Under the pieces are notes generated by a model. It saw only the letters and a list, made by a program, of their open reading frames with translations, searched no databases and had not been told where the DNA came from. Below are positions 1 to 50,114 of a stretch of DNA of 50,114 nt, one piece after another. The stretch covers positions 1 through 50,114 of the forward strand of contig JAKEEG010000002.1 of NCBI GenBank assembly GCA_022616555.1, read 5' to 3'. Every line of letters begins with the position of its first letter. The first letter of the stretch is position 1. The stretch comes from Ignavibacteriota bacterium. Lineage in GTDB: Bacteria > Bacteroidota > Ignavibacteria > UBA10030. A program made the position numbers and the translations under genes.

Positions 1-806
1 AAATGAGCGGTGCCGGAAACGACTTTGTCGTGATCGACAACCGCACGAGAGCCATTACCGACGGTGCAGCGCTTGCTCGCAAGCTGTGCGACCGACGATG
101 GGGGATAGGCGCCGACGGGTTATTGCTCATTGAGCCAAGCCAACAAGCCGACTACCGGATGATGTATTACAACTCCGACGGCAGTTATGGCGGCATGTGC
201 GGCAACGGCGGGCGGTGTATTGCGTTTTTTACAGCGTCGGCAGGAATTGCCAAACAAAGCCACACGTTTGAGGCACTTGATTTTGTATACCATGCCGATA
301 TCAGCAACGGCAGTGTTACGCTTAGGATGAAAGACCCAGTCGGGTTGAAACTAGACATCATGCTCCCAGTCCTGCGCAAAAAAATTAAACTTCATTTCAT
401 TGATACAGGATCTCCGCACGTAGTCATTCCGGTCCAAAGTCTATCGCGCACTAAGGGGTTTCTTGAGAAAGCAGAAATTGATTCCCTCGGTAGGGAAATA
501 CGGAACCACAAACGGTTTCAGCCTGCTGGAGCGAATGTGAATTTTATTGAGAAAGTCGGTGCTAAGTCCATAAAAATGAGGACGTACGAGCGCGGTGTAG
601 AAGCCGAAACATTAGCCTGCGGAACAGGCTCTGTTGCCTGCGCGATCATCGCGTCAGTGCTATGGGATATTATGCCACCTGTCCAAGTGATTACACGCAG
701 CAATCAAACTCTCGTCGTTAACTTTGCGGGAAGTACGGATTCCTTCCACAGCGTAACCCTCAAGGGTCCAGCTCAGATTACTTTTAAGGGTGAGGTAGAG
801 GTCTAA
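1..806 (+). CDS. dapF: Diaminopimelate epimerase, 5' truncated by the window edge
   Basis: Interconverts LL- and meso-diaminopimelate in the lysine and peptidoglycan pathway in the cytoplasm. The visible protein begins in the family's N-terminal K-M-x-G-x-GNDF motif, so the first Met seen (base 3) is an internal residue and the real start lies a few codons left of the window. Both catalytic cysteines are visible: one in MCGNGGRC (about residue 66 from base 3) and one in ACGTG (about residue 206), giving the usual two-lobed, two-base racemase layout. Length (267 residues visible) fits the family. It stops with TAA at 804-806. No downstream gene follows on this strand, so it is the end of its transcription unit. 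Confidence 0.95.
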   Translation, partial: MSGAGNDFVVIDNRTRAITDGAALARKLCDRRWGIGADGLLLIEPSQQADYRMMYYNSDGSYGGMCGNGGRCIAFFTASAGIAKQSHTFEALDFVYHADISNGSVTLRMKDPVGLKLDIMLPVLRKKIKLHFIDTGSPHVVIPVQSLSRTKGFLEKAEIDSLGREIRNHKRFQPAGANVNFIEKVGAKSIKMRTYERGVEAETLACGTGSVACAIIASVLWDIMPPVQVITRSNQTLVVNFAGSTDSFHSVTLKGPAQITFKGEVEV

Positions 807-1726
807 CTGTCTGTCGGTTTTGCCTTTGTTATAACCCTATCAGATATCGCTTTTTCTTTTAGTTCGATATGTTAACTTCTTGATTCTCCTGTTTTTATCT
901 CCCTTCTCATCATCTTGCAATAACCTAAAATCGAAGGTGTCCCCGCGTGCCAGTGCGGGGCGTGGCTATACACTTCACGCATCCACCGTCCCACGAGGAC
1001 CTATCCTAGCATGGAAATGCACACAGGAACTTGGATAGCCCGCTTTCATTCCTAGGAATTTATGCGGAGCACGAACGGCTGTTGCGTCCGTGTGAAGTCG
1101 CTTTGCAAGTCCACTAGTCCTTACAACTAGTTCAGGACAGCGGTATACAAAGCGGACAGCCACGAGGCCGAGGCTGCCAATGATGGCAATGAACAGCGTG
1201 CGTTCGGCGTTTCACGTCGATGCATTCAAGACGGCGCTACCGCTGAATAGCCCCGATTTCGCGAGGATCATCGACGCCACACACCTTCGACTTAGGCAAG
1301 TGCGGATTCCCGCGGATTACGCGGATATTCGCTGATGCTGTTAATCTAAATGATTGCACAGAATCAAACGCATGCAATATTTAGGGCATGTATAAAGTGA
1401 TTTTATAGATTTGTAGGGGGCGATTTTTGGCAGGTAAACTGCGGAATATGAATCGTATCTGAGGGTATTGCCATGGACTAAACACCCACGTATAGCAAGA
1501 GTCACATTCTGACCCAATATACCAACTAAAACTGACATTGTCAAGTAAAAAATTCATTTTTGTAAAGATTACAAATTTAAAATGATACCGTCAATACGGG
1601 TTGATTTTTCACTCCATCGGTTTGTTATATAATATATATTATGGGAAGTTATAAAGGGGGCGAAATTTCATACAAGTTGTTAGGGTTCAACACCTTACGA
1701 GGCGTGAATTCGTACTTCTGCCCTGC
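807..1726. other. Long stretch with no confident gene
   Basis: About 920 bases between dapF and the end of purL. The left and middle part (about 930-1330) is more GC-rich and has several short inverted repeats: CCCCGC/GCGGGG at 941-960, the palindrome ATTCCTAGGAAT near 1053, and CCGCG/CGCGG at 1310-1324. A 62-codon GTG-started open frame lies on the minus strand (1163-975) and is open further upstream, but I do not recognise it. The right part (about 1331-1680) is AT-rich with a TATAAT-like box at 1628-1633 that faces no gene. It may be a decayed gene or an unrecognised structured RNA. RNase P RNA and tmRNA signatures were looked for and not found. Confidence 0.5.
941..960. repeat. GC-rich hairpin downstream of dapF
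   Basis: CCCCGC at 941-946 pairs with GCGGGG at 955-960 around an 8-base loop. It lies 135 bases after the dapF stop and has no T-run on the plus strand, so it is a poor intrinsic terminator. Its role is unknown. Confidence 0.4.
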
Positions 1727-3982
1727 TCATTCCGACATAAGTGTAGGAATGGCATTGACATAGGCGGACCGGGCGGATTCGATTGGGATATTTATTGCCT
1801 TACCGATGATTAAGCGAGGCTCAGGTGTAACCTGTCCAAGAACTGTAAAGTCGATATCATCTGACTTTATCATGTCCTCAGTGCGCGTGAGATCATCCAA
1901 TCTAACAGTAATGATAATACGGGATTGCGACTCTCCAAATAATGCAAAGTCAAGGCGCTGAATACCATCGGGCAGCCGCTCGATTGCAGCGCCTATGGGT
2001 TGGCCGCTGCCCATGCATGATTCAGCAAGGCTGACAGCCAAGCCGCCCTCGGAGACGTCATGTGCCGAGGTTATAATCCCGGCCCGAATAAGCTTCAGGC
2101 ATAATTCCTGCAAGCGCTTTTCGTAGTTGAGATCCAACCCGGGAGCATCACCGATAACCTTGCCGGTCGCTTGGTATAGATACTCAGAGCCACCAACTTC
2201 TTCGCCGAACTTTCCCAGGAGTATGATGATATCACCGGGGTTGCTAAAATAATTGCGTGTCACATGTCGCATGTTCTCAACAAGCCCGACCATTCCGATA
2301 ACAGGCGTCGGATACACCGCAGCATCGGGGCTCTCGTTGTAAAAGCTCACGTTGCCGCCAGTGACCGGTGTTTCGAAGACACGACATGCGTCGCCTATAC
2401 CGCCTACGGCCTCCTTAAACTGCCAGTAGACCTCCGGGTCGTACGGGTTTCCGAAGTTCAAACAGTTTGTTATACCTAGCGGCAAACCGCCTGTACACAC
2501 AACGTTTCGAGCTGATTCAGCTACAGCGATTTGTGCACCTCTACGGGGATTCAAATACACGTACCGGCCATTGCAATCTGTCTTAACCGCGAGCGCTTTG
2601 TTCGTACCTTTGAGTCGAATTATGGCAGCGTCCGAAAACGGCTCAGCAACAGTGTTCGATCTGACCTTGGAATCGTATTGCCTTGTCGCCCAGCCTTTGT
2701 TGGCGATATTCGGTGCAGCCAGAAGCTTTAGGAGCACAGCGTTAAAGTCATTTGGAATTGGTAATGTGCCAGGATCAAATTGCTTTACCGTCGCGAGGTA
2801 CGTCGGTTCCTTCGTCTCACGATGATAGACCGGTGCGCCACCACCGAGGACCAGAGTTTCGGCTGGGACTTTCGCCTTAAGCTCGCCGTTTTGGTAAATC
2901 GAAACAAACTCACCCCCTGTCACTTTACCTATTACGCTTACTTCTAAGTCCCATTTTCTAAATATCTTACTGACCGCTTCTTCATTCTCAGGCTTAACCA
3001 CCAAAAGCATACGCTCCTGCGATTCGGAGAGCAGAATTTCGTAGCTCGTCATCGCTTCTTCGCGCAAAGGTACGTTGTCGAGGTTCATCTCCATGCCGGA
3101 GTTTCCTTTGGCGCTCATCTCTGTGCTAGAGCAAGTTAAACCAGCTGCTCCCATATCTTGTATCCCTACAATAAGACCCTGGCCAATGGCTTCAAGCGTA
3201 GCTTCCAAAAGCAGTTTTTCTGTAAAGGGGTCGCCTACTTGAACTGAAGGCCGCTTAGCTTCAGATGCTTCGCTGATCTCTTCTGAGGCAAAGGTGGCGC
3301 CGTGTATTCCGTCTCTGCCCGTTGATGAGCCGACGATAAGAACGAGATTCCCTAATCCTTTGGCGATGGCTTTGGCGACCTTGTTGGTCTCGACGATACC
3401 GACAGCCATAGCGTTCACAAGCGGGTTATCACGGTAACAGTCATCAAAATATATCTCACCTGCTACTGTAGGTACACCGAAGCTATTACCATAATCTCCA
3501 ATGCCTTTAACAACATTCTTAAACAGGTGCTTTACCCTCTTATCCGTAAGATTTCCGAAACGCAGTGAGTTAAGCGATGCGATCGGCCGAGCACCCATAG
3601 TGAAGATATCCCGCATGATACCGCCTACGCCGGTTGCAGCACCCTGGTATGGCTCGACCGCGGAAGGATGGTTATGGCTCTCGATTTTAAAGGCCACTGC
3701 CAAGCCATCGCCGATGTCGATAAGCCCGGCATTCTCCTCCCCTGCTCCCACGAGCAATCGGCCCCCGGAGCGAGGCAGCGTTTTGAGCATGGCTATGGAA
3801 TTCTTATAGCTGCAATGCTCGCTCCACATGACGCTGTAGATGCCTAGTTCGGTGTAGGTTGGGACTCTGCCCAGGATCTGGAGTATTTTTTCATACTCCT
3901 CTTTGGTTAATCCATGCTCAAGGGCGAGTTCGAGCGTGACTTTTGGTTCTGGTTTGGTTTCGGTCAGGGTTTGGGTGCTCAT
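1727..3982 (-). CDS. purL: Phosphoribosylformylglycinamidine synthase subunit PurL (small type)
   Basis: ATP-dependent step of purine synthesis that converts FGAR to FGAM; the glutaminase PurQ and the small PurS are separate proteins in this type. At 751 residues it has the length of the small PurL found with PurQ/PurS, not the roughly 1300-residue enterobacterial fusion. Two AIRS-like halves are visible. The N-terminal half has the SEHCSYKNS segment and the [21 protein letters not shown] substrate/ATP region. The C-terminal half has [10 protein letters not shown] and [15 protein letters not shown]. The ATG start has no Shine-Dalgarno sequence in front of it. No purQ or purS is next to it, so the pathway genes are dispersed. 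A REP-like repeat follows upstream at 4027-4077. Confidence 0.95.
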
Positions 3983-4026
3983 AAGTAAAAATAGTTGAAT
4001 GAAATGCTGAGAAACGGATTTAGAAA

Positions 4027-4077
4027 CCCCCTGCTCGCTGAAAAACGCTCGCGTCCCCCTTGGTTAGAGGGACAAAA
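4027..4077. repeat. Dispersed REP-like palindromic element, copy A
   Basis: Starts CCCCCTGCTCGCTG and ends with GAGGGACAAAA. A close relative lies at 6197-6246, in the next intergenic gap. Both have a C-run at the left that can pair with a G-run at the right, and two GCTCGC words inside. It sits between the purL start and the biotin carrier gene. Confidence 0.65.
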
Positions 4078-4093
4078 TTTAATGAATTTTATT

Positions 4094-4633
4094 TCAACTA
4101 CTAGCGATCGTAATTAATTTTTCTCCTTTTTCTACTTTGCGACCAGCCAAGACGTGAATGGCGGTCACCTTCCCTTTGCCAGTCGCTTTCAATTCGTTCT
4201 CCATTTTCATTGCCTCGAGCACGATAAGGCCCTGCCCTGCTTTCACTTCTTCACCTTCTTGGACCTCGACCTTCACTACGAGTCCGGGCATGGGTGAGTG
4301 TAGTACTGCCGACCCAGCGGATGACTTTTTACCCTCCGCTAATGACTTTAGAAGGAACGAGCGTTTATCATCAACTTCGATAATGTACTCATGGCCATTT
4401 AAAGTAATGCTGTATGATGTTTGAAGCCGAGAGTCAGTATCATCAAACTGTCCAGCGGCAAAGATCTGGTACGACCTGCCGTTCAAGAGCAAGGAATACT
4501 CGCCGCGCGCTGTTTGGACGAAATCATACGAGTGCTCGCGGTTGTTGACGGCGATACGGTGATCACTGAGCACACTCACCTTCAACTGCTCCCTTTCCAC
4601 AGTTGCGAGAAACTCTTCTGTTGAAGGCGCCAT
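4094..4633 (-). CDS. Biotin carboxyl carrier protein of an acyl-CoA carboxylase
   Basis: Carries CO2 on biotin between the biotin carboxylase and a carboxyltransferase. The C-terminal 70 residues are a biotinyl domain; the biotin site is EAMKMEN with the modified lysine at about residue 143. The first 100 residues are the linker/BT-like region seen in propionyl- and methylcrotonyl-CoA carboxylase alpha chains. I chose the ATG at 4631-4633 (179 residues). It overlaps the stop of the upstream carboxylase as TAATG, with GGGAGGAG about 11 bases before it, which implies translational coupling. An in-frame start at 4666 would add 11 residues and run into the upstream gene. No carboxyltransferase gene is adjacent, so the substrate (acetyl-, propionyl- or other acyl-CoA) cannot be read from context. 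Confidence 0.88.
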
Positions 4634-6138
4634 TATCTGAAATGCTCCTCCCTCTGCTGTTTCCATCTGCTCACCGACTGAGGATGCGCTACGCCGTTTG
4701 TACTCATGCTGGCAGTACGTCTTAAGAGAACGGCGCTTACCGCCGCAGCGATAAGCTCGGATTCATTTTTCTCGAATAATCTTTCCCGCTTATATCGCTG
4801 TTGGACAAAGTGCGTATCGAAATCGCCGTCGAGAAACTTTTCATCATCCAAAACAAAGCGGCAAAACGGAATAGTCGTCTTCACACCGTCGACTTGAAAT
4901 TCTTCCAGTGCGCGGCGCATTGCAGCTATAGTAGCTTCTCTTGTCTCCCCCCAGGTAATAACCTTTGCAATCAGTGGGTCATAATACACAGAGATTGTAT
5001 CACCAGACTGGAAGCCACTATCCACACGCACACGTGGTCCCTGCGGGAGAAGATATCGCTCCAGCTTTCCCGTAGATGGGAAGAAACTATTGGCCGGGTC
5101 CTCAGCGTAGATGCGGCATTCCATCGCGTGACCCCTTAATGCGATACTCTCCTGCGGCAAAGCTAACTTCTTGCCTTCAGCGATGTTAATCTGCTCTCTG
5201 ACAAGGTCTAAGCCAAGGACGCTTTCCGTTACAGGATGCTCGACCTGCAGCCGTGTGTTGACTTCAAGAAAGTAAAAATTCTTCTCAGCATCCACTAAAA
5301 ATTCTACCGTGCCGGCGTTAGAATAATTTGCAGACTGGATAAGGCGCACGGCTGCCTCGCCAATGCGCATTCGCAGTTCCGGAGTCATTAACGGGGATGG
5401 AGATTCCTCGATCACCTTCTGGTGGCGGCGCTGGATAGAGCACTCGCGCTCGCCGAGGTAAATAGCGTTGCCGTAGTTGTCCGCGAGAACCTGAATCTCC
5501 ACGTGCCGCGGTTTTTCGACATATTTTTCGAGATAAACCCGGTCATCTCCAAAAGCGCTCTGGGCTTCCGACCTGGCTGAGCGAAGAGCACTCTGGAATT
5601 CTTTGGCGGAGGATACCACGCGCATGCCCTTCCCTCCTCCTCCCGCCGCAGCTTTCAGGAGCACGGGAAAGCCAACCTCTTTGGCTGCCTTCAAGCCGTC
5701 AGCATCATCGAGAATGGCATCTTCCGTACCTTGTACCATCGGCACTCCGGCTTTGCGGGCAAGCTTTCGCGCCTCTGTCTTATCGCCTAGAAGCTTCATC
5801 GCCCTTGGGGAGGGGCCAATGAACAAAATTCCAGCAGAAAGCACTGCTTCAGCAAATTCTGAGTTTTCTGATAGAAATCCATAGCCAGGATGAATTGCAT
5901 CAACCTTTGCTTGAAGAGCTATTTTGAGTATTTTATTTTGGTTGAGATAGCTTTCGGCCGCTGTGACTCCTCCGAGAGGATAAGCCTCATCAGCAAGTTG
6001 GATATGAAGCGAGGTACGGTCTGGTTCAGAAAATACCGCGACGGTCGTAATGCCCATTTCGCGACATGTGCGGAGCACGCGGACAGCGATTTCCGCGCGG
6101 TTGGCGATGAGGAGGCGGTTTATTGGCCGCTGTCGCAT
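4633..6138 (-). CDS. Biotin carboxylase subunit of acyl-CoA carboxylase
   Basis: ATP- and bicarbonate-dependent carboxylation of biotin on the carrier protein. The order is an N-terminal domain with [13 protein letters not shown], an ATP-grasp domain with the glycine-rich [11 protein letters not shown] loop, and a catalytic region with [16 protein letters not shown]; all are diagnostic of AccC/PccA. The ATG at 6138 (501 residues) was chosen because it starts directly before the conserved core. An upstream TTG at 6174 would add 12 unconserved residues. The gene overlaps the carrier gene by one base, so the two form an operon that splits what is one PccA-type chain in many bacteria. Function is sure; the acyl-CoA substrate is not. 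Confidence 0.92.
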
Positions 6139-6196
6139 ATTAAGTAAGACAAAATTGATCCACAAAGACCACAAAGCAAAAGGTTGAAAAAATAGA

Positions 6197-6246
6197 CCCC
6201 CTGCTCGCGGAAATCGCTCGCGTCACCTTACTAAGGGGGGACAAAA
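6197..6246. repeat. Dispersed REP-like palindromic element, copy B
   Basis: Starts CCCCCTGCTCGCGG and ends with AAGGGGGGACAAAA. It resembles copy A at 4027-4077 along its whole length with a few substitutions. CCCCCT can pair with AGGGGGG, and CCTTACTAAGG can form a hairpin inside. It sits just upstream of the biotin carboxylase gene. Confidence 0.65.
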
Positions 6247-6311
6247 GTTTGACAAAGTACTCTTACGAGCTGTGCTCAAGCATGTACATTGTTTGATATT
6301 ACTTTTAAACT

Positions 6312-6329
6312 CGCAGGCTGAAGCCTGCG
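6312..6329. repeat. GC-rich hairpin beyond the mutS2 stop
   Basis: CGCAGGC and GCCTGCG form a perfect 7-base-pair stem around a TGAA loop, 15 bases beyond the mutS2 stop. On the minus strand it is followed by AGTTTAAAAG, which is not a clean T-run. It could be a weak terminator or a scattered REP-type element. Confidence 0.5.
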
Positions 6330-6343
6330 GCTACACCTACAAC

Positions 6344-8716
6344 TTATCCCAGCTCCACAACAGTCACGCCGCTGCCGCCTTCGTTCCACTCGCCAAGGCG
6401 GAAAGCCTTCACGTGCGGATAGCCCTTGAGGAATTCCGTGACCTTCTTGCGAAGTGCTCCTGTCCCCTTTCCGTGGATAATATCCACCCGGTGTAGACCC
6501 GAGACAATAGCATCATCAAGGACACGCTGGACCTTTTCGATCGCCTCATCGCCTAGCATGCCGCGCAAATCCACTTCTGGAGCCGCCTGCGGCTCGTAAT
6601 TAGAGTCAGTCTGGTAGGATATTACCGAACCGGCTGACTTCTTATCCTTCACAAGCTTCGCGATTGGGACGCGTAGCTTACCGTTACTCCAGACGACAAC
6701 GGCTTCCTTGCCGCGCAGTTCGGTTATTTCGCCTACCTCGCTGCCATCGCGCAAGCGAACAGAATCCCCTACGGCAAATGTCTCGTCTTCAATAGTCTCA
6801 GGGGTTGCCTGGTGAAGTCCTGCAATCTCCGTTTGCAGTAACGTGACCTCCTCCCGCGCCGACTGAATTCGCTTTTTGTCTGCGCCCTGCTCCCGGATTT
6901 CCTTGACGGTGCGTTCAATCGTCGATTGAGCTTTCTGGATAAGCGCCTGTGCTTCTTCGACGGCTTTTTTGCGCACCGAAGCCGCGTCCCTTTTTACTTC
7001 TGCAAGCTTTGCTTCGTACGAATCGATGAGACGCTGTAATTCAGAACGCTCGCCGCTGACAAGCTGGCTTTGGCGCCGCTGTTCCTGCATCTGGCTTTCC
7101 AGTTCAGCTAGAAGCGACTCTAATTTTGTCTTTTCCTCGCCCATGTGTTTGCGCGCTTCAATCAAAACACCGGGAGGGATTGCCAACCGTTCCGCAAGTT
7201 CAAGCGCGTAACTGCTCCCCGGAACCCCAAAACGGAAACGGTATGTGGGGCTCAAAGTTGCCTGGTCGAATTCGAGCGAGCCGTTCGCCATGCCGGGCGT
7301 CTCGTGGGCAAAAGCTTTCAAGGCGCCGTGGTGAGTTGTAGCAATAGTCATTGCACGCCGTTTAGTTAATTCGTCAAGTATTGCTGCACCAAGAGCCGCG
7401 CCTTCGGCTGGGTCTGTTCCGGCTCCAATCTCATCAATTAGTACAAGCGATGTGCTGTTCGCGCCCGTGACGATATCTTTGAGGCGAACGAGATGCGAGC
7501 TAAAGGTGCTGAGGTCGTTTTCAATCGATTGGTCGTCGCCTATATCGACAAAGACATTTTCAAACAACGGCAGCTCAGATTCGGGAGAAGCTGGAATGTG
7601 CAAGCCAGCTTGTGCACAGAGAGCCAGAATGCCGACGGTCTTCATGGCGACGCTCTTCCCCCCTGCGTTTGGCCCGGTGATTATAAGCGTAACGACACCA
7701 TCAGTGCCGAGCTCCACATCAAGCGGAACAACCTCCTCCCGGCCGTGCCGTTGCAGTAACACCGGGTGACGGGCTTGGACGAGCCTGACACGCCGGCTTT
7801 CCGCGGAAACCAATGGCGCATTGCCCAGGATTTCGATGGAATACTTTGCTTTAGCGACGATGACGTCGATGAGGGCAAGAGTTTGGAGACTGAGTTCCAA
7901 CGGCTCCTGAATCTCCTGCACCTGCCGGGTAAGATCGCGAAGGATTTTTTCGATCTCGCGGAATTCCTGCAGGTGAAGCTCCCGCAGGCTGTTATTCAAC
8001 TCAAGGCATTCCGCTGGTTCGATATATACAGTTGCGCCGCTTGCCGAGCTTGTATGGACGAAGCCGGGCACGTGCTTCTTATGCTCTGCTTTAATCGGGA
8101 TTACCAGCCGGCCGTCGCGTGTCGTGACGATCTCCTCTTGCGCAAACTCCTGTTCCGATACGCGCCGGACGATTGCCGTGAGCTGCCTGCGTAGGGATTC
8201 CTCGCTCGCGATAATATCCTGCCGAATCCGCTTGAGCTCTTTGCTAGCAGTGTCGCGTATGGAACCAGATTCATCGATGGCGTTTTCGATGTTGTACTCG
8301 ACTACCTTCTCGTAAAAGAGCCGCGGCAGAAACACGGCAAGATGGGGGTAGATACTTTTTCTCTTCGTGAGGAAGCCGTGCATAACGCGAGCGGTTTTCA
8401 ATGTGGAAGCGACATCCAGCAACTCAACTGCCGTGAGGATGTGGTTCTCCACTCGTGTTTTTTGGAGCGCTGGAGAGATGTTTTTAACGCCGTCAATTGG
8501 GATGGTGCCTTCTGCTATGAGTAGTTCTTTGGCCTCAGAGACGCGTTTCAACTCCTCATTGATGGCTGTGATATCCGTGAGCGGATACGCCGAGGTGGCC
8601 TGGGCGCGGCCGGGTTCGGAACTGGTGAGACGTGCGACGCGGTCTAGTACTTTGTCAAATTCGAGCTTCTGGAGTGCGGCGGCAAAGGGGCGTTGAGGGG
8701 AAACGGCTGAACTCAT
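6344..8716 (-). CDS. mutS2: MutS2 family ATPase / Smr endonuclease
   Basis: DNA-structure-binding ATPase linked in different bacteria to suppression of recombination or to rescue of collided ribosomes. Visible parts are an N-terminal core/lever region, an ABC-type ATPase with Walker A GPNAGGKS at about residue 347 and the downstream LIDEIGAGTDPAEG, a long charged coiled-coil clamp, then a KOW-like segment. The last 76 residues are an Smr domain (VDLRGMLGDEA and HGKGTGALR). I chose the ATG at 8714-8716 (790 residues), 22 bases after the cvpA stop; the longer frame to 8818 would overlap cvpA. It follows cvpA and yqeY on the same strand, probably as one unit. No mutL is adjacent. Confidence 0.93.
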   Translation of the reverse strand: MSSAVSPQRPFAAALQKLEFDKVLDRVARLTSSEPGRAQATSAYPLTDITAINEELKRVSEAKELLIAEGTIPIDGVKNISPALQKTRVENHILTAVELLDVASTLKTARVMHGFLTKRKSIYPHLAVFLPRLFYEKVVEYNIENAIDESGSIRDTASKELKRIRQDIIASEESLRRQLTAIVRRVSEQEFAQEEIVTTRDGRLVIPIKAEHKKHVPGFVHTSSASGATVYIEPAECLELNNSLRELHLQEFREIEKILRDLTRQVQEIQEPLELSLQTLALIDVIVAKAKYSIEILGNAPLVSAESRRVRLVQARHPVLLQRHGREEVVPLDVELGTDGVVTLIITGPNAGGKSVAMKTVGILALCAQAGLHIPASPESELPLFENVFVDIGDDQSIENDLSTFSSHLVRLKDIVTGANSTSLVLIDEIGAGTDPAEGAALGAAILDELTKRRAMTIATTHHGALKAFAHETPGMANGSLEFDQATLSPTYRFRFGVPGSSYALELAERLAIPPGVLIEARKHMGEEKTKLESLLAELESQMQEQRRQSQLVSGERSELQRLIDSYEAKLAEVKRDAASVRKKAVEEAQALIQKAQSTIERTVKEIREQGADKKRIQSAREEVTLLQTEIAGLHQATPETIEDETFAVGDSVRLRDGSEVGEITELRGKEAVVVWSNGKLRVPIAKLVKDKKSAGSVISYQTDSNYEPQAAPEVDLRGMLGDEAIEKVQRVLDDAIVSGLHRVDIIHGKGTGALRKKVTEFLKGYPHVKAFRLGEWNEGGSGVTVVELG

Positions 8717-8738
8717 TGTTGTTGGTATTTTTCTTATG

Positions 8739-9332
8739 TCACTCCTTGGGCTTTGGGAGTGAATCGAGAGGTATTTTTTTCTCGACGGCTGCCTTTGCAG
8801 AATCCACCGCAGTGCCAAGAGTCTGCACGCCCTGCTCTTTGAGCATTTCGATAGTCCCGGAAGCTTGGGGGACTGCTTCCGTCACGATATCCAGCATGTC
8901 CGTTGCGACGTTCCTGACGAAATTGTACGAGCGGGATTCCCTGAGGGTGCGCTCGCCGGGAATGTCCTTCACGGCAAAAATAGTCAGGACAACGCTGACG
9001 ACCAGAGCAGTATGAAGACCGCCCAATACCGAGCCGGTGATACGATCCGCCATGCCCCCGATCTTGTATTTGTCCGTCAGTATTCGGTAGAGCTGCGACT
9101 GCAGGAAGAGAATACTGAAGAATACGATCAAGTAGGCGTGTAGAGGCGCCCAGGACGGGTCGGTGTTCAGGTAATCGGTGAACACTCCTCCGAGGTCATC
9201 CATGAAGAATTTCGCGATAAACATCGCCGCGAACGCGACGACGATTGAGACGATCTTGCGTACAGAACCGTCGCGAAACCCAATCAGCCCGCCGAAGATA
9301 ATGGGGAGCACAATAGCGAAATCGACAAACAT
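8739..9332 (-). CDS. CvpA family membrane protein
   Basis: CvpA family proteins are inner-membrane proteins named for colicin V production; their general role is not settled. The 197-residue protein starts with the characteristic D-F-A-I/V-V-L-P segment followed by a GFRDGSVRKI loop. It has four hydrophobic helices (about residues 4-20, 28-44, 62-82 and 100-122), then a soluble, charged tail of 70 residues. It lies between yqeY (3-base gap) and mutS2 (22-base gap). CvpA next to MutS2 is a recurring arrangement as I remember it, so co-transcription is likely. Confidence 0.85.
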   Translation of the reverse strand: MFVDFAIVLPIIFGGLIGFRDGSVRKIVSIVVAFAAMFIAKFFMDDLGGVFTDYLNTDPSWAPLHAYLIVFFSILFLQSQLYRILTDKYKIGGMADRITGSVLGGLHTALVVSVVLTIFAVKDIPGERTLRESRSYNFVRNVATDMLDIVTEAVPQASGTIEMLKEQGVQTLGTAVDSAKAAVEKKIPLDSLPKPKE

Positions 9333-9335
9333 ATA

Positions 9336-9797
9336 TCACCCCTCTAATTTAGCTTTAACCAGCTCCTGCACGACCTTGCCATCAATTCTTCCCTTCAACT
9401 CTTTCATCGCAAGCGGCATGACCTTGCCGAAATCTTTCGCCGTCACTGCGCCGGTTTGGGCGACGAGACGGGAAACAACCTGTTCGGCTTCCTCGCGTGT
9501 CGCTTGCTTGGGGAGATATTCGTTGATGATTTCCAGTTCCTGCTCTTCCTGGCGGGCAAGTTCTTCGCGCTTGCCCTGCCGATACATCTCGATTGCTTCC
9601 TTGCGCTTCTTGACAGCGCTCATGAGCACGGCGAGCTCGTCTTCGGGAGTGATCCCCTTGTTCTCGCCACGCTTGGAAAGCTCGATGAAATGCGCGCGCA
9701 AAGATCGAAGCGTCTCGAGACGAGTCTTGTCGCCGGAGCGCATCGCGGTTTTCATGTCTTCCGTTACGCGCTCATTTAATGTCTTGTTTGCTGTCAT
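9336..9797 (-). CDS. yqeY: GatB/YqeY domain protein
   Basis: Stand-alone copy of the tRNA-binding helical domain found at the C-terminus of GatB, the amidotransferase subunit. The 153-residue protein has the family's N-terminal stretch (MKTAMRSGDKTRLETLRSL), the EIINEYLPKQ motif and a glycine-containing C-terminus. It is predicted to be cytoplasmic and all-helical. Its precise role is unknown in the family. It opens the yqeY-cvpA-mutS2 run, and a strong terminator directly upstream (9821-9850) separates it from the ExbD genes. Confidence 0.9.
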   Translation of the reverse strand: MTANKTLNERVTEDMKTAMRSGDKTRLETLRSLRAHFIELSKRGENKGITPEDELAVLMSAVKKRKEAIEMYRQGKREELARQEEQELEIINEYLPKQATREEAEQVVSRLVAQTGAVTAKDFGKVMPLAMKELKGRIDGKVVQELVKAKLEG

Positions 9798-9820
9798 AGG
9801 AATATCGGAATTTAAGTAAA

Positions 9821-9850
9821 AAAGGCAAGTGCGCTACAGCACTTGCCTTT
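9821..9850 (-). terminator. Intrinsic terminator of the ExbB-ExbD-ExbD operon
   Basis: AAAGGCAAGTGC (9821-9832) and GCACTTGCCTTT (9839-9850) form a perfect 12-base-pair stem with a 6-base loop. Read on the minus strand it is followed by a T-run, as expected for the end of the operon that stops at 9898. Confidence 0.88.
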
Positions 9851-9897
9851 GCAACATCGAGACCATGCGAGTTTCAGCCTTTGAAAGGTTGATTTCG

Positions 9898-10311
9898 TTA
9901 CAGTTTTTGTAGTGCAGAATAGTTAATCCTGAGCGCATCGCCCTTCCGCAGTTGTTGCTGGATATCGGTCACAACACCCATCTTAGCCCCTTCGTCGATA
10001 CGCAACGACATGATGACGTTGGGGATTTCCTGCCGCTTGCGCGCTGCGATCTGTTGAATTTCCGGGATGAGGACAATATTATCGTCAATCTGCACACGCT
10101 CGTCCCGTCCCACCCAGATGTACGACGTCAACCGTTTGTTGTCGATTTTCTCTAGCTGTTTCGCCGACGGAAGCTGGTACGACACTTTTACGTCGTACTC
10201 GCGGAGAACAGTCGCCACCATGAAGAACATCAGAAGCATAAAAATGATGTCCGGCATGGAAGACGTTGGGATATTCTGTTTCGTCGAAGCTTGTTTCTTT
10301 TTGAACTTCAT
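9898..10311 (-). CDS. ExbD/TolR family biopolymer transport protein (second copy)
   Basis: Partner of the ExbB/TolQ proton channel; together they drive TonB- or Tol-linked work across the envelope. The 137-residue protein has a short cytoplasmic head rich in lysine and then a single membrane helix at about residues 20-40. That helix contains SMPDIIFMLL, where the aspartate is the proton-carrying residue of the family. A periplasmic domain follows. It is the last gene of a three-gene operon after ExbB and a longer ExbD, and is followed by a clear terminator. Two different ExbD proteins with one ExbB are common in Bacteroidota. Neither TonB nor TolA is adjacent. Confidence 0.9.
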   Translation of the reverse strand: MKFKKKQASTKQNIPTSSMPDIIFMLLMFFMVATVLREYDVKVSYQLPSAKQLEKIDNKRLTSYIWVGRDERVQIDDNIVLIPEIQQIAARKRQEIPNVIMSLRIDEGAKMGVVTDIQQQLRKGDALRINYSALQKL

Positions 10312-10331
10312 GTTCTCGTCCTGGAGTCTGG

Positions 10332-10835
10332 TTACCGTTGTTCTGGTTCCGCAATGGAAATCTTCTGCGGGACTTTGTCGCGTACATCCGCCAGTTGCTC
10401 TTTCGTTAACTGGTTCAACGTCGTATTGAACGTCTTCAGCGAATACTCCTCACGGAGGTCCTGGTACGCCTGCTTGATCTCGTCCAGCGTAGAAATATAA
10501 ATCCGATACGGGGTCTGTCTATCTACTTTAACAGAGATGATGAGCTTTTCGTTCTCCCGTACTTTATTCTTCACAATTTCGTGGATCTCCGAAACCGAGG
10601 TTAGTTCGTCATCCAGCAACACTTCACCGGAGGCGTTGACGAGAACCTTTAACAAGTTCTCCGTCTTGACCTTCACTTGCTGCGTCTCGTCGGGAGGCGG
10701 AGGCAATACCAACCCAATGCCCGTATCGACGTCGATTGTTGTCGTCACGAGGAAGAAGAGCAACAGGAGGAATGTGATGTCCGCCATGGAGCTCGTCGGG
10801 ATTTCGGGTTCTTGTTTATTTCGTTTTTTCAGCAT
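10332..10835 (-). CDS. ExbD/TolR family biopolymer transport protein (first copy)
   Basis: Same family as the next gene but longer (167 residues). The helix near residues 18-36 carries SMADITFLLLLFF, with the conserved proton-pathway aspartate. It is followed by a proline-rich linker (LPPPPDE) and a periplasmic domain of the ExbD fold. The C-terminal 40 residues are an extension that the shorter copy lacks. It lies 24 bases after ExbB and 20 bases before the second ExbD, so the three are one transcript. Which receptor complex they energise is not shown; the TonB-dependent receptor at 12523 is the nearest candidate. Confidence 0.9.
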   Translation of the reverse strand: MLKKRNKQEPEIPTSSMADITFLLLLFFLVTTTIDVDTGIGLVLPPPPDETQQVKVKTENLLKVLVNASGEVLLDDELTSVSEIHEIVKNKVRENEKLIISVKVDRQTPYRIYISTLDEIKQAYQDLREEYSLKTFNTTLNQLTKEQLADVRDKVPQKISIAEPEQR

Positions 10836-10859
10836 AGTCGGATAGGCGGCGCACCCACG

Positions 10860-11567
10860 TTATCGTTTATGGGAGTCGGAAACTTTTTTTCCGGATTTCA
10901 GCACAACGAGCGAATCGATCAGCTCGATGGAACTTTCTTCCATATCGATGACCAACCGGTCGATGCGTGACACAAAGTAGTTGTAGAGAACTTGCAAAAT
11001 CATTGCCACCACCAGCCCGAAGAGTGTGGTCAACAAGGCGACAGAGATACCGCCTGCGACAATTTCAGGAGAAATGTTGCGTGCTTCTTTAATAGCATCA
11101 AATGCTTCGATCATACCCTGCACTGTTCCGGTGAATCCGAGCATGGGTGCGATGGAGATACACAAGGAAATCCAGACGAGACCCCGTTCGAGGAATGCCA
11201 TCTCGATACCGCCGTAGCTGATGATGGCTTTCTCGGCCGCCTCAATGCCCTCGTCTGCGCGGAGAAGTCCCGCCTGAAACACGCTGGCAATGGAGCCGCG
11301 GTTGTTAGAGCACACCTCTAACGCTTTTGGGATGCCGCCCTCATCTAATGCCTTTTTTACACTGATAAGGAACTGTCTTGTGTTCACGCCTGCTTTATTC
11401 AGTGTCCAGAACCGCTCAATACAGAACGCAAGTCCGATAATAAGAGTAGCGAGGATAGGGTGCATAAAACCGCCGCCATCCACGTATTTTGTTTGTAGCC
11501 AGTTCAGAGCACCTCCCTGATCCGAAGCTGCCTGGAAGAAAAACGTCACCAGACCCAAGATGTCCAT
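10860..11567 (-). CDS. MotA/TolQ/ExbB family proton channel
   Basis: Inner-membrane proton channel subunit working with ExbD. The 235-residue protein has a first membrane helix at about residues 38-55, a cytoplasmic loop, and two C-terminal helices. These include the conserved APMLGFTGTVQGMIEAF stretch and the GISVALLTTLFGLVVA stretch typical of ExbB/TolQ. A strong ribosome site (AGGAGG, 9 bases before ATG) precedes it, unlike most neighbours. It is the first gene of the operon ExbB-ExbD-ExbD. ExbB and TolQ cannot be separated safely from sequence alone, so no symbol is given. Confidence 0.92.
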   Translation of the reverse strand: MDILGLVTFFFQAASDQGGALNWLQTKYVDGGGFMHPILATLIIGLAFCIERFWTLNKAGVNTRQFLISVKKALDEGGIPKALEVCSNNRGSIASVFQAGLLRADEGIEAAEKAIISYGGIEMAFLERGLVWISLCISIAPMLGFTGTVQGMIEAFDAIKEARNISPEIVAGGISVALLTTLFGLVVAMILQVLYNYFVSRIDRLVIDMEESSIELIDSLVVLKSGKKVSDSHKR

Positions 11568-11678
11568 TTATATATTCCTCCTGAAGTTTAAAGAGTACGC
11601 TGTATGCGAAACAAGCTAGTAAAAAGTATATCAAAAGAAGGACTAAAAGTCAATATGAATTCTACGAGTTGTCAGCCG

Positions 11679-12374
11679 TTAAACTCCTGCAAATGCCCTA
11701 ATAGTTGTGCCGTTAACCTTCCCTCCTGCTTCAGCACAGAGCGTATAAATAATGTCGGCAATTTCTTCCGGCTTTACCCATTTGGATGTATCTTCATTGG
11801 GCATGGATTCTACGTTCTCCTTCGTAAAAATAATGCTTGGGGCTATCGCATTAACGGTAATACCGGTTCCCTTGTGTTCTTCACCGGCTATTTCGGTTAA
11901 GAGAACGACTCCTGCTTTAGATATAGTGTAGGCGCTCTTGCCTGCAGATGGCTTTAGCGCCGTCATTGCCGCAATGCTGATAACCCTGCCATATGCCTGC
12001 CCCTTCATCTTTCGCAAAGCTTCACGCATGCAAAGAAAGGTGGTCCGAAGGTTGAGCGTCATGAGCTTGTCCCAATCGGAGACACTGGTATTTGAGACCG
12101 GCTTTCCCGGTATAAACCCACCGACGGTATTCACGAGAATATCGAGTTTCCCAAAGCTTTTCACGACATCGTCAAACAACCTGACGACATCTTCCTCCAG
12201 GGAAACATTTGCCTGAATGAATTTGAGGGATGGATGCGTCGCCGGCAGCTTCTCTTTATCGCTGAAATACGTGGCGGCAACTTTAGCGCCTTCCTTGAGA
12301 AGCCGCTGAACAACTACGGAACCGAGCGCTCCGGCACCACCGGTAACCAAGGCGACTTTATTGTTGAGGGACAT
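11679..12374 (-). CDS. Short-chain dehydrogenase/reductase
   Basis: NAD(P)-dependent oxidoreductase of the classical SDR family, 231 residues. It has the N-terminal cofactor motif TGGAGALG (residues 11-18), the structural NTVG (in place of the more usual NNAG), a catalytic-region serine in the SIAAM segment, and the YTISK motif (Y-x-x-x-K). It resembles 3-oxoacyl-ACP reductase-like enzymes, but the substrate cannot be read from the sequence. It stands between the ExbB operon and the TonB-dependent receptor with over 100 bases on either side, so it is probably transcribed alone. The ATG has no ribosome site. Confidence 0.85.
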   Translation of the reverse strand: MSLNNKVALVTGGAGALGSVVVQRLLKEGAKVAATYFSDKEKLPATHPSLKFIQANVSLEEDVVRLFDDVVKSFGKLDILVNTVGGFIPGKPVSNTSVSDWDKLMTLNLRTTFLCMREALRKMKGQAYGRVISIAAMTALKPSAGKSAYTISKAGVVLLTEIAGEEHKGTGITVNAIAPSIIFTKENVESMPNEDTSKWVKPEEIADIIYTLCAEAGGKVNGTTIRAFAGV

Positions 12375-12458
12375 TGAGGTAGTCTTGTAATGTCAACGAT
12401 CGTAAATATCGCCAACGTTGTGCTGATAGGCAAGCTGAATAATGGTGTTAAACGAGAA

Positions 12459-12485
12459 GGCGGCATCAAACAAGTCAATGCCGCC
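12459..12485 (-). terminator. Hairpin after the TonB-dependent receptor gene
   Basis: GGCGGCAT (12459-12466) and ATGCCGCC (12478-12485) form an 8-base-pair stem with an 11-base loop, about 40 bases past the receptor stop. A run of nine C follows on the plus strand (12484-12492). The downstream T content on the minus strand is only moderate (TTCTCGTTT), so termination is likely but not certain. Confidence 0.55.
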
Positions 12486-12522
12486 CCCCCCCTTTTTGAA
12501 GCTGTGTGCGCTTAAAGGTCTG

Positions 12523-14733
12523 TTAATTCACGATGTCAAACGGGATTCCTACCTTCAGCGTGATGTTCCTTCCCGCGTTGAGAGCGTACGCCTTATACCT
12601 GCTGAGATGGCTTCGATATTCCGTATCGAGAAGATTCTCTACTCCGGCATCGAGGGAAATACGTTTGCTCCCAAGCGCGAGCGCGCCACCGAAGCCAATA
12701 TCGACAAGTGTATAACCGCCTGTCGGCAGCTCATAATCTTCGATACGATCTTGTTTCATCACTGCACGTACGTCAATGGAAAAATACGGGTCGAGAATTG
12801 GGCCCATCTCCGATGTGAGTAAGCGTGCACCTGCTTTGAAACGCGAGGCTGGAACCAGGGGCAAGGGCTTGCCGGTAGTTTCATTTTCACCTTGGACATA
12901 ATCAAACCCTCCCTTCAACACAAGCCAGTTTGCTACCTGAGCCTGAAGAGAAATTTCCGTACCGATCAATGTCGCATCGGCTTGTTTGATAAGATAGATT
13001 TCGTAGCCAGAAACAAGGTCGAATGTTCCAGTAGGGCTTATGTAGATGTACTTGTTGATTGCGTTCCGGAATACCGTCACCTCGGCCTGCATCCTGTTGG
13101 TAATGTAACGGTATGATAGGTCAATATTTAATGAGCTTTCGGTGGAAAGTGCATTGTCGCCGACCAGATACTGCACAGTCCCTTCGTGCACACCGTCAAC
13201 AAACAGCTCAAAGGGTGTCGGGGCTCTCCATCCGCGTCCCACATTCGCTGAAAGCGAAGATTGCTCCGAGAGACGCAACACACCGCCTATTGTTCCACTC
13301 AACGCTCCGTAGTTTAGTGTTTGTTCAGCAACTCCGAGGTCGCTTTCTGCTTCGACATTGACCTCGCGGGTATCATAGCGCACTCCGAGCGAGAGGTTAA
13401 AATTCCCGATTATCATCTCTTCGTAGAGAAACCCTGCGAGATTGAGAAAATCGTACCCGGGGATAAGCTTCTCTTCGGCAAGTGATTCATTCTTTTGAGA
13501 CATCAGAGAAAATCCGATTGTCCCAAAGATATTCCCGATCGGAGAATGATGACCCTTGATATCCAGGGAGAGTGTGCTCAATTTGAGATGAAGAGCTTCT
13601 GCTGGCGCGTTCTTCTCTTCGAACTCTCGCCGGTTATTCTGCTGCCAGCTGCCGTCGAGTTCGAAACGCAACACACTGGTCGGAAAGTCTCCATGCAAAT
13701 GTACTTTCTCATGTTCAGTCCTCAGGAACGGAGTTGCTGTGGGATCCTCTGCGGGGTCTTCGTGAATTTGAGTTTCCTGATGAAATCGAGAGTAGTCGAT
13801 CGAGAAATGTCCCCACGGACCTTCGGCGCCCAATTGTCCGCCGCCGTTGAGCTCCTCGATGCCACTATTGAAAAGAGTGCCCGCAGGCGTAGTGACATCT
13901 CCCGACTTACGTGAGCTGATATATCCGCGATAGCCAATCGGCCCGCCTGTACCGAACAAAGAAAACGAACCCGCCATTTGATCGTTGTTCGTGAAGCCGT
14001 TAAGGGCCAGCTCGCCGCCCAGTTTCGGCGCACCTTTATCAGCATCGGGTAATTCGTGCTTAATGATGTTGACGACGCCACCGAGGGCATCTGAACCGTA
14101 GAGCACGCTGCTTGGGCCGCGTACTACTTCAACTCTCTCGACGTCAAATGCGTCAATCTCGGGCCCGTGTTCATCTCCCCACTGCTGGCCTTCCTGTCGA
14201 GTGCCGTCAGCAACTATCAGCACGCGCTGAGAAGTTAAACCTCGAATTACCGGTTTTGCAATTCCCGAGCCTGTGGAGTACGTGGAAACGCCCGGAGTGT
14301 TGGCAATCGTTTGCATGATGCTCTCCCCCCGCAACCTCAGTAATTCTTTCCCTTCGATTGCAGTTACGGACTGTGAAGAAGAAAGTGCATCGGTAGGTTG
14401 CGGAGTTGCTGTCACGATAACCCCGGGAACTTCAATTGAAGTAACATAGAGGGTGACTGCAATCTCGACGTCGTCATCTACCGTAACGATCCGTGTCTCT
14501 TTTTTATACCCAACAAGGCTAAACTCAAGAATATAGACACCAAGTCGCAAACCTTGAATGACAAACCTGCCGTCTTCATCAGTCACCGCTCCTCGATGCT
14601 CGGCGGGCAAAGAAACATTGACCAACTGTAGCGGCCTGTTTTGTTCATCAACGACACGTCCTGAAATTTCTTCAGCCAGAACACCGGATACACCGAACAA
14701 AACGCTAAAGAATAATAAAACAATTTTTTGCAT
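12523..14733 (-). CDS. TonB-dependent outer-membrane receptor, possibly for a metal
   Basis: Outer-membrane gated beta-barrel for uptake powered by TonB-ExbB-ExbD. From the ATG at 14731-14733 (736 residues) it has a signal peptide (about 1-20), a CarboxypepD_reg-like domain (about 21-100, ISGRVVDEQNRPL), and a plug with the IRGLTSQRVLIVADG and VERVEVVRGPSSVLYGSDA motifs. A 22-strand-type barrel follows, ending with a family-typical aromatic-rich C-terminus. His- and acid-rich loop segments such as HEDPAEDP and HEKVHLHGDF recall ZnuD-like zinc receptors, which suggests metal uptake; this is an inference. GGAGG five bases before the ATG favours this start over the in-frame GTG at 14745. A long inverted repeat with Fur-like hexamers lies just upstream. 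Confidence 0.9.
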   Translation of the reverse strand: MQKIVLLFFSVLFGVSGVLAEEISGRVVDEQNRPLQLVNVSLPAEHRGAVTDEDGRFVIQGLRLGVYILEFSLVGYKKETRIVTVDDDVEIAVTLYVTSIEVPGVIVTATPQPTDALSSSQSVTAIEGKELLRLRGESIMQTIANTPGVSTYSTGSGIAKPVIRGLTSQRVLIVADGTRQEGQQWGDEHGPEIDAFDVERVEVVRGPSSVLYGSDALGGVVNIIKHELPDADKGAPKLGGELALNGFTNNDQMAGSFSLFGTGGPIGYRGYISSRKSGDVTTPAGTLFNSGIEELNGGGQLGAEGPWGHFSIDYSRFHQETQIHEDPAEDPTATPFLRTEHEKVHLHGDFPTSVLRFELDGSWQQNNRREFEEKNAPAEALHLKLSTLSLDIKGHHSPIGNIFGTIGFSLMSQKNESLAEEKLIPGYDFLNLAGFLYEEMIIGNFNLSLGVRYDTREVNVEAESDLGVAEQTLNYGALSGTIGGVLRLSEQSSLSANVGRGWRAPTPFELFVDGVHEGTVQYLVGDNALSTESSLNIDLSYRYITNRMQAEVTVFRNAINKYIYISPTGTFDLVSGYEIYLIKQADATLIGTEISLQAQVANWLVLKGGFDYVQGENETTGKPLPLVPASRFKAGARLLTSEMGPILDPYFSIDVRAVMKQDRIEDYELPTGGYTLVDIGFGGALALGSKRISLDAGVENLLDTEYRSHLSRYKAYALNAGRNITLKVGIPFDIVN

Positions 14734-14762
14734 GACCTCCTCCACTTAAACTATGAAGTTAA

Positions 14763-14797
14763 ATCATTCTCGGAATCATTATCGTTCCGAGAGTGAT
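14763..14797 (-). promoter_or_regulatory. Long inverted repeat with Fur-like hexamers before the receptor gene
   Basis: Arms of 13 bases (ATCATTCTCGGAA and TTCCGAGAGTGAT) pair with one mismatch around a 9-base centre. On the minus strand, bases 14783-14763 read as hexamers GATAAT-GATTCC-GAGAAT-GAT, resembling the GATAAT repeats of Fur-type operators. It lies about 30 bases before the receptor start and just after the stop of the small secreted protein gene. It could be an operator for a Fur/Zur-type regulator, or an RNA hairpin that lowers read-through. Confidence 0.5.
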
Positions 14798-14819
14798 CGT
14801 AGTTAGTGTACGGGAACAG

Positions 14820-15167
14820 CTAGGAGATCCGCGGGGGTCCGCGTTTTGATTCGTTGAGAAGAGAGGGTGCGCTGAGGCCGTCCTGTGAATCGTTCAATAC
14901 GACAAACTCGAACGAGATATTCAGGCGAAACGAATCCGGCGCCAACGCGTGAGAAAGGCCTAGAACGCGGCAGCTCTGGACGCAGTGAAAACGCACGTCC
15001 AGTGGTTTGTGTTGCTCTTTATCCTGGCAATCGTGACTTTGAAACGATGTGGTAGAATTAAACTCGGCGGAGACGAAATGTGAATGCCCGATATCCGCAA
15101 ATGCGAATCCGCTCAGGAACAAGACAAGGCTTAGCACAGAAAGATATTTTCGGACTCGGTCACTCAT
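14820..15167 (-). CDS. Small secreted His/Cys-containing protein next to the receptor
   Basis: I do not recognise a family. From the ATG at 15165-15167 (115 residues) it has a clear signal peptide (about 1-24, ending SGFAFA) followed by a mature part with GHSHF, SHDCQDKEQH and RFHCVQSCRV. These three clusters of His and Cys look like metal ligands. The C-terminus is basic and proline-rich. It stops 87 bases before the TonB-dependent receptor start and faces the peroxiredoxin gene divergently. Small metal-binding-looking periplasmic or lipid-free proteins are often next to metal receptors, so a role in binding or sensing Zn or Cu is plausible. The longer in-frame start at 15251 has no signal-peptide logic. 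Confidence 0.7.
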   Translation of the reverse strand: MSDRVRKYLSVLSLVLFLSGFAFADIGHSHFVSAEFNSTTSFQSHDCQDKEQHKPLDVRFHCVQSCRVLGLSHALAPDSFRLNISFEFVVLNDSQDGLSAPSLLNESKRGPPRIS

Positions 15168-15273
15168 TGTTGTACGAATATAGCGAACACCCACGCGAGA
15201 TGCAATGAAGCATTTTGTCGGTCTCGGTGCTTGGAACTGTGCATAGAACACCCATGTTAGACCGTTAAGTTCC

Positions 15274-15281
15274 TACTTTTG
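15274..15281 (+). promoter_or_regulatory. Bacteroidota-type -7 box upstream of the peroxiredoxin gene
   Basis: TACTTTTG matches the TAnnTTTG consensus described for Bacteroidota sigma-A promoters. It lies 50 bases before the ATG at 15331. The -33 TTTG partner is weak here, so the call rests on the -7 box and position. Confidence 0.4.
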
Positions 15282-15330
15282 CATTTCATCCAATCTCGGC
15301 GTAACTTTTCTTATTCCGGAGGAGACATCT

Positions 15331-15876
15331 ATGAAAACTTTAGCCATTTTCTGCATTCTTTTGTGTACAGGAGGTATGCTTATGGCACAATCAGCCGCAC
15401 CCGCCGAACTGGAAATCGGACAACCAGCGCCGGCATTCGAGCTCAGGTACGCAACGAAGGAAGCCATCTCTCGCGAGCCGCTGAAGCTCTCAGACTTCCT
15501 CGGCAAGCGAAACGTGGTGCTTGCCTTCTACCCCGCCGATTGGAGCTCCGGCTGCACGAAGGAAGTCTGTACCATGCGAGACGATTTCGGAAATCTCGAC
15601 AAGCTAAATGCGGAAATCCTTGCCATCAGCGGGGACTATGTATATTCTCATTTCGAATGGGCAAAACATCACGATCTGCCGTTCAAGTTGCTCAGCGACC
15701 ATTTGCACGACATCGCAAAGGCATACAATAGCTATAATCCTGATTCGGGAATGAACAAGCGCACGATGTTTGTCGTCGATAAGGAAGGTAAGCTCGCGTA
15801 TATCGACCTGCAATATAGCGTTGGTGACGACGCGGACTTTAACCGACTCAAAGAGGCGTTGGAAAAATTACAATAA
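15331..15876 (+). CDS. Secreted peroxiredoxin of the AhpC/TSA family
   Basis: Thiol peroxidase predicted to act outside the cytoplasm. The 181-residue protein has a signal peptide (about 1-20, ending MLMA) and then a thioredoxin-fold domain starting at IGQPAPAFEL. The active site is in PADWSSGCTKEVCTMRDDF, with the peroxidatic cysteine followed five residues later by a likely resolving cysteine, as in PrxQ/Bcp enzymes. GGAGGAG before the ATG is a good ribosome site. Its TAA touches the ATG of the next gene directly, so it is the first gene of a long operon (15331-21858). A second, cytoplasmic Bcp-type enzyme is at 24834-25292. Confidence 0.9.
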   Translation: MKTLAIFCILLCTGGMLMAQSAAPAELEIGQPAPAFELRYATKEAISREPLKLSDFLGKRNVVLAFYPADWSSGCTKEVCTMRDDFGNLDKLNAEILAISGDYVYSHFEWAKHHDLPFKLLSDHLHDIAKAYNSYNPDSGMNKRTMFVVDKEGKLAYIDLQYSVGDDADFNRLKEALEKLQ

Positions 15877-17967
15877 ATGAATCTCCTTTCCAAAGAGCAA
15901 AGCGCCTATCTCCGTTCTGCTGCCCATCAACCGGTACACTGGAATCCGTGGAGCCCAGAAGCATTCGAACGCGCTCGGAAAGAAAACAAACCGGTGTTGT
16001 TGGATATCGGCGCCGTATGGTGCCACTGGTGCCACGTGATGGACATGGAAAGCTATGAGAACGAATCGATAGCGAAGTTGATCAACGAGCGGTACGTCGC
16101 CATAAAAGTCGATCGCGATGAGCGTCCCGATGTCGACGCACGCTACCAAGCTGCTGTAAGCGCCATCAGCGGACAGGGCGGATGGCCTTTGACGGCATTC
16201 CTCATGCCTGACGGTAAAGTATTTTATGGCGGGACGTACTTCCCACCCGAAGACCGCCACGGGCGCGCGGGATTTCCAAAAGTACTAACGGTCATCTCCG
16301 ACACATATCAAAAGGAACCCGAGAAAGCAACCCAAAACGCGGAAGAAATCGACCGCGTGGTGAAGAGCTATCTCAACCGAGAAAGCGAGCAAACTGAACT
16401 CAGTGACAACCTGATCGACGCTGCTCTCAATAGCATCTCTCGCGAACATGACGTCCGGTACGGCGGCTTCGGCGGCGCTCCGAAGTTCCCGCATCCGTCG
16501 GCAATTGAGCTTCTTCTCTCCCGCTATGATAAAACTCGGGAACAATGGATGATCGATGCTGTTGCAAAAACTTTGCGCGCCATGGCTAACGGTGGAGTGT
16601 ACGACCAGCTCGGCGGCGGTTTTCATCGCTACAGCACGGATGAAAAGTGGATTGTTCCTCATTTCGAAAAAATGCTGTACGATAATGCTCCCCTGTTGAA
16701 AAACTATACACACGCGTTCCAAGCTACCGGTGATATTTTTTACAAGGATGTTGCACTTGATATAATCCGTTATATCGATGGGGTGCTTTCAGACCGAGAG
16801 AGCGGTGGGTTTTACGCCAGCCAGGATGCCGATGTCAGCTTTGGAGACGATGGCTCGTATTTCACGTGGACACTCGATGATGCGGGAAAGATTCTCTCCG
16901 CGGATGAATTGGATGTCCTGAAGCTCCGCTACAATATTTACGAGCAGGGCGAGATGCACCACGATCCGACGCAGAACGTTCTCTTTGTAGACCATGCCGA
17001 CGACCAAATCGCCGAGATTACCCGTAAGCCTATAGACGAGGTACGCAGGCTTTTAGACAGCGGCGAAACAAAAATGCAGAAAGCGAGAGAGCAACGGAAG
17101 CCTCCCTTTGTCGATACAACGATTTATGCAAGCTGGAACGGGATGATGATTTCAGCGTACTTGCACGCATATCGCGCATTTGGGCAAAACGAGCATCGTT
17201 CGTTTGCTTTGAAGTCGCTGCAGCGGATTCTCACCGACCACAAAACCAATGATGGTTTGATTTCTCATCGTTTAGCGGTATTGTCCCCAGAGGCTTTCCT
17301 TGATGACCAGGTGGAGATTCTTCAAGCACTATTGGATGCTTTTGAGATAACAAGTGAGCAACAATACTTAGAAAAAGCTGAATCACTGGCTCAATCAACA
17401 ATGAAGTACTTCTGGGATACAGAAGAGGGAGGATTTACCGATATTCCGGTAACCGCCAACGCAATAGGCGCTCTGCAAATTAAGAACAAGCCGATACAAG
17501 ATTCCCCAACTGCGGGCGCCAACGCGGTTGCGATTATTGCTTTACTCAGGCTTCATACCCTAACTGAAAAACCGGAATACCAGAAAACCGCAGAACTCGC
17601 ACTTCAGTATTTTGCAGGAACAGTAAAAAATCACGGTATCTTCGCTGCAACATATTTCAGCGCATTGGACATGTTCCTCAATCCCCCACCGCACATCGTG
17701 GTAGTTTCTCCCAAAAAGGACCCAACTGGGGAAGCTTTATTTCATTCTGCTTTATTAGCAGCATACAAACCGAACGCTATCATCTCGTGGGTCGATCCGA
17801 ACGAATCTTCTCATGTCTCTCCCGCGGTCAGAGGGATGATTCAGTCGTATAGCAAGCCGGCTGCGTATGTGTGTTCGAACTTTGTATGTTCCGCGCCAGC
17901 GTACGATGCTCAGTCATTAGCGAAAGCGCTCTATGAATTCAATCCTAAAGCAGAGGCAATACAATGA
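15877..17967 (+). CDS. DUF255 thioredoxin-domain protein (YyaL / SPATA20 family)
   Basis: Member of a widespread family with a thioredoxin-like N-terminus and a six-hairpin glycosidase-like helical barrel; its reaction is not established. The N-terminal domain (to about residue 160) has the family's WSPEAFERARKENKPVLLDIG opening and a CHWCH motif (about residues 49-53). It then has QGGWPLTAFLMPDG and GGTYFPP. The rest (about 170-696) carries the barrel with signature pieces such as FGGAPKFPHP, GGGFHRYSTDEKW and VPHFEKMLYDNA. Full length at 696 residues. It directly abuts the peroxiredoxin gene and overlaps the next gene by four bases (ATGA). The pairing with a peroxiredoxin hints at redox work, but that is inference. 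Confidence 0.93.
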   Translation: MNLLSKEQSAYLRSAAHQPVHWNPWSPEAFERARKENKPVLLDIGAVWCHWCHVMDMESYENESIAKLINERYVAIKVDRDERPDVDARYQAAVSAISGQGGWPLTAFLMPDGKVFYGGTYFPPEDRHGRAGFPKVLTVISDTYQKEPEKATQNAEEIDRVVKSYLNRESEQTELSDNLIDAALNSISREHDVRYGGFGGAPKFPHPSAIELLLSRYDKTREQWMIDAVAKTLRAMANGGVYDQLGGGFHRYSTDEKWIVPHFEKMLYDNAPLLKNYTHAFQATGDIFYKDVALDIIRYIDGVLSDRESGGFYASQDADVSFGDDGSYFTWTLDDAGKILSADELDVLKLRYNIYEQGEMHHDPTQNVLFVDHADDQIAEITRKPIDEVRRLLDSGETKMQKAREQRKPPFVDTTIYASWNGMMISAYLHAYRAFGQNEHRSFALKSLQRILTDHKTNDGLISHRLAVLSPEAFLDDQVEILQALLDAFEITSEQQYLEKAESLAQSTMKYFWDTEEGGFTDIPVTANAIGALQIKNKPIQDSPTAGANAVAIIALLRLHTLTEKPEYQKTAELALQYFAGTVKNHGIFAATYFSALDMFLNPPPHIVVVSPKKDPTGEALFHSALLAAYKPNAIISWVDPNESSHVSPAVRGMIQSYSKPAAYVCSNFVCSAPAYDAQSLAKALYEFNPKAEAIQ

Positions 17968-18224
17968 GCACGGAGTATAAATCCATAGCGTGTGATTTAT
18001 ACGATATTTTTGAAGTTGCCGCGATGCGGGAAGCAAAGCTCATTCTTACGATTGAGAATACCGAGCGGGAAATTCGCGTTACCAACGTTTACGCAAAAGG
18101 AAAAGAAGAATTTCTCGATGGCGTTGAAGTAGCCTCAGATACACCCATCCATATCAGGTTAGACCAGATACAGAAAGTCTTTGACCCGTCGGTAAATAAA
18201 TCCTACATTTCAAACCAATGCTAG
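17964..18224 (+). CDS. Rof-like Rho-binding antiterminator
   Basis: Small 86-residue protein that lines up by eye with E. coli Rof (YaeO), which binds Rho and blocks transcription termination. Shared features are the Y-x-x-I-x-C-D-x-Y-D opening, an E-V-A/L-A stretch, a short strand-rich core with K-x-x-E-E-F-L, and the C-terminal IRLDQI-x-x-x-x-P. These fit an Sm-like small beta-barrel. It overlaps the DUF255 gene by four bases and its own stop overlaps the next frame, so it is translated as part of this operon. Rof is best known in Gammaproteobacteria; a copy here is worth checking for real Rho binding. Confidence 0.75.
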   Translation: MSTEYKSIACDLYDIFEVAAMREAKLILTIENTEREIRVTNVYAKGKEEFLDGVEVASDTPIHIRLDQIQKVFDPSVNKSYISNQC

Positions 18225-18256
18225 TTATCCCCCTCTTCATGAACAAGATTAATGCT

Positions 18257-19321
18257 ATGAAAAAGCTCGCTCGTCTCATACTCATTGTGACAGTCATATT
18301 CACTTTTTTTCTCTTCAGCGGCGCCGCAACAAACGATGACCCGTTGCGGCATCCTCAAGAAAAGCATCTCAGGAATATTCGGCAATTGACGTTCGGAGGT
18401 ACAAATGCGGAAGCATATTTTTCCTTTGATGAGAAGATGCTCATTTTCCAAACGACACGCGAGCCGTACGGCTGCGACCAGATTTTCACGATGAACATCG
18501 ACGGGTCTGACCAACGGCTGGTGAGCACCGGCAAGGGAATCACCACATGTGCGTATTTTTTCCCGGACGGGAAGAGCATTCTCTACGCGTCTTCACACGC
18601 AACACATCCTGACTGCTACCCGCGACCGGATAAATCCAAGGGGTATGTGTGGGGAGTCTGGAATGATTACGAAATCTGCACAGCCAATGCCGACGGTTCT
18701 GATCCCGAGGTTCTTGCTTCCAGTTCCGGTTATGATGCAGAAGCGACGATTTCTCCGGTAGGCGACCGTATTATTTTTACTTCCTCGCGAGATGGCGACC
18801 TTGAACTTTATACAATGAATCTTGACGGCTCCGACGTTAAGCGCATTACAAATAGCATAGGCTATGACGGCGGGGCGAACTTCTCGTGGGATGGGAAGCA
18901 AATCGTCTGGCGGGCATACTCCCCCACCACCGACTCCGCTATTGCGGAATATAAAGCTCTGTTAGGGGAGCAACTTGTCCGCCCAACACGAATGGAGCTC
19001 TTCGTCGCCAACGCAGACGGCTCGAACAAAAAGCAGTTGACAAACACAGGGAGCGCGAATTTTGCGCCTATTTTCCATCCCGATAACCACCGCATCATCT
19101 ACTCTTCCAATGTTACGGATCCCAAAGGCAGGACGTTCAATCTTTACATAGTGGATAAGGACGGGAGAAATAGAGAACAGATTACATTCGGCGGGAGCTT
19201 CAACTCGTTTCCGATGTTCACACGAGACGGGACACGGGTTGTCTTCGTCTCCGACCGCAATGCGAAGGGCAGGTACGAATTTAACGTGTTCATCGCCGAT
19301 TGGGTTGAAGACACTCCATAA
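18257..19321 (+). CDS. TolB-like beta-propeller (PD40/WD40-like) exported protein
   Basis: Exported repeat protein of unknown function. From the ATG at 18257 it has an N-terminal hydrophobic segment (about residues 4-24) acting as signal peptide or anchor. Repeated blades follow, each with a short motif such as IRQLTFGG, IYSSNVTD, VFVSDRN, and an N-x-D-G-S-D turn (IDGSDQRL, ADGSDPEV, LDGSDVKR, ADGSNKKQ). This matches the PD40 repeats of TolB and related propellers. Six or so blades are visible in 354 residues. There is no pal or tolA beside it, so I would not call it TolB itself. Other in-frame starts at 18218 and 18239 exist; 18257 gives the best signal peptide. Confidence 0.85.
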   Translation: MKKLARLILIVTVIFTFFLFSGAATNDDPLRHPQEKHLRNIRQLTFGGTNAEAYFSFDEKMLIFQTTREPYGCDQIFTMNIDGSDQRLVSTGKGITTCAYFFPDGKSILYASSHATHPDCYPRPDKSKGYVWGVWNDYEICTANADGSDPEVLASSSGYDAEATISPVGDRIIFTSSRDGDLELYTMNLDGSDVKRITNSIGYDGGANFSWDGKQIVWRAYSPTTDSAIAEYKALLGEQLVRPTRMELFVANADGSNKKQLTNTGSANFAPIFHPDNHRIIYSSNVTDPKGRTFNLYIVDKDGRNREQITFGGSFNSFPMFTRDGTRVVFVSDRNAKGRYEFNVFIADWVEDTP

Positions 19322-19330
19322 ACAGGGCAT

Positions 19331-20068
19331 ATGAGACTACAAAACAAACATATCGTCATCAGCGGGGCATCAAAAGGGCTTGGAAAAGCACTTGCACTGC
19401 GATTTGCAAGTGAAGGCGCGTCGGTGGCTCTTTGTTCACGAACTCAAGCGGAACTCGATAGCGTGAAGAAAGAAATTCTCGCGGCTTATCCTAACACTCG
19501 TGTTCACACGCATGTGTGCGATATTTCCAACCAGAAGCAGGTCGACGCGTTTGTGCAGTCGCTTCTGAATGAATTTGGCACTATCGACGTTTTGGTGAAT
19601 AACGCTGGAGCGTTGGGTCCGCGCGTGCCGATAGCGGAGTATCCAGCTACAGAGTGGGAGCGCGTTGTGCAGACGAATCTCAATGGCACGTACTACCTTA
19701 CGCATAAAATTGTACCGAGTATGATCTCTCAGAAATCCGGAGCGATCATCAATGTGACTTCGACAGTTGGAAAAACCGGCCGCGCCAAATGGGGTGCGTA
19801 CGCGGTCTCGAAATTCGCCATCGAAGGTATGACGCAAGTCTTATCCGAAGAGTTGAAAGCATTCAATATTTCTGTCAACTCTGTGAACCCTGGGCCACTG
19901 GCGACCGAAATGCGCCGTCAGGCATATCCGACGGAAGACCAATCGTACCTTCGCAAACCCGAGGAAGTCACCGATGTTTTCGTCTATCTCGCGTCAGCCG
20001 CAGGAGCCGGAATTTCCGGGCAGTGGTTCGACGCGGCAAATTACTATGCACCGAAGGAAATAAAATGA
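19331..20068 (+). CDS. Short-chain dehydrogenase/reductase
   Basis: Classical SDR of 245 residues: cofactor motif SGASKGLG (11-18), NNAGALG, a serine in INVTSTVG, and the YAVSK active-site pair. The C-terminal segment (GISGQWFDAANYY) is typical of family members annotated as 3-oxoacyl-ACP reductase-like or general oxidoreductases; the substrate is unknown. It starts 9 bases after the propeller gene and its TGA overlaps the ATG of the M28 peptidase (ATGA), so it is inside the operon. A paralogue lies at 11679-12374 on the other strand, but the two are not close copies. Confidence 0.87.
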   Translation: MRLQNKHIVISGASKGLGKALALRFASEGASVALCSRTQAELDSVKKEILAAYPNTRVHTHVCDISNQKQVDAFVQSLLNEFGTIDVLVNNAGALGPRVPIAEYPATEWERVVQTNLNGTYYLTHKIVPSMISQKSGAIINVTSTVGKTGRAKWGAYAVSKFAIEGMTQVLSEELKAFNISVNSVNPGPLATEMRRQAYPTEDQSYLRKPEEVTDVFVYLASAAGAGISGQWFDAANYYAPKEIK

Positions 20069-21858
20069 TGAAGCGATTTTTCTTCTCTCTGCTACTTTCT
20101 GTTTCCCTTGCAATTGCAGTTGCCTCAGCACAACCAAAGTCAAACCCTCAGGTCACTGCAAAAGAGCTCGCCGCTCACGTCAAATATCTCGCTTCTGATG
20201 AATTAGAGGGACGCAGATCAGGTACACGCGGGGCTGAGCGCGCAGCTCAATATGTCGCAGACTCGTTTAAGTCTTATGGCTTAAAGCCTGCCGGAGAAAA
20301 TGGCACGTATTTTCAGCCTTTCGACTTCATCGCTGGTGCTGAGCTTGGGAAACACAATAAACTCATGGTTCAAAACTCTGAGCTTAAACTCGAGCAGGAT
20401 TTTGCTCCGCTTGGACAGTCATCTTCGGCGACATACTCCGGCGAGGTTGTCTTCGTAGGTTACGGCATTTCCTCCCCTACCAATAAGTATGATGAATACG
20501 AAGGGATTAACGCGGCAGGGAAAGCCGTTCTCGTCTTGCGGGGCACACTAGACCAAAGCAATCCGCACAGCGAGCTTGCCGGGTTTACTTCGCTCGATTA
20601 CAAAATCAACAAAGCAAAAGAAAAAGGCGCAGCTGCGGTGTTGATTGTCAGCGGTCCAGTTGACGATGAGCCGGATAACTTTGTTGCGTTCCGCTATAAT
20701 CGACGCGGAATGAACAGCGGTATTCCTGTTGTGAACATCACCAAACGCTCGGCTGACATTCTCGTTTCCCCGACTGGCAAGGCTTTGCGCGAACTTCAAG
20801 TTGCAATTCAAAATGCAAAGGCTCCGCAATCGATTCTTCTTCCGAAAACATCCATCGACCTGACAACGGACATTAAGGAAATCAACGCAAAGGACCGAAA
20901 TGTTGTTGCGTTTCTTGAAGGCAATGATCCCCAACTCAAGAACGAGATTATTGTCGTCGGCGCGCATCTGGACCACCTCGGTTTTGGCGGGGAGGGTTCG
21001 CTCTCGCCTGATACGGTCGCTATCCATAACGGTGCGGATGATAATGCTTCGGGCACATCCGGACTTCTTGAGCTGGCTCAAGCGTTCGTTGCTCGGAAGA
21101 AAGAACTTAAGCGCACTATGCTCTTTCTGGCGTTTTCCGGTGAGGAGCTTGGCTTATTGGGATCAGCGCACTTTGTGAAAAACCCCACCATACCCCTTGA
21201 ACGTGTTGTCGCTATGCTCAATATGGATATGATTGGCAGGTTAAACGACGGCGCACTGACTATTTTCGGCACCGGCACTTCACCCGGATTTGAAGCGCTT
21301 ATCAACAAATATAATGCAGACTCGACATTCGCACTCAAACTAAACAAAGACGGTTTTGGGCCAAGCGACCATTCGTCGTTTTACGGAAAGAAAATCCCGG
21401 TCTTCCACTTCTTTACAGGAACACATGCGGACTACCACAAACCGTCAGACGATTCCGAGCGCATTAATGCAGAAGGAATGGAACAAGTTGTTCGATTCAT
21501 CGAAAAGATTGCGCTCGACTTAAACACCACTGTTCAGCGCCCGGTCTACGCGCAAGTTGAAGCGCCTCGCCCAACCGGTCAAATGCGCGGTTTTAACGTG
21601 TATGTCGGCACCGTGCCGGATTATTCCGACCAGTCCGAGGGCATGAAAATCTCCAGTGTTCGGGAAGGAAGCCCGGCGGCGAAGGGCGGCATCCTCGGCG
21701 GAGATGTGATGATTAAATTCGGAAAAGTAGATATTAAAAATGTATACGACTATACGTATGCTCTCGGTGAGTACAAACCGGGCGAAGAGATTGACGTGGT
21801 TGTCAAGCGCGGGAGCGAAACGAAAACGTTGAAGATTAAGCTTGAGCGAAGGAATTAA
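20065..21858 (+). CDS. M28 family zinc aminopeptidase with PA insert and C-terminal PDZ domain
   Basis: Exported di-zinc peptidase, probably an aminopeptidase of the M28 family. The 597-residue protein has a signal peptide (about 1-22, ending ASA) and a lid/PA-like insert at about 100-250 (GYGISSP and the AAGKAVLVL region). The zinc ligands lie in GAHLDHLG, NGADDNASG, SGEELGLLGS, NMDMIGRL and HTHADYHKPSDD-like segments. The last 90 residues are a PDZ domain (VREGSPAAKGGILGGDVMIKFG). The ATG at 20065 overlaps the SDR stop; the frame is open further upstream but only through the SDR gene. It is the last gene of the operon and is followed by a strong terminator. Confidence 0.93.
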   Translation: MMKRFFFSLLLSVSLAIAVASAQPKSNPQVTAKELAAHVKYLASDELEGRRSGTRGAERAAQYVADSFKSYGLKPAGENGTYFQPFDFIAGAELGKHNKLMVQNSELKLEQDFAPLGQSSSATYSGEVVFVGYGISSPTNKYDEYEGINAAGKAVLVLRGTLDQSNPHSELAGFTSLDYKINKAKEKGAAAVLIVSGPVDDEPDNFVAFRYNRRGMNSGIPVVNITKRSADILVSPTGKALRELQVAIQNAKAPQSILLPKTSIDLTTDIKEINAKDRNVVAFLEGNDPQLKNEIIVVGAHLDHLGFGGEGSLSPDTVAIHNGADDNASGTSGLLELAQAFVARKKELKRTMLFLAFSGEELGLLGSAHFVKNPTIPLERVVAMLNMDMIGRLNDGALTIFGTGTSPGFEALINKYNADSTFALKLNKDGFGPSDHSSFYGKKIPVFHFFTGTHADYHKPSDDSERINAEGMEQVVRFIEKIALDLNTTVQRPVYAQVEAPRPTGQMRGFNVYVGTVPDYSDQSEGMKISSVREGSPAAKGGILGGDVMIKFGKVDIKNVYDYTYALGEYKPGEEIDVVVKRGSETKTLKIKLERRN

Positions 21859-21881
21859 CGTTCTCATTCGAAGCATAAGAA

Positions 21882-21915
21882 CGAAAAAGCCCAACGCAAT
21901 GGTTGGGCTTTTTCG
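21882..21915. terminator. Bidirectional intrinsic terminator between convergent genes
   Basis: CGAAAAAGCCCAAC (21882-21895) pairs perfectly with GTTGGGCTTTTTCG (21902-21915): 14 base pairs, 6-base loop. The A-run on one side and T-run on the other make it work on both strands. It ends the plus-strand operon at 21858 and the minus-strand genes that stop at 21934. Confidence 0.92.
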
Positions 21916-21933
21916 TTTAAACGGGCAATAACA

Positions 21934-22233
21934 TCATCCCACTTCGGCAAGAGTCACGTACCTGGATTTCCCTTCTTGCAGTAACCCCTCAAGCCTGTTC
22001 ACAAGCTCTTCCCCCCGCTCGTCCTGGTCGTCTTCCAGCGCGTCAAACTCTTCCATCGATTGGCAGACAAATTGTTCAACGTACGAAAATTTCTTTCCGC
22101 GCTGCTCGTACACTGAATAGTCTTTCTTCTTCTCACTGACAAAATGCGCTTTCATTTCTTCAACGAGCTTCAAATACTCGTCGTGCTTTTCGGGTCGGAT
22201 ATCGTACGAGATCTGCAAGATAACTTTCGGCAT
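21934..22233 (-). CDS. Small conserved-looking protein, ferredoxin-like dimer fold suspected
   Basis: I do not recognise it with certainty. The 99-residue protein begins KVILQISYDIRPEKHDEYLKLVEEMK, a beta-alpha pattern like antibiotic-biosynthesis-monooxygenase or NIPSNAP-type dimeric alpha+beta barrels. It continues with YVEQFVCQSMEEFDALEDDQD and a charged helix. No catalytic residues can be assigned. It is predicted to be cytoplasmic. It lies 29 bases after the mini-metallopeptidase gene on the same strand, and both end toward the terminator at 21882-21915. Confidence 0.7.
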   Translation of the reverse strand: MPKVILQISYDIRPEKHDEYLKLVEEMKAHFVSEKKKDYSVYEQRGKKFSYVEQFVCQSMEEFDALEDDQDERGEELVNRLEGLLQEGKSRYVTLAEVG

Positions 22234-22262
22234 AAAATCCTTTCTGAGTGAATAGGCAAAAT

Positions 22263-22640
22263 TTACAGGAACCTCTTCATCGCACGACGCACTTCCTTCT
22301 CGTTCATCCCGAAGTAATGCCCCAGCTCGTGGAATAAAACTTCGACAATGCGCCGCTCGATTTCTTCTTCGTTCTTACAGACAGCTTCAATGTTCTTCTG
22401 AAACAGTGTAATCGTATCGGGTACGACCGGCACGGCGCCGTACCACGACCCGCGGTGCGGAAGCGGGACACCTTGGTACAATCCTAGCAGCGAATCCCTA
22501 CCGCCTCGAACATTCTTCAGAACCTCTTCCGACGGGTAATCTTCAATGACAATATTGACATTCTCTACCCGTTCGGTAAACATCGGAGGCAGACTATCGA
22601 ATGCAGCTTGCGCAATTTCTTCAAATCGCTCGCGCGTCAT
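22263..22640 (-). CDS. Minimal metallopeptidase-like (zincin, DUF1025-type) protein
   Basis: The 125-residue protein is of the single-domain zincin-like family (Pfam Zincin_1 as I remember it). The zinc motif is in LFHELGHYFGMNE (H-E-x-x-H followed by a glutamate) near residues 104-116. The family's GLYQGVP-L and DTITLFQKNIE segments are also present. Activity in the family is largely unproven; it is cytoplasmic and has no signal peptide. It is adjacent to a YIP1-like membrane protein (11-base gap) and the 99-residue protein downstream. Confidence 0.85.
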   Translation of the reverse strand: MTRERFEEIAQAAFDSLPPMFTERVENVNIVIEDYPSEEVLKNVRGGRDSLLGLYQGVPLPHRGSWYGAVPVVPDTITLFQKNIEAVCKNEEEIERRIVEVLFHELGHYFGMNEKEVRRAMKRFL

Positions 22641-22651
22641 TTCGCGGGCGC

Positions 22652-23359
22652 CTACAAATAGCGCGGCACATTTTGGGTTGCCAGCTCAATTGCTCCCCAG
22701 ACCAGAGCAAGGAACAAGAGCACAACGAGCAAAGCTTTCCACCACCTCAGGCTGTGAACGACCGCAGTTCCAACAACCAGCAAGACAATCGCCCAAACGG
22801 TAACGAGTGAATCAAACCCGATGAGCAGCGTATATGACAACGGCTTTAAGACGTACGGATGAGGGTTCAATGTGAACATGTATATCCCGAACGTCATCAG
22901 CTCAATCGGCAATACGAGAAAAATTGAAATCAATATCGGTGTGAGCGAGTATGCGAACGCCCCTACGGATGTTCGGAACGATGCTTTGCCGCCTACGATC
23001 TTTGCGAGCACATGATACGCGATTCCAAGGAACACACTCACCAACACGCCGACGCCGGGGCCTGAGACAATAGCAAACACAATCAAGTCAAGCAGTGTCG
23101 AAAATCGGTCGCCGAGTTCAAATTGCCACAGGGCGGTGAAAGAAAGGCCAATGCCAAACAGCCCGAACAGGAGCAAGACAAAGTTCTTGTGTTCTGCAAT
23201 CGCAATCTTCCGGAAGGCCGCCCGCGGCGACTCGATTACCCCCCACGTTGTTTCAAATAGATCGAGGTTGGGAATCCGGTTTTGCAGAAAGCCCTTGCAA
23301 TTCTTACACGTAACGGCAAAATCGTCGTTTTCGAACTGGCAAACAGAGCAAATTGTCAT
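22652..23359 (-). CDS. YIP1 family membrane protein with N-terminal zinc ribbon
   Basis: Integral membrane protein of unknown role. The first 25 residues hold a zinc-ribbon-like pair (ICSVCQFENDDF and CKNCKG), and the rest has five to six membrane helices from about residue 55 to 220. The general hydrophobic pattern and the WGVIESPRAAF entry into the first helix fit the bacterial YIP1/DUF1282-type family. At 235 residues it is full length. It is transcribed with the mini-metallopeptidase gene downstream. Confidence 0.8.
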   Translation of the reverse strand: MTICSVCQFENDDFAVTCKNCKGFLQNRIPNLDLFETTWGVIESPRAAFRKIAIAEHKNFVLLLFGLFGIGLSFTALWQFELGDRFSTLLDLIVFAIVSGPGVGVLVSVFLGIAYHVLAKIVGGKASFRTSVGAFAYSLTPILISIFLVLPIELMTFGIYMFTLNPHPYVLKPLSYTLLIGFDSLVTVWAIVLLVVGTAVVHSLRWWKALLVVLLFLALVWGAIELATQNVPRYL

Positions 23360-23444
23360 AGGGCTCCCGAAGCGTCAGTCGGTGAAAATTTACGAAGATA
23401 CGCCTTCGGAAGCAACGATTTTCTCGTATGGCAACGTTTTTATT

Positions 23445-24821
23445 TTACGAGAGAGGCTTAAACTTGGCGGTGAAGTGGCGTAAGACGGGAGCTTCTTCAA
23501 TAATTTCGTAGTCCTTAAGACGGTCACGATGTGCGTACACATCTTTGACAACTTCCACGACATAGTCGATATGGCTTTGGGTGTAGACCCTGCGCGGGAT
23601 AGCCAAACGCACCAACTCCATCGGCGGTGCGATAAATTCTTTCGTCTTTGGGTCTTTTCGTCCGAACATCACACTGCCGATTTCCACTCCCCTAATGCCT
23701 CCAACACGGTACAGCTCACACACAATCGACTGGCCGGGATATCGCTGCGGCGGGATGTGTTTCGCGAAATTCTTCGCATCTAAATAAATAGCGTGGCCGC
23801 CGGGCGGTCGGACGATCGGCACACCGGCAGCGGTAAGCTTCTCTCCCAGATACTCAACGGAACGAATACGGTACGTTAAATAATGCTCATCGAGAACTTC
23901 CTCAAGGCCCTGTGCTATCGCTTCCAGGTCTCGCCCTGCAAGTCCGCCGTATGTTGGAAACCCCTCTGTGACGATGAGAATATTGCGAGAGAGGGTAGCC
24001 AGCCGGTCATTGTTCATGGCCAAGAAGCCGCCCATATTCACTAGGGCGTCTTTTTTGGCGCTCATGGTACAGCCGTCTGCGTACGAAAACATCTCCTGAA
24101 CAATTTCCAAAATTGATTTCTTCGCAAATCCCTTCTCCCGCTTTTTGATGAAGAACGCGTTCTCTGCAAAGCGGCATGCGTCCAAAAAAAGCGGTATGTT
24201 GTATTTCTTCAACAGTTTCTTAGTGTCGCGGATATTCGCCATGGAGACGGGCTGGCCACCGCCTGAATTGTTCGTGATAGTCAGCATGCAGAGCGGGATT
24301 TTTTCGGGACCGGTTGTTTCGATGAATGCTTTCAGCGCGTTCAAATCCATGTTGCCTTTGAAATCAGCAATCACTTCCGGTTTCTTCCCTTCGGGCGTCG
24401 GAAAATCCATTGCCTCCGCCCCGGAATATTCCACGTTGGCGCGAGTCGTATCGAAATGCGAGTTATTGGGTATGGATTTACCTTTGCCGCCGACGATGGA
24501 GAAAAGAATTTTTTCCGCTGCACGTCCTTGGTGAGTTGGGATGATATGCTTGAAGCCTGTCAGCTTCCGTACCACTCGTTCGAATCGAAAGAAGCTTCGC
24601 GAGCCCGCGTACGATTCATCGCCATCCATGACCCCCGCCCATTGCTTAGCGCTCATTGCAGATGTGCCGCTGTCAGTGAGCAAATCAATCAAAACGTCCT
24701 CAGCCGAAAAGAGAAACGGATTGTACCAAGCTCGCTTCAATATCGTTTCGCGTTCTTGCACAGTCGTAAACTTAATGGGCTCAACAGATTTTATTTTGAA
24801 CGGCTCAATAATAGTGTGCAT
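23445..24821 (-). CDS. tnaA: Tryptophanase (PLP beta-lyase)
   Basis: PLP enzyme that splits L-tryptophan to indole, pyruvate and ammonia. At 458 residues it belongs to the tryptophanase / tyrosine phenol-lyase family: IDLLTDSGTSAMSAKQWAG near the N-terminus, PTHQGRAAE, and the PLP lysine in MSAKKDALVNMGG (second of the pair, about residue 257). Two positions point to tryptophanase over tyrosine phenol-lyase. One is Asp124 in SHFDTT, where phenol-lyases have Thr. The other is EIGS at about 380-383, where phenol-lyases have ERG with the phenol-binding arginine. No tnaC leader or permease gene is beside it. A Bcp-type peroxiredoxin follows upstream with a 12-base gap. Confidence 0.88.
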   Translation of the reverse strand: MHTIIEPFKIKSVEPIKFTTVQERETILKRAWYNPFLFSAEDVLIDLLTDSGTSAMSAKQWAGVMDGDESYAGSRSFFRFERVVRKLTGFKHIIPTHQGRAAEKILFSIVGGKGKSIPNNSHFDTTRANVEYSGAEAMDFPTPEGKKPEVIADFKGNMDLNALKAFIETTGPEKIPLCMLTITNNSGGGQPVSMANIRDTKKLLKKYNIPLFLDACRFAENAFFIKKREKGFAKKSILEIVQEMFSYADGCTMSAKKDALVNMGGFLAMNNDRLATLSRNILIVTEGFPTYGGLAGRDLEAIAQGLEEVLDEHYLTYRIRSVEYLGEKLTAAGVPIVRPPGGHAIYLDAKNFAKHIPPQRYPGQSIVCELYRVGGIRGVEIGSVMFGRKDPKTKEFIAPPMELVRLAIPRRVYTQSHIDYVVEVVKDVYAHRDRLKDYEIIEEAPVLRHFTAKFKPLS

Positions 24822-24833
24822 GCAGGAAAGTCC

Positions 24834-25292
24834 TTAAGAGTTCACATTCATTTCTTGTAATAAGCGAAGGACATCACCGAGGTGACGGCCGATGAGAATT
24901 TCATGAACGAATTTTCCACGTGCGATACCCTGCTTGTCGATGACAAACGTGGCGCGCCGGATGCGAAACCCAAAAGACAAAACACCGTATGCCCTACAGA
25001 CATCCAACGACGCGTCGCTCGCAAGCGGGAAATTTAGCCTGTGCACACGAGCGAATTTTTTGTGCGACTCAATGTCATCGCCGCTAATACCGAGCACTTG
25101 TGCGCCAAACTGCTGAATGTCGTTGTACCCATTGCGGAACGAGCAGGCTTCTTTCGTGCAATTTGTGGTGAAATCCTTTGGATAAAAATACACTACGGCT
25201 GGAGTTTTTCCGCGGTAATCAGAAAGGCGAAACGTACCTCCTGTGTGTATTGGCAGCTCAAAATCAGGTGCTTCTTGACCAACGGAAATCAT
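24834..25292 (-). CDS. bcp: Thioredoxin-dependent thiol peroxidase of the Bcp/PrxQ type
   Basis: Cytoplasmic peroxiredoxin that reduces hydroperoxides with thioredoxin. The 152-residue protein has the usual start (VGQEAPDFELP) and the active site FTTNCTKEACSFRN. In it the peroxidatic cysteine is followed five residues later by the resolving cysteine, the atypical two-cysteine arrangement of Bcp. There is no signal peptide, unlike the exported relative at 15331. It sits between tnaA and apt on the same strand with short gaps (12 and 24 bases). Confidence 0.92.
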   Translation of the reverse strand: MISVGQEAPDFELPIHTGGTFRLSDYRGKTPAVVYFYPKDFTTNCTKEACSFRNGYNDIQQFGAQVLGISGDDIESHKKFARVHRLNFPLASDASLDVCRAYGVLSFGFRIRRATFVIDKQGIARGKFVHEILIGRHLGDVLRLLQEMNVNS

Positions 25293-25316
25293 GTCGTATG
25301 AAGATGAAAGGTCGAC

Positions 25317-25841
25317 TTATTCCGAATCGTATTGGATGATAGAAAAAACGTCGTAGCGATGCAGCTTGTCTCTGCCTTTTAGAAACGTTAACTCGACGAG
25401 AAAAGCGAGGCTTACAATCTCCCCTCCCAACCGCTCTACCAACTTGCAGCCCGCTTGAATCGTACCACCGGTTGCGAGCAAATCATCGTGAATCAACACA
25501 CGCTCGCCTTTGTGAATAGCGTCGGTATGGATTTCGATGCTATCAGTGCCATATTCGAGGACGTATTCTTCTTTAATTCGTTCCGCCGGCAGTTTTCCTT
25601 TTTTTCGTATCGGCACAAATCCAACCCCAAGCTTTGACGCCAACGCAGCGCCGAAAATAAAGCCGCGCGATTCCACTCCTGCTATCTTGGTGATTTTCTC
25701 GTCTTTGTAGCGTTCATAGAAAATATTTAACGCTTTTCTGAATGCTTCGGGATTCTGCAATAAAGTCGTAATATCCTTAAAGACAATGCCCTTTTTAGGA
25801 AAATCAGGAACGTCGCGGATTGCCTTAGCAAGTTCGTGCAT
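25317..25841 (-). CDS. apt: Adenine phosphoribosyltransferase
   Basis: Purine salvage: adenine plus PRPP to AMP. The 174-residue protein has the Apt opening (IRDVPDFPKKGIVFKDITTLL), an ESRGFIFG segment that binds base and PRPP, and the PRPP loop VLIHDDLLATGGTI. The length is the family norm. It is in a run with crotonase upstream (14-base gap) and bcp downstream. With purL on the same strand and the nucleoside salvage operon at 40318-43556, the cell has both new synthesis and salvage of purines. Confidence 0.95.
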   Translation of the reverse strand: MHELAKAIRDVPDFPKKGIVFKDITTLLQNPEAFRKALNIFYERYKDEKITKIAGVESRGFIFGAALASKLGVGFVPIRKKGKLPAERIKEEYVLEYGTDSIEIHTDAIHKGERVLIHDDLLATGGTIQAGCKLVERLGGEIVSLAFLVELTFLKGRDKLHRYDVFSIIQYDSE

Positions 25842-25855
25842 TCAGTACCCTTTCA

Positions 25856-26638
25856 CTACCATTTGATTGGTTCTTTTTTGAGGAATGCTTCTACGCCTTT
25901 CTTGCAATCATCTGTCATGCGGGTCAGTGCGTTCAAGTTGGCGGCGTAGTCAAGAGCGTCTGCGGTGGACATGCCGTGTATGCGGGCGAGCAATTCTTTA
26001 ATCAGTCCCATCGAAGCTCCGCTGCAATTTTTTATCAACTCCTCTGCCAATTTATAACCCGCTTCCTCTAACTCTGTCTCGGCGACCACTTGATTAGCCA
26101 ACCCGATCTGGTGCGCCTGCTCGGCATTAATTGTATGACCGCGGAGAGTCAGCTCGCGAGCACGCGCTTCGCCAATGCGTCGCACCAAAAATACCATGAC
26201 GATGGCCGGAATGAAACCGATTTTCACTTCGGTGTAGCCGAACTTCGCCGTCTCGCGCGAGGCTAGGACGAGATCGCACACCGTTGCAAGTCCGCAACCA
26301 CCGGCAAGCGCAGCGCCATGCACAAGGGCGATGACCGGCTTACGCAGAGTGTAAATTTGTTGAAATAATTTCATCAAATTATTTGAATCTTGTTGATTCT
26401 GCTGGAAGTCGTATTGCGAAATTTGCTGCAGGTAGGCAAGGTCGGCGCCGGAACAAAATGACTCTCCCTCTGCCTTCAAGAGTACAATTTTCGTGTTGGA
26501 ATCCTTTTGCGCGCTGAGAAACGCAGACGAAAGCTCATTGATCATCCGGTCGTCAAGAGCGTTGTGCTTCTCAGGCCTACTGACCGTAATGGAACAAATG
26601 CGCTTTTCGACCTGATATTTGATGCGGGTATAGTCCAT
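25856..26638 (-). CDS. Enoyl-CoA hydratase/isomerase family protein
   Basis: Crotonase-fold enzyme acting on acyl-CoA; the substrate is uncertain (enoyl-CoA or methylglutaconyl-CoA are possible). The 260-residue protein has the oxyanion-hole segments ESFCSGADL and HGAALAGGCGLA. In the usual first catalytic glutamate position (rat hydratase Glu144) it has glycine (GGCGLATVCD). The second glutamate is kept in YTEVKIGFIPAIV. Some family members with this pattern are annotated as methylglutaconyl-CoA hydratase. A single glutamate would also suit isomerase-like chemistry. The gene is the first of the run 25856-21934 going leftward, preceded by the glnA terminator. Confidence 0.85.
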   Translation of the reverse strand: MDYTRIKYQVEKRICSITVSRPEKHNALDDRMINELSSAFLSAQKDSNTKIVLLKAEGESFCSGADLAYLQQISQYDFQQNQQDSNNLMKLFQQIYTLRKPVIALVHGAALAGGCGLATVCDLVLASRETAKFGYTEVKIGFIPAIVMVFLVRRIGEARARELTLRGHTINAEQAHQIGLANQVVAETELEEAGYKLAEELIKNCSGASMGLIKELLARIHGMSTADALDYAANLNALTRMTDDCKKGVEAFLKKEPIKW

Positions 26639-26733
26639 ACTGTGTGTTTTTCAGCACCGAGAAAGTAGCAAGAAGGGTTATCAAATGCAATAAGAGTAGG
26701 GTCGCATTATTATACGCCCCTACGAAAAATAAA

Positions 26734-26759
26734 AACCCGCTCCGTACACGAAGCGGGTT
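26734..26759 (-). terminator. Intrinsic terminator after glnA
   Basis: AACCCGCT (26734-26741) and AGCGGGTT (26752-26759) form an 8-base-pair stem with a 10-base loop. On the minus strand it is followed by TTTATTTTT. It ends the lrp-glnA transcript that stops at 26816. Confidence 0.88.
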
Positions 26760-26815
26760 CTCTCCTTCTTCTTTACACCTATCGAAATAAAATCCTTCCG
26801 ATAGGGAGCAAAATC

Positions 26816-28252
26816 TTACACATCGTAATACAGCATGAACTCATACGGATGCGGACGGAGCTGCATAGGTTTTACTTCTTTCTCCATCTTATAGTCGATC
26901 CACGTCTCGATGAGGTCTTCTGTGAAAACATCGCCCCTCAGTAAGAAATCATGATCCTTCTCAAGTGCAGCGAGTGCCTCGCCGAGCGAGCCGGGAGTCG
27001 AGGGAACATCGCGCAGTTGTTCGGGTTCCATGTCATAGATGTCCTTGTCCAACGGCTTGCCTGGGTCAATCTTGTTGATGATGCCATCCAGCCCTGCCAT
27101 CAGCAAGGCAGAGAAAGCAATGTACGGGTTGGCCGTCGGATCCGGACAGCGGAATTCAATGCGCTTCGCTTTTGGATTCGAGGAGTACATTGGAATACGC
27201 ACCGACGCCGATCGGTTGCGTTGTGAGTACGCCAGATTCACAGGCGCCTCATAACCCGGTACGAGCCGTTTGTACGAATTGGTCGTTGGGTTCGTAAATG
27301 CACACAAAGCTGCTGCGTGCTTGAGCAATCCGCCGATGTAGTACATCGCCATTTCACTTAACCCGGCATAACCGTTCCCGGCAAACAACGGCTTTCCGCC
27401 CTTCCATAAGCTTTGGTGCACGTGCATACCGGAGCCGTTGTCCGCAAAAATCGGTTTGGGCATGAACGTCACCGTTTTGCCGTGCTTTTTCGCAACGTTC
27501 TTGGTGATGTACTTGTACAGCAGATAATTATCAGCCATTTTGGTCAATTCGGAGCGCTTCATATCGATTTCCGTTTGACCCGCCGTCGCAACTTCGTGGT
27601 GATGAACTTCGACCACGATTCCAGCGGCTTGGAGTGTCAACACCATCTCAGTTCGCAAATCTTGCAATGTATCGATAGGCGCTGCCGGGAAATATCCTTC
27701 CTTAAACCGCGGCTTATGGCCAAGATTCTTCACATCGTTCTTTCCGCTATTCCAGAAGCCTTCATCAGAGTCGATATAATAATACCCAAAGTTGTGCGAT
27801 TGGTCGTAGCGGATGTTATCGAGAATAAAGAACTCCGGCTCGGGTCCAAAGAACGCCGTATCGGCGATGCCGGTGTTCTTCAAGTAGGCTTCTGCCTTTT
27901 TTGCGATATTGCGAGGGTCTCTCTTGTAATTCTCATGAGTAATCGGGTCAACGATATCACACGTTAAACTCAATGTCGGCACAGCCGTAAAAGGATCGAT
28001 AAAAGCCGTTTCCGGATCAGGAAACAAGAGCATATCGCTTTCATGAATCTTCTGGAAGCCGCGGATGCTCGACCCGTCAAAACCGATGCCGTCGTCAAAA
28101 ATCTCTGCCTCGAACTCGCTCGCCATTACAGAAAAATGCTGCCATTGACCGATCAAGTCTGTAAACTTGAGGTCAATGATTTTGACGTCGTTGTCTTTTA
28201 TGATCTTGAAGACATTTTCGACGCCACCCGATGTTTTCGCTTTTGTAGCCAT
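26816..28252 (-). CDS. glnA: Glutamine synthetase type I
   Basis: ATP-dependent synthesis of glutamine from glutamate and ammonia, a cytoplasmic dodecamer. The 478-residue protein has the GSI signatures [19 protein letters not shown], the ammonia/Mg region [15 protein letters not shown], the [18 protein letters not shown] loop and NRSASVRIP. The tyrosine that is adenylylated in beta-type enzymes is present in the [11 protein letters not shown] segment, so adenylylation control is possible; no glnE is in view. AAGGAG stands five bases before the ATG. It is 47 bases after an Lrp-type regulator gene and probably in one transcript with it, ended by the hairpin at 26734-26759. Confidence 0.96.
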
Positions 28253-28299
28253 ATCGCTCCTTGCGGATAAGTGCGTGAGAATGAAGGGTTGATTGTTAA

Positions 28300-28767
28300 T
28301 TACTTTTCTTTATGATTGGAGACCTTAATGCGAAATGTCTCCTTCGTGGTCGAAAGAACTACGCTGGTGGTGGTTTTCACCACCCCCTGCCACGTTTGAA
28401 TTTTTGCAAGCAACTTTTCCAGGCTTCCCGTGTTGTCCGTCCTGACTTTCAACACGTGCGTGCCCTCGCCTGTAATTGCGTGGCACTCTAGAATTTCGTC
28501 CGTTGAATTCACATGGTCTGTGAACGACGCAAAATGTTTGGAAGAATCCACCGTCGTAATCACAATCGCCGTAATATCTTTGCCGAGCTGTTTGTGGTCG
28601 ACCTTGGCAAAATAACCCGAAATAATGCTTGCTTCCTCTAACTTGCGGAGTCGTTCACTCACGGCGGGCAGAGAAAGCCCGACCTTTTCAGCAAGGTCAT
28701 TGCGGCGGGTCCTGCCCTGTTTTTGCAGGATATCTAGTATTTTTACATCTATTTCGTCGAGGGTCAT
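28300..28767 (-). CDS. Lrp/AsnC family transcriptional regulator
   Basis: 155-residue DNA-binding protein. It has an N-terminal winged helix (about 1-60, [30 protein letters not shown]) and a C-terminal RAM/ligand domain with the family's [16 protein letters not shown] stretch. Its placement 47 bases ahead of glnA, on the same strand, suggests it controls nitrogen or amino-acid metabolism and that it regulates itself and glnA from one promoter. Its own promoter region holds two direct repeats and a perfect palindrome (28807-28849). The effector amino acid cannot be read from the sequence. Confidence 0.9.
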
Positions 28768-28806
28768 ACCGGCAATAACGCTTGAAGAGTTTAAAAAGCA
28801 CGACCT

Positions 28807-28849
28807 TAATAAGTAAGGTTTACCGTGGTTATTACAGTAATAAGTAAGG
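28807..28849. promoter_or_regulatory. Candidate operator of the Lrp-type regulator
   Basis: TAATAAGTAAGG occurs perfectly twice, at 28807-28818 and 28838-28849, 31 bases apart, close to three helical turns. The second copy overlaps a perfect 15-base palindrome TTATTACAGTAATAA (28829-28843). Lrp/AsnC proteins bind about 15-base palindromes in phased arrays, and the copies overlap the candidate -10 box of the gene. Confidence 0.5.
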
Positions 28850-28869
28850 AATTATTCAGGGAAAGTCAA
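28841..28869 (-). promoter_or_regulatory. Candidate promoter of lrp-glnA
   Basis: TTGACT on the minus strand (28869-28864), 17 bases, then TACTTA (28846-28841), about 75 bases before the lrp start. The -35 match is strong and the -10 is moderate. The -10 lies inside the repeated operator motif, which fits autorepression. Confidence 0.45.
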
Positions 28870-28958
28870 GGACTTTTTATCAAAAATTTACAAGAAGCTC
28901 TTTTTGTATTTCCGTGCAACATATTCCCGTTGATTGTTTTCCAACGATACCAAAAACA

Positions 28959-28982
28959 AAAATCCCGCTAAGTCGGGATTTT
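28959..28982 (-). terminator. Intrinsic terminator after rpe
   Basis: AAAATCCCG (28959-28967) and CGGGATTTT (28974-28982) form a 9-base-pair stem with a 6-base loop. On the minus strand it is followed by TGTTTTTGG. It ends the rpe transcript. The bases between it and rpe (28983-29079) show nothing else. Confidence 0.85.
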
Positions 28983-29079
28983 ACTTCACTCTACACGGGT
29001 GTTTTGATTGGTTATTGTCGTGTAAAACAATCGCAGTTGCTTTTGAAGCAGGGGTACAATATCTTGAGTGTGAATCTAC

Positions 29080-29745
29080 TTAAGCAGCCAAGGCGACTTT
29101 ACGAAGGTTCTTTACAGCGGCTGGAATATTCGGCTGTCGGAAGACGGAAGTTCCCGCGACGAGAACGTCTGCACCGGCTTTCACGCACTGCGCAATGTTC
29201 GTCGCATCGACTCCCCCGTCGATTTCGAGATAAATGCTTTTCCCGGCGGAGTGAATCATTTGTCTCGCGGTTTCTAATTTCTTATACGAGCTTTGTATAA
29301 ACTGCTGTCCCCCAAAACCGGGATGGACGGACATAATCAGAATCAGGTCAACAAGCGGAACAATATCACTCAGAGTTGACAAAGGCGTATCCGGGTTGAC
29401 GGCTACTCCCGCTTTCGCGCCAAGCTGGTGAATCTGTTCTATCACCCGCGTCAAATCCGGGCATACCTCTTGGTGCACGGTGATAATATCCGACCCGGCA
29501 GCGCGGAAATCTTTAAGATAGCGTTCGGGGTGTTCAATCATCAAGTGAGTATCGAAGGTGGCTTTGGTGACCTTGCGAACAGATTCGATAACGGGTATAC
29601 CAAACGAGATATTAGGCACGAAATGACCGTCCATAATATCAAGATGGATCCAATCAATGCCGGCTTGTTCAACGAGTTTGATTTGCTCGGCAAGGCGCGA
29701 AAAATCAGATGCAAGAATGGACGGCGCTATACGGAAGGAATCCAT
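29080..29745 (-). CDS. rpe: Ribulose-phosphate 3-epimerase
   Basis: Interconverts ribulose-5-phosphate and xylulose-5-phosphate in the pentose phosphate pathway; cytoplasmic TIM-barrel metalloenzyme. The 221-residue protein shows IAPSILASDF, the metal-binding DIMDGHFVPNISFG, HLMIEHPERY, MSVHPGFGGQQFI and the C-terminal EIDGGVDATN, all family signatures. The ATG at 29743-29745 was chosen because it starts directly before IAPSILASDF and lies one base after the PASTA gene's stop. An in-frame upstream start (29790) would add 15 residues inside that gene. Co-transcribed with the PASTA gene. Confidence 0.95.
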   Translation of the reverse strand: MDSFRIAPSILASDFSRLAEQIKLVEQAGIDWIHLDIMDGHFVPNISFGIPVIESVRKVTKATFDTHLMIEHPERYLKDFRAAGSDIITVHQEVCPDLTRVIEQIHQLGAKAGVAVNPDTPLSTLSDIVPLVDLILIMSVHPGFGGQQFIQSSYKKLETARQMIHSAGKSIYLEIDGGVDATNIAQCVKAGADVLVAGTSVFRQPNIPAAVKNLRKVALAA

Positions 29746-29746
29746 C

Positions 29747-30559
29747 TCAATTTTCGTTGGAAGCACCAGAGTCGGCTCTGCGAGTAACAATCATGTCAAC
29801 CGCCTGCCCTGCGGGCACTATTTCGCCGGCACGCGGGAATTGTTCAACAATCGTATTCGGCAAGAGATCGGGGTTGGCTTGATAGACGACGTTGCCGATC
29901 CGCAAACCCGCCTGCAGCAAGCGGCGCTCGCCTTCGGTGAGGGGTTGTCTCACAACATCCGGGACAACAACTTGCTCTTTGGGTCCGCCCTGGCTAACTT
30001 TGACGCTTACTTTCGTTCCTAAGGCGACCATTGTGCTTTCAGGAATTTGTTGTTCGATAATTGTATTGGCAGGGAAATCCGAGGAGATTTCGTACTGAAT
30101 CGGCCCTATGCGGAGACCTGCACGTTCGAGTGCAAAGGTGGCATCTCGAACGGAACGGCCTCGTAGTGATGGCACAGCAGCGAGGGGTTCTCCGCCGCTG
30201 ATGGTCAAGTACACCCCCCTGCCGAATTTTACTTCGGCGCCGGGCATAGGCGTCTGGCTAGCTACACTGCCGACAGGGTACTGCCGGTCTTGACGCTCCT
30301 CAGCTTTTTTTCCGATAAGGCCGCTATCGGCAAGAATTTGAATGGCGTTTTCTAGCGGTAAACCTAGGACATTCGGAACTTTCGTGGTTTTTCCTTGTTG
30401 AACATAACGCGGCATGATGTAGCTATCCACGACAAAAAAAATAAGAAAAACAACGCCGAAGAAGATTGCCAAACGAGTCAGAGGGCGGGCCAATGTAAAC
30501 TTTCTGTCTTGTACAGTGCGCAACCAATTATGAATTATACAAAGATAGCAAAAATCCAT
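29747..30559 (-). CDS. Membrane-anchored PASTA-domain protein
   Basis: Single membrane helix (about residues 27-46 from the ATG at 30559), then three PASTA domains of about 65-70 residues each. They are recognisable from repeats of VPNVLGLPLENA, VPSLRGRSVRDA and VVPDVVRQPLTEG with the following GLxIG and P-G-x-x-V turns. There is no kinase domain, so this is a free-standing PASTA protein, a type seen near cell-division or peptidoglycan genes in FCB bacteria. The start is unsure. A TAnnTTTG box (TATCTTTG, minus strand 30547-30540) lies just inside the chosen frame. The true start may be a TTG a few codons further in, which would keep the membrane helix. Confidence 0.82.
   Translation of the reverse strand: MDFCYLCIIHNWLRTVQDRKFTLARPLTRLAIFFGVVFLIFFVVDSYIMPRYVQQGKTTKVPNVLGLPLENAIQILADSGLIGKKAEERQDRQYPVGSVASQTPMPGAEVKFGRGVYLTISGGEPLAAVPSLRGRSVRDATFALERAGLRIGPIQYEISSDFPANTIIEQQIPESTMVALGTKVSVKVSQGGPKEQVVVPDVVRQPLTEGERRLLQAGLRIGNVVYQANPDLLPNTIVEQFPRAGEIVPAGQAVDMIVTRRADSGASNEN
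30540..30547 (-). promoter_or_regulatory. TAnnTTTG-type box near the start of the PASTA gene
   Basis: TATCTTTG on the minus strand matches TAnnTTTG. It lies 12-19 bases inside the chosen PASTA reading frame, so if it is a promoter the protein starts further downstream, at a TTG codon. Confidence 0.3.
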
Positions 30560-30663
30560 TTCTCTTTCAACCTTCGTATCCAAACTAATAACTCGCCCGC
30601 GGCCCGATAGCCGTTACGTTGTCCCGGCATATTCGTTCATCACGTTTTCATTATGAGGTGCCA

Positions 30664-31650
30664 ATGGAGAAGACACAATCCTTGCAACCCTTGCAGAATG
30701 GTGCTCTACCTCACACAGCGGTCACTGCTGAACGAGCATCGGTTGCCGGCGCAACGCCTCTTCAACGCGATGTGCTTCGTGTCCTCTCCTACTTCGACAT
30801 CTTCCAACACCCGCTAACAGCGGTAGAGATATATACATTCCTTCCGTCTAACTCTACATCTCCAGGCGCTGTCGAGCAAGCCTGCCACACTGCTCCTTTA
30901 ACCGACTACATCAAGTACGAGGATGGGTATTTCTTTTTAACCGAAAATAACCAACAAAGCGTGCGAGAACGGCTGGCGAAAGAAGAACGCGCGCGCCGTC
31001 ACTGGGCAATTGCTTCATTGATGACATCCCTCATCAAATATTTTCCGTTCGTTCGGGGTGTCTTTGTTTCGGGGGAGTTAGCAAAGGGTGTCGCAAGCGA
31101 GCAAGGTGACGTCGATTTTGTCATCGTAACGGAAAACGATAGACTGTGGATCTGCAGAACTTTGTTGATCGCATTCAAAAAACTGGCGCTGCTTAATCGA
31201 AAAAAATATTTTTGCATTAATCATTTGATGACGGAACAAAATTTTGTTGTGAGCGAGCAGAGCATGTACACAGCGATAGAACTGGTAACGTTAAAGCCGC
31301 TGCTCAACCCCGGGCTCCTTGCGTCGTACCAACGCAGAAATAATTGGACCGAACAATTTTTACCCAACGCGAAAATCACTGACGCACACGAAACACCCTC
31401 ACGAAGGCCGTTATCACAGCGCGCATTCGAGTTGTTATTTTTCAGTAAATTCGCTGATTGGCTTGATACCCGGCTGATGGATTTCTGGAAGGCAGTGTGG
31501 AAGAAACGGTATCCTCATCTTTCAGACGAAAAACGAAACGAAATTTTTCATTGCAGCCGTGACCTCTCAACAGCGTACAACGGCGACTTCGCTTCAAAGA
31601 TTCTCGCTTCGTACTATGAACGGCTCGCACGGTTCGAATTACATGACTGA
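30664..31650 (+). CDS. Nucleotidyltransferase-fold protein with N-terminal winged helix
   Basis: From the ATG at 30664 (328 residues; GAGG five bases upstream) it has a helical N-terminus that looks like a winged helix (about residues 33-95, LSYFDIFQHPLTAVEIYTFL). A pol-beta type nucleotidyltransferase core follows, with SGELAKG (136-142) and the metal-binding DVDFVIV (149-155). The C-terminal 150 residues are helical and basic. The substrate is unknown. It opens the glycan/radical-SAM operon and overlaps the next gene by 8 bases. It could transfer a nucleotide to a sugar or act as a regulator; neither is shown. Upstream of 30619 the same frame starts with TTG and is less likely. Confidence 0.75.
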   Translation: MEKTQSLQPLQNGALPHTAVTAERASVAGATPLQRDVLRVLSYFDIFQHPLTAVEIYTFLPSNSTSPGAVEQACHTAPLTDYIKYEDGYFFLTENNQQSVRERLAKEERARRHWAIASLMTSLIKYFPFVRGVFVSGELAKGVASEQGDVDFVIVTENDRLWICRTLLIAFKKLALLNRKKYFCINHLMTEQNFVVSEQSMYTAIELVTLKPLLNPGLLASYQRRNNWTEQFLPNAKITDAHETPSRRPLSQRAFELLFFSKFADWLDTRLMDFWKAVWKKRYPHLSDEKRNEIFHCSRDLSTAYNGDFASKILASYYERLARFELHD

Positions 31651-33133
31651 CGTCTTACTGACACATTCCTATTTTCTCCGTTTCGACCCGAAGGAGTATC
31701 GCGCGATGAAGCCGTACCCGCCGCTCGGTACGCTCTACGCGGCAAGCTTCTTGCGTCAGCATAAACTTTCCGTTGCACTTCAGGATATGATGTTGGCTGA
31801 ATCGGAGGAAGACCTTGTTCCGGCTCTACTGCAACACAAGCCAAAACTCCTTGTTATCTACGATGACCAGTTTAACTACTTAACGAAAATGTGTCTCGGC
31901 AGAATGCGCGAAGCGGCATTCCGCATGATCCAGATCGGCAAGCAACACGGAACAACTGTTATTGTCTTTAGCTCGGACGCTACAGACCATTTGGACAAAT
32001 ACTTCGCGCACGGTGCGGATTACGTCATCTGCGGAGAAGCGGAAAACACACTCGCTGAATTGGCAGTCTCGCTGCTGCAGTCACAGGACAAGTCTCCCAA
32101 CACCATCCACGGCTTGGCGTATCGCTCTAATGGCTCGTATGAAAAAAACCCGCGCAGGGAGCTTGTCGATAATTTAGATGAGATACACTTTCCTGCCTGG
32201 GATTTAATCGACCTTCAGCGGTACCGCAACGCTTGGATTGCCCGGCATGGTTACTTTTCGCTCAACCTCGTTACCACGCGTGGATGCCCCTTTCACTGCA
32301 ATTGGTGTGCAAAGCCTATTTATGGGCAAGTCTACCATACGCGCAGTCCTGAAAACGTGGTCGAGGAAATGAAGTTCCTTAAGCAATTTGCTAATCCTAA
32401 CCATCTATGGTTTGCTGACGACATCTTTGGCCTTAAGCCGGGCTGGATCCCATTATTTGCGGACACAGTCAATAATCAAAATGTCAAAATACCGTTTAAA
32501 TGCCTTTCCCGCGCTGACTTGTTGTTGAAAGAGGATACCGTCCGGCATCTCCAACGAGCGGGATGTGAAACAGTCTGGTTAGGCGCAGAATCCGGTTCTC
32601 AAAAAATCCTCGATGCAATGGATAAAGGCACAACTATCGAGCAAATCTATGAAGCGGCTTCGCAACTGAGGCAATCCAATATCCGCGTCGGTTTTTTTCT
32701 GCAGTTTGGTTATCCCGGTGAAACGAAATCGGACATCGAGAAAACACTGCAAGTTGTTAAAGATTGTAAACCGGATGAAATCGGCGTATCCGTTTCTTAT
32801 CCTTTGCCCGGCACAAAATTTTACGACCGCGTCAAATCTCAGCTCCATGAAAAGCAGAATTGGCGGGATAGCCAGGACCTTGATATGATGTTCGCAGGAG
32901 AATATCACCCGGACTTCTACCGCGCCTTGCATCGAATAGTTCACAAGAAATTCAGTGTCTGGCGCGGAATAAGGACTGCACAAGAAGTACTAGTACATCC
33001 CACGGGTCTCGGCAAGCGCGCTCTCCGGTCTCTTGCATCAATGCTGTATCATGGGATGACGCTTCCGTTCGAACTGAAAAAATTAGAACAACTCGAGCAC
33101 CTTCCTCGTCATGTCAACAGCCCCAATAACTAA
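31643..33133 (+). CDS. B12-binding-type radical SAM enzyme, first of the cluster
   Basis: Radical SAM enzyme with an N-terminal cobalamin-binding-like Rossmann domain (about 1-145; no DxHxxG motif is visible, which is common in this class). The cluster-binding motif is TTRGCPFHCNWC with Cys215, Cys219 and Cys222. The TIM-barrel segment includes WFADDIFGLKPGW, and GAESGSQKILDAMDKG follows. The C-terminal 120 residues are typical of the class B radical SAM methyltransferase group, to which BchE and many lipid- and antibiotic-modifying enzymes belong. 496 residues from the ATG at 31643, overlapping the nucleotidyltransferase stop. The reaction (methylation or rearrangement) is not assignable. 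Confidence 0.88.
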   Translation: MTDVLLTHSYFLRFDPKEYRAMKPYPPLGTLYAASFLRQHKLSVALQDMMLAESEEDLVPALLQHKPKLLVIYDDQFNYLTKMCLGRMREAAFRMIQIGKQHGTTVIVFSSDATDHLDKYFAHGADYVICGEAENTLAELAVSLLQSQDKSPNTIHGLAYRSNGSYEKNPRRELVDNLDEIHFPAWDLIDLQRYRNAWIARHGYFSLNLVTTRGCPFHCNWCAKPIYGQVYHTRSPENVVEEMKFLKQFANPNHLWFADDIFGLKPGWIPLFADTVNNQNVKIPFKCLSRADLLLKEDTVRHLQRAGCETVWLGAESGSQKILDAMDKGTTIEQIYEAASQLRQSNIRVGFFLQFGYPGETKSDIEKTLQVVKDCKPDEIGVSVSYPLPGTKFYDRVKSQLHEKQNWRDSQDLDMMFAGEYHPDFYRALHRIVHKKFSVWRGIRTAQEVLVHPTGLGKRALRSLASMLYHGMTLPFELKKLEQLEHLPRHVNSPNN

Positions 33134-34808
33134 TAAACTCCATACTGCACGCGTTGCCGAAGCGTTTGATACCGTCGCCGAGTCGTTTGAAACTGTGCTC
33201 GAAAACGACATCACTCGCAGTATAAGGCAGAAAGTGTACACGGTAATCGCATCGCTTGTTCCAGCCGGGTCAACGATACTCGACATCAACTGTGGAATAG
33301 GCATTGATGCGGTTGAACTCGCGCAGAAGGGATATGGGGTCGTCGGCACTGATATTTCCCCTCAAATGATACAGCAAGCGCGCCTCCGTGTAACGAAATA
33401 TTCTCTGCAAAATGTGAGCTTCTATGAAACTTCTTTTGAAAGCCTCGCCCCGGTCCACAGCAAAACAATTGACCTTGTAATGTCTAACTTCGGAGGGCTG
33501 AATTGTGTGCCCTCACTCGAAAAGGTTGCAGAACAGCTAACCGCAATAACGAATCCCGGCAGCTATTTTCTCGCCGTTGTGATGCCACCATTTTCCCTGT
33601 GGGAATTTCTTGCCGGACTTCTAAAGCTTGACTTTCAATTCGCTGTCAGGCGCCTTAAGGCAAATGTACAGGCAACAGGCTTCGGGAATAACACATTTAC
33701 CGTAAGCTATTTTTCGCCGCGTACATTTGCCAAAGCCTTCGACCGTGGGTTTGAAGTTGTACGCATCCAGGGTTTCAATATTATCTCTGCCCCGCCGCAC
33801 GCAACAAGCTTTGTGAAGCATTTTCCCAGATTAGCGAAGTGGCTTGAACGCGTCGAACAATCTATTGCCTCTCTACCCTTGGTTCGCGCACTCGGCGATC
33901 ATTATATGATTGTCATGAGACGCAGAAGATCACCAAAGCATCCGAACGACCATACGCCCAGTATCACGCTCGAACCCGCTGCTGTGCTGCGTGAAATAAA
34001 GAATATCCGCAGCAGCGCGAAAGAACTTGATGACGACATCAATTTCTCGCACTTCGTAAATGGCAAACGCGTCGCGTTGGTTGGACCCGCAAGGACACTC
34101 ATTGGAAAACGACTCGGTGCCCTGATCGATTCGTACGACATTGTGGTTCGGATTAATGATGCCTTTGAATATCTAGGTGTTCGCGAACTGCTTCCTGATG
34201 TGGGCGAACGAACCGACATTCTCTATGCAAACCAAGTCATTATCCGAAAAAATATCCTTGGAGAAGAAAAGCTCCCACTCAACATGTTTTATAAAGGCAC
34301 TGGCGTCGGCCAACGAAAGTTTCTCGTATGCACAAATAATAGTCTAAACTACGACAGCACTGGAGAACCCTCTGCGGCGTGCCCTCGTCATGACCGTACC
34401 GTCGTTTCGGACATACGCAAGCTTATTGCCCGAGATGAATCTAGCCTCGACTTTCGCTTGGTGTACAGAGCGAGCAAGTTTCTCATTCGTAGTCTTAACG
34501 GGAATTTTCCCCGAACCGGTCTGGTGGCGCTTGCCGACCTACTGAGCTTTGACATCGACCACCTGTTTGTCGCGGGAATGACCTTTTATCACGGCGGCGG
34601 GCATCTGCTTACCAAAGAAACTACGCGGTTGCATCCGCTGAAGAATCGAGATGGCAGTTGGGCGCATGATAACACTGGCCGTGGCCACAATTCGTACGAC
34701 GAGCTGTATATCATGCGCATCCTGAAGCAGGCGTTCCCGGACAAACTGCGCGTCGATAATGACCTTTTAGAACTTCTAACTACGAACGAAACGACAATAT
34801 CGACATGA
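33111..34808 (+). CDS. Fusion of a class I methyltransferase and a sialyltransferase-like (GT29) domain
   Basis: 565 residues with two parts. Residues 1-270 are a SAM-dependent methyltransferase: motif I is ILDINCGIGID (56-66), followed by VVGTDISPQMI. Residues 318-565 carry motifs of sialyltransferase family GT29. An L-motif-like stretch is VALVGPARTLIGKRLG plus IDSYDIVVRIND (321-350). An S-like stretch is FPRTGLVALADLLSF plus FVAGMTFY (466-493). An H-x4-E motif is H526 to E531. Family GT29 transfers sialic acid from CMP-sugar; the bacterial substrate is unknown. The gene overlaps its neighbours by 23 and 4 bases. The fusion is uncommon as far as I know. Confidence 0.8.
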   Translation: MSTAPITNKLHTARVAEAFDTVAESFETVLENDITRSIRQKVYTVIASLVPAGSTILDINCGIGIDAVELAQKGYGVVGTDISPQMIQQARLRVTKYSLQNVSFYETSFESLAPVHSKTIDLVMSNFGGLNCVPSLEKVAEQLTAITNPGSYFLAVVMPPFSLWEFLAGLLKLDFQFAVRRLKANVQATGFGNNTFTVSYFSPRTFAKAFDRGFEVVRIQGFNIISAPPHATSFVKHFPRLAKWLERVEQSIASLPLVRALGDHYMIVMRRRRSPKHPNDHTPSITLEPAAVLREIKNIRSSAKELDDDINFSHFVNGKRVALVGPARTLIGKRLGALIDSYDIVVRINDAFEYLGVRELLPDVGERTDILYANQVIIRKNILGEEKLPLNMFYKGTGVGQRKFLVCTNNSLNYDSTGEPSAACPRHDRTVVSDIRKLIARDESSLDFRLVYRASKFLIRSLNGNFPRTGLVALADLLSFDIDHLFVAGMTFYHGGGHLLTKETTRLHPLKNRDGSWAHDNTGRGHNSYDELYIMRILKQAFPDKLRVDNDLLELLTTNETTIST

Positions 34809-36283
34809 TTGGACTTCTTAACCCTACCAGTGCGAAATGGAAACATCGCTTTCCACTTTCGCTAATGTACGTCGGCGCTCGATTGGAGAATAAGTATCCA
34901 TACGAAATCGTCGACCAGAATATCCATAAAGATGCTCTGGCACGACTGGAAACAATGGCAGCGCGGGGCGACCTCAAGTACTTAGGCATCACGGTTATGC
35001 CTGGTCCCCAGTTGTTTGAGGCAATACCAATTTCAAAATATTTAAAGAACAAATTCCCGAATCTGAACATTATATGGGGTGGATATTTTGCAACGCTCCA
35101 TGCCACAACGATCCTGCAGTCTGGCTATGTGGATTTTGTTGTGCGCGGACAGGGCGATCAAACATTTTTCGAGCTTATCAATTATCTGGAGGGAAATTCC
35201 AAAAGCCCTCTCGACAGCATTCATGGTTTGTCATTCCGTAAAAACGGTAACGTCGTTAAAAACCCTCCACGAACGCCAGCAGACCCAAACGAAATGCCCC
35301 TCCTACCCTACCATAAAGTTGAAGGTGAGCGTTACGTGGGAAAGAGCTGTCTCGGTACCCGCACGGCAGCACAATATACGAGCTTTGGTTGCCCTTTCCT
35401 TTGCGGATTTTGCGCTATTGCGAGTGTATATCGCGCGCGTTGGCTTGCAAAAACTCCCGACACAATGATTCACGACATTGGGGAAATTCAAAAACGGTAT
35501 CGCGTCAACGCCGTGGAATTTTTTGACGAAAATTTCTTTACCTCAGAAAAACGCACGCACGAATTCGCTGAAAAAGTCATACACCGCAATATCACCTGGT
35601 GGGGTGAAGGACGCCCGGATACGGTGCTCGATTACTCCGACGAGACGCTGCAAATAATGTCCCGCGCCGGATGCAAAATGATCTTCTTCGGCGCGGAGTC
35701 CGCGTCCGAGGAAGTTTTGCAGCAGATGAATAAGGGCGGAACGCAAACGCCCGACACTGTCCTCAAGCTGGCAGAGCGGCTCAAGCGTTACAACATTATT
35801 CCGGAATTCTCATTCGTATTTGGCAATCCTAGCGAAGAAGTTGATAAGGACTTCGACCGCAACATGCGTTTTATTCGTCATGTGAAACAAATAAACCCCA
35901 ACGCTGAAATCGTACTCTACATGTACGCGCCTGTTGTTTTCGAAGAGTCGGAGCTGTTCCACATTGCTCGGCACTACGGCTTCCAATTTCCCCAAACTCT
36001 GGATGAATGGCTGGACCCCAAGTGGCACGATTTCGACTTGAGAAAAACGCCGGTTATTCCCTGGCTAAAGCCGAAGCACTACGAGAGATTTAAAAATTTT
36101 GAGCGCGTGCTCAACGGCTACTTCCCAACGGTAACCGATACGAGGCTCACAAGTACTCAGCGAAAAATCCTCAAGCTTATCAGCAGTTGGCGGTACAAAA
36201 CTCAGACGCTCGCGTTTCCTCTAGAGCTTCGGGTGCTCTTTCGTCTCTTTCGCTATCGGCAGCCGGAAATCGAGGGGCTCTAA
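34805..36283 (+). CDS. B12-binding-type radical SAM enzyme, second of the cluster
   Basis: 492 residues, starting ATGA across the previous stop. The N-terminal domain (about 1-130) is cobalamin-binding-like with IIWGGYFATLHATTIL and VVRGQGDQTFFELI, the usual B12-binding fold signposts, again without DxHxxG. The cluster motif is TSFGCPFLCGFC (Cys196, Cys200, Cys203), followed by FFDENFFTSEKR and GAESASEEVLQQMNKGG. The C-terminus continues with a helical tail. It is a paralogue of the first radical SAM gene only at family level. Downstream, a methyltransferase gene starts 11 bases after its stop. Confidence 0.88.
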   Translation: MIGLLNPTSAKWKHRFPLSLMYVGARLENKYPYEIVDQNIHKDALARLETMAARGDLKYLGITVMPGPQLFEAIPISKYLKNKFPNLNIIWGGYFATLHATTILQSGYVDFVVRGQGDQTFFELINYLEGNSKSPLDSIHGLSFRKNGNVVKNPPRTPADPNEMPLLPYHKVEGERYVGKSCLGTRTAAQYTSFGCPFLCGFCAIASVYRARWLAKTPDTMIHDIGEIQKRYRVNAVEFFDENFFTSEKRTHEFAEKVIHRNITWWGEGRPDTVLDYSDETLQIMSRAGCKMIFFGAESASEEVLQQMNKGGTQTPDTVLKLAERLKRYNIIPEFSFVFGNPSEEVDKDFDRNMRFIRHVKQINPNAEIVLYMYAPVVFEESELFHIARHYGFQFPQTLDEWLDPKWHDFDLRKTPVIPWLKPKHYERFKNFERVLNGYFPTVTDTRLTSTQRKILKLISSWRYKTQTLAFPLELRVLFRLFRYRQPEIEGL

Positions 36284-36294
36284 TCTCCACTCAT

Positions 36295-37902
36295 ATGGCT
36301 ATGCTCGCGCGCATCATTTCGCTCTGGCGCTCTCTTCTCTACAGCCTCTACTACCGGCACGTTGTGCGCTCTCGAACGACAACGCGAATCGATGAGATGA
36401 AGCTCCTCATCGAACCTTCCGTTATGCACCCAAAACTGTTCAAAAGCGGAAAGGTGTTTTCAGATTTCCTGCTGACCCAAAACCTAAAGGGCAAGAAGAT
36501 TCTGGACATGGGGACTGGGTCTGGAATTCTCGCCTTAACGGCAGCAAGAAAAGGTGCGCGCGTGTTTGCGAGCGATATCAATCCGGCAGCGGTGAAATGC
36601 GCTACTGAAAACTTTCGCAACAATGGTTTTCAGTCGGATATCCATCTCTTTTCAGGCCATCTCTTCGCCAATGTCACAGAGAGTGGATACGACATAATCC
36701 TGTTTAACCCGCCGTACCTTGAAGGCAACAATGGGTCAACTCACCAGCTTGCGTTACACGGAGGCGAACAGTTAACGCTTATTAAGGAATTCGCAAGCCA
36801 GTCCATCTCGTACCTGAGTCCTGGCGGGAGTCTCATGTTGATCGTCTCGACCGACTCCAACGTTCCGCTTTTTCTGAAAATCTTTCGCGATCAGAACTAT
36901 TCGCACGAACTACTGTACCGAAAAACCACGCTTTTTGAGACTTTCTACATCTATCAATTCACTCCGTCCAAAATTCAAGAGGATGAAAGCGTATTTGTCT
37001 GTCCTTCCTGCAAGGGAAAACTCGTGAAAATGGAAGATCAGTGGAAGTGCGAGAACGAGATGCTATCATTTCCAATCAGGCGTGGTATTCCCGACTTTCT
37101 GCCGGCAAATCGCCGCACGGAGATCGAGCGATTTTTGGAAATATACCGTACCGTACGGAACAGCGAGCGCTGGGGCAGTCATGACTCGCGCTATTACGAA
37201 GAACTGCCGTACTACGATAGTACCAACCTGCATTCGCAGGTGTGGGCAATACGCGCACGGTCATACGTCTGTCTCCTGGAACAACTTGAGCAAGAAGCGT
37301 CGCCAAGATCGCTGCGTGTACTCGACCTCGGCGCGGGGAATGGTTGGCTTTCCCTTCGCCTCGCACAACTCGGTCACCTCCCCGTTGCGGTTGATATCTA
37401 CGAAGACGACTATGACGGCTTAGGCGTTCTCAAGCGCCTGAACAATTACGAAAGGTTAATCCAAGTCGCGCGAGCTGAATTCAACCATTTACCTTTTTCA
37501 AGGAATTCTGTTGACGTAATTATTTTTAATGCCTCGCTTCATTACTCCAATCAGCCGCTGCATCTTATCGAAAATACGTTACAATACTTGAAAAGCGACG
37601 GAATGATGTTTATTATGGATTCCCCAATCTATCCTGACGATGCAAGTGGCAACGGAATGGTGGAAGAAAAAGCCCAGTCGTTCAAACGCCAACATGGAAT
37701 AATATTGCCGGAAAGCCTTGCTGGAAGTTTTCTCACGTTTCGAATGCTGAACCATCTCAAAGAACATTGCACTGTAGACGTTCTTTCGCCGCCGTATGGG
37801 TGGGTTTGGAATCTTCGACCTTTTCTCTCCAAACTGAGAGGATCGCGCACGCCGGCTTCTTTCGCCGTCGTGAAAATCAAAAAGAAAAACACGAGTGTAT
37901 GA
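36295..37902 (+). CDS. Double methyltransferase with a zinc ribbon between the two domains
   Basis: 535 residues with three parts. Residues 1-225 are a PrmC/HemK-like methyltransferase: motif I DMGTGSG (71-77) and the N-P-P-Y signature at 138-141. Residues 230-270 hold a Trm112-like zinc ribbon (CPSC at 236-239 and C252). Residues 280-535 are a second class I methyltransferase with motif I RVLDLGAGNGW (341-351). The N-P-P-Y motif in this family methylates a nitrogen of a glutamine or base; the second domain has no such motif. I used the ATG at 36295, 11 bases past the radical SAM stop; the frame to 36187 runs into that gene. The target is unknown. Confidence 0.82.
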   Translation: MAMLARIISLWRSLLYSLYYRHVVRSRTTTRIDEMKLLIEPSVMHPKLFKSGKVFSDFLLTQNLKGKKILDMGTGSGILALTAARKGARVFASDINPAAVKCATENFRNNGFQSDIHLFSGHLFANVTESGYDIILFNPPYLEGNNGSTHQLALHGGEQLTLIKEFASQSISYLSPGGSLMLIVSTDSNVPLFLKIFRDQNYSHELLYRKTTLFETFYIYQFTPSKIQEDESVFVCPSCKGKLVKMEDQWKCENEMLSFPIRRGIPDFLPANRRTEIERFLEIYRTVRNSERWGSHDSRYYEELPYYDSTNLHSQVWAIRARSYVCLLEQLEQEASPRSLRVLDLGAGNGWLSLRLAQLGHLPVAVDIYEDDYDGLGVLKRLNNYERLIQVARAEFNHLPFSRNSVDVIIFNASLHYSNQPLHLIENTLQYLKSDGMMFIMDSPIYPDDASGNGMVEEKAQSFKRQHGIILPESLAGSFLTFRMLNHLKEHCTVDVLSPPYGWVWNLRPFLSKLRGSRTPASFAVVKIKKKNTSV

Positions 37903-38930
37903 ATTTCCCTGCCTTCCTCAATACTGTCACTACATATGCGTACACCTTGCCAATCGCCATCCTGTATGTCACTGCCGGATGTAACCTGAAATGCGTTATG
38001 TGCTCATACCGGGACCCCTTGCCTGGAGAGCTAACGCTCGATGAAATCCGGAAGCTCGCTTCCAATCTGTCTCGGCTGGGCTTGCGGCACATTGTGTATT
38101 CAGGCGGGGAGCCTCTACTCCGCCGCGACCTTACGCAAATCTGTAAAGCGTTCCAATCGCTCGGCGTGAAGCAATCGCTTCTCACAAACGGTCTATTGTT
38201 GGAAAAACGCTACGAACAACTCGCTTCGTTCTTCGAGGAAATCATCGTATCAATAGACGGACCGACTGCTGCACTCCATAACGAGATTCGCGGCGTCGAG
38301 GCATTCGAACACATACTCAGGGGAATTCGAAGCGTCATCGCGTCCCCTATGCGCCCCATTGTCTCAATTCGCAGTGTGGTCCAGAAGAAAAATTTTCGCG
38401 TGATGAGCGATATGGTCGAGTTGGCGCGGTCGTTGCACGTCGACCGAATTTCCTTCCTTGCCGCTGATATTTCTTCCCGTGCGTTCAACAGGGAGAACGC
38501 CGGCAAGATTGAACACCAGCCCAATATCGTTCTGAGCAAATCAGAAACAATCGAATTTCGAAAACTGATGGAAGAATTTATCGCCCGGTATGGTGCTGAA
38601 ATACGCGATGGTTTTATCGCGGAAAACGTTCAGAAACTAATGCATCTCGCGGAATACTTCGAAGCGCTTAGCGGGACTCGGCCCTTTCCACGGAACCTCT
38701 GCAACGCGCCTATGGTTTCAACGGTGATCACTTCAACGGGCGATGTACTGCCGTGTTACTTTCTGCCACCAGTCGGGAATATCCGCACAGCGAACATTGA
38801 AACGCTATTGAACAGTAACATCATGCAACAAACGCGAAAAAGCGTCCGGGCATATTCACTGCAACGCTGCCAGGAGTGCGTCTGTACTCTCTATGTGAGC
38901 CCAACGAAGGCGTTTATGGATGCATTCTAA
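37899..38930 (+). CDS. Radical SAM enzyme with C-terminal cysteines (SPASM-like)
   Basis: 343 residues from an ATG overlapping the previous TGA. The N-terminal motif is TAGCNLKCVMC (Cys28, Cys32, Cys35), followed by YSGGEPLLRRDL and SLLTNGLLL, and IVSIDGP. The C-terminus has Cys268, Cys286, Cys324, Cys327 and Cys329, a pattern that looks like extra Fe-S clusters as in SPASM/twitch enzymes that modify peptides, sugars or proteins. Its substrate is unknown. A TTG or GTG start for the next gene follows closely. Confidence 0.85.
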   Translation: MNFPAFLNTVTTYAYTLPIAILYVTAGCNLKCVMCSYRDPLPGELTLDEIRKLASNLSRLGLRHIVYSGGEPLLRRDLTQICKAFQSLGVKQSLLTNGLLLEKRYEQLASFFEEIIVSIDGPTAALHNEIRGVEAFEHILRGIRSVIASPMRPIVSIRSVVQKKNFRVMSDMVELARSLHVDRISFLAADISSRAFNRENAGKIEHQPNIVLSKSETIEFRKLMEEFIARYGAEIRDGFIAENVQKLMHLAEYFEALSGTRPFPRNLCNAPMVSTVITSTGDVLPCYFLPPVGNIRTANIETLLNSNIMQQTRKSVRAYSLQRCQECVCTLYVSPTKAFMDAF

Positions 38931-38944
38931 AGGATAAGCACTCG

Positions 38945-40237
38945 TTGACCGCAACCTCCATTAAAGCGCGTTACCGTGAACTTATCGCCCCGGATAAGCG
39001 GTACCTGACAATTATTGCTGCGTTTTCTGTCTTTCTATTTGTCTCGTACTCATTTCGTTATTCAACCTTCCTCACACACGGGTTCGCAGCGTATTACGCC
39101 TATGCAAAATTGCTACTCGATGGTGAATTTACTCCTGACGTGTTCGACTATAAGTATTTTAATCAGAAACTTACCGAATTCGGTTTCAGTCGTGTTCAAG
39201 ACGCGCCAAATAATATTCCCACAAATGCTTTTGCTTTAGCGGCACTAGCCGTTTTTCAGCCAGTAACTGCAAAGTTTATCTGGACTCTCCTCTCGCTCGC
39301 CCTCTATGCCGCTTCTATCAGAAAACTCCTCCGAATATATGAAATACCCACACTCAGTCATCTCGGCTTAGCCCTAATAGCACTTTCCTGTCTGTGGAGG
39401 CCGTCGTACGAGAATATGGCGTACGGTCAGTTGTATATCGCCTTGTTGTTTCTGTATTCTCTCAGTCTTCAGGGTTTTTCACAAAGGAAGGATTACTCCG
39501 CTGCATGGCCGATAGGACTTATGGTGTTCATCAAAGGGTACGGCTTGTTGAATGCCGCCTGGCTCTTACTGAGCAAGAGGTATAAAGGCTGGATCGTTTT
39601 CACTACTGCTTTTATGTCCTTGGTATTTGCTTCATTGCCATTCTTGGGGCAGGAAGTATGGTCGGCTTACTACGAAAATGTCTTTCTGAAGCTCATTTCA
39701 ACAATCGTCGGTAACACTGCGTACCAAACACTCTCCAGCCTGTTTGCACACCTGCTGCATTCTGACCCAGCGCCACCTTCCTCATCGCTTCTGGCGTTGC
39801 CGTTGAACTCCGTGCAGATGATAACATTTATCGTTCAGACAGCTCTGATTGTCTTCGTATTGTATTGCGGAAAAAAAGCCGGGAGTGCACATCACACGTT
39901 AACGTACTCTGCGTTGCTTGCAACGGCAGTTGTTACAGCCCCGCTGGCGGAACAGCATCACTACGTTCTATTCCTTCCTTTGACCTTCGCGCTTCTCGCA
40001 AAAATGTTCGCGGCCGATAATTCCAAAGTTACGTTAAGCCTGAGTAATGTTATAATCATGCTCGCCGTAATTCTGATTGCGATACCCATACCCTACAAAA
40101 ACACCCAGTCCGAATTGTTCCCTTGGTTTCTCCTTGGCTACCCAAAGCTATTAGCCGGTCTATTGCTGATTGGCTGTTCATGTTCGATCCTGTACAAGTC
40201 AAACGTGACAGACGTTTACCATCCCTCAGCTAACTAA
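38945..40237 (+). CDS. GT87/DUF2029-like integral membrane glycosyltransferase
   Basis: Multi-spanning protein (about ten hydrophobic helices), 430 residues from a TTG at 38945 that has AAAGGA ten bases upstream. An in-frame GTG at 38876 would overlap the previous gene by 55 bases. Early features match the DUF2029/GT87 family of polyprenol-phosphate-dependent mannosyltransferases: an N-terminal loop after the first helix with YYAYAKLLLDGEFTPDVFDY, a stretch with WRPSYENMAYGQLYIALLF and a FIKGYGLL segment. It probably moves a sugar from a lipid carrier to the outer face of the membrane. It ends the cluster; no terminator is clear in the 80 bases behind it. Confidence 0.7.
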   Translation: MTATSIKARYRELIAPDKRYLTIIAAFSVFLFVSYSFRYSTFLTHGFAAYYAYAKLLLDGEFTPDVFDYKYFNQKLTEFGFSRVQDAPNNIPTNAFALAALAVFQPVTAKFIWTLLSLALYAASIRKLLRIYEIPTLSHLGLALIALSCLWRPSYENMAYGQLYIALLFLYSLSLQGFSQRKDYSAAWPIGLMVFIKGYGLLNAAWLLLSKRYKGWIVFTTAFMSLVFASLPFLGQEVWSAYYENVFLKLISTIVGNTAYQTLSSLFAHLLHSDPAPPSSSLLALPLNSVQMITFIVQTALIVFVLYCGKKAGSAHHTLTYSALLATAVVTAPLAEQHHYVLFLPLTFALLAKMFAADNSKVTLSLSNVIIMLAVILIAIPIPYKNTQSELFPWFLLGYPKLLAGLLLIGCSCSILYKSNVTDVYHPSAN

Positions 40238-40250
40238 ACGATTGTTTTCA

Positions 40251-40281
40251 TTGCCTTTCAGCCTATTTCTGTCTATATTTT
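40251..40281 (+). promoter_or_regulatory. Bacteroidota-type promoter before the nucleoside salvage genes
   Basis: TTG at 40251-40253, 20 bases, then TATATTTT at 40274-40281 (TAnnTTTG with one mismatch), 37 bases before the cdd ATG. This fits the -33/-7 pattern of Bacteroidota promoters. Confidence 0.4.
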
Positions 40282-40317
40282 CGGCGCTAATCATAAAAGA
40301 TTGGAACACTTTACCCC

Positions 40318-40737
40318 ATGCCAAACCGGAGCAAGGAGCTTGTCGCTGAAGCGCTTCGCGCAAAAAAACGCGCTCACACTCCCTACTCCATGTTCCCCGT
40401 AGGCGCCGCGTTGCTTGCTTCCAACGGTCACATTTACACAGGATGTAATATCGAAGTCAGTAGCTACGGCCTCACCATCTGTGCTGAACGCACCGCAATC
40501 TTCAAGGCCGTGTCGGAAGGTGACCGTAACTTTAAAGCCATCGCCATTGTTTCAGACGATCCAAACATCACCCCGCCTTGTGGCGCTTGCAGGCAGGTGC
40601 TGTGGGACCTCGCCGGGAACATCGATGTCATCATGGCAAATCCAAAAGGAAAAATAAAAAAACAAAAGCTGAAAGACCTTATCCCGCACGCGTTCGATAG
40701 CCGTAACCTCGAGCGCACACTCAAACAAAAACGTTAG
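40318..40737 (+). CDS. cdd: Cytidine deaminase
   Basis: Zinc enzyme that deaminates cytidine and deoxycytidine to uridine forms for salvage. The 139-residue protein is the short, tetrameric type: [15 protein letters not shown] at the start, then the catalytic [11 protein letters not shown] and the zinc-binding [10 protein letters not shown]. The tail is basic (KQKRs). It starts a four-gene run cdd-tdk-nupC-punA; its stop is one base before the tdk ATG. A likely promoter lies 37 bases upstream. Confidence 0.95.
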
Positions 40738-40738
40738 A

Positions 40739-41317
40739 ATGGATACCTCAGCATCACATACAATACCTAAAGACACCGGCTGGATTGAAGTCATTTGCGG
40801 CTGTATGTTCAGCGGCAAAACGGAAGAGCTTATCCGCCGTCTTCGGCGCGCACAAATCGCCAAGCAGAAAGTCGCTGTCTTTAAGCCAAAAGTCGATACA
40901 CGCTACAGCGCCGAGCACATAGTTTCGCATAGCGAACAAACACTCATCTCCTACGCTGTCAAAGATGCTGCAGACATTCTTAAAACATCTTCCGACGCAC
41001 AGGTGATTGGCATCGACGAGGGACAGTTTTTCAAGGGCGATCTGGTGAATGTGTGCGAACAGCTTGCTAACAGCGGTAAACGCGTGATCGTCGCTGGACT
41101 CGACCAGGATTATCGCGGTAAGCCGTTTGAACCGATGCCACAGCTTCTCGCTGTCGCCGAATACATTACAAAGACGCTTGCCATCTGCATGGTCTGCGGC
41201 AATCCTGCCGACCGCACACAACGCAAAACCGCCCAGCAGGACCGCGTCCTTGTAGGCACGAAGGATATCTACGAAGCCCGCTGCCGGCGGTGTTACGAAC
41301 CCCCGGCAGAAAACTAA
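40739..41317 (+). CDS. tdk: Thymidine kinase
   Basis: ATP-dependent phosphorylation of thymidine (and deoxyuridine). 192 residues of the TK1 type: P-loop [16 protein letters not shown] near residue 22, the DEGQFFKGD active-site segment, the [15 protein letters not shown] lasso region, and a C-terminal zinc site with CMVCG and CRRCY. Downstream of cdd with no gap and 15 bases before nupC, so it is clearly in the salvage operon. Confidence 0.96.
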
Positions 41318-41332
41318 TATGGAGAGCCCTTC

Positions 41333-42691
41333 ATGAGCCTACTCTCAACCTTTCACGGTATCATTGGTATTGGAGTGCTATTGGGTATCGCTTGGCTATT
41401 TTCGAACAACAAGCGCCGCGTCAACTGGCGGCTCGTCGCTACTGGGCTTGGACTGCAGATTTTCTTCGGCGTTCTAGTTATTAAAGGCCGTGAGTTGGGA
41501 GAAGTATTTTCGCCTCTCGGCTGGCCTCAGGTCGCATTTGATTGGGTGGCAGGGCTCTTCGTGATCATTCTCGGTTTTACCACCGAAGGTGCAAAGTTTA
41601 TTTTCGGCAACCTCGCACTTCCGCCGGGCACGGAAAACTCAATGGGATTCTTCTTCGCCTTCCAAGTGCTTCCGACAATCATCTTCTTCTCGTGCCTCAT
41701 GTCCGTTCTCTACTATCTCGGCGTTATGCAGTTGATTGTTCAAGGTATGGCCTGGGTGATGGCGCGAATAATGGGCACGAGCGGCGCAGAATCGCTCTCC
41801 AATACCGCAAACATCTTCGTTGGGCAGACCGAGGCGCCGCTAATGATTCGTCCGTTCATTTCCGGTATGACAAATTCCGAGTTGTTGACCATCATGACGG
41901 GCGGAATGGCGACGATAGCCGGCGGTGTAATGGCAGCCTACGTTCAAATGTTGGGATATTCCTTCGCGCAAACGCATGGCATTACGGTTGAGGCTGCGCA
42001 AGTTAAGTTCGCAGCGCAGCTCTTGGGAGCAAGCATTATGGCTGCTCCCGCCGCACTCTTAATCTCCAAAATCATTTTTCCAGAGACTGGCGAGCCCGAG
42101 ACCAAGGGCACAGTCAAAGTCAACGTCGAAAAAAACGCCTCAAATGTCATTGAAGCCGCAGCTGCTGGAGCTGGAGATGGACTGCAATTAGCTCTCAACG
42201 TTGGCGCTATGTTATTGGCTTTTATAGCTTTGATAGCTTTATTTAATTCAATACTGACATGGCTCGGCGGAATAATTGGAGTCAACGAAGCGCTACAAGC
42301 CTCGTACGGTCAACCGCTCAGCTTACAGTTGATTTTTGGGTTTGTGCTACAATTTGTCGCTTTTGCTATTGGAGTACCTTGGTCCGAGGCGTTCCAATTC
42401 GGGAGTCTAATTGGTACAAAGGTTGTGCTAAACGAATTTGTAGCGTACTCGGAAATGGCACAACAAATTACCGCCAACAAACTTCTCTCCGAGAAGGCCA
42501 TCATCATGGCTTCATTCGCCTTATGTGGATTTGCAAATTTCTCCTCAATTGCGATCCAGATTGGCGGACTTAGCCCCATGGCGCCCCATCGTCGTAAGGA
42601 TTTAGCAGCTCTAGGACTACGGGCTGTCCTTGGCGGAACGTTGGCAACAATGCTGACAGCTACAATCGCTGGAATACTTATTGGTGGTTGA
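41333..42691 (+). CDS. nupC: Concentrative nucleoside transporter (NupC/CNT family)
   Basis: Inner-membrane nucleoside symporter. 452 residues with the family's helix pattern. The Nucleos_tra2 N-terminal pair has WRLVATGLGLQIFFGVLVIKG, and GTSGAESLSNTANIFVGQTEAPL is the conserved substrate-binding stretch. The C-terminal gate contains LSEKAIIMASFALCGFANFSS. It brings nucleosides in for cdd, tdk and punA, which flank it on the same strand. AGGAG is not obvious in front of the ATG. Confidence 0.94.
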   Translation: MSLLSTFHGIIGIGVLLGIAWLFSNNKRRVNWRLVATGLGLQIFFGVLVIKGRELGEVFSPLGWPQVAFDWVAGLFVIILGFTTEGAKFIFGNLALPPGTENSMGFFFAFQVLPTIIFFSCLMSVLYYLGVMQLIVQGMAWVMARIMGTSGAESLSNTANIFVGQTEAPLMIRPFISGMTNSELLTIMTGGMATIAGGVMAAYVQMLGYSFAQTHGITVEAAQVKFAAQLLGASIMAAPAALLISKIIFPETGEPETKGTVKVNVEKNASNVIEAAAAGAGDGLQLALNVGAMLLAFIALIALFNSILTWLGGIIGVNEALQASYGQPLSLQLIFGFVLQFVAFAIGVPWSEAFQFGSLIGTKVVLNEFVAYSEMAQQITANKLLSEKAIIMASFALCGFANFSSIAIQIGGLSPMAPHRRKDLAALGLRAVLGGTLATMLTATIAGILIGG

Positions 42692-42707
42692 ACTAACAGG
42701 ACGTTAA

Positions 42708-43556
42708 GTGATAGAACAAAAGCAGTTAGACGTCGCTCTTCGACTTATCCTGGAACAAACAGAGGCTCATCCAAGCCTCGCTCTTGTGCTCGGGTCTGGG
42801 CTGGGGGATTTCACCGATGAGCTTACAGTTTCTGCCTCGATACCTACATCTCAAATCCCGTACTACCCTCGCTCTACTGTTCAAGGACACGAGGGCAGAC
42901 TCGTTTTCGGCCATATCAAACAGGGAGCACGAAAATCGCAGCCACTTTTGGTCTTCAAGGGCAGAGTGCATTTCTATGAGACGGCCTCCCTCCCACCTGT
43001 TGTTTTCCCTATTCAGGTCGCTTCGGCTCTCGGTGCAAAATCACTCATTGTGACAAATGCTGCCGGAGGAATTAACAGAAAATTCCGTCCCGGCGACCTT
43101 ATGGTTATTCGTGATATACTTGATTTAACTTTTTTAAAATCAAGATATAAGCTTGATCTAGATCAGATAAAATCTAGCACATTGGAGAGGCCTCTTGCAT
43201 ACCCTGACGATATCTTTGACCCTAGGCTTACTGGAACTCTCCAAACCATCTCAAGCAAAATGGGGATCGATCTACAGGAAGGAACTTACTGCTGGCTCAA
43301 GGGTCCTACTTACGAGACTGCTGCTGAAATCGAGATGCTCCGGCGCATTGGAGCCGATGCTGTAGGAATGTCCACCGTACCCGAAATCCTAGCCGCTCGA
43401 CAACTGGGAATGCACGTAGCTGGTATTTCCCTCATCTCCAACCTCGCCACTGGTATAACCGGTGAGAAACTCTCACACTCCGAAGTCACCAACACTGCCA
43501 ACCGCGTCAAACGCACGTTTACACAGCTTATGAAGAACTTTTTGATGGAAGTGTGA
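42708..43556 (+). CDS. punA: Purine nucleoside phosphorylase (PNP I type)
   Basis: Phosphorolysis of inosine and guanosine to free base plus ribose-1-phosphate; trimeric cytoplasmic enzyme. The 282-residue protein starts with GTG (AGGA in front). It carries LVLGSGLGDFTDEL, QGHEGRLVFG, TNAAGGINRKFRPGDLM, the GPTYETAAEIEMLRRIGAD active-site loop with its glutamate, and SNLATGI with the purine-binding asparagine. It closes the salvage operon. It may supply free purine bases to Apt encoded at 25317. Confidence 0.95.
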   Translation: MIEQKQLDVALRLILEQTEAHPSLALVLGSGLGDFTDELTVSASIPTSQIPYYPRSTVQGHEGRLVFGHIKQGARKSQPLLVFKGRVHFYETASLPPVVFPIQVASALGAKSLIVTNAAGGINRKFRPGDLMVIRDILDLTFLKSRYKLDLDQIKSSTLERPLAYPDDIFDPRLTGTLQTISSKMGIDLQEGTYCWLKGPTYETAAEIEMLRRIGADAVGMSTVPEILAARQLGMHVAGISLISNLATGITGEKLSHSEVTNTANRVKRTFTQLMKNFLMEV

Positions 43557-43584
43557 CTGGAGTAGGGACGACTTTCTTAGAATG

Positions 43585-43608
43585 AACTTTATCCTGCCGG
43601 ATAAAGTT
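43585..43608. terminator. Hairpin at the convergent end of punA and the DUF420 gene
   Basis: AACTTTATCC (43585-43594) and GGATAAAGTT (43599-43608) form a perfect 10-base-pair stem around TGCC. It includes the stop of the minus-strand DUF420 gene. T-runs are weak on both sides, so termination is likely only in part. Confidence 0.45.
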
Positions 43609-44014
43609 GGTACAACATCAAATAAATAATCACGCCTGTCACGGAAACGTACAGCCAAATCGGATACGTCCACTTCGCGATGCGGCTGTGCTTCGAATCC
43701 TCGCGCTTCAACCCACGCTTGAGTGTTACCAGCGCAAGCGGAACAATTGCCGCGGCAAGCACCGTGTGCGAAAGCAAAATTGTGAAATACACATACCGAA
43801 CAATGCCTTCTCCCTGAAACGGCTGAGAGCCGTGGTTGTAGTGGTAAATAAGGTACGATGTTAGAAATAGGCCCGAAGTGACAAACACTGCAATCATAAA
43901 CCGCTTGTGCAATGCAATGTTGCCTTTCTTCATCTGGCGGTGTCCGAGATACAACAGGATCGCGCTTGTGGAGTTCAACAACGCGTTGAGAAGCGGCAGC
44001 TCAGATAAGGACAT
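43589..44014 (-). CDS. DUF420 membrane protein
   Basis: 141-residue membrane protein of the DUF420 family. It has four hydrophobic helices, early N-x-x-x-A-x-L-L-Y-L-G-H and KKGNIALHKRFMI segments, and conserved His and Tyr (Y-H-Y-N-H). DUF420 proteins usually accompany cytochrome oxidase genes and some (CtaM) are needed to assemble the enzyme, so a heme/oxidase assembly role is likely. It follows ctaB by 29 bases at the end of the ctaA-ctaB run. Confidence 0.85.
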   Translation of the reverse strand: MSLSELPLLNALLNSTSAILLYLGHRQMKKGNIALHKRFMIAVFVTSGLFLTSYLIYHYNHGSQPFQGEGIVRYVYFTILLSHTVLAAAIVPLALVTLKRGLKREDSKHSRIAKWTYPIWLYVSVTGVIIYLMLYQLYPAG

Positions 44015-44043
44015 GAGTGTTATAAATACGTGGGGGAATCTTA

Positions 44044-44973
44044 CTACAATTTATCAATTACCATAAAGATCATCAGCACAGGCAAATACCACAACGAAGC
44101 AAAAAACAATCGGCGCGAAACCTGGTTGATTTTCACCATCGACTCTTCTGCAGCTTTACCCGAGAAGCGGAAAAAGAGAACACCATATACCAGAAAAAGC
44201 GCGCCGCTCACCAGCGCCGCTAGGACGTACTGCATGCCGGCAACACCGACTGTGTAGAGTCCCAGACTTGACACGATGAGCACCACAATATAAAGAACAG
44301 TTTCCAGACTCAACCGTGTGCCAAGCTGGTCTTTTACAGCAAGCATCGCAAAACCTGCCCGAGCATAATCCTTACGATACATCCACGCGAGTGCGTAGAA
44401 ATGGGGAATCTGCCAAAAGAAAAGTATCGCAAATAAAATCCACGCTGCGGCGGAAAGCTCCCCTCCCGCTGCCGTCCATCCCATCACGGGCGGCAGTGCG
44501 CCGGGTATACCACCGATAATCGTGGACCAGCTCGTGATGCGTTTCAGCGGCGTATAGAGAAACAAGTAAACTGCTGAGATGGTCGCTGCAATGATTCCGG
44601 AAACGATATTCCCGTAGACAAACATGATGACTATTCCGGCAATAAGTATCACTGTACCAAACCAAAATGCTGTTCCCGGCTCCATACGCCCAGACGGCAA
44701 TGGCCGCCGCTCTGTGCGCTTCATTAAAGCGTCGTAGTGCCGCTCGATGTACTGGTTTAGTGCTCCCAATCCCCCACCCACCAGCATGGTGCCAAGGGCA
44801 ACCAGAAGAAACCGGGATACGTCGAACACGCCGTCTGTGGCTAGGTAATAACCGCAGAGAGTCGTCAGCACTGAGAGGCCGGTAAGTTCTGGCTTCATGA
44901 GCTCAAGGAAGTCCAAAATACGGAAAGAACTCCTTGCAGTTGTAAATGATTTCACCGGGCTAACTATATTCAT
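44044..44973 (-). CDS. ctaB: Heme O synthase (protoheme IX farnesyltransferase)
   Basis: Farnesylates heme B to heme O in the membrane. 309 residues, UbiA-type prenyltransferase with eight or nine helices. It has the prenyl-diphosphate site LNQYIERHYDALMKRTERR (an N-x-x-x-x-x-x-D-type motif followed by RT-x-R-P-L) and the second loop with WMYRKDYARAGFAML. Its ATG overlaps the ctaA stop by four bases. Together with ctaA it makes heme A for the oxidase encoded just upstream. Confidence 0.94.
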   Translation of the reverse strand: MNIVSPVKSFTTARSSFRILDFLELMKPELTGLSVLTTLCGYYLATDGVFDVSRFLLVALGTMLVGGGLGALNQYIERHYDALMKRTERRPLPSGRMEPGTAFWFGTVILIAGIVIMFVYGNIVSGIIAATISAVYLFLYTPLKRITSWSTIIGGIPGALPPVMGWTAAGGELSAAAWILFAILFFWQIPHFYALAWMYRKDYARAGFAMLAVKDQLGTRLSLETVLYIVVLIVSSLGLYTVGVAGMQYVLAALVSGALFLVYGVLFFRFSGKAAEESMVKINQVSRRLFFASLWYLPVLMIFMVIDKL

Positions 44974-46001
44974 ACTATGGCCTCACGGGTTTGCCCTGCA
45001 AGGGAAACCTCGAAATGAAATCTGCCTGAAAGCCGCAAGATGGATAAAGCCAGCAGAACTGTAAAGGCGAGTAGAGCAGCACCGACAGCCACATGCGCAG
45101 TTGCAATCTCAACTGATTTACGCGTTAGGACTGTTAGCATTCCCAAGGTAACTTGTATTGTCACTAGGGCTAAAAGGATATTGGCATAGCTTTTTAATAA
45201 AGGCAGCTTTTGCTTGTAAAGCCCCATCGAAAGGATGAGAATTACTCCTGTCACTACAATTGCCCAGACTCTGTGTAGCAAATGAATAACGATCTGCCCA
45301 GCCGTTATAGCGCCCTCAGCGGCAAGCCTGATATCGGCGTATATGAGCTGGCGATTGTATTGCTCAAGTGACTCAGGGGTAAGCGATGGAATCAATTGCC
45401 CGTAAGCTAGTGGAAAATCTGGAACGGCAAGTCCAGACCCTGTATGGCGCATAACAGCACCGAGAATTAACTGAATATAAATTACACAAACTGTTAATAT
45501 ACTTAAGGTTATCAGATTTGAATCAAGATTTTGTTGAGTATTACTTTGACTTAAGTTTAACCACCACTTGGAGGTAAAAAGTGCAATCGAAGAGACAACA
45601 CAGAAGAAGGTCTGAGCGATTGTTGCATGAGATGCCGAGATGGCTGTTGGGAGCAGAAACAAAACAGTGAGTCCGCCTAATGCTCCCTGTACGATAACAA
45701 GAGCTAGGGCAAACCAACCAAGCCTCCTAAGCCATCGTCGTTGCTCTTTGCGTGAAAGCCATACTGCCAGAATAATAGTTAAAAAGCCGACTGTCGTGGC
45801 TACCATGCGGTGACCATGCTCGTAAAAAATGCCACCGACCATTGGGGGCATGACCTGCCCGTACGAGAGCGGCCAGTCAGGTACTGCGAGGCCGGATCCT
45901 GTGCTCGTCACCAAACCGCCGACAACAATCAGAAACAGCGTGCAGACTGCCGTGAACACGGCAAACCAGTGAAGCCCTTTATTGTACGAAGGAGACGACA
46001 T
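44970..46001 (-). CDS. ctaA: Heme A synthase (CtaA/COX15)
   Basis: Oxidises heme O to heme A in the membrane. 343 residues with eight helices in two similar halves, each with a TGSGLAVPDWPLSYGQ or TGSGLAVPDFPLAYGQ loop. The candidate heme-ligand histidines are in YEHGHRM, SHATIAQ, IHLLHRVW and TAHVAVG. It starts a transcript of ctaA-ctaB-DUF420, separated from the oxidase subunit genes by the hairpin at 46028-46059. Confidence 0.93.
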   Translation of the reverse strand: MSSPSYNKGLHWFAVFTAVCTLFLIVVGGLVTSTGSGLAVPDWPLSYGQVMPPMVGGIFYEHGHRMVATTVGFLTIILAVWLSRKEQRRWLRRLGWFALALVIVQGALGGLTVLFLLPTAISASHATIAQTFFCVVSSIALFTSKWWLNLSQSNTQQNLDSNLITLSILTVCVIYIQLILGAVMRHTGSGLAVPDFPLAYGQLIPSLTPESLEQYNRQLIYADIRLAAEGAITAGQIVIHLLHRVWAIVVTGVILILSMGLYKQKLPLLKSYANILLALVTIQVTLGMLTVLTRKSVEIATAHVAVGAALLAFTVLLALSILRLSGRFHFEVSLAGQTREAIV

Positions 46002-46027
46002 AAAAGAATACCATGCTGAAAAAAATC

Positions 46028-46059
46028 AGCCTTTCACCCGACTACACATCGATGAAAGG
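46028..46059 (-). terminator. Intrinsic terminator after the oxidase subunit operon
   Basis: GCCTTTCA (46028-46035) and TGAAAGGC (46052-46059) pair. On the minus strand they are followed by TGATTTTTTT. It lies 29 bases past the ctaC stop and ends the oxidase transcript before ctaA. Confidence 0.85.
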
Positions 46060-46087
46060 CATGAAAGAATAAAATCAGACCTCTGTC

Positions 46088-47026
46088 TTATTGCTGTAAG
46101 TAGGATGCCTCGACCTCAAGCCACTCGTCGAATCCCTGCTGTGTCATGGAATTGACCGAGCCGCGCATGCGGAAGTGCCCCAACCCACAAAGCTGAGCGC
46201 AAGCAATTTCTGTCGGTACATCCATCGAGACTTTAATACTTTCGATACCGGTTTGCTTGAGTAAGTCCATAGTCTCTTGCGTCAGGAAATCCCTTTTGCT
46301 CGCAAGAACGGTGCTGTCAGTGCCTATGTAGTTGTCCATGACAGCAAGATTCTGATACCTCACGGTGTCGGATGTGGACATTTCCCATGTCATACTTTCG
46401 CGAATCTCGTCAGAAGTCATCGTCGGAATAAACCAAAGCGGAATACGCTCGCCTGGGATCGCGTCCTGTTTGACGCGAAATAGCGGTAAACCAAAGCTAT
46501 GGATAACATCCTTACTAGAAAGATAAATAATGACCGGCTTGTTGACAGGAAAGTTCAAGTTGTTAATCGTGAAGATGTCATCCTTCGCGTCGGGGTCCTC
46601 ACGGTCAATACCGAGCGGATTCTCCGCTGTAACAAGCTTAATGTCTGTTCTGCCGAAAATGCCGTCCTTGCCTGCGTAGTGCGCGTTCCACGCAAACTGT
46701 TCTGCTACAACGCGTATCACTGTTGCGTCCTTCTCGTCCGGAAAATCGTCTACGCGTTGCGACCAAAGCGGCACAGCAAACCCGACAATAAGTACGATTT
46801 CCACGATAGCAACTGCAACTTCACCGTAGGTAGAGATTTTACTTTTGGTGCCGTGATAATTCGCTACGGGGTTTCTAGACTGTCGAAAACGGAAGAGTGT
46901 GTACAGGAAATACAACCCCCAGCCGACGAACAGCACCAACATCAACCAGTGAACGATGACAGTGAGGCTATCGAGTTCAGGACCGTGTGCCGAGGCATCG
47001 ATTGGCAGTCCGAGAAGTTCTTTCAT
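46088..47026 (-). CDS. ctaC: Cytochrome c oxidase subunit II with a long insert in the CuA domain
   Basis: 312 residues: two N-terminal membrane helices (about 22-45 and 70-88), then the periplasmic cupredoxin domain that holds CuA. The ligands are H176 in DVIHSFG and the C-terminal set CAQLCGLGHFRM (C276, C280, H284, M287). Between H176 and C276 lie 100 residues, where usual subunits have about 35. The extra segment (about 200-272) is polar, has no cysteines, and includes IRESMTWEMS and SKRDFLTQETMDLL. No signal peptide is evident beyond the first helix. It ends the oxidase transcript, followed by a clear terminator. Confidence 0.9.
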   Translation of the reverse strand: MKELLGLPIDASAHGPELDSLTVIVHWLMLVLFVGWGLYFLYTLFRFRQSRNPVANYHGTKSKISTYGEVAVAIVEIVLIVGFAVPLWSQRVDDFPDEKDATVIRVVAEQFAWNAHYAGKDGIFGRTDIKLVTAENPLGIDREDPDAKDDIFTINNLNFPVNKPVIIYLSSKDVIHSFGLPLFRVKQDAIPGERIPLWFIPTMTSDEIRESMTWEMSTSDTVRYQNLAVMDNYIGTDSTVLASKRDFLTQETMDLLKQTGIESIKVSMDVPTEIACAQLCGLGHFRMRGSVNSMTQQGFDEWLEVEASYLQQ

Positions 47027-47045
47027 GTACGGGTGTGCTCCTGTG

Positions 47046-47297
47046 TTAATTTATGCTTGGGAAATCTACCGTCCCATTTAGCGTCATTTTCTTTGCACGG
47101 TTGCGCAAATAGACAAACAGTCCAACAAAACCGCCTAATACAGTGCCCGTTACTCCAAGTAACGCGACGACTGCGTACGAGAGCGCGTTAGAAGTCTGCG
47201 AATCAGGGTCAGCATAGCATACTGGACACGCGGCGGCTGACTGCACAACAATGACGCTCAACAACAACATCGCAATATGTTGAAGTGAAAACCTCAT
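47046..47297 (-). CDS. Small membrane protein with CPVCYAD motif, in the oxidase operon
   Basis: I recognise no named family for certain. The 83-residue protein has a signal peptide or helix (1-23), then CPVCYADPD directly after the predicted cleavage point. A second helix at about 40-65 (VVALLGVTGTVLGGFVGLFVYL) and a short basic tail follow. The two cysteines and following acids might bind a metal such as copper. Proteins with CPVC and one helix occur near oxidase genes in related bacteria, as I recall. It lies between subunit II and another small protein, with gaps of 20 and 11 bases. Confidence 0.75.
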   Translation of the reverse strand: MRFSLQHIAMLLLSVIVVQSAAACPVCYADPDSQTSNALSYAVVALLGVTGTVLGGFVGLFVYLRNRAKKMTLNGTVDFPSIN

Positions 47298-47307
47298 AAA
47301 ACCTGTT

Positions 47308-47508
47308 TTAAAGATAACTCACTTTTTTGAATTTTTGCAAAAACCGTTTCGCATACATAATGAGAAATACTCCGGCGGTCACAGAAACAATTGCGCCTGA
47401 AATAGAAAGCGCGCTTGTCTCCTGCGCCAACACAAGCCACGCTCCGAACCCAAAGCACAGGAGTATTGACACAACGATAAAGACGATATGGAACGCCTTC
47501 AACGACAT
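47308..47508 (-). CDS. Very small two-helix membrane protein in the oxidase operon
   Basis: 66 residues with two hydrophobic segments (about 8-27 and 34-52) and a basic C-terminus (KRFLQKFKK). No known motif. It overlaps the subunit IV gene by one base and is 11 bases from the CPVC protein, so it is translated with them. It could be an oxidase accessory subunit or assembly helper; this is inferred from position only. Confidence 0.65.
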   Translation of the reverse strand: MSLKAFHIVFIVVSILLCFGFGAWLVLAQETSALSISGAIVSVTAGVFLIMYAKRFLQKFKKVSYL

Positions 47509-47810
47509 TATACTACTCTTCCCTGATATCCGGACGTCGGGAGGGCCATCAACACGATAAAGAATACAAGTGTCAGCAGCAGCGTCCAGTAAATGATTTT
47601 CTTCTCGGAAAGTAGGTGCATGAAATATCCTGCCACAAGCGTCCCTTTAATCGTGGCGATAAACAAAGCCAACACAATTGCCCAAAATACGTCAAGATGC
47701 AAGTACGATACCGCCACGGTCACAACAGTCAGTCCCATCAAGGCGACAAACACCATGATGTACTTGCGTACGTGCTTTTTGATTTCTTCAACAGAAGGCT
47801 GTTCGTGCAT
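47508..47810 (-). CDS. ctaF: Cytochrome c oxidase subunit IV family protein
   Basis: 100 residues with three membrane helices. The pattern of the prokaryotic COX4 family is seen: a charged amphipathic N-terminus (EEIKKHVRKYIMVF), then VAVSYLHLDVFWAIVLALFIATIKGTLVAGYFMHL with the conserved IKGTLVAGYFMHL turn. The last helix follows. Between subunit III (9-base gap) and the 66-residue protein. Confidence 0.85.
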   Translation of the reverse strand: MHEQPSVEEIKKHVRKYIMVFVALMGLTVVTVAVSYLHLDVFWAIVLALFIATIKGTLVAGYFMHLLSEKKIIYWTLLLTLVFFIVLMALPTSGYQGRVV

Positions 47811-47819
47811 CGTTCCTCC

Positions 47820-48419
47820 TTACAAAAGATACAGAACGGGAAAAAGGAATATCCAGACCAAATCGACAAAATGCCAGTAAAGCCCAGCAATCTCAATGCG
47901 GTTGGTAAATCGTTCCGGTTCGGTTTGCCACATTTTGCTGCCTGGACCCCAGAAATAAAAGTTCACGACAATACCGCCTATGACGTGCAAGCCGTGCAAA
48001 CCAGTGAGCGTAAAATAAATGGCATAAAACGTATCGGTACTTGGGAGAATATCATGTGAAAACTTCGAACCGTACTCGAAGCCCTTGACAACCAGAAAGA
48101 TCAGCGCGCAGAGTATCGTCAACCCCATGTAGCGCTTGTACTTCGCAAAGTCCTTCATCATCAACGACGCCCAGGACATCACCATCGTAACGCTGGAGGT
48201 GATCAGGACAACGGTATTCAGCAGAGCCAACGGGACGTTGAGCAAATCATATCCGTGGGGCCATGTTGGTGCGGCTACACGAAGAAGCACATAGCTTGAG
48301 AACAATGCGCCAAAGAGCATCACTTCCGAGGCAAGTAAGAGCCACACACCAAGTTTCGCATTAAACAGTCCGCTGTCGGTTCGAGCCGTAACGGTATAGG
48401 GTATCTGCATAGTGGTCAT
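47820..48419 (-). CDS. ctaE: Cytochrome c oxidase subunit III
   Basis: 199 residues with five helices, the short form of subunit III found with subunit IV in many bacteria. The start KLGVWLLLASEVMLFGALFSSYV, the middle EYGSKFSHDILPSTDTFYAIYFTLTGLHGLHVIGG and the end GLYWHFVDLVWIFLFPVLYL are family signatures. It overlaps the subunit I stop by four bases, so the two are translationally coupled. Confidence 0.95.
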   Translation of the reverse strand: MTTMQIPYTVTARTDSGLFNAKLGVWLLLASEVMLFGALFSSYVLLRVAAPTWPHGYDLLNVPLALLNTVVLITSSVTMVMSWASLMMKDFAKYKRYMGLTILCALIFLVVKGFEYGSKFSHDILPSTDTFYAIYFTLTGLHGLHVIGGIVVNFYFWGPGSKMWQTEPERFTNRIEIAGLYWHFVDLVWIFLFPVLYLL

Positions 48420-50114
48420 GCCTTCTCAGGTTCGTGTTGAGGAATAAAATCCCGACCGTTGCCGGGCAGACTGTATTCGTAGGGACCGCGATGCACTTCC
48501 GGCACATGAAGGAAATTTCCATGCGGCGGCGGAGTCGGCGTTGCCCACTCGAGCGTCGTTGCGTTCCACGGATTGTCGTTTTCGACCTGTTTGCCTTTTC
48601 TGATGCTCCAGAAGAAATTAATAATAAAGAAAACCTGGAAAATCGCCATCACCCAAGCCGCGATGGAGGTCACCTCATTAAGCCCCAAGACGCCCTGTGC
48701 ATGCGCGTACTGTTCTCCGCCGTCATACAGTCTGCGTGAAACTCCGGCAAGCCCTTGGATGAACATCGGCATGAAAATAAAATTCATACAAATAAACGAG
48801 CCCCAAAAATGAATTTTGCCGAGCGTCTCGTTCATCATGCGACCTGTTACTTTCGGGTACCAGTAATAGAGCCCCGCGAACAAAGCGAAGATCGTTCCCG
48901 GCGCAACAACATAATGGAAATGCCCTATGACGTAGTACGTATCGTGCAAGTGTATGTCGGCAGGAGCCAATCCGAGTGGCAGCCCGGTCAATCCTCCAAT
49001 GCCGAACATCGGAAGGAATGCAAGCGCGAACAACATCGGCGTGTTGAAACGAATCGAACCGCCCCACAGCGACAAGAACAAGGACGTCAGAATGATAACC
49101 GAAGGGATCGAAATGATCATCGTCGTCGTCTGGAAAAACGCGCTAATCACCGTGCCCATGCCGGTCAAGAACATGTGGTGCGCCCACACGATGAACGACA
49201 TGAAACCGAGGAAGATGATTGAGTACACCATCGCCTTATAGCCCCAAAGAGGCTTGCGCGTGTTGTTGGCGATGACTTCGCCGACAATACCCATCGCAGG
49301 CAGGATCAGTACATATACTTCCGGGTGTGCGAGGAACCAGAACAAGTGCTGCCAGAGGAGCGGACTGCCTCCCCCGCTCACTTCGACAATCTGCCCGCTG
49401 ACGACCAAGCCGCTCGGCAGGAAGAAGCTCGTGCCCGCGAGGCGGTCCATTAACTGGAGAACACCGGCTGCTTCAAGCGGAGGGAACGCCAGCAAGAGAA
49501 GAAACGATGTAACAAACTGCGCCCAGACAAAAAACGGAAATCGAAAATACGTGAACCCCTTGGCGCGGAGCTGAATAATCGTAACAATAAAATTAACGGA
49601 GCCAAGCAGAGATGACGTAATCAACGCAACCATGCCAAACAACCAGTACGTTTGCCCGGTCGTGGCGATATTCGAAAGCGGCGGGTAGGATGTCCAGCCG
49701 GAATTCGCAGCGCCGCCCGGCACGAAGAAGCTGATCAGCATCACCACGCCGCCAACAAAGAACGACCAGTAGCTGGCTGCGTTCAGCTTCGGAAACGCCA
49801 TGTCCGGCGCGCCGATTTGCAGCGGCACAACGTAGTTGCCGAATGCACCGACGGCAAGAGGCACGACGCCGAGGAACACCATAATCGTTCCGTGCATCGC
49901 ACCGAACGAATTATAGAATTCGGGAAGCATGATTCCGCCCGGCATAAGCGTCTCGTCGGTGACGAGATACCAGATCAATCCTGCGACGCCAAGAAAGAGC
50001 ACTCCCATGAGCATCACGAGGTATCGCTTGAAGCCGCTGAGCAGCAACAGTACGACGCCGATCAGCGCCGGGAACCCGACGAACGGCGTCACAGGGAGAG
50101 GCTTTCCGGGATAG
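48416..50114 (-). CDS. ctaD: Cytochrome c oxidase subunit I, cut by the right window edge
   Basis: Catalytic heme-copper subunit. The visible frame is open to the window edge; a GTG at 50092 starts a 558-residue frame, but no ATG is in view. The low-spin heme ligand region is MHGTIMVFL, the CuB site has HLFWFLAHPEVYVLILPA (histidine-tyrosine pair) and AHHMFLTGM, and the heme a3 region is HLHDTYYVIGHFHYV. Twelve or more helices follow the usual subunit pattern. The usual N-terminal TDHKRIG-type motif before the first helix is missing in the visible part; it may lie outside the window. Strand, order and overlap with subunit III show a ctaD-ctaE-ctaF operon. Confidence 0.93.
   Translation of the reverse strand, partial: YPGKPLPVTPFVGFPALIGVVLLLLSGFKRYLVMLMGVLFLGVAGLIWYLVTDETLMPGGIMLPEFYNSFGAMHGTIMVFLGVVPLAVGAFGNYVVPLQIGAPDMAFPKLNAASYWSFFVGGVVMLISFFVPGGAANSGWTSYPPLSNIATTGQTYWLFGMVALITSSLLGSVNFIVTIIQLRAKGFTYFRFPFFVWAQFVTSFLLLLAFPPLEAAGVLQLMDRLAGTSFFLPSGLVVSGQIVEVSGGGSPLLWQHLFWFLAHPEVYVLILPAMGIVGEVIANNTRKPLWGYKAMVYSIIFLGFMSFIVWAHHMFLTGMGTVISAFFQTTTMIISIPSVIILTSLFLSLWGGSIRFNTPMLFALAFLPMFGIGGLTGLPLGLAPADIHLHDTYYVIGHFHYVVAPGTIFALFAGLYYWYPKVTGRMMNETLGKIHFWGSFICMNFIFMPMFIQGLAGVSRRLYDGGEQYAHAQGVLGLNEVTSIAAWVMAIFQVFFIINFFWSIRKGKQVENDNPWNATTLEWATPTPPPHGNFLHVPEVHRGPYEYSLPGNGRDFIPQHEPEKA

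Follow-up and report, generated by a model that had tools for sequence, protein, structure and literature searches.

Our analysis suggests that a small gene in a 50,114-nt stretch of an Ignavibacteriota genome (contig JAKEEG010000002.1, positions 1 to 50,114; the window in the following) is probably a zinc-responsive arrest-peptide leader ORF (uORF), which would control the translation of a downstream zinc importer by unmasking its ribosome binding site. We also lean, less firmly, towards the wider view that a zinc-sensing arrest-peptide family may be the standard post-transcriptional zinc-import switch of the whole Ignavibacteria-type order, with a cargo that is swapped between an outer-membrane protein (OMP)/ZnuABC unit and a ZnuD-like receptor, and with arrest-site codons that double as an anti-Shine-Dalgarno. 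The original prediction had seen in the same region a secreted metal-binding protein, a metal-type receptor and a Fur-like operator; it overlooked the C-terminal RGPP of the small protein and the fact that the inverted repeat lies within the transcript, where it separates the two genes. The coordinates of the features are compiled in Table 1.

Table 1. Positions and strands of the features in the window, in order of position.
Feature	Position	Strand	Remark
Short-chain dehydrogenase gene	11679..12374	(-)	similar same-strand gene follows in 13/53 loci
TonB-dependent receptor, ZnuD-like	12523..14733	(-)	start probably ATG 14733; in-frame GTG also at 14745
Receptor Shine-Dalgarno region GTGGAGGAGG	14736..14745	(-)	predicted to be sequestered
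Inverted repeat, 35 nt	14763..14797	(-)	RNA hairpin between uORF and receptor
Leader ORF (uORF)	14820..15167	(-)	115 aa; N-terminus signal-like, then Cys/His module, RGPP-RIS at the end
Anti-Shine-Dalgarno GATCTCCT at uORF end	14822..14829	(-)	pairs with receptor Shine-Dalgarno in predicted fold
RGPP codons CGC GGA CCC CCG	14832..14843	(-)	predicted ribosome arrest site, from motif conservation
Putative metal-binding module, residues 28-66	14970..15086	(-)	from 20-member alignment
Divergent AhpC/TSA peroxiredoxin gene	15331..15876	(+)	same place in 19/53 loci (synteny anchor)

The uORF starts with the ATG at 15167 and ends with the stop codon at 14822-14820, and its frame stays open further upstream, up to a GTG at 15251. 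The HSH, CQDKEQH and FHCVQSC motifs and the signal-like N-terminus are present just as had been described. The protein ends in SKRGPPRIS, with three residues after RGPP, and 42 residues lie between the second Cys of the Cys pair and the Arg of this motif. In a 20-member alignment, H28, C47, H53, C62, R109, P111 and P112 are invariant, most other positions vary, and the linker between the Cys pair and the arrest motif is unconserved in sequence and varies freely; most members have a CxxC, and the window member has a CxxxC, with C66 in place of the usual C65. More distant members do not always retain C47 and H53, which is evidence against the reading that we prefer. The AlphaFold model of the small protein is mostly disordered (pLDDT 61), the N-terminal helix is its sole confident part, and it contains no confident folded metal site.

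A profile search detected homologues in 53 of the 98 genomes of the order (E<=0.01), and at least 8 genomes matched when a profile search was run over 296 genomes spread across the phylum, with no more than 15 candidates scored per genome among the results listed. The search with the single sequence gave matches in 33 of 61 genomes, the own genome included, at E<=1 (21 of these at E<=0.01), and a scan with the one protein, limited to close relatives, yielded a single relative, in the Ignavibacteriae MAG PMZI01000055.1 (locus L056). There were 54 order-wide profile matches, two of which (G374 and G376) are partial, without the C-terminal part, and were left out; the 53 members examined are the window, standing for genome G000, the 51 other order-wide matches, and G177, which was added from the phylum search. 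Of these 53 members, 52 carry an R(G/A)PP motif (48 RGPP, 4 RAPP) at 1-7 residues before their C-terminal end, and the distance from the second Cys of the pair to the Arg of the motif is 42-44 residues in 51 of 52. As the profile includes the RGPP columns, loci whose BLAST match ends early are a less biased check, and R(G/A)PP is present in all nine loci whose match ends before residue 92 among the matches listed (20 of 40); of the further matches that end early, three were retrieved, two with the motif (L082 of G027, and L092 on contig C42 of G009) and one without it (L084 of G010). The motif does not occur once in the 90,841 residues of 199 downstream ORFs of at least 250 aa. Members of the family combine what we would expect of an arrest-peptide uORF of the RAPP type (CruR-like), namely an R(A/G)PP that lies no more than about 10 residues before the stop codon, a Cys metal motif at a fixed spacing before it and, in 52 of the 53 loci, a same-strand metal-related gene directly downstream. 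Membership in DUF2946 (PF11162) was considered and rejected, since the window protein has no match to it at E<=1; DUF2946 was detected in none of 41 related genomes, and among 14 controls only Caulobacter matched. L084 has the appearance of a decaying copy, with an in-frame stop ahead of the arrest motif and a shortened OMP, and no ZnuA was found between this OMP and ZnuC.

The genes behind the leader point to zinc import. Wherever downstream sequence is available (52 loci), the leader is followed by a gene of an outer-membrane type, which in L095 and L108 comes second, after a short ORF. By tblastn with representatives, 38 of the 53 loci carry an unnamed OMP type, which was assigned to the outer membrane by eye and in which four subtypes are pooled, and 14 carry a TonB receptor; one locus is cut off at the contig end. 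OMP, ZnuA and ZnuB follow each other in 32 of the 38 OMP loci, three have the OMP and one of the two, and three the OMP alone, all three of them cut short by the contig. Pfam confirms two ZnuA proteins (PF01297) and two permeases (ABC-3), as well as TonB receptor domains in 8 of the 14 TonB proteins (window, L085, L086, L089, L092, L095, L100 and L108), and gave no match for the three OMP members tested. The OMP family that precedes ZnuA is a candidate zinc porin. In L057, L062, L065 and L066 its members have about 375-475 aa, several of them with His close to the C-terminal end.

In the window, L068 and L074, the TonB receptor replaces the OMP-ZnuA-ZnuB unit amid flanking genes that are common to other loci, namely the divergent peroxiredoxin, ExbB and the short-chain dehydrogenase, the last one in the window and L068; loci with the short-chain dehydrogenase include OMP-ZnuA-ZnuB versions, and the gene serves as a second synteny anchor. 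ZnuA was not detected in the genomes of these three loci (completeness 98, 72 and 99%, respectively). It is present in 8 of the 16 genomes searched, including four in which the leader precedes TonB cargo (G004, G024, G043 and G177), and the replacement is therefore not universal; G009 carries both kinds of cargo. A ZIP transporter gene is found in the genome of the window and in all seven relatives searched. As side observations from the surroundings of the unit, two ExbD genes come after ExbB downstream of the receptor (9898-10835, minus strand), which may be a source of energy for the receptor, and a DsbH/DUF255 thioredoxin-fold gene comes after the divergent peroxiredoxin (together 15331-17967), possibly a redox link.

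The receptor of the window has the expected plug and barrel domains (Pfam), and its best PDB match is ZnuD (2.6e-22). The zinc ligands described for ZnuD of Neisseria, Asp99, His100, Glu340 and His499 (PMC4557270), align with E192, H193, E377 and H520 of the receptor, numbered from the GTG at 14745, so that the ligand set is kept with one Asp-to-Glu change. The receptors of L068 and L089 also keep all four positions, and that of L074 keeps three and has, in place of E340, a Lys flanked by Glu. The His-rich loops that had been ascribed to the receptor were not borne out, as 14 of its 740 residues are His (1.9%), mildly clustered at one place, 328-351; in this, and in the leader ORF that precedes it, the receptor differs from ZnuD, for which a His-rich loop 3 is described (PMC4557270). 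The NCBIfam ZnuD model scores the receptor with 145.9 bits, below its 950-bit cut-off, and a haem receptor model scores it above the ZnuD model, likewise below cut-off. A second TonB type occurs under the leader family (L085, L092-L094, L097 and L100), and the five proteins that could be aligned (L085, L092-L094 and L100; L097 is too short) lack the ZnuD ligand residues, so that zinc is not arguable from the receptor at those loci, which also counts against our preferred reading. From the synteny with ZnuA and ZnuB in the family and from the ZnuD ligand positions in the receptor, we infer that the unit of the window takes up metal; the idea of a metal-uptake unit thereby gains support, with zinc as the metal, and the receptor is probably a zinc-uptake receptor.

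The ZnuA-like proteins bear on the ligand as well. Four His and one Glu are invariant in 22 aligned sequences, which were chosen by a text pattern, and three of the four His sit at the usual zinc-ligand positions. The best PDB match is a zinc-uptake ZnuA, and manganese and iron carriers, which the family PF01297 also takes in, are among the further matches. An arrest-peptide leader that responds to another ligand (Cu, Mn or Fe/haem), or to secretion itself as SecM does, would agree with these carriers, with the scores of the haem-receptor model and with the copper sensing of the nearest characterised relative in mechanism, but we regard it as unlikely in view of the invariant ligand residues, the zinc ZnuA as best match and the ZnuD ligand set that is kept in the receptor of the window.

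The 35-base inverted repeat of the original prediction is real. Its arms (14763-14775 and 14785-14797) have 13 nt each, are 92% complementary and enclose a 9-nt loop; only one in 3000 dinucleotide shuffles of the 86-nt gap matched it, and two other places in the 50-kb window have an inverted repeat by the same criterion. As the repeat lies between the uORF stop and the receptor start, it belongs to the leader RNA and not to a promoter operator. The reading as a Fur-like operator finds no support: the repeat is part of the predicted fold that hides the receptor ribosome binding site, it is neither located at a promoter nor common to other metal genes, and a genome search gave a single perfect copy and 16 sites with up to three mismatches, compared with 9 in the reversed control. 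In the upstream region of the small gene itself, neither the Fur nor the Zur box is matched better than in shuffles, and a Fur/Zur operator was rejected on the grounds of position, single copy and this lack of a site. The best Fur-box match in the gap is 13/19 and is reached by 2.5% of the shuffles, scored against the E. coli consensus. We consider it very unlikely that the repeat acts as a DNA operator of the receptor, in addition to and apart from the control by the leader; a near-perfect 35-nt dyad with GATAAT and the one FUR-family gene of the genome could be cited in its favor, but there is only the one perfect copy, and the gaps of L068 and L074, which have the same cargo, contain nothing similar by eye. 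An intrinsic terminator at the repeat was also rejected, as the terminator scan lists none there. A repeat-like 25-mer occurs twice on contig C31 of G000, at 28461 and 96842 in opposite orientation, and perhaps represents a duplicated element.

A mature, secreted protein that binds zinc and brings it to the receptor, with a Fur/Zur operator in control, would account for the signal-like N-terminus and the metal-type motifs, and it could appeal to the Fur-box resemblance in the gap, but against it are a strict C-terminal R(G/A)PP at a fixed, tunnel-scale spacing behind a freely varying linker, the predicted disorder of most of the protein, and a repeat that lies between the genes and was not found as a regulon motif, and we judge it to be very improbable. 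For a delivery of metal to the receptor we found no evidence; the most constrained parts of the protein are the arrest motif and the fixed spacing of the Cys pair. Sensing of metal is plausible, but for the nascent chain on the ribosome rather than for the mature protein at the receptor.

How the leader could act on the receptor is suggested by the RNA fold. The leader of the window folds better than all of 200 shuffles (z -3.55), and in the predicted structure, the end of the uORF, GATCTCCT, is paired with AGGAGGTC at the start of the receptor, while the inverted repeat forms a stem between the two. The maximum pair probability of GATCTCCT with the Shine-Dalgarno is at least 0.95 in 14 of 18 fold settings and 0.23-0.46 in the other four, in which another segment of the uORF pairs instead according to the printed structure. 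An arrested ribosome covers about 16 nt downstream of the P site, and with the P site at P111 it would just cover GATCTCCT. This zone pairs with the Shine-Dalgarno more than synonymous codon choice would give, with an average of 0.65 compared with 0.34 in synonymous controls over 48 loci (p=1.2e-7, a value that is indicative only, as are all p-values for pairing, since the loci are related to each other), and 0.32 compared with 0.10 with a narrower definition of pairing. The pairing tests used 48 of 51 loci, the others being L059, whose start the script did not resolve, and L075 and L085, with gaps of more than 130 nt. The first Pro codon of the motif is CCT in 23 of 51 loci, compared with 16% in the background. 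There is thus a codon-level bias toward Shine-Dalgarno pairing across the family. The window alone has a pairing of 0.95, and its synonymous controls average 0.57, but 12% of these controls reach 0.95, and the difference is not significant. When the covered part is removed in the window, the Shine-Dalgarno is still partly paired, and across the loci, its pairing falls by little when the covered zone is taken away, from 0.79 to 0.71 (p=0.02); 16 of the 48 loci are at or below a pairing of 0.5, and only 13 rank within the top 5% of the respective controls.

The modest release of the Shine-Dalgarno on masking and the 16 loci with little pairing would be explained if the arrest-peptide leader acted by keeping Rho off the message, the hairpin being incidental or a pause site, and CruR of Bordetella is described to work through Rho (PMC9426467). 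This mode of output is a possibility that we hold to be doubtful, as it would leave the family-wide codon bias and the excess of CCT at the first Pro without explanation, and as most of the gaps are short (39-165 nt for loci with a start that was set, apart from L059) in comparison with 162 nt in CruR. We infer that unmasking, rather than Rho anti-termination, would be the output step.

The proposed switch builds on features that can be read from the DNA, namely the ORF, the R(G/A)PP with its fixed spacing, the operon position, the zinc-importer-type cargo, the ZnuD ligand positions and the bias in codon use towards Shine-Dalgarno pairing. When zinc is short, the ribosome would stall with the two prolines of RGPP in the P and A sites, it would thereby cover the uORF end GATCTCCT that is otherwise paired with the receptor Shine-Dalgarno, and the receptor would be translated. 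When zinc is available, it would bind to the Cys/His module, which ends some 42 residues before the stall site and would have reached or passed the tunnel exit; zinc-driven folding would then pull on the chain and release the stall, the ribosome would finish, and the Shine-Dalgarno would be hidden again. Zinc binding and folding as the release step are plausible by analogy, as the folding of a zinc finger on the ribosome is reported to release the SecM arrest in vitro, at a shorter distance of 24-26 residues (PMC4571824), and as the relief of the CruR stall is reported not to involve the signal peptide (PMC9426467).

The mechanism class as such is already known. RAPP and RGPP are reported to arrest ribosomes in vitro, and a survey found small exported proteins with a near-C-terminal RAPP or RGPP, almost all with a predicted signal sequence, to be over-represented upstream of TonB receptor genes across Gram-negatives, which agrees with the position of the uORF in the window (PMC12992588). 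The main text of this survey names copper and never uses the word zinc, and we found neither ZnuA/ZnuB cargo nor Shine-Dalgarno pairing described there (PMC12992588). The closest case is CruR of Bordetella pertussis, likewise a small exported protein with a Cys-pair metal motif (CXXC) some 45 residues before RAPP, encoded before a TonB transporter that it regulates according to copper, and its arrest is described to be released on copper (PMC9426467). Unlike CruR, the family of the window is not detectable as DUF2946, has extra conserved His and Cys residues and mostly RGPP, heads zinc-type importers and shows the bias for Shine-Dalgarno pairing. The CutF-CutO leader of Rhodobacter, as described, shares the exported nascent protein with a Cys motif and Pro-rich end and the stem-loop that hides the Shine-Dalgarno of the next gene, but CutF turns on copper detoxification with copper, whereas the leader of the window precedes an importer and would be expected to be on at low metal (PMC9973294). 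SecM-secA is alike in its C-terminal Arg-Pro arrest motif and in a stalling that opens a stem-loop before the next gene (PMC9973294); unlike the leader of the window, SecM senses secretion and not metal. New are, therefore, the zinc-type cargo, the distinct Cys/His family, its order-wide use, the exchange of cargo and the pairing of arrest-end codons with the Shine-Dalgarno.

In a search that covered the main texts of open papers, we found no report of a zinc-responsive bacterial arrest peptide. The CruR authors state that no riboswitch was described for copper or zinc, and they suggest that this absence may explain the protein-based post-transcriptional control of copper (PMC9426467). A zinc version, in which arrest motif, sensor spacing, cargo and target site can all be read from sequence, would be a testable second case, and it would widen the metal-sensing arrest peptides beyond copper and DUF2946. 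The leader could also serve as a tag to find unknown zinc outer-membrane proteins, for example, the unnamed family before ZnuA.

If the leader controls zinc import, one would also expect a leader at those ZnuA operons where the profile had detected none, and this prediction was put to a test. Of the 45 genomes that the profile did not match, 24 were searched for ZnuA; 18 have it and 6 have none. Nineteen upstream stretches were taken, from 15 of the 18 ZnuA genomes (G012, G022 and G013 were left out, with ZnuA genes located right at contig starts) and from G024, G043 (two stretches) and G177; L110 is too short, which leaves 18 usable stretches. An OMP homologue precedes ZnuA in 17 of them, L128 being the exception, and in all 17 a small ORF that ends in R/H-(A/G)PP lies ahead of the OMP (11 RAPP, 2 RGPP and 4 HAPP). 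Sixteen of these leaders were found by script, and L114, with nine residues after RAPP and thus one beyond the limit, was added by eye; the frames of L123 and L126 that end in xPP were not counted, as they are not R/H-(A/G)PP. The spacing from CxxC to the motif is 43-48 residues in the 16 leaders in which it was measured. HAPP is among the arrest-like motifs considered in an earlier study (PMC10987492), and it stands in place of RAPP or RGPP before one OMP subtype (L115, L119, L121 and L125) and in a second leader of L093. In the locus without OMP, L128 of G177, a leader ORF is missing as well, and a FUR-family gene (PF01475) lies beside ZnuA. Zinc control of importers is usually credited to the repressor Zur, and, going by this one case, the leader and a Zur-type repressor may be alternatives to each other.
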